From positions 1-32,633 of the IMG/VR virus record IMGVR_UViG_3300041955_001672: a stretch of DNA of 32,633 nt; one strand, given 5' to 3'. The DNA is from a virus. The translations under genes and the position numbers were made by a program. A model generated the notes under the pieces. The model saw nothing but the letters and a program-made list of their open reading frames with translations. It searched no databases and was not told the DNA's origin. This document shows, one piece after another, positions 1 through 32,633 of the stretch (its first letter is position 1; every line of letters begins with the position of its first letter).

Positions 1-380
1 GGAGATTAACAAGACCTCTCCTGTTTAGGTAAGGAATCAGAAGACCACCAAGAGGCTCGACCAAAAATTTCCGAAGAGGAGATTACGACAACTTCCAAAA
101 GGCTTTTTCGACAGCTTCGCTATATCTGCGCATTTCAGCACCCGGCTTGTTGAGTGCTGATATGCTCATCATAGCTGTCTCTCAGAGCCTGATAGCATTC
201 TCTTGAAAAATCAAAAAAATTTCCAAACAGATCATATTGACCAGGGGGGGTAGGAGTCCCGTCCCGGGGTTTGCCTTCCGGGGCCGAAAATCTATGGGGC
301 CATGTATCAGGAGCGGAACCGGGAACACAAGAAAGAGGACACCGCATCGGGGTTTTTGTTAGCCCAGATGTTAGCCCTCA
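1..380. other. Left flank without a supported gene
   Basis: No convincing gene is seen here. A 70-codon open frame on the - strand (135-347) lacks a ribosome binding site and recognisable motifs, so it is not called. The stretch is less GC-rich than the phage cluster and lies downstream of the tRNA-Lys terminator. Confidence 0.4.
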
Positions 381-413
381 ATAAAAATGGGGTTGGCCGA
401 TTTGGCTAACCCC
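381..413 (-). terminator. Rho-independent terminator of tRNA-Lys
   Basis: On the - strand a 10-bp stem (389-398 pairs with 404-413, with one G-U wobble and a 5-nt loop) is followed by ATTTTTAT (388-381). It begins 11 nt past the CCA end of the tRNA gene, as expected for an intrinsic terminator of a single-gene tRNA transcript. Confidence 0.8.
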
Positions 414-423
414 TTTATTTCTT

Positions 424-499
424 TGGTGGGCCGTCGGGGGCTCGAACCCCAAACCTAGTGATTAAGAGTCACTTGCTCTACCAATTGAGCTAACGGCCC
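424..499 (-). tRNA. tRNA-Lys (anticodon CUU)
   Basis: Read on the - strand, the sequence folds as a complete cloverleaf. The 7-bp acceptor stem is GGGCCGT/ACGGCCC, the D arm is GCTC...GAGC, the anticodon stem is AGTGA/TCACT with loop CTCTTAA (anticodon CTT, lysine), and the T arm carries TTCGAGC. The discriminator base is A, and the 3' CCA is encoded in the DNA. The length is 76 nt including CCA. The tRNA 3' end points away from the phage cluster, and no duplicate of the 3' end was seen near the cluster's right side, so there is no sign that it served as the integration site. Confidence 0.97.
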
Positions 500-517
500 G
501 GAGGCTTGACAGGCTTG

Positions 518-546
518 AATATAAAGGGGCCAAAGGGATTTGTCAA
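518..546 (-). promoter_or_regulatory. Sigma-70 promoter for tRNA-Lys
   Basis: On the - strand TTGACA (546-541) and TATATT (523-518) are separated by exactly 17 nt, a near-consensus housekeeping promoter. Transcription would start about 10 nt before the tRNA 5' end at 499. Confidence 0.85.
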
Positions 547-650
547 GAAGGCGGGATTGTCCAAAAACGCCCAAAATTAACCAATTAGGCGCGGTATACG
601 CGGACACATCGCGGACGCCAGGGAGGGATAAGAATTGGGAATTATATACT

Positions 651-1015
651 TGACTCCCCTGCCACCGATCTGCAATCGTTTTAAGGTGCCATCTCCCGAT
701 AAAGCCGTTTTCCTTTTCGATTAGAACAACCTCCTTGGTTTATCCCATTCATTATCCATCTAAATTTCTCTACGCCCACAAATACTCTCGGCATATCCGA
801 GGCCGCCGTAGCAACCGGCGCCGCCAGGCGCGGGAGGTAAGCGCATCCCTGAGGGGGCCGGCATTGGAAACCGGATGGTTGGCTGTCGGAATTCCTCAGC
901 CGCGGCCAAAAAGAGCGAACTGCATCTCTTAACAGGGGACCTGGCCAGTCAACCCTATCCTGGGTCAAATGACCTACCTGTGCTGGAAAGTTTAAAGAAA
1001 TTCAATATGATCAGT
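651..1015 (+). repeat. Long interspersed element, copy 1 (putative structured RNA)
   Basis: This is one of two copies of a non-coding element; the other is at 20787-21035. Positions 815-1015 align without gaps to 20835-21035 with 13 mismatches counted by eye. A left block (about 651-699) also matches, and copy 1 carries an extra 115 nt (700-814) between the two blocks. The conserved part can form hairpins: GGGAGG...CATCCCT, GGCTG...CAGCC, AAGAG...CTCTT, GGTCA...TGACC. A long-range CCAGG/CCTGG pairing closes most of it. The match ends at AATATGATCAGT. A short frame (735-932) covers part of it but looks incidental. An RNA of the HEARO/IscB omega-RNA type is a possible identity (inference). Confidence 0.6.
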
Positions 1016-1266
1016 CCCACGATCAGGGTCTGGAGCTAATCAAGGTCTTGGGAATTGTTTTCCGAATGAAACAAGGCAGGGGCCAAGAACTAAATCTGGA
1101 TGGGCTGATGGTCTGGCATAACCATCATTGCACTTACCCCGGCGTTCCAGCCATGGCGAGAGAAGGGAGTAGGGGATGGGAAAAGATTGGTTTAGCCGGA
1201 AGTTTCCCCCGAGCCTGGCGCCTGGAACCGCCGGCATCAGGCGCGAAGAGGGGCGGACTTAGGGCC

Positions 1267-1626
1267 ATGGCCAGATCATCCCTGTTTGACGGTCTTCTGG
1301 TCCGGGACCGGGAGAATTTCCCGCTGCTGCTGGATCGCCTCTACGGCCGCCTGGGCAGCGACTTGGACCGGCTGGAGGTGCAATTCAAGGGTCGCCTCTG
1401 CGACCAGGAGAGCCGGCTCAAAAACCTGGAGGCCCGCGTGGAGCACCAGGAGAACTGTCCCTGCCAGGTCCACCGGGACCCGGGGCACAAATGCCCGATC
1501 CTGGACATTATGGACCGGCTCAATATCATGCAGCGGCGCATGGCCTGGTACGCCGGCATCTTTGCGGCGGCCACGGCCATTTTATACGCCCTGCCCAATT
1601 TGCTGTGGCTGCTCAAGCGCATTTAA
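1267..1626 (+). CDS. XhlA-like coiled-coil protein with C-terminal membrane anchor
   Basis: The 119-aa protein has a coiled-coil-like amphipathic segment (about residues 14-60), a second one (78-92) and one C-terminal hydrophobic segment (93-115) ending in basic KRI. This layout resembles phage haemolysin XhlA proteins, which bring lysis functions to the membrane; the family assignment is inferred from architecture, not from a clear motif. A Cys/His cluster lies between the helices (C64, C66, H69, H74, C76) and could bind a metal. ATG 1267 is preferred over the upstream in-frame ATG 1048. A purine-rich GAGGGGCGG precedes 1267, and the upstream extension has no protein-like character and adjoins the long repeat element. 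It is the first gene of the cluster. A heptad array follows the stop directly. Confidence 0.65.
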   Translation: MARSSLFDGLLVRDRENFPLLLDRLYGRLGSDLDRLEVQFKGRLCDQESRLKNLEARVEHQENCPCQVHRDPGHKCPILDIMDRLNIMQRRMAWYAGIFAAATAILYALPNLLWLLKRI

Positions 1627-1651
1627 TTCAAAGTTCAAGTTTCAAGTTTAA
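1627..1651. repeat. Heptad array H1
   Basis: Three to four tandem 7-nt units of the TTCAAAG/TTCAAGT type start right after the preceding stop codon. No matching right arm of the kind seen at 2411 is evident. Confidence 0.75.
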
Positions 1652-1686
1652 AAACCAGAAAAAACAAGCCGCTTTTGATTTTTCCT

Positions 1687-1715
1687 GTACGGGCGGGTTT
1701 TAAACCCGCCCCTAC
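1687..1715. repeat. GC-rich palindrome G1
   Basis: This is an imperfect palindrome of the GTAGGGGCGGG-TTTAAA-CCCGCCCCTAC family, placed in the gap before the next gene. It is one of about 17 related sites in the window. Confidence 0.85.
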
Positions 1716-1732
1716 CTTGAACGGGAGGTTAA

Positions 1733-1963
1733 ATGGATCCTTTGGAACTTCTGAAGAAGGGCGCCCTGGCCAAAAAACGGGAGCGCTTCCAGACCCTCCT
1801 CATCCGCATCGACCAGCTCATCGCCGCTATCCAGCTCAACACCTTCCGCATCCACGATGAGGACCTGGATTCCATCAAGGAGGACCACGCCCTGGCGGCC
1901 GCCGCTGAATTGGCCTCGGTGCTGAAGCTGGCCAGGAAACTGAAGGCGGAGATGGAGGATTGA
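1733..1963 (+). CDS. Small helical phage protein, unknown function
   Basis: The protein has 76 aa, is highly charged and is predicted to be almost wholly helical (Leu/Lys/Glu-rich with an apparent coiled-coil pattern). It has no Cys and no membrane segment. ATG 1733 has a good ribosome binding site (GGGAGGTTAA). It ends 3 nt before the TTG start of the small terminase gene, whose ribosome binding site (GGAGATGGAGG) lies inside this gene. Coupled translation and a packaging-related role are plausible but inferred. No family is recognised. Confidence 0.7.
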   Translation: MDPLELLKKGALAKKRERFQTLLIRIDQLIAAIQLNTFRIHDEDLDSIKEDHALAAAAELASVLKLARKLKAEMED

Positions 1964-1966
1964 GCT

Positions 1967-2410
1967 TTGGGCGACCTCAAGGAACATAGCTATTTAAACC
2001 AGGCGGAGCGTCTCTTCGTTCATGAAGGTCGCACCCTGGAGGAGATCACCACCCGGCTCTCGGTGGACCTTACCACATTATTAGATTGGCAGAAAAAAGG
2101 CGAGTGGGACAGAAAGCGCAGTGCCATCCTGGCAAACCCCGAAAATCTGGCGGAGCGGCTGCGTCTGGCCCTGGGCAAGATGCTGGCCGCCTTGGAAAAT
2201 GGGGAGGAACTGGACCCCAAGGCCTTCGATACCATCGCCAAGGCCGCGACGGCCATCAAAAACCTGGACCGAGGTGGTTACGATTTAAAGGTGGCGGGCC
2301 TTAAGGTGATGGAGGACTTCACCGGCTTTTTGAAGGAGCAACTGGGGGAGCCGGGAGAATTGCAGCTTATCGGCTCCCGCATCCGGGCCTGGTTCAGGAG
2401 TTTGGAATAG
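1967..2410 (+). CDS. Phage terminase small subunit
   Basis: The predicted 147-aa small terminase would recognise phage DNA and start packaging together with the large subunit. The N-terminal part (about residues 10-45) reads as a helix-turn-helix: a helix ending in LFVHEG, then TLEEITTRLSVDLTTLLDWQ and KKGEWDRKR, typical of TerS families of the DUF1804/Mu gp27 kind. The remainder is helical, as expected for oligomerisation, with a C-terminal tail (RIRAWFRSLE) that may contact TerL. The start is TTG 1967, supported by GGAGATGGAGGATTGAGC just upstream and by the HTH lying close to it. TerL lies about 1.5 kb downstream, separated by two genes. The family is assigned from fold pattern and position, so the exact family is uncertain. 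Confidence 0.75.
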   Translation: MGDLKEHSYLNQAERLFVHEGRTLEEITTRLSVDLTTLLDWQKKGEWDRKRSAILANPENLAERLRLALGKMLAALENGEELDPKAFDTIAKAATAIKNLDRGGYDLKVAGLKVMEDFTGFLKEQLGEPGELQLIGSRIRAWFRSLE

Positions 2411-2485
2411 TTCAAGGTTCAAAGTTAGAAACCCAGTTTTGACATTGCCTTTAACTTTGAACCTTGAACTTTGAACTTTGAACTA
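2411..2485. repeat. Heptad stem-loop H2
   Basis: The left arm TTCAAGG-TTCAAAG and right-arm units (TTTGAAC, CTTGAAC) are reverse complements around a 30-nt centre, so the transcript could fold into a long hairpin. It starts at the base after the terS stop. Confidence 0.85.
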
Positions 2486-2510
2486 TCAACCCTAACCGGA
2501 GGGAAAAGAA

Positions 2511-2855
2511 ATGAAGCTGAATCGGAGGCAAGGGGTTTTGGCGATGTTCCTGGCCGTGTCCCTGCTGCTCACCGGCTGCGCCGCCATCGAAAACTTTCTG
2601 TGCAGCAACCGGGTGACCATCGAGAACGACATTAGCGTGGCCCAGGCGGCCATCGCCGCGGTGCAGGCCGAATACGGCTCGGTGATCCCGGCCGAGGGCC
2701 AGGCCATCATCGCCGCGGCCAACGCGGTGATTAACACGGGGGAAAACATCCTCAACAACGAGGTTTGCCCCACCGACGCGGACGTGCAGACGGTGCAAAA
2801 CGCCTCCGCCGCATTGAAACAGGCCAAGGTGAAGGCCGGATGGGAGGCGCCTTAA
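2511..2855 (+). CDS. Phage-cluster lipoprotein
   Basis: The 114-aa protein has a type II signal peptide: basic N-terminus (KLNRR), a hydrophobic core, and a lipobox LLTGC with the lipidated Cys at residue 23. The mature part is Ala-rich and predicted helical, with two further Cys (C31 and one near residue 85) and no known domain. An outer-membrane lipoprotein could act as an o-spanin (Rz1-like) in lysis or in superinfection exclusion; nothing in the sequence decides. Rz1 proteins are usually shorter and Pro-rich, which argues mildly against that role. The start is ATG 2511 with CGGAGGGAAAAGAA upstream. Confidence 0.75.
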   Translation: MKLNRRQGVLAMFLAVSLLLTGCAAIENFLCSNRVTIENDISVAQAAIAAVQAEYGSVIPAEGQAIIAAANAVINTGENILNNEVCPTDADVQTVQNASAALKQAKVKAGWEAP

Positions 2856-2974
2856 GAGCAGTGACCAGTGATCAGTGGTCAGTAAAAGCAAAAGCGAAGG
2901 CATAAAAACAAAAGCAAAAACACTGATTACTGTTTACTGATTACTGATAACTGGGAACGCAGTGAGCAGTGAGG
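2856..2974. repeat. Heptad stem-loop H3
   Basis: Left units GAGCAGT, GACCAGT, GATCAGT and GGTCAGT are followed by an A-rich centre and right units of the ACTGATT/ACTGTTT type. Two GTGAGCA-type units follow. It fills the whole gap between the lipoprotein stop and the next ribosome binding site. Confidence 0.9.
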
Positions 2975-2996
2975 GAAAATAAAGGAGAGAAAAACC

Positions 2997-3779
2997 ATGA
3001 GCAATCTGCCAGTAGGACGGCTAAATCGGAAATACGGGTATACCGGTCCTCAGTTGACCGGCATCAGGGCAGTTCCCTTTGACCGGGTGCGCCCTAAATT
3101 CACCCTCGACCAGGCCCCCCGGGTGAAATATAACATTTGCCCCCCGGTGCGGGACCAGGGGCAGATCGGAGACTGTGTCGAGTTCGCCTGGACCTATTTG
3201 AAAAGCGCCAACCTACTCGTGGCGGGCAAACTCCCCGTATCCGTGTTCTCGCCCCTGGAGCTCTACTACGACTACCGCGACAAGGTGCTTCACGATGTGG
3301 CTGACGATGCCGGCTCCGGCGTCATGGCGGTGGGAACTCTGCTAACGCAGGATGGGGTATGCCTCGAAGGCCTGTGGCCTTATAACCCGGCTGATTTTGC
3401 AGTTAAGCCGCCCGTTACTGCCTATGCTGACGCCCTGCAAAATAAGTTGGGCTCGGTTCATCCCCTGGAAACCCTGGAGGATATGATCCTCTGCCTGGCG
3501 GACGGGTATGGGTTCGTGGCCGGGATCGCGGTTTTCCAGAGCTTCGAGGATGCCTGGGAGAAGGACGGCATTATCCCGATGCCGGGAGCATCTGAAACCT
3601 TTCTTGGCGGCCACGGGGTTTTTGTAGGCGGAGGCTATGACCAGGATCAAAGAATCTTCATCGTGGAGAATTCCTGGGGACTTTCCGGAGGGTTGGCAAA
3701 CCAAAAAGGGTTCTTCTCAATACCTTTCGATTATCTGACTGATCCTGATCTGGTCCTGGAGATTGGAGCGGGTCGCTAA
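2997..3779 (+). CDS. Papain-like (C1 family) cysteine peptidase
   Basis: This 260-aa protein carries the full C1A peptidase signature. The oxyanion Gln and catalytic Cys sit in PVRDQGQIGDCVEFAW (Q54, C60), the catalytic His in GGHGVFVGGGYD (H206), and the Asn in VENSWG (N225). The family motif is usually QGxCGSCWAF; here the pre-catalytic Cys is Ile and Trp is Val, variants also known in bacterial C1 proteins. No signal peptide is seen, so it would stay cytoplasmic unless packaged or released by lysis. It begins at ATG 2997 after GGAGAGAAAAACC. Its place between the lipoprotein and terL, inside a phage module, is unusual. Roles as prohead processing enzyme, virion-carried protease or host-factor protease are all open. 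Confidence 0.88.
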   Translation: MSNLPVGRLNRKYGYTGPQLTGIRAVPFDRVRPKFTLDQAPRVKYNICPPVRDQGQIGDCVEFAWTYLKSANLLVAGKLPVSVFSPLELYYDYRDKVLHDVADDAGSGVMAVGTLLTQDGVCLEGLWPYNPADFAVKPPVTAYADALQNKLGSVHPLETLEDMILCLADGYGFVAGIAVFQSFEDAWEKDGIIPMPGASETFLGGHGVFVGGGYDQDQRIFIVENSWGLSGGLANQKGFFSIPFDYLTDPDLVLEIGAGR

Positions 3780-3808
3780 AATAGTGCGGCAGGAGGCATA
3801 GAGCAGGT

Positions 3809-3879
3809 ATTAGGGAATAGCGGTTAGGGGTCAGGATTTAGTCTTTTCTGATCCCTGATCCCTAATCCCTAATCCCTGA
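3809..3879. repeat. Heptad stem-loop H4
   Basis: The left arm (ATTAGGGAATAG, TTAGGGGTCAGGAT) and the tandem right units (TGATCCC, TAATCCC) are complementary. It lies directly upstream of terL and leaves no obvious Shine-Dalgarno for the terL start. Confidence 0.8.
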
Positions 3880-3886
3880 ATTTAAA

Positions 3887-4795
3887 ATGCTGACTCTCAA
3901 ACAAAAATTCACCCAGGCGGAGTTTCAAAGGCGGGCCGATGAGATCTTAGGCCGGCTGTTCCGGGAGGTCACCGCCTTTGGGGACGTGAGCGAATCCGCC
4001 AAAAAGGCGCGGCGCGCCCGGAGTATGTCCGACCCCTTCGCCTTCTTCACCACCTATCTCCCCCATTATTTCTCCCAGGAGTTCGCGCCCTTTCATCACG
4101 AGCTGGTGTCGCTTTTGGAGCGGCGGCCCGGCGAAAAAGATGTAGGGGCGGCGTCCCGCCGCCCTGGGCGGGGAAACCCCGCCCCTACGACGGAAAACGC
4201 TGTCCTGACTCCCGTCGTGGTGGCCGCGCCCCGGGAGTTCGCCAAGACCACCATCACCTCCTTCGGCTACGTGCTCCACCAGATCTGCCACGGCCTGCGC
4301 CACTTCATCATCATCGCCTCCGACACCGAGGACCTGGCCAGCGACCTCACCGGCTATCTCTACCTGGAGCTGCTCCACAACGAGCGCCTCAAGTGCGATT
4401 TCGGCGAGTTGGTCCGGGACCACTGGGCGGTGGACGATTTCGTCACCCTCACCGACGTCCGGCTCAAGGCCCGGGGCCGGGGCCAGCGCCTGCGCGGCCT
4501 GAAGCACAAACAGCATCGCCCCGACCTGATCGTCCTGGACGACGTGGAGAACGACCAGCAGGCCAAATCCCCGGACCTGGTCAAGAAGCTGCTCTCCTGG
4601 ATCACCGGCGCGGTCTATCCCGCCATCGAGGCCTCGGGCTCGCTCTTCTGGATCGGCACCATACTGGCCCGCAAGAGTGCCCTCTATACCGCGATACACT
4701 CCGAGGAGGAGCCCTGGAAACACTGGACCCGCAGGATCTACCGTGCACTCAATGAAGCAAGCAGTGAGCAGCAAGCAGTGAGCAGGAAGCAGTAA
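3887..4795 (+). CDS. Terminase large subunit, ATPase half
   Basis: This is the N-terminal packaging-motor domain of TerL (302 aa before a stop). The Walker A-like loop is APREFAKTT (114-122), Walker B with catalytic Glu is LIVLDDVE (214-221), and the coupling motif IGT is at about 257. ATP hydrolysis here would drive DNA into the prohead. Residues 85-101 (VGAASRRPGRGNPAPT) are encoded by GC-rich palindrome G2, which sits in frame just before Walker A. The reading frame ends in a TAA inside heptad array H5. The nuclease half continues in the same frame only 3 nt later, so one in-frame stop splits an otherwise continuous TerL of about 560 codons. No strong ribosome binding site precedes ATG 3887. 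Confidence 0.88.
   Translation: MLTLKQKFTQAEFQRRADEILGRLFREVTAFGDVSESAKKARRARSMSDPFAFFTTYLPHYFSQEFAPFHHELVSLLERRPGEKDVGAASRRPGRGNPAPTTENAVLTPVVVAAPREFAKTTITSFGYVLHQICHGLRHFIIIASDTEDLASDLTGYLYLELLHNERLKCDFGELVRDHWAVDDFVTLTDVRLKARGRGQRLRGLKHKQHRPDLIVLDDVENDQQAKSPDLVKKLLSWITGAVYPAIEASGSLFWIGTILARKSALYTAIHSEEEPWKHWTRRIYRALNEASSEQQAVSRKQ
4142..4188. repeat. GC-rich double palindrome G2 inside terL
   Basis: Two adjacent palindromes (GGGGCGGCGTCCCGCCGCC and GGCGGGGAAACCCCGCC) are framed by GTA...TAC. It lies in the coding frame of the terminase ATPase domain and adds about 16 residues without breaking it. Confidence 0.9.
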
Positions 4796-4840
4796 GCAGT
4801 GACGGCTCACAGCTCACGGCTCACGGCTCACGGCTCACTT
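4756..4840. repeat. Heptad stem-loop H5 interrupting terL
   Basis: Left units of the GCAGTGA/AGCAAGC type (4756-4803) are followed by right units GCTCACG repeated four times (4804-4840); the two arms are complementary. The array lies between the TerL ATPase and nuclease domains and contains TAA at 4793-4795, the only stop separating them. Confidence 0.9.
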
Positions 4841-5569
4841 GTCTCTCTGTGGCCCTCCCGGCACCCGGTGCCCACGCTCCTGGAGCAGAAGCGCCTCATG
4901 GGGTCGCTCGCCTTCAATCGGGAGAAGCAGAACGACCCCGTGGACGAGGAAGGGTTCTTCCAGGAGGCCTGGTTTCGGTTTTACCATCCCGCGGACCTCA
5001 GCGGCAAGGACCTGATCGTGGCGGGGTTCTTCGACCCCTCCATCGGCACCGGCGAGACCGCGGATTATAAGGCTGTCCTCACCGTGGGGCTGGAGCGCCG
5101 GGAGATGATTTTCTACGTCCTGGACGCTTACATCCGCCGGGGTACCCTGGACGAGGCGTTGCGCGCCGCCTTCATCCGCCACGAGCAATGGAACTACTGG
5201 CTCTTCGGGGTGGAGGACAACCTTTTTCAACGCCTGCTGCTGCGGGAGTTCGACCGGCTGAGTAAAGAGCGGGGCGTCGTCCTGCCGGTCCGGGGCGTCA
5301 CCGCCAGGACCGCCAAGGAGACCCGGATCTCCCGGCTTTCGGCCCTGGTGGAGCGGGGCCAGATCCGCTTCTGCCGGGGCCGGGGTAACCAGGACCTGCT
5401 CCTGGAGCAGCTCCTCTATTTTCCGGCCAAAACCGTGCACGACGACGGCCCCGACGCCCTGGAAGGCGCCGTGGGGCTCCTGGAGGGTGGCGCCGGCATG
5501 GGGATCTTCGATTATTACAAAGGGGAGTTTGACACAATGGTGGCCGAGGAGCGCAGGCTGCATGGATAG
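4799..5569 (+). CDS. Terminase large subunit, nuclease half
   Basis: This is the C-terminal RNase H-like nuclease of TerL, which cuts concatemeric DNA during packaging. After about 15 repeat-derived residues the normal TerL linker resumes (LWPSRHPVPTLLEQKRLMGS). It is followed by nuclease motif I GFFDPSIG (D79), motif II FGVEDN (E139) and motif III DDGPDALEG (D216/D219). The possible start is GTG 4799, inside the heptad array and without a Shine-Dalgarno, 3 nt after the TAA that ends the ATPase half in the same frame. It may be made by stop read-through or reinitiation, or not at all if terL is dead. A sequencing or assembly error at the TAA is also possible. The domain itself is intact. Confidence 0.85.
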   Translation: MTAHSSRLTAHGSLVSLWPSRHPVPTLLEQKRLMGSLAFNREKQNDPVDEEGFFQEAWFRFYHPADLSGKDLIVAGFFDPSIGTGETADYKAVLTVGLERREMIFYVLDAYIRRGTLDEALRAAFIRHEQWNYWLFGVEDNLFQRLLLREFDRLSKERGVVLPVRGVTARTAKETRISRLSALVERGQIRFCRGRGNQDLLLEQLLYFPAKTVHDDGPDALEGAVGLLEGGAGMGIFDYYKGEFDTMVAEERRLHG

Positions 5570-5663
5570 TTATCAGTTATCAGTGATCAGTAATCAGTAA
5601 AGGCAAATATAAGGACAAAATCTCCTGACCACTGACCACTGATCACTGATCACTGGTCACTGG
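5570..5663. repeat. Heptad stem-loop H6
   Basis: Left units (TATCAGT, GATCAGT, AATCAGT) and right units (ACTGACC, ACTGATC, ACTGGTC) are arranged around an A-rich centre. It starts at the base after the terL stop and fills the gap to the portal gene. Confidence 0.9.
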
Positions 5664-5681
5664 AACCTTGGGAAATAAATA

Positions 5682-7196
5682 ATGGCTGCCGAACCTAAAA
5701 GCTTACCGCTGACCCCGGAGATCATCAGCGCCGTCCAATGGGCCGCGGGGCGCCGCTTTACGCCCACCGGCACGGGCGCCGCGCCGGGGCAGCCGGACCC
5801 GAGCCAGGATTTCTTCGGGCCCGGGCTGCCCCTGCCGCCCCTGGCCCCCCCCTCCGCCGCCGGCCGCCAGTTCGACTACCCGGTGGGCTACAATCTGCTA
5901 GTCACCCCCCGGGGCGACCTGCCCATCTCGTTTCTGGATCTTAGGAACCTGGCCCAAAACTGCGACCTGGTGCGCCTGGTGATCGAGACCCGCAAGGACC
6001 AGATCAGCAAGATGGGTTGGACCGTGTCCCCCATAGAGTATGGTTCAAAGTTCAAAGTTAAAAGTTCAAAGTTAAAAAGCAAAAAACCTTCTGCGGAGGC
6101 GGAGGGCCAGGCCAAAGAGGCCACCGCCCTCCTGAAGCGCCCCGACGGGATGCACTCCTTCAACGCCTGGATGCGGATGCTCCTGGAAGACATGCTGGTG
6201 ATCGACGCGGCCACCCTCTACCCCAGGCTAACCCGCGGGGGCAGCCTCTATGCCCTGGAGGTGGTGGACGGCGCCACTATCCGCCCCATCGTCGATGAGG
6301 GCGGCCGTACCCCGCTCCCTCCGGCCCCGGCCTATCAGCAGATCATCAAGGGCCTGCCGGCCACCGACTACACCCGGGAGGAGCTGCTCTATTATCCCCG
6401 CAACCTTTTGAGCTGGCGCATCTACGGCTTCTCGCCGGTGGAGCAGATCATCATCATCACCAACATCATCCTGCGGCGCCAGATGCACCTCCTGCAATAC
6501 TACACCGACGGCAACCTGCCCGACGCCCTGATGGAGGTGCCGGAGAACTGGTCCACCGCCCAAATCGCCGAGTTCCAGCAATACTGGGACGCCCTGCACG
6601 CGGGCAATACCGCCCAGCGGCGCCGGGGCAAATGGGTGCCCCACGGCATGACCCCGCACCTGATGAAGGAGGGGGATCTGAAGTCCCCCATCGACGAATG
6701 GTTCGCCCGGGTGGTGTGCTACGCCTTTTCGGTGTCGCCCCAGCCCTTCGTGCAGACGATCAACCGGGCCACCGCCGAGACTGCCCAGGAGGCGGCCCTG
6801 AGCGAGGGGCTGGCGCCCCTAATGGAATGGATGGCGGACTTCATCAACTACGTCCTCCAGGGCTTCGGGTTCGACCAGGTGGAGTTCGTCTGGGAACAGG
6901 ACACCGCCATCGACCCCCAGGTGCAGGCCCAGATCGACGACCTGGACGCGCGCAATGGCATCAGGCTGCGGAGCGAGATCCGGGCCTCCCGGGGCCTGGA
7001 GGACGACGGGACCCCGGATTTCATCATGACCGCCCAGGGGGCGGTGCTGGTGAGCGAGATCGGCAAGGAGAGTAGTGGCACAGGCGTCTCGCCTGTGGCG
7101 CCTCCGGAAGAGGAAACGCTTCCGGAAGAGGAAGCGGCGGCGGAAGGCAAAGGGCAAAAGGTAGATTGGCCCCTTAGCAGAGACAAAATACGGTAA
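5682..7196 (+). CDS. Phage portal protein
   Basis: The predicted 504-aa portal would form the dodecameric DNA channel at the capsid vertex. Supporting features are the position right after terL, the length, and portal-like blocks: LAQNCDLVRLVIETRKDQI (89-107), a helical stem region with LRRQMHLLQYYTDGNLPDALMEVP, and FSVSPQPFVQTINRATAETAQ, the conserved portal crown/wing signature. The N-terminal 60 residues are Pro/Gly-rich and probably disordered. Residues 121-135 (GSKFKVKSSKLKSKK) come from an in-frame heptad array. The C-terminal tail contains a palindrome-encoded GTGVSPVA and a Glu-rich stretch. The start is ATG 5682, with only a weak ribosome binding site (GGGAAATAAATA). Confidence 0.88.
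   Translation: MAAEPKSLPLTPEIISAVQWAAGRRFTPTGTGAAPGQPDPSQDFFGPGLPLPPLAPPSAAGRQFDYPVGYNLLVTPRGDLPISFLDLRNLAQNCDLVRLVIETRKDQISKMGWTVSPIEYGSKFKVKSSKLKSKKPSAEAEGQAKEATALLKRPDGMHSFNAWMRMLLEDMLVIDAATLYPRLTRGGSLYALEVVDGATIRPIVDEGGRTPLPPAPAYQQIIKGLPATDYTREELLYYPRNLLSWRIYGFSPVEQIIIITNIILRRQMHLLQYYTDGNLPDALMEVPENWSTAQIAEFQQYWDALHAGNTAQRRRGKWVPHGMTPHLMKEGDLKSPIDEWFARVVCYAFSVSPQPFVQTINRATAETAQEAALSEGLAPLMEWMADFINYVLQGFGFDQVEFVWEQDTAIDPQVQAQIDDLDARNGIRLRSEIRASRGLEDDGTPDFIMTAQGAVLVSEIGKESSGTGVSPVAPPEEETLPEEEAAAEGKGQKVDWPLSRDKIR
6043..6083. repeat. Heptad array H7 inside the portal gene
   Basis: Tandem TTCAAAG / TTAAAAG units of the same family as the intergenic array H2 lie within the portal reading frame and encode a Lys/Ser-rich peptide of 7-residue period. 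Confidence 0.85.
7075..7099. repeat. Short palindrome G3 inside the portal gene
   Basis: GGCACAGGCG-TCT-CGCCTGTGGC is a near-perfect inverted repeat at the 3' end of the portal gene, in frame. It resembles the other GC-rich palindromes in use but not in sequence. Confidence 0.65.
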
Positions 7197-7226
7197 ACGG
7201 CAAAACAGAAAAAAACCAGAGGGATT

Positions 7227-7991
7227 ATGCAAAAGGAATATCCCCACCCTGACCCGCCCGGCCCGCCGCCTGCGCCCGTGAATCTCAAGATCGAGGCGGT
7301 CACCACCTGCGTCTCCTACGGCGATTATCTGGCCTGGACGCTGCCGGCCAATAAGCAGCACTTCAACCGGATGGTAGTGGTCACCCGGCCCGACGATAAG
7401 CTTACGCAACTCGTGTGCGCCTATTACCACGTCGAGTGCTACCCCACCTACGACTGGCACCGGAATGACGACGCCTTCAACAAGGCCAAGGGCATCAATT
7501 ACGGCCTGTCGCAATTGGCCAAAGATGGCTGGGTGGCGCACCTGGACGCCGATATCTACCTGCCGCCCCGCACCCGGGCCATCCTGCAGCGCATCTCTCT
7601 GGACCAGGCCTCCCTTTACGGCATCGACCGCATGGAGTGCAAGAGCTTTGCCGATTGGATCAAATTCCTGGGCGCCCCGCCTCTCCAGCACGAATGGGAG
7701 ATCTTCGTCCATCCCCGGCCCTTCCCGCTGGCCGTGCGCATCGCCACGCTGGACCGGGACGGCTATGTGCCCATCGGCTTTTTTCAATTATGGAATCCCA
7801 AGGGCTCGGGGGTTTCCCATTATCCCGAGCACCATACCACCGCGGCCCGGAGCGATATGCTGTTCGCCATGCAGTGGCCCCGGGATAAGCGCCATTTGCT
7901 TCCGGAAATCATCGCCATCCATCTCGAAAGCGAGTGCGTAGAAATGGGGGCCAACTGGGAAGGAAGGCAGACAAAACCCTTCAGCCTGTAA
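7227..7991 (+). CDS. Glycosyltransferase-like protein (GT-A fold) in the head module
   Basis: This is a 254-aa protein. The N-terminal 20 residues are Pro-rich. Then follow a beta-strand start (LKIEAVTTCVSYGDYL), a nucleotide-sugar-type block (MVVVTRPDD) and HLDADIYLP, with an acidic DAD at residues 107-109 in the position of the DxD metal/UDP-sugar motif of GT-A enzymes. The 85-100 region (FNKAKGINYGL) matches the helix that usually precedes DxD in family-2-like transferases. No membrane segment is seen. The substrate is unknown; capsid, phage DNA or host surface glycans are candidates. The start is ATG 7227 after CCAGAGGGATT, 30 nt after the portal stop. It lies between portal and prohead protease, which points to a head-linked or moron role (inference). 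Confidence 0.7.
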   Translation: MQKEYPHPDPPGPPPAPVNLKIEAVTTCVSYGDYLAWTLPANKQHFNRMVVVTRPDDKLTQLVCAYYHVECYPTYDWHRNDDAFNKAKGINYGLSQLAKDGWVAHLDADIYLPPRTRAILQRISLDQASLYGIDRMECKSFADWIKFLGAPPLQHEWEIFVHPRPFPLAVRIATLDRDGYVPIGFFQLWNPKGSGVSHYPEHHTTAARSDMLFAMQWPRDKRHLLPEIIAIHLESECVEMGANWEGRQTKPFSL

Positions 7992-7998
7992 GGGCCGG

Positions 7999-8027
7999 TA
8001 GGGGCGGGTTTAAAACCCGCCCGTACA
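7999..8027. repeat. GC-rich palindrome G4
   Basis: GTAGGGGCGGG-TTTAAAA-CCCGCCCGTAC is nearly perfect and lies in the gap after the glycosyltransferase-like gene. Confidence 0.9.
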
Positions 8028-8065
8028 GGCAAAATCAAAATCAAGGGAGCCAAAGGAGAGGTGGC

Positions 8066-8326
8066 ATGAAAAAGCTAATCATTATCGCACTGATGGTCTT
8101 CATCGGGTGTTGCCAGGTTCCCATTTCAAAGGCTCAGGCGCAAACAATGGTCCCCTTCGAGATGATGCCGGACAGCCTCGGCCATGCCACCACCCAGGTG
8201 CCGCCCGCCAGCCGGTTCATCACCAAACCATTCCCTGACGGCCAGCACGGCCAAAACCGGCTGATAGAATTTGTCGATATTAGTGGCACCTTCTACGAAG
8301 TCTGCCGCAGCACATCGGCTTTCTAA
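8066..8326 (+). CDS. Small secreted protein, unknown function
   Basis: The protein has 86 aa and a Sec-type signal peptide: KK, a hydrophobic core LIIIALMVFIGCC, and a likely cleavage near SKAQAQ (about residue 26). The core contains CC, but no clean lipobox is seen. The mature part is about 60 aa, polar, with no known motif. ATG 8066 is chosen because AAAGGAGAGGTGGC precedes it and the signal peptide begins there; the in-frame upstream extension runs through palindrome G4. It is one of several exported products in this phage cluster. Its function is not recognised. Confidence 0.65.
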   Translation: MKKLIIIALMVFIGCCQVPISKAQAQTMVPFEMMPDSLGHATTQVPPASRFITKPFPDGQHGQNRLIEFVDISGTFYEVCRSTSAF

Positions 8327-8364
8327 GAAGGAAATATGTTCAGGATTTTGGCAGCAGCACTATC

Positions 8365-8389
8365 TAGGGCAGGTTTAAAACCCGCCCCA
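8365..8389. repeat. GC-rich palindrome G5
   Basis: TAGGGCAGG-TTTAAAA-CCCGCCCC is a diverged member of the GC-rich palindrome family, lying between the small secreted protein and the protease gene. Confidence 0.7.
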
Positions 8390-8432
8390 CCGAACCGAAA
8401 AGCGAAAACTGTCTTAATAAACCGGAGATTAT

Positions 8433-9896
8433 ATGCAAAAAATCATGTTCGCCCAATTCGTCAAGGTCAATGAAGCCACCGGGGAGTTTACCGGCATCGC
8501 CGCGGAGGAGATCCCCGACCAGGCCGGGGAGATCTTCGACTACGAGGCCAGCAAGCCCTTAATCAAGGCCTGGTCGGATGATTCCTTTGAGCACAGCGGC
8601 GGCAAATCCCGGGGCAACCTCCGGGCCATGCACGACCCCAAGCGGGCCGCGGGCCTGCTCACCGCCATCAACTTCAATGATGAGTTGAAGCGCGTCGAGG
8701 TCAGCGGCCAGGTGGTGGATACCGAGGAGCTGGCGAAACTGACCAAAGGCGTCTATACCGGGCTGTCCTTCGGCGGCTCCTACGCCTGGCGCAAGCAGGA
8801 GGGCATCCACGTGCGCTACGCCGCCAAACCCGTGGAGCTGTCCCTGGCCGACAAGCCCTGCGTCCCCACCGCCCGCTTCACCCTGGTGAAGGCCGACGGC
8901 TCCGAGGTGGAGATGGGCTTTGAAAAAGTTGCGGCCCGGGCCGACACCGACCCCAAGGAAGGCGAGAAGAAATACGGGGACGTGAAGTTCGCCGACGAGA
9001 AGAACAAGAAATATCCCATCGACACCGAGAAGCACATCCGGGCAGCCTGGAACTACATCAATAAGGCCAAAAACGCCGCCAAATATGACGCTGAGGACCT
9101 GAAGACCATCAGGGGCAAGATCATTGCCGCCTGGAAGGAGAAGATCGACAAGGAAGGGCCGCCCTCTGCGGAGAAAACCGTAGGGGCCGGCTCTGCCGGC
9201 CCGGGCGGCGGAACGCCGCCCCTACAAAAGGGCCTCTACACAGTGAGCTATTTTGCGCAGATGATCGAAAGCCTCACCGACCTGGCCAACAGCGTTGACT
9301 GGGAGGCGGCCGCCGAGATGGACGACTCGCCGCTCCCCGGGCAATTCAAGGAATGGCTGGCCTCGGGCTGCGAGATCCTCAAGGCGATGGCCGCCGAGGA
9401 GCTGGACGAGCTGCTCAGCGACTTGAGCAAGGCCGTAGGGGCCGGCTCTGCCGGCTCGGGCGGGGAAACCCCGCCCCTACAAAAGGCCGGCGCCCGCCAC
9501 AGCAAAGCCGACCAGGACCATATCCAGGCGGTCCATGACCATTCCGTCGATCTCGGGGCCGATTGCGGAGGCGCGGAGAAGGCCGCGGGGGGGCGGGTAA
9601 AACCCGCCCCTACAGAAGATCTGGCCAAGACCCTGGAGGAACGGACCCAAGCGCTCTCGAAACTCGAAACTCGGAACTCGGAACTCGAAACCGACCTGGC
9701 CAAGATCTCCGGCGAAAAGGAGGCCCTGGCCGCCGAAGTGGAAAAGCTCAGGGCCGAGCCGGCCCCGGCCAAGGGCGCCCTCAAGGCGGTCCCCAAGGAA
9801 GGGGATACTCTGAATAAGACCACTGAGACCGAGGAGCCCCGGACCGCCCTGGATGAGGTGGTGGCGGCCCGGCAGAAGCCGTTCTTAATCAAGTGA
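8433..9896 (+). CDS. Prohead protease fused to scaffold-like C-terminus
   Basis: This 487-aa protein comes just before the capsid gene. The N-terminal 165 residues look like an XkdF/S78-type head maturation protease: a His in AMHDPKRAAG (H67) and a Ser in VYTGLSFGG (S112) fit the His/Ser catalytic pattern. Residues about 185-235 (KKYPIDTEKHIRAAWNYINKAKN, then AEDLKTIRGKI) match the DUF6582 module often found in these proteases. The C-terminal third is Glu/Ala/Lys-rich coiled coil (about 400-450), typical of an internal scaffold that is degraded during maturation. Three GC-rich palindromes and one heptad array are in frame in the C-terminal half, adding peptides such as VGAGSAGSGGETPPLQK. The start is ATG 8433 after CCGGAGATTAT. 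Confidence 0.82.
   Translation: MQKIMFAQFVKVNEATGEFTGIAAEEIPDQAGEIFDYEASKPLIKAWSDDSFEHSGGKSRGNLRAMHDPKRAAGLLTAINFNDELKRVEVSGQVVDTEELAKLTKGVYTGLSFGGSYAWRKQEGIHVRYAAKPVELSLADKPCVPTARFTLVKADGSEVEMGFEKVAARADTDPKEGEKKYGDVKFADEKNKKYPIDTEKHIRAAWNYINKAKNAAKYDAEDLKTIRGKIIAAWKEKIDKEGPPSAEKTVGAGSAGPGGGTPPLQKGLYTVSYFAQMIESLTDLANSVDWEAAAEMDDSPLPGQFKEWLASGCEILKAMAAEELDELLSDLSKAVGAGSAGSGGETPPLQKAGARHSKADQDHIQAVHDHSVDLGADCGGAEKAAGGRVKPAPTEDLAKTLEERTQALSKLETRNSELETDLAKISGEKEALAAEVEKLRAEPAPAKGALKAVPKEGDTLNKTTETEEPRTALDEVVAARQKPFLIK
9180..9225. repeat. GC-rich double palindrome G6 inside the protease/scaffold gene
   Basis: GGGGCCGGCTCTGCCGGCCC plus GGGCGGCGGAACGCCGCCCC are bounded by GTA...TAC, in frame. Confidence 0.9.
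9435..9480. repeat. GC-rich double palindrome G7 inside the protease/scaffold gene
   Basis: It has the same left half as G6 (GGGGCCGGCTCTGCCGGC) but a different right half (GGGCGGGGAAACCCCGCCC). It is in frame and encodes almost the same peptide as G6. Confidence 0.9.
9590..9613. repeat. GC-rich palindrome G8 inside the protease/scaffold gene
   Basis: GGGGCGGG-TAAAA-CCCGCCCCTAC lies in frame and encodes GRVKPAPT. Confidence 0.85.
9656..9692. repeat. Heptad array H8 inside the protease/scaffold gene
   Basis: Tandem AACTCGA/AACTCGG units are in frame and encode SKLETRNSELET, a 7-residue-period peptide lying within the coiled-coil region. Confidence 0.8.
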
Positions 9897-9973
9897 GCAG
9901 TGAGCGGTGAGCAGTGAGCAGTAAAGGCAAAGGCAAAAACCACTGATTACTGATCACTGGCAACTGGCAACTA
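9893..9973. repeat. Heptad stem-loop H9
   Basis: Left units GTGAGCA/GTGAGCG begin overlapping the stop codon, followed by an AAAGGCAAAGGCAAAAAC centre. Right units (ACTGATT, ACTGATC, ACTGGCA) run up to the region of the capsid ribosome binding site. Confidence 0.9.
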
Positions 9974-10000
9974 ACAAATAACCGAAAACCGGAGGCTATA

Positions 10001-11503
10001 ATGAACCCCACCGCTGAAACCCTCGAACTTCTGAAAAGCGCCAAGGTCCTGGACGCTGCCGAACTTGCCAAGGCGGGCATTAGCATCGCCCAGGGCCTGG
10101 TGGCCTACGACCTGGAACCCGCGGCCAAAAAACTCTATCCCTTGATCACGCCGCTGCGGAACAGCATCTCCCGGGTCGGCGGCGGCGTCGGCACTGCGGT
10201 GCACTGGCTGTCGGTCACCGGCATCAACGTGGCCCGCCTCTCCCCGGGCGTCTCCGAGGGGAAGCGCGGCGGCGCGGTGTCCCTGAACACCACCAGCAAC
10301 ATGGCGGCCTACAAGACCCTGGGCCACGAATCGTTCGTGACCTTCGAGGCCGAAGAGGCTAGCCTCCCCGGCACCGACAACCGGGCCCTGGCGATCCTCA
10401 CCACCCTGCAATCCCTGATGCAGTCCGAGGAAATGGTACTCCTGGGCGGCAACGGCGACCTGGCCCTGGGGCCCACCCCCATCCCAACCCTGGCGAACGT
10501 GCTCACCGGGGGCGCCCTGGCCGCCAACACCGCCTTTGCGGTGGTCTGCGTGGCCCTCACCCTGGAAGGCTACCTGGCCGCCTCGGTGCCCAGCGGCATT
10601 CAGTTGAACATCACCCGCGACAACGCCGACGGCAGCACCGACACCTACGGCGGCGGCGCGGCCCAGGCGAGCACCCCGGCCACCCTCACCACCGCCAACG
10701 ACGGCAACGCCACCCACGGCCTCAAGGCCAGCGTGGCCCCGGTCAACGGGGCGATGGCCTACGCCTGGTTCTGGGGGCCGGCCGCGGGGCCTCAGCTCTT
10801 AGGGGCCATCACCACCATCAACAGCGTCCTCATCCTGGCCGCGGCCTCGGGGACCCAGACCGCCGCCAGCCTCCCGGCCGCGGACAACAGCGTCAATGGC
10901 CTGCTGTTCGACGGCCTCATCACCCAGATCTGCACCCCCGGCTTCGGCTCCTATGTCTACCGGATGGCCACCGGCACGCCGGGGACCGGAACCCCGCTGA
11001 CCCCCGACGGGGCCGGTGGCATCGTCGAGATCAACGAGGCCCTGGAGGCCTTCTGGAACAACTACCGCCTGAGCCCGGATATCATGTACGTCAACGCCCA
11101 GGAGCTGCTGAACATCACCGCCAAGGTGATCGCCGGCGGGGGCGCCCCCCTGTTCCGCTTCAACGTGGACGCCCAACAGGGCGCGGTGGCCGACGTCACC
11201 CTGACCGCGGGCTCGGTGATCGGCTCCTATCTCAACAAGTTCACGATGGGCGGCGGCCAGTTGGTGCGGGTGATGCTGCACCCCAACCTGCCGCCGGGCA
11301 CCATCCTCTTCCGGTGCGAGCGGATTCCCTATCCCCTCACCGACGTCACCAACATCATCCAGGTGAAGACCAGGCGGGAATACTACCAGATCGAATGGCC
11401 GATCCGGACCCGGCAGTGGGAGAGCGGGGTTTATTACTCCGGCGTGCTCCAGAACTACTTCCCGCCGGCCTTCGGGGCGATTTTTAATATCGCCAACGGC
11501 TAA
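10001..11503 (+). CDS. Major capsid protein
   Basis: The 500-aa protein follows the prohead protease, the standard place for an HK97-fold major capsid protein. The N-terminal arm (about 1-45) is helical. The segment KLYPLITPLRNSISRVGG and the C-terminal YYQIEWPIRTRQWESGVYYSGVLQNYFP read like capsid shell strands. Residues about 165-300 are Ala/Thr/Gly-rich beta-type sequence (ASVPSGIQLNITRDNADG, NGAMAYAWFWGP) that looks like an inserted decoration or Ig-like domain. That would explain a length above the usual 300-400 aa. ATG 10001 follows CCGGAGGCTATA. The assignment rests on position, length and sequence character rather than a short motif. Confidence 0.82.
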   Translation: MNPTAETLELLKSAKVLDAAELAKAGISIAQGLVAYDLEPAAKKLYPLITPLRNSISRVGGGVGTAVHWLSVTGINVARLSPGVSEGKRGGAVSLNTTSNMAAYKTLGHESFVTFEAEEASLPGTDNRALAILTTLQSLMQSEEMVLLGGNGDLALGPTPIPTLANVLTGGALAANTAFAVVCVALTLEGYLAASVPSGIQLNITRDNADGSTDTYGGGAAQASTPATLTTANDGNATHGLKASVAPVNGAMAYAWFWGPAAGPQLLGAITTINSVLILAAASGTQTAASLPAADNSVNGLLFDGLITQICTPGFGSYVYRMATGTPGTGTPLTPDGAGGIVEINEALEAFWNNYRLSPDIMYVNAQELLNITAKVIAGGGAPLFRFNVDAQQGAVADVTLTAGSVIGSYLNKFTMGGGQLVRVMLHPNLPPGTILFRCERIPYPLTDVTNIIQVKTRREYYQIEWPIRTRQWESGVYYSGVLQNYFPPAFGAIFNIANG

Positions 11504-11508
11504 AAAAG

Positions 11509-11637
11509 AGTGAGCAGTGAGCAGTAAAGGCAACGGCAAAAATCATTACAAAAATGGAAAACGTAGAGCTGCGATCGGAACTCAAGATTTTTCCAAAATG
11601 TAAAAAACTGATCACTGATCACTGATCACTGATCACA
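11509..11637. repeat. Heptad stem-loop H10
   Basis: Left GTGAGCA units, right ACTGATC units repeated four times, and an unusually long centre. The centre itself contains a partial inverted repeat (TTACAAAAATGGAAAA against TTTTCCAAAATGTAA). Confidence 0.9.
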
Positions 11638-11647
11638 GGAGGTAATC

Positions 11648-11872
11648 ATGGTGCGACTAAAGGCCGACCCCAACGTGGGCGGCGTGAGCTATGGCGGCCA
11701 GGAATATCCGCTGGTCAAAGGATGCATGGAAGTGCCGGAGGAGGCCGCCCGGGAGCTTCTCGGCTTCGGCTGGGGGTTTACCCTGGCCTCCCGGCAGCCG
11801 GCCCCGGAGGCGCCCCAGGGGGGGAACGGCGAGCCTGCCCCGGAGCCTTTCCCCGACAAATCCAAAAAATAG
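11648..11872 (+). CDS. Small head-module protein, unknown function
   Basis: The 74-aa protein is encoded directly after the capsid gene. A short beta-type N-terminal half (VGGVSYGGQEYPLVKGCMEVPEEAARELLGFGWGF) looks folded; the C-terminal third is Pro/Gly/Glu-rich and probably disordered. Similar small proteins after the capsid gene in siphophages are connector- or decoration-associated, but no family is certain here. There is a strong ribosome binding site (CAGGAGGTAATC) before ATG 11648. Confidence 0.7.
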   Translation: MVRLKADPNVGGVSYGGQEYPLVKGCMEVPEEAARELLGFGWGFTLASRQPAPEAPQGGNGEPAPEPFPDKSKK

Positions 11873-11884
11873 GGGGGAGGGGTT

Positions 11885-11912
11885 GTAGGGGCGGCTTCCA
11901 GCCGCCCATGTA
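11885..11912. repeat. GC-rich palindrome G9
   Basis: GTAGGGGCGGC-TTCCA-GCCGCCC is the left half of a double palindrome; the right half is replaced by GTAGGGCCGG. Confidence 0.8.
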
Positions 11913-11943
11913 GGGCCGGAAAGCCCGAATAATGGAGGATTAA

Positions 11944-12174
11944 ATGCGATACGAACCCTGGGATAAAGAAGTCCTGCCAGAGCCGCTCCTTGACCAATTG
12001 ACAATGGATTGCACCTGCGGCACCCATAGTTGTCTGGCCTGCAACGGCCTGCTTGAGGTAACACTTCGGCAAGCCATACGCTGGAACATGATTACGAAGG
12101 AGCAAGCCCTGGCTAAAGTTGAAAATTATAAAAAGAAATCCCCTCCCCCTTCGAGGGGGAGAGGGTTAGGGTGA
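11944..12174 (+). CDS. Small Cys-rich protein, possible zinc ribbon-like
   Basis: The protein has 76 aa. Four Cys and a His are packed in DCTCGTHSCLACNGL (about residues 22-36; CxC-x2-HxC-x2-C), which suggests metal binding. It is followed by a helical RQAIRWNMITKEQALAKVENYKKK. The last 12 residues (PPPSRGRGLG) are encoded by hairpin repeat P1 and are probably an accidental tail. The ribosome binding site is good (ATGGAGGATTAA) for ATG 11944. No family is recognised; it sits in the head-tail junction region of the cluster. Confidence 0.6.
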   Translation: MRYEPWDKEVLPEPLLDQLTMDCTCGTHSCLACNGLLEVTLRQAIRWNMITKEQALAKVENYKKKSPPPSRGRGLG

Positions 12175-12182
12175 GGGGGTGG
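12140..12182. repeat. Pyrimidine/purine hairpin P1
   Basis: CCCCTCCCCCTTCGAGGGGGAGAGGG forms a hairpin followed by TTAGGGTGAGGGGGTGGCA. A near-identical tail precedes the NlpC/P60 gene at 19951; here it supplies the purine-rich leader of the next small gene. Confidence 0.85.
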
Positions 12183-12361
12183 CAAAGATGGCTGAATTAT
12201 CCCCGGAAGCGCAAAGGATGATTCGCGACCTCAAATACCGCAAGGTCGATCCGGCGCAGAAATGCACCCAGATCATCGAGGCGGCGCTCAAGGAATACGG
12301 CTGTTTTTTTGAGGTGGTAATGATCCCCCAGGTGACGGTGAAACTTAAACCAAAAGCGTAG
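12179..12361 (+). CDS. Small protein, unknown function
   Basis: The protein has 60 aa and is basic (LSPEAQRMIRDLKYRKVDPAQKC...), with a C-terminal beta-type end (FFEVVMIPQVTVKLKP). The start is GTG 12179 or ATG 12188. Both lie just after GTGAGGGGGTGG from repeat P1, which would serve as the ribosome binding site. No known domain is seen. It could take part in the head-tail junction by position only. Confidence 0.55.
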   Translation: MAKMAELSPEAQRMIRDLKYRKVDPAQKCTQIIEAALKEYGCFFEVVMIPQVTVKLKPKA

Positions 12362-12404
12362 GGGCCCGGTCTTGCCGCCCCGGGCGGCTGGAAGCCGCCC
12401 CTAC
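12358..12404. repeat. GC-rich double palindrome G10
   Basis: A GTAGGGGCCCGGTC... half is joined to GGGCGGCTGGAAGCCGCCCCTAC. It lies between two genes, and the next start codon is 13 nt past its end. Confidence 0.9.
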
Positions 12405-12416
12405 GGAGAGGCAAAA

Positions 12417-13019
12417 ATGGATCTCACCACACTGGCCAACGCCAAGCAATGGCTCGGGATTTCGAGCGATACCGACGACGACCTGCTGACGCGCCTGATC
12501 ACCGCGGCCAGCTTCTTCATCGAGACCTACCTGAGCCGCCGCCTGGGCAGCCAGGATTACCTGGAGATCAGGGACGGCACCGGCGGCCAGGTCATGAACT
12601 TTCGGGAGTACCCGGTGACCGCGGTGGCCGGGGTCGCGGTGAACGGCGTTTCCCTACCCCCGGCGCCGGACACCGTGACCCCAGGCTATCGCTTTACCCG
12701 GACCCAGATCATCTTGCAGGGCCATCGCTTCACCCAGGGCTACGGCAACGTCACCCTGAACTACACCGCGGGCTATGGGCCGCCCACCGGCGGCTGGTTC
12801 GAGGACGCCTGGCTTACCGCCGGGGAGGGGGATGCGATCTTCCCCTTCGACCTGGAGCAGGCGTGCATCGAATTGATCTCCTGGCGCTACAACGAGCGCC
12901 AGCACATCGGCCAGAGCGGCAAATCCCTGGAAGGGGCCAACGTCACCTACAGCGTCCAGGACCTGCCCCCGGACGTCAAAACGGTGCTGGACCGTTACCG
13001 CCGCGTGGTGCCGGTGTAG
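12417..13019 (+). CDS. Head-tail connector (gp6-like adaptor)
   Basis: The 200-aa protein starts with the connector pattern: TLANAKQWLGISSDTDDDLLTRLITAASFFIETYLSRRL (alpha-helical, residues 4-42). A beta insertion follows (FREYPVTAVAGVAVNGV), and a second helical part AFE-type (PFDLEQACIELISWRYNERQH, then DVKTVLDRYRRVVP) closes it. This helix-beta-helix layout is that of HK97 gp6/phage adaptor proteins, which form the ring under the portal. ATG 12417 is preferred to the upstream in-frame ATG 12372, which lies within palindrome G10. GGAGAGGCAAAA precedes 12417. Confidence 0.82.
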   Translation: MDLTTLANAKQWLGISSDTDDDLLTRLITAASFFIETYLSRRLGSQDYLEIRDGTGGQVMNFREYPVTAVAGVAVNGVSLPPAPDTVTPGYRFTRTQIILQGHRFTQGYGNVTLNYTAGYGPPTGGWFEDAWLTAGEGDAIFPFDLEQACIELISWRYNERQHIGQSGKSLEGANVTYSVQDLPPDVKTVLDRYRRVVPV

Positions 13020-13062
13020 GGGCGGCATCCTGCCGCCCTGGGCGGCTGGAAGCCGCCCCTAC
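13016..13062. repeat. GC-rich double palindrome G11
   Basis: GTAGGGGCGGCATCCTGCCGCC joined to GGGCGGCTGGAAGCCGCCCCTAC. It overlaps the stop codon of the connector gene. The right half is identical to that of G10. Confidence 0.9.
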
Positions 13063-13078
13063 AGAGAGGATCATCGAG

Positions 13079-13222
13079 ATGGAAGAACCAAAATTGATTT
13101 CGAACATCACCCACGGATGGATTTGGGAAATGCGCAAGCTTGCCAAGGCTCTGAGCATTGAGGAAATTCCCTGGCAGAAGATTATCGCACTCCTTCATCC
13201 GCAGCTAACCGGGGATAATTGA
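13079..13222 (+). CDS. Very small protein, unknown function
   Basis: The protein has 47 aa, with two amphipathic helices (GWIWEMRKLAKAL and WQKIIALLHPQL). The start is ATG 13079 after AGAGAGGATCATCGAG; the stop is followed at once by heptad array H11. The spacing between palindrome and array, the ribosome binding site and the protein-like composition favour a real gene, but there is no family match. Confidence 0.5.
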   Translation: MEEPKLISNITHGWIWEMRKLAKALSIEEIPWQKIIALLHPQLTGDN

Positions 13223-13283
13223 AGGCAAAAGGCGAAAAGTAAAAGGCAAAATATTTTTACTTTTTACTTTTGACTTTTTACTT
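13223..13283. repeat. Heptad-type stem-loop H11
   Basis: AAGGCAAAAGGCGAAAAGTAAAAGGC and TTTTTACTTTTTACTTTTGACTTTTTACTT are complementary arms. The units are less regular than in the GATCAGT arrays. Confidence 0.8.
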
Positions 13284-13301
13284 CCCCGGAGGGGCAAACG
13301 C

Positions 13302-13781
13302 ATGATTAAAGCCTGGATTGTAGGAACCGAAGGAGTGATCGGCCGCCTGGACCAGATCCCAAGCAAGGTGGCCGCGGCGTTGCGCCGGGCGGTGGAGGCC
13401 GAGGCCATCAAATTGACCGCCTACGTCAAGGAGCAGAAGCTCAGCGGGCAGGCGTTGAAGGCGCAAACCGGCACCCTCCAGCGCAGCATCAATTATCAAC
13501 TCCTGGATGAAGGCGACCGAATCGCAGCCACGGTGGGCACCAACCTGGTCTATGCCGCCATCCACGAATATGGGGGCACCACCCGGGCCCACGTCATCGA
13601 GGCCTGCAAGGGCAAGGCCCTGGCCTTCCAGATGGGAGGCCAGGACGTGTTCTTCAAACGGGTCAATCATCCGGGCTCGCACATGCCGGAGCGCTCCTTC
13701 CTGCGCTCCTCCCTGGAGGAGAACGCCGGCAGTATCAAAGCCGCTATTGAGCAGGCCGTGGCCGAAGGAGTTAAAGCATAG
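13302..13781 (+). CDS. HK97 gp10-like head-tail joining protein
   Basis: The 159-aa protein has the family hallmarks. These are an N-terminal helix of small-residue pattern (KVAAALRRAVEAEAIKLTAYVKEQ), then TGTLQRSINYQL, the VYAAIHEYGGTTRAH turn, and a C-terminal HMPERSFLRSSLEENAGSIKAAIEQAV. gp10/virion-morphogenesis proteins link the connector to the tail terminator. The start is ATG 13302 after CCGGAGGGGCAAACGC. It is followed directly by heptad array H12. Confidence 0.85.
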   Translation: MIKAWIVGTEGVIGRLDQIPSKVAAALRRAVEAEAIKLTAYVKEQKLSGQALKAQTGTLQRSINYQLLDEGDRIAATVGTNLVYAAIHEYGGTTRAHVIEACKGKALAFQMGGQDVFFKRVNHPGSHMPERSFLRSSLEENAGSIKAAIEQAVAEGVKA

Positions 13782-13881
13782 TGATCAGTGATCAGTGGCC
13801 AGTAATCAGTAAAGGCAAAAACCGGAACCCGGGACTGGGGATTCTGATCACTGATAACTGATAACTGATCACTGATAACTG
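13781..13881. repeat. Heptad stem-loop H12
   Basis: Left GATCAGT, GGCCAGT and AATCAGT; centre AAAGGCAAAAACCGG...; right ACTGATC, ACTGATA. It fills the gap to the tail terminator gene, beginning at the last base of the stop codon. Confidence 0.9.
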
Positions 13882-13892
13882 GGAATGAAGTC

Positions 13893-14321
13893 ATGGACCG
13901 CGAAGCCATTTACAGCGCCCTTTTCGCCCTTCTCTCCACCATCCCGGGGATCGTCACCTTCAGCCGCCGGGTGCGCCACTGGACCGACGTGCCGCCGGTG
14001 GAGCAGCCGGCCCTGATCCAGGAGCAGTTTGAAGAGAGCGCCCGCTACGTAGGCCGGGCCTTCCCGGCCAAATGGACCCTAAGCCTCAACCTGGCCCTCT
14101 ACGTCAACGTGGGCAACGATCAGCAGGCCGCCCCCTCACAAACCCTCAACCCCCTCCTGGACGCGGTGCTGGCCGCGCTGATGCCGCCCCCGGGCCAGGA
14201 GGAGCAGACCTTAGGCGGCCTCGTTTCCCATTGCCGGCTCAGCGGCAAGGTGCTCATCGCCGAGGGAGGGTCCCTGGGCCCCCAGGCCGCGGCCTTGATA
14301 CCGGTAGAGATAGTAGTTTAA
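13893..14321 (+). CDS. Tail terminator-like protein
   Basis: The 142-aa protein follows the gp10-like gene and precedes the tail tube gene, the usual place of the tail terminator. It starts with a helix (REAIYSALFALLSTIPGI), then a beta-strand block (VTFSRRVRHWTDVPPVEQPALIQEQFEES) as in terminator/gpU-like proteins, a hydrophobic strand (WTLSLNLALYVNVGN), a helix (LNPLLDAVLAALMP) and a C-terminal strand (AALIPVEIVV). The protein would cap the tail tube at its connector end. ATG 13893 lacks a strong ribosome binding site. Confidence 0.75.
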   Translation: MDREAIYSALFALLSTIPGIVTFSRRVRHWTDVPPVEQPALIQEQFEESARYVGRAFPAKWTLSLNLALYVNVGNDQQAAPSQTLNPLLDAVLAALMPPPGQEEQTLGGLVSHCRLSGKVLIAEGGSLGPQAAALIPVEIVV

Positions 14322-14325
14322 AGAC

Positions 14326-14431
14326 GATTTTCGGTGAAAAGCAAAGTCAAGGTCAAAGTAAAAACCGAAAACCTCCTTTAAATTTTTTGCTTTTGCTTTT
14401 GACCTTGCCGAAAACCGAAACCGAAAACTGG
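14326..14431. repeat. Heptad-type stem-loop H13
   Basis: A left arm (GGTGAAAAGCAAAGTCAAGGTCAAAG) and a right arm (TTTTTGCTTTTGCTTTTGACCTTG) are complementary and flanked by CGAAAAC/CGAAAACC units. Confidence 0.8.
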
Positions 14432-14439
14432 AGATTAAT

Positions 14440-14703
14440 ATGACCGACCAACCGACCGATCAATTGACGCCTCAACCGGCGCCTGTTGCCCCGGTAGCTG
14501 CGCCTGAGCCTGAAAAAGCTCCCGTGCAGGCTCCTGTGGCGCCTGCGCCTCAACCCGCGCCTGTGCCCGGATCCGTGGCCGTCTTGCTGGTGGAGCGCTG
14601 GTGGCAGGATTGGTTCCCCTCGTCCCCGGTGAGCCGGGACTCGGCTGCCTGGAACCACGCCTACCAGGCCAAGGAAGATTTGAAGAAGCGGCTGGCGAAA
14701 TAG
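14440..14703 (+). CDS. Pro/Ala-rich linker protein, unknown function
   Basis: The protein has 87 aa. Residues about 10-47 are a Pro-Ala-Val repeat (QPAPVAPVAAPEPEKAPVQA...), probably extended and disordered. Then come a short Trp-rich block (VLLVERWWQDWFPSSP) and a charged helix (AKEDLKKRL). It sits between tail terminator and tail tube genes. A small assembly factor is possible but no family is recognised. ATG 14440 follows TGGAGATTAAT. Confidence 0.6.
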   Translation: MTDQPTDQLTPQPAPVAPVAAPEPEKAPVQAPVAPAPQPAPVPGSVAVLLVERWWQDWFPSSPVSRDSAAWNHAYQAKEDLKKRLAK

Positions 14704-14783
14704 CCAGTAATCAGTGATCAGTGGCCAGTGGCCAGTAAAGGCAAATTCACTGATTACTGATCACTGATTACTGATCACTGACC
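14704..14783. repeat. Heptad stem-loop H14
   Basis: Left AATCAGT, GATCAGT, GGCCAGT; centre AAAGGCAAATTC; right ACTGATT, ACTGATC. It begins at the base after the preceding stop. Confidence 0.9.
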
Positions 14784-14796
14784 AAAGGAGGCCATC

Positions 14797-15540
14797 ATGC
14801 CCAAGCAATTCTTCTTCGGGGCCGGGGCCCTTTACGGGCTGGACAATTCCACCCCGACTCCCACCCCCGTCAAATTCGGCACCTTGCAGGACGTCTCGGT
14901 GGAATTCTCCGCGGACGTCAAGGAACTTTACGGCGCCAACCAGTTTCCCGCCCATATCGGCCGGGGCAAGAACAAGATCACCTGCAAGGCCAAGCTGGGC
15001 CAGATCCAGGGCGCCATGCTGAACGTCCTCTATTTTGGGCTGCCCAAGAACACCGGCGAGCTGCTGTCGGCCCAGAAGGAAGCGGCCCAGATCCCGGCCG
15101 CTACGCCCTTCACGGTCACCGTGGCCAACGGCGCCGCCTTCGTACAAGACCTGGGGGTGGTCTACGCCGCCACCGGCGCCCCCCTGACCCAGGTCCCCAG
15201 CGCCCCCGTGGCCGGGCAATACAGCGTGGGCGCCGGCGGGATCTACACCTTTGCCGCGGCCGACGAAGGCACAGCCATCCTCATCGACTACCTTTACACC
15301 TCGGCCACCACCGGGGGCACCATCGCCATCAGCAACCAGCCGATGGGCCTGGCGCCCACCTTTAAGGCGGTCCTGACCGGCGTCACCGACGGCAAGACCA
15401 TGACCCTGATCCTCAACCAGTGCATCAGCAGCAAGTTGACGCTGCCCACCAAGAACGAGGATCACCTGATCGTGGAATTCGACTTTTCGGCGATGGCGGA
15501 CGACAACGACCAGGTCGGCACATTAACGGTGACGGAGTAG
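14797..15540 (+). CDS. Major tail tube protein
   Basis: The 247-aa protein has a tail tube pattern: an N-terminal strand block (GTLQDVSVEFSADVKELYG), a turn (IGRGKNKITCKAKLGQIQG) and a C-terminal strand block (LTLPTKNEDHLIVEFDFSAM). Residues about 103-170 form an inserted beta module (VTVANGAAFVQDLGVVY... YTFAAADEGTAILIDYLYT) that has relatives in the tail-tip protein of this cluster. The tube polymer would carry DNA during injection; the presence of only a tube protein and no sheath indicates a siphovirus-type tail. The start is ATG 14797 after AAAGGAGGCCATC. Confidence 0.85.
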   Translation: MPKQFFFGAGALYGLDNSTPTPTPVKFGTLQDVSVEFSADVKELYGANQFPAHIGRGKNKITCKAKLGQIQGAMLNVLYFGLPKNTGELLSAQKEAAQIPAATPFTVTVANGAAFVQDLGVVYAATGAPLTQVPSAPVAGQYSVGAGGIYTFAAADEGTAILIDYLYTSATTGGTIAISNQPMGLAPTFKAVLTGVTDGKTMTLILNQCISSKLTLPTKNEDHLIVEFDFSAMADDNDQVGTLTVTE

Positions 15541-15544
15541 GCAA

Positions 15545-15615
15545 AGCAGTGATCAGTGGCCAGTGATCAGTGATCAGTAAAGGCAAAAACTGGTTACTGA
15601 TTACTGATCACTGGG
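15545..15615. repeat. Heptad stem-loop H15
   Basis: Left GATCAGT, GGCCAGT; centre AAAGGCAAAAAC; right ACTGATT, ACTGATC. It lies between the tail tube and chaperone genes. Confidence 0.9.
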
Positions 15616-15629
15616 AACCGGGAGATTTT

Positions 15630-15977
15630 ATGGAACCGAAACTCGACGGCGTCCCCCTGAAGCTGGGGGGGACGGATTACATCCTGCCTCCCCTCAACCT
15701 GGCGGCCCTGGAGAAATACTGGCCGGTGATCGAGTCCTGGGGCGAGCCGCCGGCATCACTGGTGCAGCGCCTCTCCGAGGCGGCGGAGTTGCTGCACGCC
15801 GCCCTTTTGCGCAATTATCCGGAGCTCACCCTGGCCGAGGTCAAGGAGGGCCTGGACTTGGCCTCGTTTCCGGCCATCCTGCCCCAGCTCCTGGAGGTGA
15901 GCGGCCTGACTCGGCGCCCCCCGGGGGAACCGCCGGCGGGGAGCGTCCCGACTGGGGCTATCTCTATGCCCGGGTAA
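15630..15977 (+). CDS. Tail assembly chaperone, G-type frame
   Basis: The 115-aa protein begins at ATG 15630, chosen because CCGGGAGATTTT precedes it and the upstream extension lies in heptad array H15. It contains an AKA-type helical core (LNLAALEKYWPVIESWGE and QRLSEAAELLHAALLRNYPELTLAEVKEGLDL). It ends in a short repeat-like Pro/Gly tail and a stop at 15975-15977. In lambda-like phages gpG and the frameshifted gpGT guide tape-measure folding and tube assembly. The position between tail tube and tape measure fits, and the -1 frame continues as a T domain (see 15917-16225). Confidence 0.75.
   Translation: MEPKLDGVPLKLGGTDYILPPLNLAALEKYWPVIESWGEPPASLVQRLSEAAELLHAALLRNYPELTLAEVKEGLDLASFPAILPQLLEVSGLTRRPPGEPPAGSVPTGAISMPG
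15917..15923 (+). promoter_or_regulatory. Candidate -1 frameshift slippery site
   Basis: C CCC CCG in the zero frame of the chaperone (codons CCC 15918-15920, CCG 15921-15923) allows both tRNAs to re-pair after a -1 slip. It lies about 52 nt before the zero-frame stop, inside a long overlap with the open -1 frame. Downstream G-runs (GGGGG, GCGGGGAG) could form a stimulating structure. The heptamer is predicted by eye only. Confidence 0.5.
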
Positions 15978-16225
15978 TCAGCCTCACCGGCTGGACCTGG
16001 GAATACATCGGGCAGCAGCTGACGCTGCCCCGCCTTTACGAGATGCAGCGCTACTGGGAGCAGCACCCCCCGGTGGGCGACCTGGTGGCCGCCTTTCTGG
16101 GCTATAAAGGCCCTGTAGGGGCGGCTTCCAGCCGCCCCGGGCGGGGAGACCCCGCCCCTACATACGGCTCCCCCGAGGAGCTGATGGCCACCTTCAGCGC
16201 CTCCGGCGGCAAGGTGAAAGGATAG
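15920..16225 (+). CDS. Tail assembly chaperone, T-type domain in the -1 frame
   Basis: After a -1 shift the frame reads RPDWGYLYARVISLTGWTWEYI...LTLPRLYEMQRYWEQHPP, a classic T-domain/tail chaperone C-terminus with the DW-ylyar and W-ylpp pattern. It then runs to the TAG at 16223-16225. No start codon with a ribosome binding site exists near the beginning, so it is expected only as the C-terminus of a fusion of about 198 aa that starts at 15630. Residues near the end (VGAASSRPGRGDPAPT) are encoded by GC-rich palindrome G12, in frame. Confidence 0.7.
   Translation, partial: PGGTAGGERPDWGYLYARVISLTGWTWEYIGQQLTLPRLYEMQRYWEQHPPVGDLVAAFLGYKGPVGAASSRPGRGDPAPTYGSPEELMATFSASGGKVKG
16115..16161. repeat. 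GC-rich double palindrome G12 inside the chaperone T frame
   Basis: GTAGGGGCGGCTTCCAGCCGCC plus GGGCGGGGAGACCCCGCCCC, in frame. It encodes almost the same peptide as G2 in terL. Confidence 0.9.
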
Positions 16226-16230
16226 CTTTT

Positions 16231-16256
16231 TACAGAGACAGTAAACAGTAAACAGA
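16231..16256. repeat. Heptad array H16
   Basis: CAGTAAA units repeated twice with a diverged flank; a short single-arm array before the tape measure gene. Confidence 0.6.
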
Positions 16257-16270
16257 AAATAGGCTTTCCT

Positions 16271-17839
16271 ATGGCTGACGACTCCCAAATCGAAGTTCTC
16301 ATAAGCGCCCAAGCCGACGCCTTGAAAGACGGCATGGAGGAGGCCAAGACCGCGGTGAGCGACGCCACCGCCGAAATGAAGGCCTCCCTGGAGCAGGTAT
16401 CGGCGGCGAGCGCCGTCAGCGCCTCTTCCATCATAGAGTCCATGAAGCGGGGCGGGGGGGGCGGCGGCAGCGGCCGGATGGAGGAATGGCGGCAGGAATT
16501 GGAGGAGATCAAGGAAGAGGGAAACCTCCTGGAGCAATCCAAGGCCCAGGAGCGCGCCTTCTGGCAAGAGAAGTTAAATCTCTGTGAGCAAGGCTCCGCG
16601 GATTACCGCCAGGTGAAGCACCGGCTCTACGAGCTGGACGTGGCCGACGCCAAACAAGCGGTGCAGCTGCAAATCGCCCAGATCAAGGAGCAGATGGCCG
16701 GCGAAAAGGAATCCTGGACCCAGCGCCTGGCCGATCAAGACCGGATCGTCGCCATCAACGCCCAGTCCTACGGCAAGGATAGCCTGAATTATCAAAACGC
16801 GGTGAACGAGAAAAAGAAGATGCAGGAGGAGGCGGACAAGGCGGACCGGGAGTTGGCCGATAAGCGCCTGGAAAATTCCCTCAAGCTGGCCCGGATGGAT
16901 ATTGAGGCGCAGAAGGAGAAATATAAGCAAGAAAAAGACTTGGGCGTGATCTCCGCCAGCGAGGAACTGGTCCAGGTTAAGGCCCTGAAAGAGCAGGAGA
17001 TCGCCCTGGAGAAGCAAAACTTCGAGCAGCGCCAGCAAATCTGGGCCCAGTACCCCAAGAAGATGGCCGAGATCCTGCAAGAGGTCCAGGTCGCCGAGAA
17101 AAAGAACGCCCTCGAAATCCAGAAGATTGAGGCCCAGGCGGCCCAGGACGTGGAGAATAAGTGGAAGGCGGCCCTGGCCCCCATCGATTCGGCCATGACC
17201 ACCGCCATCAACGGCATGATCCAGGGCACCCAGAACCTGCAAAGGGTGGTGGGCCATATCCTCCAGGACATCCTCGCCTCGTATATCAACCTGGCCGCCA
17301 GGAGCCTGCAGAACTGGATCGCCACCGAGGCGGCCAAGCTGCTGTCCACCCAAACCACCTCCGCCCAGGTGGTCGCCGCGGAAACCGCGGCCGCCCCTGA
17401 AGCCGACGCGGCCCAGGCCCTGGCCGACATTCAGGCGATCCAGGGCTCCGCGGCCCAGGGCGCCGCGGCCGCCTATGCGGCCATGGCCGGCATCCCGGTG
17501 GTGGGGCCGGAAATGGGGGCGGAGGCCGCGGCCCAAACCTATGCGGCCATCATGGCCTATGCGGGGATGGTCCCCGCCGCCGCGGGCGGCTGGGACGTGC
17601 CCGCCGACTCCCTGGCCTACCTCCACAAACAGGAGATGGTCCTCCCCGCCTCCCTGGCCGAGGGGGTGCGGGGCCTGGTGGCCGGCGGCGGGCGGGATGC
17701 CCGCCCCACGGGCGGCGACGTTCACTTTCACGTCAGCGCCATGGACGGCAACTCCGTCAAAAGTTTCTTCAAGAACAACCGCAACCACGTGGCCGAGGCG
17801 GTCAAATCCGCCATGCGCGACGGCCGGAGATTGAAATGA
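16271..17839 (+). CDS. Tape measure protein
   Basis: The 522-aa protein has long coiled coils (about residues 75-310, rich in QEKL/KEQE/AEKK) and an amphipathic/hydrophobic Ala-rich stretch (about 375-440, AAAAYAAMAGIPVVGPEMGAEAAAQTY). Its end contains HFHVSAMDGNSVKSFFKNNRNHVAEAVKSAM, a frequent tape-measure C-terminal signature. Tape measure proteins set tail length, so 522 aa would suggest a fairly short flexible tail (inference). A glycine run (RGGGGGGSGR, about 59-68) separates the N-terminal helix from the coiled coil. ATG 16271 has only a weak ribosome binding site. Confidence 0.85.
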   Translation: MADDSQIEVLISAQADALKDGMEEAKTAVSDATAEMKASLEQVSAASAVSASSIIESMKRGGGGGGSGRMEEWRQELEEIKEEGNLLEQSKAQERAFWQEKLNLCEQGSADYRQVKHRLYELDVADAKQAVQLQIAQIKEQMAGEKESWTQRLADQDRIVAINAQSYGKDSLNYQNAVNEKKKMQEEADKADRELADKRLENSLKLARMDIEAQKEKYKQEKDLGVISASEELVQVKALKEQEIALEKQNFEQRQQIWAQYPKKMAEILQEVQVAEKKNALEIQKIEAQAAQDVENKWKAALAPIDSAMTTAINGMIQGTQNLQRVVGHILQDILASYINLAARSLQNWIATEAAKLLSTQTTSAQVVAAETAAAPEADAAQALADIQAIQGSAAQGAAAAYAAMAGIPVVGPEMGAEAAAQTYAAIMAYAGMVPAAAGGWDVPADSLAYLHKQEMVLPASLAEGVRGLVAGGGRDARPTGGDVHFHVSAMDGNSVKSFFKNNRNHVAEAVKSAMRDGRRLK

Positions 17840-17879
17840 CCTGGTATGTAGAGTGGGCACGAGCCCACCAATTCCTTTT

Positions 17880-17917
17880 GCCTTTAACTTTGAACTCTGA
17901 ACTTTGAACCTTGAACT
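17880..17917. repeat. Heptad array H17
   Basis: Single-arm array of TTTGAAC, TCTGAAC and CTTGAAC units, preceded by a small GC hairpin (GTGGGC-ACGA-GCCCAC, 17851-17868). Confidence 0.75.
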
Positions 17918-17926
17918 GAGCCTTTT

Positions 17927-18532
17927 ATGAGCGACGCCGTCTTCCCCATGCTCCGGGGCTTCACCTATCCGGTGATCAAAAAGCCCACCTTCTCCACCAT
18001 CGAGCAGGAGGCGGTGAGCGGCATTAAAAAGCACATCGCCAACTGGGTCTATCCCCGCTGGCAGATCGAGATCCCGGTGGAATTCCTGCTGGACGACGTG
18101 GCCCACGATGAGCTGAAGACCCTGGTGGGCTTCTTCCTGGCCCGCCAGGGGCGCTTCGACAGCTTTCTCTTCGACGATCCCGATGACGATTTTATTGCCG
18201 GGCAGGAGATCGGGATCGGGGACGGCGCCGCCACCGCCTGGCAACTGGTGCGGGCCTACGGCGGCTTTATCGAGCCCTGCCTGAATATCAAGAGCGCCCC
18301 GGTCCCGGTGGTCTATCTCAACGGCGCGGCCCAGGCCCCCTCGGCCTACGCCATCACCTATACCAACTCGGGGCTGCTCACCTTCACCGCGGCCCCGGCC
18401 GCGGGCGCGGTGATCACCGGCGATTTCGGCTATTACTGGAGGTGCATCTTCCAGGAGGACCTCTCGGAGTTCGACAAGTTTATGAACCAACTTTGGGAGC
18501 ACAAGGGAGTCAAGATCGAAACCGTGAAGTAG
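17927..18532 (+). CDS. DUF2460-type distal tail protein
   Basis: The 201-aa protein reads clearly as DUF2460 (gene transfer agent gp12-like distal tail protein): FTYPVIKKPTFSTIEQEAVSGIKKHIANW, YPRWQIEIPVEFLLDD, LVGFFLARQGRFDSFLFDDPDD and the C-terminal DFGYYWRCIFQEDLSEFDKFM. The distal tail protein forms the ring joining the tail tube to the tip hub. Residues 120-165 contain a VYLNG...SGLLTFTAAPAAGAVITGDFGYYW segment related in layout to the beta modules of the tail tube and tip proteins. ATG 17927 has no clear Shine-Dalgarno; a heptad array lies directly upstream. Confidence 0.87.
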   Translation: MSDAVFPMLRGFTYPVIKKPTFSTIEQEAVSGIKKHIANWVYPRWQIEIPVEFLLDDVAHDELKTLVGFFLARQGRFDSFLFDDPDDDFIAGQEIGIGDGAATAWQLVRAYGGFIEPCLNIKSAPVPVVYLNGAAQAPSAYAITYTNSGLLTFTAAPAAGAVITGDFGYYWRCIFQEDLSEFDKFMNQLWEHKGVKIETVK

Positions 18533-18538
18533 GGGCTG

Positions 18539-18579
18539 GTAGGGGCGGGTTTAAAACCCGCCCTTACACCCGCCCCTAC
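18539..18579. repeat. GC-rich palindrome G13
   Basis: GTAGGGGCGGG-TTTAAAA-CCCGCCCTTACACCCGCCCCTAC, with a duplicated right end, in the gap after the DUF2460 gene. Confidence 0.9.
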
Positions 18580-18610
18580 TGGCGCCTCTGCGGTGAATGG
18601 GAGACTCGCC

Positions 18611-18829
18611 ATGAAAATTGCCCTGATTTCATTCTTCTGCTATGCGGTCGGCCTGCTTTGCGGCTTTGTCCTGGCCGCCGTGCTGGGGGCCAGGGCCGCG
18701 GCCGCTTACGGCGAGCGCCTGCGGCGCCAGATTGCCGAGGAGGCCCTGGAGCACGATTACGGAACCTTGGATTCGCCTTTGACTTCAACCGCAAACCGCA
18801 AACCGCAAACCGCAGACCGGCCCTTATGA
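18611..18829 (+). CDS. Small single-pass membrane protein
   Basis: The 72-aa protein has one hydrophobic segment (ISFFCYAVGLLCGFVLAAVLG, about 5-27), then a basic cytoplasmic-type helix (RLRRQIAEEAL). The last 15 residues (TSTANRKPQTADRPL) are encoded by a GCAAACC heptad array, so the native C-terminus may have been shorter. The start is ATG 18611 after GGGAGACTCGCC; GTG 18593 is an alternative. The stop overlaps the ATG of the DUF2163 gene (ATGA), suggesting translational coupling. Function unknown; a membrane tail-accessory or lysis-related role is possible. Confidence 0.55.
   Translation: MKIALISFFCYAVGLLCGFVLAAVLGARAAAAYGERLRRQIAEEALEHDYGTLDSPLTSTANRKPQTADRPL
18788..18820. repeat. Heptad array H18 at the 3' end of the TM gene
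   Basis: Tandem GCAAACC/GCAGACC units, read in frame as the C-terminal tail of the preceding gene and ending 6 nt before the next start codon. Confidence 0.75.
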
Positions 18830-19785
18830 AATCCGTCACCTCAGCCCTGGTCGATCTCCTCCGCAGCCGTGATCCGGTGCTGGCCTTCGACCTCTATCAA
18901 TTCACACTGCCCGGCGACACGGTGCTCTATTACGGCACCGCCGACGTGCCCATCGTCTATAACGGCAACACCTACGGCGGCTCCGTGCGCTTCGACCGCT
19001 CCCAGATCGATCTGAAGGCCGGCCTGGAGGCGGACAGCCTTACGGTCAAGGCCTACGCCAGCCCCACCGATCTGGTCAACGGCGTCCCCTTCCATCAATT
19101 CCTGCGCCAGGGCGGCTTCGACAACGCCTATCTGCTCCTGCAGCGCGCCTTCTATCCGCACCCCGGAGGCTTGTTCGTGGACGGCTGGTTTACCCCTCCG
19201 GGCTGGCTGCTGGCCGGGCAGGCCATCGGGGCGCCCACCGGCGTCGTCTGGCTCTTCTCCGGCCTAGTCACTGAGGTCATCACCGGCGGCCTGACGGCCC
19301 AGATCAAGATAGATTCGCATCTCTACACCCTGGACCGGAAGATCCCCCGCAACCTCTACCAGCACCTCTGCAACCATGGCCCCAGCCAGCCCCAGGGAGA
19401 TTCAGGGTTCCTCTTCGGCCCCGGCTGCGGGCTGCAGGCGGCGAATTATGGGGTCTCCGGCCAGGTGCAGGCCGGGAGCACCATCTTTCAGATAGTCACC
19501 AACCTGACCGGCTATGCGGCCGGCTATTTTAGCCTGGGGAAGCTCCAATTCACCTCGGGGGCCCTTCAGGGGACCTGGAGCGGCATTCAGACCCAGGTGG
19601 GCAGCGGCTCCCAAGCCCTGGCCCTCTCCCTGACCGCGCCCCTGGGGGCCGCGCCGGTCCCGGGAGACGGCTTCAACGCGTGGCCCGGCTGCGACCGGGC
19701 GCTCAGCACCTGTACAAACAAATTTAATAATGTCCTTTGTTTCCGCGGTTTCCCCTGGATTCCGGTGCCGGAGACGGCGACGTGA
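18826..19785 (+). CDS. DUF2163/phage_BR0599-type tail hub protein
   Basis: The 319-aa protein matches the layout of gene transfer agent gp13-type baseplate hub proteins. The N-terminus (DPVLAFDLYQFTLPGDTVLYYGTADVPIVYNGNTYGG) is followed by DRSQIDLKAGLEADSLTVK. Cys residues near the C-terminus (LCNHGP, FGPGC, WPGCDRALSTCTNKFNNVLCFRGFPWIP) are the phage_BR0599 signature, probably binding a metal or forming a cluster. ATG 18826 overlaps the stop of the preceding gene. The NlpC/P60 gene follows after a repeat-filled gap, as in the GTA tail-tip block. Confidence 0.87.
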   Translation: MKSVTSALVDLLRSRDPVLAFDLYQFTLPGDTVLYYGTADVPIVYNGNTYGGSVRFDRSQIDLKAGLEADSLTVKAYASPTDLVNGVPFHQFLRQGGFDNAYLLLQRAFYPHPGGLFVDGWFTPPGWLLAGQAIGAPTGVVWLFSGLVTEVITGGLTAQIKIDSHLYTLDRKIPRNLYQHLCNHGPSQPQGDSGFLFGPGCGLQAANYGVSGQVQAGSTIFQIVTNLTGYAAGYFSLGKLQFTSGALQGTWSGIQTQVGSGSQALALSLTAPLGAAPVPGDGFNAWPGCDRALSTCTNKFNNVLCFRGFPWIPVPETAT

Positions 19786-19789
19786 GGAA

Positions 19790-19837
19790 AGTGAGCAGTG
19801 AGCAGTGAGCAGTGAGCAGTAAAAGCAAAAGCAAAAA
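19790..19837. repeat. Heptad array H19
   Basis: GTGAGCA units repeated four times and an AAAAGCAAAAGCAAAAATAC centre, but no right arm of the usual type; hairpin repeat P2 follows instead. Confidence 0.85.
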
Positions 19838-19908
19838 TACAACATATTGTGGTTTAGGAGCCCCGAGTCGGGATCTTTGGCATACCAGATATAGCTTTTG
19901 CCTTTAAT

Positions 19909-19953
19909 CCCCTCTCCCCCTTTGAAGGGGAGAGGGCAGGGTGAGGGGGTGGC
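19909..19953. repeat. Pyrimidine/purine hairpin P2
   Basis: CCCCTCTCCCCCTTTGAAGGGGAGAGGG is followed by CAGGGTGAGGGGGTGGC, which abuts ATG 19954 and serves as the ribosome binding site of the peptidase gene. Confidence 0.85.
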
Positions 19954-20415
19954 ATGACGATTCTCGAACAAGCCCAGCGCCAGGCGGTCCTCTCCGTCGC
20001 CGAGTCCTGGATCGGCACGCCCTTCCATCACCAGGGCCGGGTCAAGGGGCGCCAGGGCGGCGTCGATTGCGCCATGCTGCTCCTGGAGGTCTTTTTGAGT
20101 GCCGGGGTCATTGACGCCAAAGTCGCCAAGCGGCGCTTCTCCTACTCCCAGCAATGGCACCTGCACCGGGAGCAGGAGCGCTATCTGGAGATGGTCCGGA
20201 GTCTCGGCGGCCGGGAGATCACCACCCCCTTGCACGGTGACATCGCGGTCTGGAAGATCGGCCGGGCCTATTCCCACGGGGCCATCGTGCTCCTCTGGCC
20301 TCGCATCATCCATGCCGCGGCCGCGCCCGTCGGCGCCTGTGTCCTGGACAATGCCTACTCCTCGGCCCTGAACCTTAGCCAATTTCCGGTGAAGTTCTTT
20401 ACTGCCTGGCCGTAA
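19954..20415 (+). CDS. NlpC/P60 tail-tip peptidase
   Basis: The 153-aa NlpC/P60 enzyme has the catalytic Cys in GGVDCAMLL (C39), the catalytic His in YSHGAIVLLWP (H108), and a third polar residue at H120 (RIIHAAA). The N-terminal IGTPFHHQGR precedes the Cys as in GTA gp14-type tail peptidases, which cleave cell-wall peptide stems during DNA entry. Its position between the DUF2163 gene and the tip protein agrees. ATG 19954 directly follows the GTGAGGGGGTGGC end of repeat P2, the only ribosome binding site. Confidence 0.9.
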   Translation: MTILEQAQRQAVLSVAESWIGTPFHHQGRVKGRQGGVDCAMLLLEVFLSAGVIDAKVAKRRFSYSQQWHLHREQERYLEMVRSLGGREITTPLHGDIAVWKIGRAYSHGAIVLLWPRIIHAAAAPVGACVLDNAYSSALNLSQFPVKFFTAWP

Positions 20416-20481
20416 GGAAGGCAAACTTGGCCTTTGAATTTTACCGAAAACCGGAAAGCGGCATCAACAAGGAGCGTATCC

Positions 20482-20685
20482 ATGAAGGAAAACGGTACTG
20501 TGAAATGGTTCAATGACGCCAGGGGCTACGGCTTCATCAGCCGGCCCGGCAGCGACGACCTCTTCGTCCACTACACCGCCATCGAGGGGGACGGTTACAA
20601 GAGCCTGATCGAAGGCCAGGAGGTGGAGTTCGAGGTGGCCGAGGGCAAAAAGGGCCTCCAGGCCATCAATGTAAGCAAAAGATAG
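20482..20685 (+). CDS. Cold-shock domain protein (CspA family)
   Basis: The 67-aa protein is a complete single cold-shock domain. It has [19 protein letters not shown] with RNP1 (GYGFI) and RNP2 (DLFVHYTAI), and ends [20 protein letters not shown]. Such proteins bind single-stranded RNA/DNA and act as RNA chaperones. ATG 20482 has a good ribosome binding site (AAGGAGCGTATCC). It lies on the same strand between the tail peptidase and tail-tip genes, an odd place for a csp gene, and is followed by palindrome G14 and the long element. It may be a host gene caught in the cluster or a phage moron. Confidence 0.93.
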
Positions 20686-20701
20686 CTGTCAGCTTTCAGC
20701 A

Positions 20702-20730
20702 GTAGGGGCGCGGTTAAAACCCGCCCCTAT
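20702..20730. repeat. GC-rich palindrome G14
   Basis: GTAGGGGCGCGG-TTAAAA-CCCGCCCCTAT, slightly diverged, after the cold-shock gene. Confidence 0.85.
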
Positions 20731-20786
20731 GTTGACTTGGTTATTCTATTAAGATGCGCCATTTACCGCGCCAGCTATCCTTCACA

Positions 20787-21035
20787 GACCCCTCTGCCAC
20801 TGATCCGCAATCGTTTTAAGGTGCCATATCCCGACCGGCACCGCCAGGCGCGGGAGGTAACCGCATCCCTGGAGGGGCCGGCATTGGAAATCGGATGGTT
20901 GGCTGTTGGAATTCCTCAGCCGCGGCCAAGAAGAGCGAACTGCATCTCTTAACAGGGGGCCTGGCCGGTCAATCCCATCCTGGGTTAAATGACCTACCTG
21001 TGCTGGAAAGTTTTAAGAAATTCAATATGATCAGT
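20787..21035 (+). repeat. Long interspersed element, copy 2 (putative structured RNA)
   Basis: Second copy of the element at 651-1015. Both end blocks are present, but the 115-nt insertion of copy 1 is lacking. The same hairpins can form; some differences preserve pairing, and the long-range CCAGG/CCTGG helix is extended by one pair to CCAGGC/GCCTGG. It ends 4 nt before the ATG of the tail-tip gene. The element carries no credible ORF of its own. Confidence 0.6.
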
Positions 21036-21039
21036 TCTT

Positions 21040-24000
21040 ATGTCCGGATTGATGGGCGACTCCGCCGCGGGCACCAGCGGTCGCGCCGCGGCCAAAACCA
21101 GCACCCTCCAGGCCTCCTACCGCGTCACCACCGCGGTGGAGGGCCTGGCGATCCCCATCCTCTATGGGCGCAACCGCCTCCAACCCAACATCTTCTTCAC
21201 CTGGGGCTGGCAGGCAATCGCCCAGCCATCCCCTTCCCAGAGCATGGGCAAAGGCGGGGGCAGCTCCCCCGCGGGGGGCGCCCAATATGTCTATACCATC
21301 TACGCCCTTTTCGGCCTCTGCGAAGGGCTGGTCAGCGCCATCGGCATCAATTGGAACGACAAGACCAAAATCTACCAGTTCAGCGCCGCGGGCCTGGCCT
21401 CCGGCGCCCGGCCCCAGCCCCCGGTCCCCGTCCTCCTGAGCGGGGCGCCCGCTCAAGCTCTGGGCTATTACGGCACCGCCTTTTACTTTGGGAACATTTA
21501 TCTCGGCAGCGGCAACTCCATGCCCAACCTGTCCTGGGAGTGCTACGGGCCGCTCCCTTATATCGTTCCCAAAACGGTCACTGGCGAAGCCGTTACGCTG
21601 CCGCCTCCCCAGACCTCAACCTACACGGTCGACCTCCCGGGCAACCAGAACAACCTTGGGCAGATCAACTACCAGATGAACCTGCCCTCCGGCGCCCTGC
21701 TCTTCTCGCCTCTGGTCGTGACCCTGAACGGCGTGCCGCTAATCCAGGACCCCTATCAATATTTTGATGCGCCGCCGTCCGGTCATTATTGGGTGGACAT
21801 CTACGGCAATTATTGGTTTTGCGAAACCGACTCCGGAACCCTGGTCTTCTCTTACACCTGCGCCCCCTCGGCCACCTATCAGATCGCCGCCCAATGCCTC
21901 GGCACCTGCACCGAGGAATATACCCTCCCCGACGACAACCCGGTCATCGTGGTCAACAACGCCTTATACGCCGGAGACGCCGGCGTCACCCTGAACGGCG
22001 TCCCCCTCACCCCGATTCCGTATGCGCAGCCGAACCCCATATACCCCCCGGTGGTGGGCCAGGGGCAATATACTGCGTCCTCCGGCAGTTACTGGTTCTC
22101 ACCCCTTGACGTGGGGGACCTGTTCATCACCTATTGCTGTGCCCTGCCCGCCGGCGCCACGATCTCCCCCAGCGGCAACGTCTGGGTGTCCGACGCCGGC
22201 GCCACCTATGACGACGGCACTCCCCTCACCCTGGTCCCCGGCGTCCCCGCCGCGGCTGGTCAATACTCCGTCAGCGCCGGCACTTACACCTTCTCCGGCT
22301 GGGATTCCGGCCGCACCATCCTGCTTAATTATGCCTATAACACGCTGCTCGACTCCAACCCGGCCGATTTCCTCCCCGACCTGCTCACCTCGCCCGATTA
22401 CGGCGCGGGCTTCGATCCCGCCAAAATCCGCGATCTGAGCCAGTTTTCCGACTACTGCCTGGCCAACGATTTCCTCTTATCTCCCGTTCTCGACGAGCAG
22501 CAGGAGGCCCGGGAGCAGGTCGCCGACCTCCTCAAACTCCTCAACACCCAGGTCGTCTGGTGCGAAGACCAGCTCAAGTTCATCCCGCTGGGGGACCGGG
22601 TCGTAGAGAGCGCCAGGACCGGCGTCACCTTCACTCCCGACCTCACGCCGGTCCTCGACCTCACCGAAGACGATCTCTTGAGCGACGACAACAACGACCC
22701 GATCCAGATCAGCCGCACCCCCCAGGCCGACGCCTATAACCAGGTGCAGCTCGAATACCTGGACCGCTACGCCGACTACAATACCACCATCTACACCGCC
22801 AACAACCAGGCGGCCCAGGACGTCTACGGCCTGCGGCCGGCCGACGTCGTCATGGCCCACGCCATCACCGATCCCACGGTGGCGGCCCTGGTGGCCGCCA
22901 ATATCCTGCAATATTGCCTCTATGCCCGGAACACTTACCAGTTCAAGCTGGGCGTCATCGCCAATATTTTAGAGCCCGGCGACTGGATCACCGTCACCTG
23001 CCCCCGCCTCGGGCTGGATCAGATGCCCCTCAGGGTCACCGAGATCTCCGAGGATGACCAGATGACCTCCACGGTCACGGCGCTGGAATGGCCCATCGGC
23101 GCCGCCCAGGCCCCCACCTTTCCCACCCAGAACCGCTCTCCTCTGCTCATCAATTACAACGCCGCGCCAATGGACTGCAACCCGCCGGTCATCTTCGAGC
23201 CGCCCCTGGGCCTGAGCGACATTCTTTCGGTCTGGATGGCGGTGAGCGGCGGCCCCAATTGGGGCGGCTGCCAGGTCTGGGTGTCGCTGGACCACGCCAC
23301 TTATCAGCAGGCGGGCGTCGTCTCGGCCCCGGCGCGCACCGGCTCCCTGATTAACCCGCTTCCCGCCTCCCCCGATCCCGACCTCACCGACACCTTGGCG
23401 GTGGATCTGAGCGAGTCCCGAGGCGTGCTGCTTTCCGCCTCCCAGGTCGAGGCGGACGCCCTGGTGACCCTGTGCTACCTGTCCGGGGGCGCCGGCCTCC
23501 CCTCCGAACTCATCGCCTACCGGGACGCCCAGCTCGTCAGCGCTTCGATTTACCACCTGAACTACCTGCGCCGGGGCTGCTATGGCTACGGCGGCACCGC
23601 AGGGACGGCCCACGCGGCAGGCGAGCGCTTCGCCCGCCTGGACGGCGCCGTCTTTAAACTCCCTTTCTCGGCCAACCAGATCGGCCAGACCATCTATATT
23701 AAATTTCTTTCTTACAACCTGGTGGGTGGGGCTGTCCAGAGCCTAGCTGACGTGGATGCTTACCAATATCAGATCACCGGGAGCGCCCTCACCTCGCCGC
23801 TTCCGGATATTACCGGCCTGATGTCGGTGTACCAGAACAACCAGCTTTATCTCCAATGGAACGCCATCTCTCCCTCCCAGGACCCGCGTTACTCCCAGAT
23901 CAATTACGAGATCCGCATGGGCGCCAGTTGGGCCACCGCCCAGGTCCTGGGCTGGGTGAGCGATCCGGAATTCCTGGTGGCGCAGCCTGGGACCTATTGG

Positions 24001-24849
24001 GTGGCGGCCCATTATGCATACGGCGGCATTACCCTGGCCTATTCGGCCGACCCCGCCGAGATCCAGGTGGGAAGCGTCACCCTCACGGTAAATAGCCTGG
24101 TGAGCCGGGACGAATTTGCCGAAGGCTGGCCCGGCACGCTCACCGGCCTCCAGGTGAGCGGCGGCGATCTGGCGCTGGGGGTGGGGCAGAGCGCGGGTTA
24201 TTACACCATCCCGGCCGGCGAGATTCCGGATCTGGGCGCGGCCCAGGCTGCGGCGCTCGGTGGTTCCCTCGCCTTCAACAACGTGGTTCCCGGACCCTCT
24301 TTCGACGCCGCCCCCGACGTGGACGCCATCCCGGACGTGGATCAATACGATGCAGGGGCTGGAGGCCAATTCGACCAGGTGCCGGACGTGGACGCGGTTC
24401 CCGACTTCGACCAGGCCGGGGGCACGCTGGCCCAGACCGCCCAGATCCAGGCGCAGTTCTCCCAGGACGGCAGCACCTGGGGGGACTGGCAGAATTTTAT
24501 TCCGGGGACCTACGTATTTTGGAAGGTGAATTTCCGGCTGGCCCTGATCCAGGTGGTGCAAGGGAACGTAACTCTTAATCCCATGGTTACGGACTTCGCC
24601 TGGTCAGTGGCCATGCCGGACCGGATCATTCAGGTGGGCTCTATATCCTGCCCCGCCACGGGGCTGGCCATCACCTTCACCCCGGCCTTTCAGATCACGC
24701 CGGCCATCGCGGTGACGATACTGAACGCCCAGCCTGGAGACGTGGTGACCTTCCCCACGGCCATCGGGCCGGCCGGGGGCACCATCATGGTCATTAACGG
24801 CGGCGCGGGCGTGCTGCGTAACATAAGTTACATCGCCAAGGGCTTTTAA
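21040..24849 (+). CDS. Tail-tip (gpJ/GTA gp15-like) host-recognition protein
   Basis: The 1269-aa protein is the largest in the tail module. The N-terminal block (LQASYRVTTAVEGLAIPILYGRNRLQPNIF) is typical of GTA gp15/gpJ-type tip proteins. The block around residues 440-530 (PADFLPDLLTSPDYGAGFDP, SQFSDYCLANDFLLSPVLDEQQEAREQVADLLKLLNTQVVW) is the conserved phage-tail_3 region. Residues about 180-440 hold several small beta modules with the YSV..G.YTF.....G pattern. Near 1090-1130 an acidic PDVDA/PDFDQ repeat occurs. The protein would form the central tip and contact the receptor. The start is ATG 21040 (or ATG 21052), right after the long element; no strong Shine-Dalgarno is present. Confidence 0.87.
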   Translation: MSGLMGDSAAGTSGRAAAKTSTLQASYRVTTAVEGLAIPILYGRNRLQPNIFFTWGWQAIAQPSPSQSMGKGGGSSPAGGAQYVYTIYALFGLCEGLVSAIGINWNDKTKIYQFSAAGLASGARPQPPVPVLLSGAPAQALGYYGTAFYFGNIYLGSGNSMPNLSWECYGPLPYIVPKTVTGEAVTLPPPQTSTYTVDLPGNQNNLGQINYQMNLPSGALLFSPLVVTLNGVPLIQDPYQYFDAPPSGHYWVDIYGNYWFCETDSGTLVFSYTCAPSATYQIAAQCLGTCTEEYTLPDDNPVIVVNNALYAGDAGVTLNGVPLTPIPYAQPNPIYPPVVGQGQYTASSGSYWFSPLDVGDLFITYCCALPAGATISPSGNVWVSDAGATYDDGTPLTLVPGVPAAAGQYSVSAGTYTFSGWDSGRTILLNYAYNTLLDSNPADFLPDLLTSPDYGAGFDPAKIRDLSQFSDYCLANDFLLSPVLDEQQEAREQVADLLKLLNTQVVWCEDQLKFIPLGDRVVESARTGVTFTPDLTPVLDLTEDDLLSDDNNDPIQISRTPQADAYNQVQLEYLDRYADYNTTIYTANNQAAQDVYGLRPADVVMAHAITDPTVAALVAANILQYCLYARNTYQFKLGVIANILEPGDWITVTCPRLGLDQMPLRVTEISEDDQMTSTVTALEWPIGAAQAPTFPTQNRSPLLINYNAAPMDCNPPVIFEPPLGLSDILSVWMAVSGGPNWGGCQVWVSLDHATYQQAGVVSAPARTGSLINPLPASPDPDLTDTLAVDLSESRGVLLSASQVEADALVTLCYLSGGAGLPSELIAYRDAQLVSASIYHLNYLRRGCYGYGGTAGTAHAAGERFARLDGAVFKLPFSANQIGQTIYIKFLSYNLVGGAVQSLADVDAYQYQITGSALTSPLPDITGLMSVYQNNQLYLQWNAISPSQDPRYSQINYEIRMGASWATAQVLGWVSDPEFLVAQPGTYWVAAHYAYGGITLAYSADPAEIQVGSVTLTVNSLVSRDEFAEGWPGTLTGLQVSGGDLALGVGQSAGYYTIPAGEIPDLGAAQAAALGGSLAFNNVVPGPSFDAAPDVDAIPDVDQYDAGAGGQFDQVPDVDAVPDFDQAGGTLAQTAQIQAQFSQDGSTWGDWQNFIPGTYVFWKVNFRLALIQVVQGNVTLNPMVTDFAWSVAMPDRIIQVGSISCPATGLAITFTPAFQITPAIAVTILNAQPGDVVTFPTAIGPAGGTIMVINGGAGVLRNISYIAKGF

Positions 24850-24852
24850 CCA

Positions 24853-24953
24853 GGGAGCAGTGAGCAGTGATCAGTGGCCAGTGGCCAGTAAAAGCAAAAA
24901 AACCCCGGAAATTTTAGTTTTATTGATCACTGATCACTGATCACTGATCACTC
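24853..24953. repeat. Heptad stem-loop H20
   Basis: Left GAGCAGT, GATCAGT, GGCCAGT; centre with A-run and TTTTAG; right ACTGATC repeated. Last array of the cluster. Confidence 0.9.
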
Positions 24954-24973
24954 TTTTAAAAGGAGATTCAACC

Positions 24974-25993
24974 ATGAAAAAACTAATCACCTTCCTGCTG
25001 CTTCTCTGCGCTTTGGCGGCGCCGCTCTATGCCTCCCAAAACCCCCTGGTGGTTCCCGACGGCACCGGGGCCCAAGTGCGCGCCGACTTCAACAACGCCA
25101 TTGATACCCTGAACACCGTCAACTCCGGACCTTCAGCGCCCGCCACTACCGAGGCTTATATGCTGTGGGCCGACACCACCAACAATCTCCTGAAGCAGCG
25201 GGACGCGGCCAACGCCACCTGGATCGTTCTGGGAACGCTGGGCGCCGCCAACCTGGGCCATGAGCCGGCCGTCTCCCTTGGGACCACCTCCCAATACTGG
25301 CGGGGCGACAAGACCTGGCAAACGCTGCCCACAGGCCTGTCTTATCCCGGGGCCGGCGTCCCCAACAGCACCGGGTCCTCCTGGGGCACTTCGTACGCGG
25401 TAGGGACAGCAGCGAATGACCTGGTTCAGCTTAACAGCAGCGCCCAACTGCCTGCGGTGGACGGCAGCCAGTTGACGAACCTGCCGGCCGCCTCTATTCC
25501 GGCTGGAGTCATCGTGCCCTATGCAGGCTCAACCGCTCCCAGCGGCTGGCTCTTGTGCTACGGCCAGCAGGTCAGCACCTCGACCTACCCCAACCTCTAT
25601 GCGGCCATCGGCACCACGTACGGCTCCGGGAGCGGCAGCTTCGGCATTCCCGATCTCAGAGGCCGGGCGCCCTTCGGCGCCGACGCAATGGGAGGCGCGG
25701 CGGCCGGGCGCCTGGGCTCGGGGAATACGGGGGGCATCACCGGCGCCGCCACCCTGGGGGCTGCCGGTGGTCAGCAATCACATACCCTGACCTCGGCGGA
25801 GCAGGCGAGCATGAGCGTAAGCGGCACGGCCAGTGGATACCTGGTGGGTGATGGGGGCGGTAATTTGGCAGGGTTTAGTGCAGCCCTCTCCGATGGCACC
25901 CAGATTAGCATATCGGGCACAGCCTCCGGTGGCGGCGGGGCGCACAACCTCACCCCTCCGGCCCTGGTTCTCAACTACCTCATCAAATATTAA
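24974..25993 (+). CDS. Tail collar-domain fibre with a Sec signal peptide
   Basis: The 339-aa protein has a clear type I signal peptide (KKLITFLLLLCALAAPLYA, cleavage about residue 21). An N-terminal fibre region follows (FNNAIDTLNTVN, LWADTTNNLLKQRDA, TSQYWRGDKTWQTL). The collar domain (phage_collar type) is at about residues 175-235: IPAGVIVPYAGSTAPSGWLLCYGQQVS, YPNLYAAIGTTYGSG, FGIPDLRGRAPFGAD. The C-terminus is Gly-rich and ends in APP-type (LTPPALVLNYLIKY). Collar-domain fibres bind receptors at the cell surface; virion fibres normally lack signal peptides, so the export signal is odd. ATG 24974 follows AAAAGGAGATTCAACC. Confidence 0.85.
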   Translation: MKKLITFLLLLCALAAPLYASQNPLVVPDGTGAQVRADFNNAIDTLNTVNSGPSAPATTEAYMLWADTTNNLLKQRDAANATWIVLGTLGAANLGHEPAVSLGTTSQYWRGDKTWQTLPTGLSYPGAGVPNSTGSSWGTSYAVGTAANDLVQLNSSAQLPAVDGSQLTNLPAASIPAGVIVPYAGSTAPSGWLLCYGQQVSTSTYPNLYAAIGTTYGSGSGSFGIPDLRGRAPFGADAMGGAAAGRLGSGNTGGITGAATLGAAGGQQSHTLTSAEQASMSVSGTASGYLVGDGGGNLAGFSAALSDGTQISISGTASGGGGAHNLTPPALVLNYLIKY

Positions 25994-25994
25994 C

Positions 25995-26024
25995 GTAGGG
26001 CGGGAAAGCGAAGCGCATCCCGCC
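25995..26024. repeat. Palindrome G15
   Basis: GTAGGGCGGGA-AAGCGAAGCGCA-TCCCGCC, an imperfect hairpin of related but shorter form, before the holin gene. Confidence 0.7.
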
Positions 26025-26047
26025 ATTAACCTTCAAGGAGACTCGCT

Positions 26048-26242
26048 ATGAACCTCTGGCAAAAAATCTGGGCCGATCCCAAGACCACCATCCCCGGGAT
26101 CATCGCCGCCGCCCTCAGCGCCCTGGTGGCCTTTGGCGTCATTACCCCCGCCGAGTCCAATCCCCTGCAAACGGCCTTGACCGCCACCTTCGGCGGCATC
26201 GTCGCCCTGCTGGGCATCTTCAGCAACTGGCCGGCATCATAA
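26048..26242 (+). CDS. Holin-like small membrane protein
   Basis: The 64-aa protein has two hydrophobic segments (about 16-34 IIAAALSALVAFGVITPA and 44-60 LTATFGGIVALLGIFSNW) and a short polar N-terminus (NLWQKIWADPKTT). The protein would form membrane lesions that release the endolysin. The endolysin gene starts 2 nt after its stop. The start is ATG 26048 after AAGGAGACTCGCT. Holins vary widely, so this call rests on size, topology and neighbour. Confidence 0.8.
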   Translation: MNLWQKIWADPKTTIPGIIAAALSALVAFGVITPAESNPLQTALTATFGGIVALLGIFSNWPAS

Positions 26243-26244
26243 AT

Positions 26245-26946
26245 ATGGTTACCGGGGCCGATATCCTCCAAAAGGCTAAAACGCGCCTGGGAGATTCTTA
26301 TGTTTTCGGGGCGCTTACGCCCGTAGGCGCCCCGGACCCCCGGGTCTTCGATTGCTCCAAGCTTGCTTCCTGGGCCGTCTATCAGGCCGCCAGGCTCATC
26401 TATGGCGCCGACCGCGATAGCGGCAATCCCTTGGAGGTATATGGAGGCACCGTATATTGGAACCGTGACGCCCGCAGCCTCGGCAACATCATCTCCCTCG
26501 ATGCAGCCGCCGCCACGCCCGGAGCCGCGCTCCTGCGTCTCGCCACCGCCTCCCGGTGCGGCCATATCGTCATCTCGGACGGCCTGGGAGGCACCGTAGA
26601 GGCTCATTCGACTGCGGCCGGAGTCATCGCTTCCACCTTGCATGGTCGCCGCTGGGATCTGGGTATCCTCGTCCCCGGCATTAAGTACCAGGCGGCGCAA
26701 CCTATCCCGGTTAAGCCTCCCGCCGCCCCTATCTACCGCCTAACTCTTCCCTTTATGAGCGGTCCGGAGATAGTGCGCCTCCAGGAGGCCCTTAATAAGT
26801 GGCTCGGGCCTCAGGGGTTTTTGGTGGCGGATGGGGTTTATGGACCCCGGACGGAGCGTGCCGTGGCGGCGTTTCAACGTTCCCAAGGCTCACTGGCGCC
26901 CGATGGTGAGGCCGGCCCGGCCACGCTTAAGGCCCTCGGCATGTAG
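26245..26946 (+). CDS. Endolysin: NlpC/P60-like amidase/peptidase with peptidoglycan-binding domain
   Basis: The 233-aa protein has an N-terminal NlpC/P60-type domain with FDCSKLASWA (catalytic C37) and GHIVISDG (H107), with a possible third residue in EAHS (H121). After a Pro-rich linker (KPPAAP) comes a PG_binding_1 repeat (MSGPEIVRLQEALNKWLG, VADGVYGPRTERAVAAFQRSQGSLAPDGEAGPATLKALG). It would digest the host wall at lysis. No signal peptide is seen, consistent with release through the holin encoded just upstream. ATG 26245 lacks its own strong Shine-Dalgarno and is likely translationally coupled to the holin gene. Confidence 0.85.
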   Translation: MVTGADILQKAKTRLGDSYVFGALTPVGAPDPRVFDCSKLASWAVYQAARLIYGADRDSGNPLEVYGGTVYWNRDARSLGNIISLDAAAATPGAALLRLATASRCGHIVISDGLGGTVEAHSTAAGVIASTLHGRRWDLGILVPGIKYQAAQPIPVKPPAAPIYRLTLPFMSGPEIVRLQEALNKWLGPQGFLVADGVYGPRTERAVAAFQRSQGSLAPDGEAGPATLKALGM

Positions 26947-26977
26947 GGTGCGCACTGCCCACCAATAGCTATCAGCG

Positions 26978-27005
26978 TAGGGGCGGGTTTAAAACCCGCC
27001 CCTAC
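26978..27005. repeat. GC-rich palindrome G16
   Basis: GTAGGGGCGGG-TTTAAAA-CCCGCCCCTAC, a perfect copy, placed directly before the tail spike ribosome binding site. Confidence 0.92.
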
Positions 27006-27021
27006 CAAAGGAGAACCGGCC

Positions 27022-29790
27022 ATGAAAAAATTAACCGCCTTTTGGTTTGCTTGCCTTTTTACTTTTGCCTTTTGCCTTGCCTCCTATGCCGGTCAATGGA
27101 CCGCCCACGGCTATTTCTATAAGCCCAGCCTGGGGGCCTCAGGGCAGACGGAATATAATCTGTTCAACCAGGGCCTCGACCAGGCCGACGCCGAGCTGTT
27201 CGCCTTGGACCCCCCCCCGGGCCTCGTAGCCACCCCGCCCCTCACCTATAACGCCGCCAACGGCGTAATAGCCCTCCCCCAGGCCAGCGCCACTGTCAGC
27301 GGCTACCTGGCCTCCGGCGACTGGAGCGCCTTCAACGCCAAACAGCCCGCCATCTCCCCCGGCGCCACCTCCCAATACTGGCGGGGCGACAAGACCTGGC
27401 AGACCCTCAACCCCGCGGCGGTGGGGGCGGCCCCAGCCACCGCCGGAACCTCCATCCTCAAAGGCAACGGCTCCGGCGGCACTACCGCGGCCGTTTCTAA
27501 TACCGATTATGCCGCGGTCCGGGATAACGGCGATCCAACTTATCTATGGAACGGCAACAAACTCCTTTCCCGCATCTCCGATATCTGGGCGTCCATTACC
27601 GGGGGGAACCTGATTGTTTGGGGCAGCAACATCTATGGCACCAATTTGGCCACCGTCATCAGCACCATCGGCAGTTCCACCCCGGCCAATCTCATCGTTC
27701 CTCCGGGGACCTTTACTATTTCCGCTAATGTGGCCACTACTCCGAATATTCGCCTTCTTCCTCAGAATGGAGCCAATATAAGCATCCCCACCGGCGTCAC
27801 CCTGACCATCAATGGCCCCTTCGAGGCCGGGCCATATCAGATGTTTTCCTATACCGGAACCGGGCAAGGTCCGCAGGCTAATAACACTGGAGTATGGCCC
27901 CTGATATTCAGCAGGACTAGCGTTGAAAAATTATATCCCCAGTGGTGGGGAGCCAAAGGGACCGATTCCTCCGCCGATTTTACTGCTCTACAGCAGATGG
28001 TGGATTGCAGCATAGCCAGCGGCGGTCTCCCCATGTTTTGCCCTGCCGGAGTCTATAAATTAACTGACACCCTGAAACTCGGTTATGGGGCGCCTGGATT
28101 TGTCTATGGGGCCTTATTTGAGGGCGCAGGCGCCAACCTTAGCGGCACCAATGGCATGTCAGCCGGAAATAATGGTAATCAAATGACCGCCTTTGATGCG
28201 ACCGGTTTTGGTGATCGTCCTGCTATTAACATTCAGGCGAGCAGGCAAGTGCAGTTGAAGGGCTTTCGGGTCTTCGGTAGAAATGTTGCGCCGCAGACGG
28301 CTGCTTTTGAAACTACTGGTCCTGACCCGAATAAAGCCAACTGGATTACTTCGGGATGTGTAGACTCGCAGTATGCCCCCTATTGCGGCATCTCCATAGA
28401 TGCCTACGCAGGAACTGCACCTACTGGTGGCTATTCCAACGATACTTACGGGCGGGGTACTAGTTCAGGAACATTTATGGAAGACGTGATGGTGCAATAT
28501 TTTGTCGTCGGCTTAATGTTGACACCATCTAGTAACAATGCGGCAGATGATTTCTTTAGCGGCAAAGATTGCGACCTAATGTATAACACCTATGGATATT
28601 CCAGTGGGGCCAATCAAAGTGATTCCATTAACTTCTACAATTGTTGGATAGAAAGGAACTGGTGCAGCATAATAACTAATGCTCACGGAGCGCTGCAAGG
28701 CCATTGGCCTAATATATTCGGTGGCGGGATGCAGGACGCCTGGAAGTTGTTTGAGGGCTCGTCACAAGGCACCGCTACTATTGAAGGAATATGGTGTGAG
28801 GCGTTTACTTGGCTGGGCAATTTTGGAGTTCAAGTAGCCGGACAGGCTTTTTCCCTGATTAATTTTGTTGGGGATCATTTTTCTTGGGGAGTAAATGCAG
28901 GAAATCCTATTTATGAGCCATATTTCTTCACTGCCAATAACCCTATTAAGTTTGATACTTGTGATTTCAACGCAGAGAATCGACTGAATGTGTGGAATTT
29001 CTTTAATGGGAATAATACTACTTTTATTAATTGCAGCTATTGGAACTTTGCAGCCGGTCCTAACTTCATCGGGATTAATGACTACGCTGGCGGTCTGGCG
29101 ATGCTGGGCTACCAATATATTAATTGTAATGTTTATGTAGGAAGCGGTACCGCCTCTACCTGCCCCAACAACCAATATCTCGGCATGGCGGGGTTCGCCA
29201 GGCAGCTTATTGCGCCTTGGACAAGCGATGTCAAACTATGGGGGAACAATGGATTTAGTAGTTGCCATGTAAATCTGATGCCTTATGGCTATGAGGTCCC
29301 CAGCAATGATTTCTCCGGCTCACTATCCATAACAGGGACAAATCACAGTGCGGTTCTTTCCTTTACCGCCAACAATTCGGCTGAATGGTTGACGGGTGAT
29401 ATTATCCTGTGGCAGGTCTATGATAGAACGGCAACTATAGCCCCGAATGTGCCGGCATTTAAAGTCACGAATGTAAATAGTGGCACCGGCGTGGTCACGG
29501 CGCAAAGTTTGCTGGATAATATCAATGTTGCGTATGCGCCTAACCATCTGTACAAAGCCCTGCCTTTATTTATTAATGGCGCAGTAGCCACCGGCAACAC
29601 GCACAACAATACTACGGTTGATAACGTGACTAATATTAGCAACTTTGCAGTAGGCGATTACATTCAAGGAGCCGGGATTACTTGGGCCAGAATTGTCAAT
29701 ATCTCGGGAACGACCATCACCCTAAGCCGGAACGCCTCGGCCACGGCTAACGGCGTAAGTATTTATAATTGCGGGTTGACGGCTTATTAA
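27022..29790 (+). CDS. Large tail spike-like protein with a Sec signal peptide
   Basis: The 922-aa protein begins with a strong signal peptide (KKLTAFWFACLFTFAFCLASYA, cleavage about 24). A fibre-type N-terminus follows (YNLFNQGLDQADAELFALD, TVSGYLASGDWSAFNA, TSQYWRGDKTWQTLNPAAVG). From about residue 300 (LYPQWWGAKGTDSSADFTALQQMVD and PAGVYKLTDTLKLG) the sequence is of the pectate-lyase-like beta-helix type found in tail spikes, which bind or cut surface polysaccharide. The nucleotide composition becomes more AT-rich from about 27.9 kb to 29.2 kb, unlike the GC-rich neighbours. ATG 27022 follows AAAGGAGAACCGGCC. No catalytic residue set is identified. Confidence 0.82.
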   Translation: MKKLTAFWFACLFTFAFCLASYAGQWTAHGYFYKPSLGASGQTEYNLFNQGLDQADAELFALDPPPGLVATPPLTYNAANGVIALPQASATVSGYLASGDWSAFNAKQPAISPGATSQYWRGDKTWQTLNPAAVGAAPATAGTSILKGNGSGGTTAAVSNTDYAAVRDNGDPTYLWNGNKLLSRISDIWASITGGNLIVWGSNIYGTNLATVISTIGSSTPANLIVPPGTFTISANVATTPNIRLLPQNGANISIPTGVTLTINGPFEAGPYQMFSYTGTGQGPQANNTGVWPLIFSRTSVEKLYPQWWGAKGTDSSADFTALQQMVDCSIASGGLPMFCPAGVYKLTDTLKLGYGAPGFVYGALFEGAGANLSGTNGMSAGNNGNQMTAFDATGFGDRPAINIQASRQVQLKGFRVFGRNVAPQTAAFETTGPDPNKANWITSGCVDSQYAPYCGISIDAYAGTAPTGGYSNDTYGRGTSSGTFMEDVMVQYFVVGLMLTPSSNNAADDFFSGKDCDLMYNTYGYSSGANQSDSINFYNCWIERNWCSIITNAHGALQGHWPNIFGGGMQDAWKLFEGSSQGTATIEGIWCEAFTWLGNFGVQVAGQAFSLINFVGDHFSWGVNAGNPIYEPYFFTANNPIKFDTCDFNAENRLNVWNFFNGNNTTFINCSYWNFAAGPNFIGINDYAGGLAMLGYQYINCNVYVGSGTASTCPNNQYLGMAGFARQLIAPWTSDVKLWGNNGFSSCHVNLMPYGYEVPSNDFSGSLSITGTNHSAVLSFTANNSAEWLTGDIILWQVYDRTATIAPNVPAFKVTNVNSGTGVVTAQSLLDNINVAYAPNHLYKALPLFINGAVATGNTHNNTTVDNVTNISNFAVGDYIQGAGITWARIVNISGTTITLSRNASATANGVSIYNCGLTAY

Positions 29791-29791
29791 G

Positions 29792-29947
29792 ATGCTGAAA
29801 AACTACAAATATTTCTGGTTCAACTATGATACGATTTACTCTATTGCCACCAATATGCTGCTCACGGCCAATGGCGGCAATTTTAACGGCACCGGCGCGG
29901 TCAGGATAGTTTGCCATTATATCGCCCTGGAACCGCCGACTAATTGA
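29792..29947 (+). CDS. Small ORF after the tail spike, unknown function
   Basis: The protein has 51 aa (starts MLKNYKYFWFNYDTIYSIA, ends CHYIALEPPTN). The ATG lies 2 nt after the tail spike stop, so translation could be coupled; no independent Shine-Dalgarno is seen. It is aromatic-rich, with no known motif. It could be a spike chaperone or a remnant of a longer tail gene. It is the last plausible gene of the phage cluster. Confidence 0.4.
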   Translation: MLKNYKYFWFNYDTIYSIATNMLLTANGGNFNGTGAVRIVCHYIALEPPTN

Positions 29948-30308
29948 GGAGCGGCAGTGGCTTATGCCGGCTAATCTGTCCGGCTCCCTGACCGCAAATT
30001 ATATCTGACCTTGACGCTAACCCCAGGCCAGACGGAGCCTGGCCGTGGCAAAGCTGCCCCAGACAGATTCGCCCTGGAAAACCCGGCGTTTCCGCCAAGG
30101 CTCGCTTTTGGGAGGCCATTCCGGGGAAGCAGGCGCCTGCCGGAGAATTTTAAGCTTCTCCTGTGGGACCAGAAAACTCTTACCCAGTGCTAAATCGGCA
30201 ACCACCGAAGATCCCGGAAGCATCGGCCTCTTCCTTCTCCAGGGGGAATGAATTAGAATTTGCAGGCGGGGAGTGGCGACGAGCTCTCTAAATTCTGAGG
30301 AGACCGAA
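29948..30308. other. Gap at the right end of the phage cluster
   Basis: No convincing gene. Two small hairpins (GCCGG...CCGGC near 29970 and CCAGGC...GCCTGG near 30030) lack U-runs and are weak terminator candidates. Short frames on both strands have no ribosome binding site or motif. The phage/host border probably lies here, but no attachment repeat was recognised. Confidence 0.4.
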
Positions 30309-30512
30309 ATGCCGGAAATTAAAGTGAAAGGGATGAGTTGCGGGCATTGCGCCGCGGCGGTGACCAGGGCCCTTAAAAGCCTGCCGGGGATTTCGGAGGT
30401 GCAAGTGAACCTGGCCGACGGCCGGGTGACTTACCAGAGCGCCGGGCCGGTGCCCCCAGAAGAATTGGCCCGGGTGATCAAGGCCGCGGGCTATGAGGTG
30501 GTCTCGGGATAG
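30309..30512 (+). CDS. Heavy-metal-associated (HMA/CopZ-like) domain protein
   Basis: The 67-aa protein is one complete HMA domain. MSCGHC (C11 and C14) is the metal-binding CxxC, followed by AAAVTRALKSLPGISEVQVNLADGRVTY and the last helix PEELARVIKAAGYEVVS. Such proteins carry copper(I) or other soft metals to transporters. No P-type ATPase gene is next to it. The start is ATG 30309 after CTGAGGAGACCGAA. It appears to be a host gene outside the phage. Confidence 0.9.
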   Translation: MPEIKVKGMSCGHCAAAVTRALKSLPGISEVQVNLADGRVTYQSAGPVPPEELARVIKAAGYEVVSG

Positions 30513-30683
30513 CCGCCCACAGGGGCGGGAGGGTCGGGCTGGGGAACAGACTCGTCCCCCTCCGGTGGTTGACTTCTCAGCCCTACCGGGCCGGGGGAAG
30601 AATGCGCCGCAGTGCCGCCGGCCCCGGCAAGGGTCCGGCCTGCCGGGGATCCTGCGGGCGGCGGCCGGCCACCTGGCTAGCGC
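30513..30683. other. Gap between convergent genes
   Basis: A GC-rich hairpin (CCGCCC-ACAG-GGGCGG, 30513-30528) lies at the stop of the HMA gene; it lacks a U-run. No gene is called. Confidence 0.35.
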
Positions 30684-31973
30684 CTAGCGCAATCCTCGCC
30701 CCTCTCCAGTTCCACCGGTCACCGGCGCCGACCTGGGTAATGAAGAAGCGGGCCCAGGCCGCGGCGCCACCGGAGCCGGAGTTCCCAACGGTGGAGGGGC
30801 GGACCCGGACGGGACCTTAATCCCTTGAGCTTGCTGCTGGATCTGCCGTCGCATCATGGGGGTCAGGGCGTGCACCGATTGCGGGGGCAGGGCCATGCCC
30901 TTGGGCGGGGTTATGCCCTTGCTCCCATACGCGCCTATTTTCGGCGCCCGCTGTCGTCCCGGCGCCGTCAAGATTTGGGGAACCTCCTTGGCGACCCGGG
31001 GGATCTCCTGGGTGGCTTTGGGGAGATTCGCCGGCGGCGGCACCACCCCAGGGCGAACCAACTGTCCCTGGACTGCGGCCGGATCTGTCACCCGGGTAAT
31101 TTGAAATCCCGTGCTCCCAAGCACCGCCGCGGGGATGGCGGCCCGGATAAAGGGCTGCTTGGACGTCACCGGATCTGGGGGGAGTACGTTTCGCAACCGG
31201 GTGAGGTTGACGTTTTCGGCAAAGTTGTTGAGGGTGGCGATATTAGTATTGGTCACCCGAGCCACGAAGGGGAAGGGCGGTCCGAAGGCGAAGAAGGCCC
31301 GGGGGGCAAAGACCGGAGAGACATAATTGCTCTCGAAAACGGTCCCGGGAAACAGCACCGGCACGAAATTATAGGGCGCCAGAGCGGCGGAGTTGGCAAA
31401 GGAAAAGCTCGGGAAGAAGGGCGAGCCGAATCCCCGCAGAAAAAAGGGGGCCCGGACGAAGACCCAGAAAGGCGGGCACAGGAGATCCACCAACGACATG
31501 CCGAAGTAATATCCTGCGCTGGGATAATATGCCGGCTCCGGGACAAAATCGGGCGGCGGGATGGGGGCCCAGCCCAGGTAATCATCACTGGCGCGCCAGG
31601 CCGTGGTGGAGGGATACCAGGTGCTGCCCGGGACCCAGACCCAGCCGTATTCAGTAGTGGGCATCCAGTTGCCGAAGTGGTAAGTGGCCCAGCCCCAGGG
31701 TTCAGAGGTTTCAAAGATCCAGCCCTGTGCGGTGGGCAACCAGCGGCCGTCCACATAGGGCCGCCAGTTGGTGGTCAGCCCATTGGTGGGATACCATACC
31801 GGCCCGTAGTGGCCGTAGTTCACCCAGGCGCCGTAAGGGGCCAGGGCATCGTAAAACAGGGCCAGATCCTCGGCGGCGGCCCGGGCGGGGCCGCCCGGGA
31901 TGGCGGTCCAGGCCAGCAGAAGCAGCAGGGCCAGGCCCATCACCTTGCCAGGATTTTTGTCAGCCAGCCTCAT
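30684..31973 (-). CDS. Secreted DUF6600-type protein
   Basis: The 429-aa protein has a signal peptide (PGKVMGLALLLLLAWTAIPGGPARAAA) and then the Trp/Tyr/Gly-rich repeats of the DUF6600 group. Examples are APYGAWVNYGHYGPVWYP, NWRPYVDGRW, GWIFETSEPWGWATYHFGNW, YGWVWVPGSTWYPSTTAW and DDYLGWAPIPPP. The C-terminal third is Pro/Gln-rich and probably disordered. The function of the family is unknown; it is exported. ATG 31973 is preferred over 32048 because CCAAGGGAGGTGGGCAG precedes it on the - strand and the signal peptide starts there. It is a host gene facing the HMA gene. Confidence 0.85.
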   Translation of the reverse strand: MRLADKNPGKVMGLALLLLLAWTAIPGGPARAAAEDLALFYDALAPYGAWVNYGHYGPVWYPTNGLTTNWRPYVDGRWLPTAQGWIFETSEPWGWATYHFGNWMPTTEYGWVWVPGSTWYPSTTAWRASDDYLGWAPIPPPDFVPEPAYYPSAGYYFGMSLVDLLCPPFWVFVRAPFFLRGFGSPFFPSFSFANSAALAPYNFVPVLFPGTVFESNYVSPVFAPRAFFAFGPPFPFVARVTNTNIATLNNFAENVNLTRLRNVLPPDPVTSKQPFIRAAIPAAVLGSTGFQITRVTDPAAVQGQLVRPGVVPPPANLPKATQEIPRVAKEVPQILTAPGRQRAPKIGAYGSKGITPPKGMALPPQSVHALTPMMRRQIQQQAQGIKVPSGSAPPPLGTPAPVAPRPGPASSLPRSAPVTGGTGEGRGLR

Positions 31974-32130
31974 CTGCCCACCTCCCTTGGGGTTTCGGCT
32001 CCGAAATTCTTTCTCCGGGTTCCCAATGGCCTGGGCCAAGTTACGCAAAAAAAGTAACCATGCCCTTGGTGGAAATCAAGGCAAGCGGAAGTATCGTCGT
32101 TCAATACAGGCCGCGCCTTCCTGCCCGAAT

Positions 32131-32152
32131 CTCCCCTTTGCGGGGGAGGGGC
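32131..32152. repeat. Pyrimidine/purine hairpin P3
   Basis: CTCCCCTTTGCGGGGGAGGGG, a short relative of P1 and P2 outside the phage cluster. Confidence 0.7.
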
Positions 32153-32294
32153 AGTTACGAAAAGCCCCCGCTCCCAGTAATGTCCGGCAAGGTTTTTGCT
32201 ATGAGGCAGGCAATAAAGAATTGTTTGAACTTAGGCATGCCCACTAGCTAATCATTTCATGACATTTACGAGCCTTTTACATTCTCTTCTCGGC

Positions 32295-32322
32295 TACGGG
32301 CGACCCAGCGGGTCGCCCCTAC
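32295..32322. repeat. GC-rich palindrome G17
   Basis: GGGCGACCC-AGC-GGGTCGCCCCTAC, a host-side relative of the G family with a different core. Confidence 0.8.
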
Positions 32323-32347
32323 ATTTCATGGAATTTACAAGCTATTT

Positions 32348-32380
32348 CCCTCTCCCCTCGCAGGGGAGAGGGGATTTAGT
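32348..32380. repeat. Pyrimidine/purine hairpin P4
   Basis: CCCTCTCCCCTCGCAGGGGAGAGGG, the same family as P1 and P2, in host sequence. Confidence 0.8.
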
Positions 32381-32521
32381 GAGCATCGGTATAATATGTT
32401 GATATCACTGAAATAACAATATTCTAGAGTTTAACTGCGAGATAGTGTAATCTTCTCCATGCAATCTTGTTGCCGGACACTACTGCGCGGCTCCCCCTGC
32501 CAAATTATCCATACTTCCTCC

Positions 32522-32633
32522 TCAGCGAAAATGGCAGGCGACCCAGTATTCCGGGGCGGTTTCCCGGTAGGCCGGGACCTGGTCCCGGCAGCGGGGGAAC
32601 TCGGCCTCGGGACAGCGGGGGTGAAAGGGGCAG
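32522..32633 (-). CDS. Oligo/dipeptide ABC transporter ATPase, C-terminal end (partial)
   Basis: Only the last 36 codons are in the window. They read CPFHPRCPEAEFPRC...PEYWVACHFR and then a stop, which is the conserved C-terminal Cys-rich extension (oligo_HPY type) of Opp/Dpp transporter ATPases, where CxFHPRCP and VACH are diagnostic. The gene is truncated by the window edge, so Walker motifs lie outside. It belongs to the host chromosome. Confidence 0.88.
   Translation of the reverse strand, partial: CPFHPRCPEAEFPRCRDQVPAYRETAPEYWVACHFR

What the first reader, a model, noticed from the sequence alone, without database searches (positions are those of the whole stretch)
4756..4840. Heptad repeat inserted in terL creates the only stop splitting ATPase and nuclease halves
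Both halves lie in the same frame (3887-4795 and 4799-5569); TAA at 4793-4795 is the only interruption, and it is inside array H5. All recognised ATPase and nuclease motifs are intact on either side. This could be a dead terminase, a two-chain terminase, or a stop that is read through or followed by reinitiation at GTG 4799.
Basis: partly seen in the sequence, partly recalled or inferred. Interest (0 to 1): 0.7.

Follow-up and report, generated by a model that had tools for sequence, protein, structure and literature searches.

The report
Terminase gene broken by repeat cassette
In a bacterial virus, a short repeat that sits in a floppy hinge of the DNA-packaging enzyme has changed length so that a stop signal falls in frame, and relatives show that this hinge, one other loop and many gaps between genes keep trading unrelated repeats, often at the cost of a working packaging gene.

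Summary
terL is one frame, 3887-5569, with a single stop, TAA 4793-4795, inside a 90-nt inverted heptad cassette between the ATPase and nuclease halves. Of 11 window genes compared with relatives, only terL is interrupted. Relatives show what the cassette is. Distant ones have an intact gene with a 12- or 36-nt hinge there. In the close clade the hinge (site 2) and a loop before Walker A (site 1) carry different repeats in different lineages: heptad hairpins, GTAGGGGC palindromes and others. Inserts keep the reading frame far more often than chance, and both sites are the only internal very-low-confidence segments of the TerL model. The TAA letters already exist, out of frame, in the related open array of L008; length differences (+11 and +7 nt) put them in frame. 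terL is broken in 7 of 11 genotypes by independent lesions, the neighbouring portal gene in none. Most likely this is a recently inactivated terL allele, produced by fast turnover of translated repeat cassettes. A two-chain terminase is possible but disfavoured: T4 gp17 loses translocation when its domains are separated. The swapping of unrelated repeats at fixed in-frame sites in essential phage genes is the interesting part.

The parts
3887..4795 (+). terL, N-terminal and ATPase part, up to the in-frame TAA
   Evidence: phrog_38 249-470, E 1e-38; ORF
4799..5569 (+). terL, nuclease part, same frame, ends at TAG
   Evidence: phrog_38 486-709, E 1.1e-42; Pfam Terminase_6C
4754..4843 (+). Site 2: hinge cassette, 90 nt in the window; 12 nt (36 in some) in distant relatives
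   Evidence: conserved-block comparison; AlphaFold pLDDT below 50 at the equivalent residues 305-322 of L009
4757..4801 (+). left arm of the cassette, AGTGAGC-type heptads
   Evidence: TRF; hairpin
4802..4838 (+). right arm of the cassette, GCTCACG-type heptads, reverse complement of the left arm
   Evidence: TRF; hairpin
4793..4795 (+). in-frame TAA; same letters occur out of frame in L008
4799..4801 (+). GTG, possible reinitiation codon; AGGA 11 nt upstream
   Evidence: whether it is used could not be tested
4118..4198 (+). Site 1: in-frame loop insert before Walker A, a GTAGGGGC...CCCCTAC palindrome (4142-4188) plus one GGAAAAC unit
   Evidence: pLDDT below 50 at residues 84-116 of L009
6038..6085 (+). 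in-frame GTTCAAA heptad insert in the portal gene, replaced by a GTAGGGGC palindrome in L022 and L024
3842..3882 (+). CCCTAAT-type heptads just upstream of terL; one unit fewer than in L024, L022 and L003
5568..5662 (+). intergenic heptad hairpin that starts at the terL stop codon

Best explanation
In this phage clade terL has two loop sites that accept short repeat cassettes as translated, in-frame inserts: one before Walker A and one in the hinge between ATPase and nuclease. The cassettes, mostly heptad hairpins and short palindromes, are replaced or change heptad number faster than the flanking gene diverges. In the window's allele a change in array length put TAA letters, which also exist out of frame in a related open array, into frame and so cut the chain at the hinge. 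I infer that this terL no longer makes a working one-chain motor (null or nearly so) and that the event is recent. Shown: the stop, the swapping, the frame bias, the shared TAA letters, and repeated independent lesions in terL. Inferred: loss of function, recency, and whether slippage or recombination between arrays caused the length change.
For: Same array type at the same site is open in L008-L011 and L016. The TAA-bearing unit is shared with L008; the window has 11 more nt before it and 7 more after. Six to seven different repeat kinds at site 2, and swaps also at site 1, in portal and between genes, with near-identical flanks. 19 of 23 distinct intragenic insert alleles keep the frame, p 1.7e-6. 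Both sites are the only internal segments of pLDDT below 50. GGAAAAC copy number at site 1 is 4 in L002 (open), 3 in L012 (frameshift), 1 in the window (open). terL broken in 7 of 11 genotypes against 0 of 11 for portal, Fisher p 0.004. T4 gp17 domains separated at the hinge lose translocation (PMC9958956).
Against: All other compared window genes are intact, so the phage is not generally decayed. On the window's own branch the nuclease block has 5 synonymous and 0 non-synonymous changes, which fits continued use, or a very recent break. The nuclease frame is kept across the array despite the stop.
Confidence: 0.6

Rival explanations
1. Two-chain terminase: the ATPase chain ends at TAA, the nuclease chain restarts at GTG 4799 by coupled reinitiation 3 nt downstream, and the two chains assemble on the portal.
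For: Both domains are complete and the cut falls in the hinge. TAA and GTG are 3 nt apart with AGGA 11 nt upstream. Nuclease codons conserved on the window branch, 5:0.
Against: In T4 the separated domains lose translocation (PMC9958956). GTG and its upstream signal are weak and lie in a repeat not conserved in relatives. No relative carries the same split at this stop.
Confidence: 0.14
2. Assembly or sequencing artefact: the array length or the base is wrong in the contig and the real gene is open.
For: One record only; no second record of the genotype could be found. Similar heptads occur at many places in the genome. All other compared genes are intact.
Against: A one-base error is not needed: the TAA letters recur in the L008-type arrays of several records. 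The 90-nt cassette is shorter than a typical short read (general knowledge). Other broken terL alleles recur in separate assemblies, for example L003-L005 and L012/L013.
Confidence: 0.12
3. Phase-variable locus: heptad gain and loss reversibly switches terL on and off in the population.
For: Heptad number at site 1 differs between sister lineages, and 4, 3 and 1 units give open, shifted and open frames. Several terL lesions lie at the repeat sites.
Against: Variation seen only between lineages, and L012 also differs from L002 by a 3-nt change at site 1. Arrays are short and imperfect. L008-L011 and L016 carry the same site-2 array in five records. The window's stop would need a multi-unit change to be undone.
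Confidence: 0.09
4. Readthrough or recoding of the TAA, giving one full chain.
For: The reading frame is preserved across the array and downstream codons are conserved.
Against: TAA is the commonest terminator of the window's genes (12 of 24). Relatives have a TAG or frameshifts instead, so no common recoding would mend them.
Confidence: 0.05

Closest known systems
Microdiversity loci, short variable segments replaced at fixed sites (Touzain et al. 2010, PMC2884548)
   Same: 20-500 bp segments, replacement rather than simple insertion or deletion, many inside genes without breaking the frame
   Different: Described in three bacterial species and mostly not repeats; here nearly all variants are repeat cassettes, in a phage, and the hinge of TerL is a target
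Heptanucleotide arrays of Geobacter metallireducens (PMC2700814), Xanthomonas and Nostoc (PMC4692102)
   Same: Tandem 7-nt units between and within genes; five-unit arrays that loop back on the other strand in Geobacter; extensive length variation between close relatives in Xanthomonas
   Different: Many different heptads in one genome, replaced by non-heptad palindromes at the same sites; unit sequences differ; Geobacter ones were proposed as regulator sites
Rickettsia palindromic elements and GTAG/CGTC REPs (PMC3733652)
   Same: Palindromic repeats found inside open frames and abutting stop codons
   Different: In the GTAGGGGC palindrome here GTAG pairs with CTAC, whereas REP tags are unpaired; no transposase link tested
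T4 gp17, D6E, HK97 and Sf6 large terminases
   Same: ATPase plus RNase H-like nuclease joined by a hinge; fold matches
   Different: Here the hinge carries a translated repeat of 33-90 nt, and the chain is interrupted in the window

Membership tests
Tailed-phage large terminase (TerL) | ATPase and nuclease halves both match TerL profiles | tested here: met
   phrog_38 for both halves, Terminase_6C for the second
Tailed-phage large terminase (TerL) | Two-domain TerL fold | tested here: met
   Foldseek of the open L009 orthologue to HK97, Sf6, D6E and T4 terminases
Tailed-phage large terminase (TerL) | Both domains on one uninterrupted chain | tested here: not met
   TAA 4793-4795 in the window; met in L002, L006, L009, L014
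Two-chain (split) terminase | Own start signal and product for the nuclease chain | tested here: inconclusive
   GTG 4799, AGGA at 11 nt; product not testable here
Heptanucleotide repeat arrays | Tandem 7-nt units above chance | tested here: met
   27-29 arrays against 0 simulated
GTAG REP | GTAG tag unpaired next to the stem | tested here: not met
   GTAG of the 4142-4188 palindrome pairs with CTAC; definition from PMC3733652
GTAG REP | Associated RAYT transposase | not tested
   no host genome was found
Phase-variable repeat locus | Unit-number variation that toggles the reading frame | tested here: inconclusive
   seen between lineages at site 1; not testable within one population without reads
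Microdiversity locus | Different segments at one site with conserved flanks | tested here: met

The most novel reading that the evidence does not exclude
The two TerL loops act as repeat-based switches: 7-nt length changes and cassette exchange reversibly break and restore the packaging motor in phage or prophage populations, so that DNA packaging is phase variable.
Probability: 0.1. Interest if true: 0.75.

Novelty: new variant of a known kind. Interest (0 to 1): 0.47.

Why it matters
Unrelated repeat families trade places at fixed, in-frame sites of essential phage genes while the flanks barely change (synonymous divergence about 0.02-0.05 in the ATPase and nuclease blocks between the window and L012). 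That gives a countable system for how short repeats spread and are tolerated, and it offers a reason why terL, normally a hallmark gene, is often broken in this clade. It also cautions against calling such phages intact or defective from one contig.

Tried and rejected
Genome collections: two scans found no relative, so the host is unknown. Rfam shows only a tRNA, no intron or known RNA element. Nothing points to an intein or intron: the insert is a 90-nt repeat. A search for the exact left junction found no second record of the window's genotype; one for the right junction found only the L008-type records. A reassigned code was rejected on stop usage. There was no PDB sequence match to the TerL profile. 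A single point mutation as origin of the stop was considered and set aside, because L008 has the same TAA letters. The apparent portal 'stop' in L012/L013/L024 was set aside: the ORF there is 500 aa against 513 in L022, so it appears to be only a shorter C-terminus. Literature searches on heptad repeats in this group of bacteria found nothing direct.

Full report
Check of the observation. The window is a whole 32,633-base virus record. Translation of 3800-5600 gives one frame from ATG 3887 to TAG 5567-5569 with a single stop, TAA 4793-4795. The parts before and after it match adjoining stretches of the same terminase profile, phrog_38 249-470 and 486-709. The array is a pair of inverted heptad arms, (AGTGAGC)n and (GCTCACG)n; by comparison with relatives the insert is 4754-4843. 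Seven-periodic arrays occur 27-29 times in the window and never in ten simulated sequences; most lie between genes, and several start right at a stop codon and form hairpins.

Orthologues. A viral-contig search gave 20 close loci and a profile search 80 loci, of which about 67 are more distant. In the more distant ones terL is a single uninterrupted frame in the blocks compared; in those tabulated the hinge has 12 or 36 nt and site 1 mostly 12-30 nt, except L029 and L042, which have longer in-frame inserts at site 1. Inside the close clade two places carry inserts. Site 2, the hinge, holds AGTGAGC heptads in the window and in L008-L011 and L016; a GGTGGGCAGTGCCCACC-type insert in L006, L007 and L017; GGCACAGGCGTCTCGCCTGTG in L003-L005 and L014; CGGAAAA heptads in L018 and L019; CCCTAAC-like heptads in L015; and a GCGGCAAGATGSCGCCCCTAC form in L002, L012 and L013. 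Site 1, before Walker A, likewise holds GTAGGGGC palindromes or heptad hairpins. The same swapping is seen in the portal gene and in intergenic gaps. For example, the portal insert is GTTCAAA heptads in the window and L028 but a GTAGGGGC palindrome in L024, although the window's portal region is about 98% identical to L024 and about 91% to L028.

Frame and structure. Of 23 distinct insert alleles at three intragenic sites, counted by hand keep the frame (p 1.7e-6 against one third). Some alleles are related by descent, so this p-value is approximate. The AlphaFold model of the open L009 TerL has internal segments of pLDDT below 50 only at 84-116 and 305-322 (besides the two end regions), which are site 1 and site 2. 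Its fold matches D6E, HK97, Sf6 and T4 terminases. So the inserts are, as far as can be inferred, translated loops that a working TerL tolerates.

How the stop arose. AGTGAGC-type heptads carry a stop trinucleotide in each unit, and every third unit falls in frame. In the window the two in-frame slots read CAA (4772) and TAA (4793). The open array of L008 has the same GCAGTAAGCAGT letters out of frame; the window has 11 more nt before them and 7 more after, 18 in all. Thus the stop needs no base change relative to that array, only a change of array length or a recombination between arrays. Which of these happened is not known.

Consequence. terL is broken in 7 of 11 genotypes of the clade (window; L012/L013; L003; L004/L005; L015; L018; L019) by at least five different lesions, while portal appears intact in all. 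Genotypes are not fully independent: L003 shares its TAG with L004/L005, and L018 its site 2 with L019. Several of these alleles recur in separate assemblies, so they are not all assembly errors. Yet codons remain conserved: the ratio of non-synonymous to synonymous divergence is roughly 0.08-0.25 in most close-clade comparisons, and the window's own branch has 5 synonymous and no non-synonymous changes in the nuclease block. Broken terL alleles are therefore young, or are replaced by exchange with intact ones, or the nuclease half is still used. For T4 gp17 the separated domains keep ATPase and nuclease activity but lose translocation (PMC9958956), so a chain cut at the hinge is most likely non-functional for packaging. 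Reinitiation at GTG 4799 is possible but has only a weak upstream signal.

Known relatives of the phenomenon. Replacement of short segments at fixed sites is known as microdiversity (PMC2884548). Heptanucleotide arrays are known in Geobacter, Xanthomonas and Nostoc (PMC2700814, PMC4692102). In-frame palindromes are known from Rickettsia and REP families (PMC3733652). The palindrome here is not a GTAG REP by its definition, because GTAG is inside the stem. In the papers searched I found no description of unrelated repeat kinds replacing one another in frame in a phage terminase; the library covers only open-licence papers and my searches were few.

Limits. No reads, no host genome, one record of the window's genotype. 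Loss of function, recency and the mechanism of cassette exchange are inferences.

Noticed in passing
window 6038-6105 (portal gene): A third in-frame insert site, in portal: GTTCAAA heptads in the window, L028 and L014, GTAGGGGC palindromes in L022 and L024, no repeat in L003, L005, L062 and L026; all lengths are multiples of three.
   Followed up: partly
L042 terL site 1: A more distant relative carries yet another in-frame insert (72 nt) at the same site before Walker A, and L029 a GTAGGGGC palindrome there.
   Followed up: partly
L003, L004, L005 terL nuclease part: The same TAG (VDE*GFF) in three records with two different N-terminal backgrounds and neighbours intact.
   Followed up: partly
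L037, L038, L044: Seven-periodic arrays reach 18-20 per 10 kb, about twice the window's density.
   Followed up: no
L026:11860-14290 (+), L027 likewise: The ORF that covers portal is 809 aa, much longer than the 500-513 aa of other relatives; possible fusion.
   Followed up: no
window 427-499 (-): A tRNA gene near the left end of the record.
   Followed up: no
L100-L107: AGCAGTRAGC heptads followed by AAARGC, the same array-and-loop form, occur in further virus contigs such as IMGVR_UViG_3300014153_000277.
   Followed up: no
window 18781-18823 and 9652-9695: ACCGCAA and CTCGAAA heptad arrays lie inside open tail-region and 487-aa genes without breaking them.
   Followed up: no
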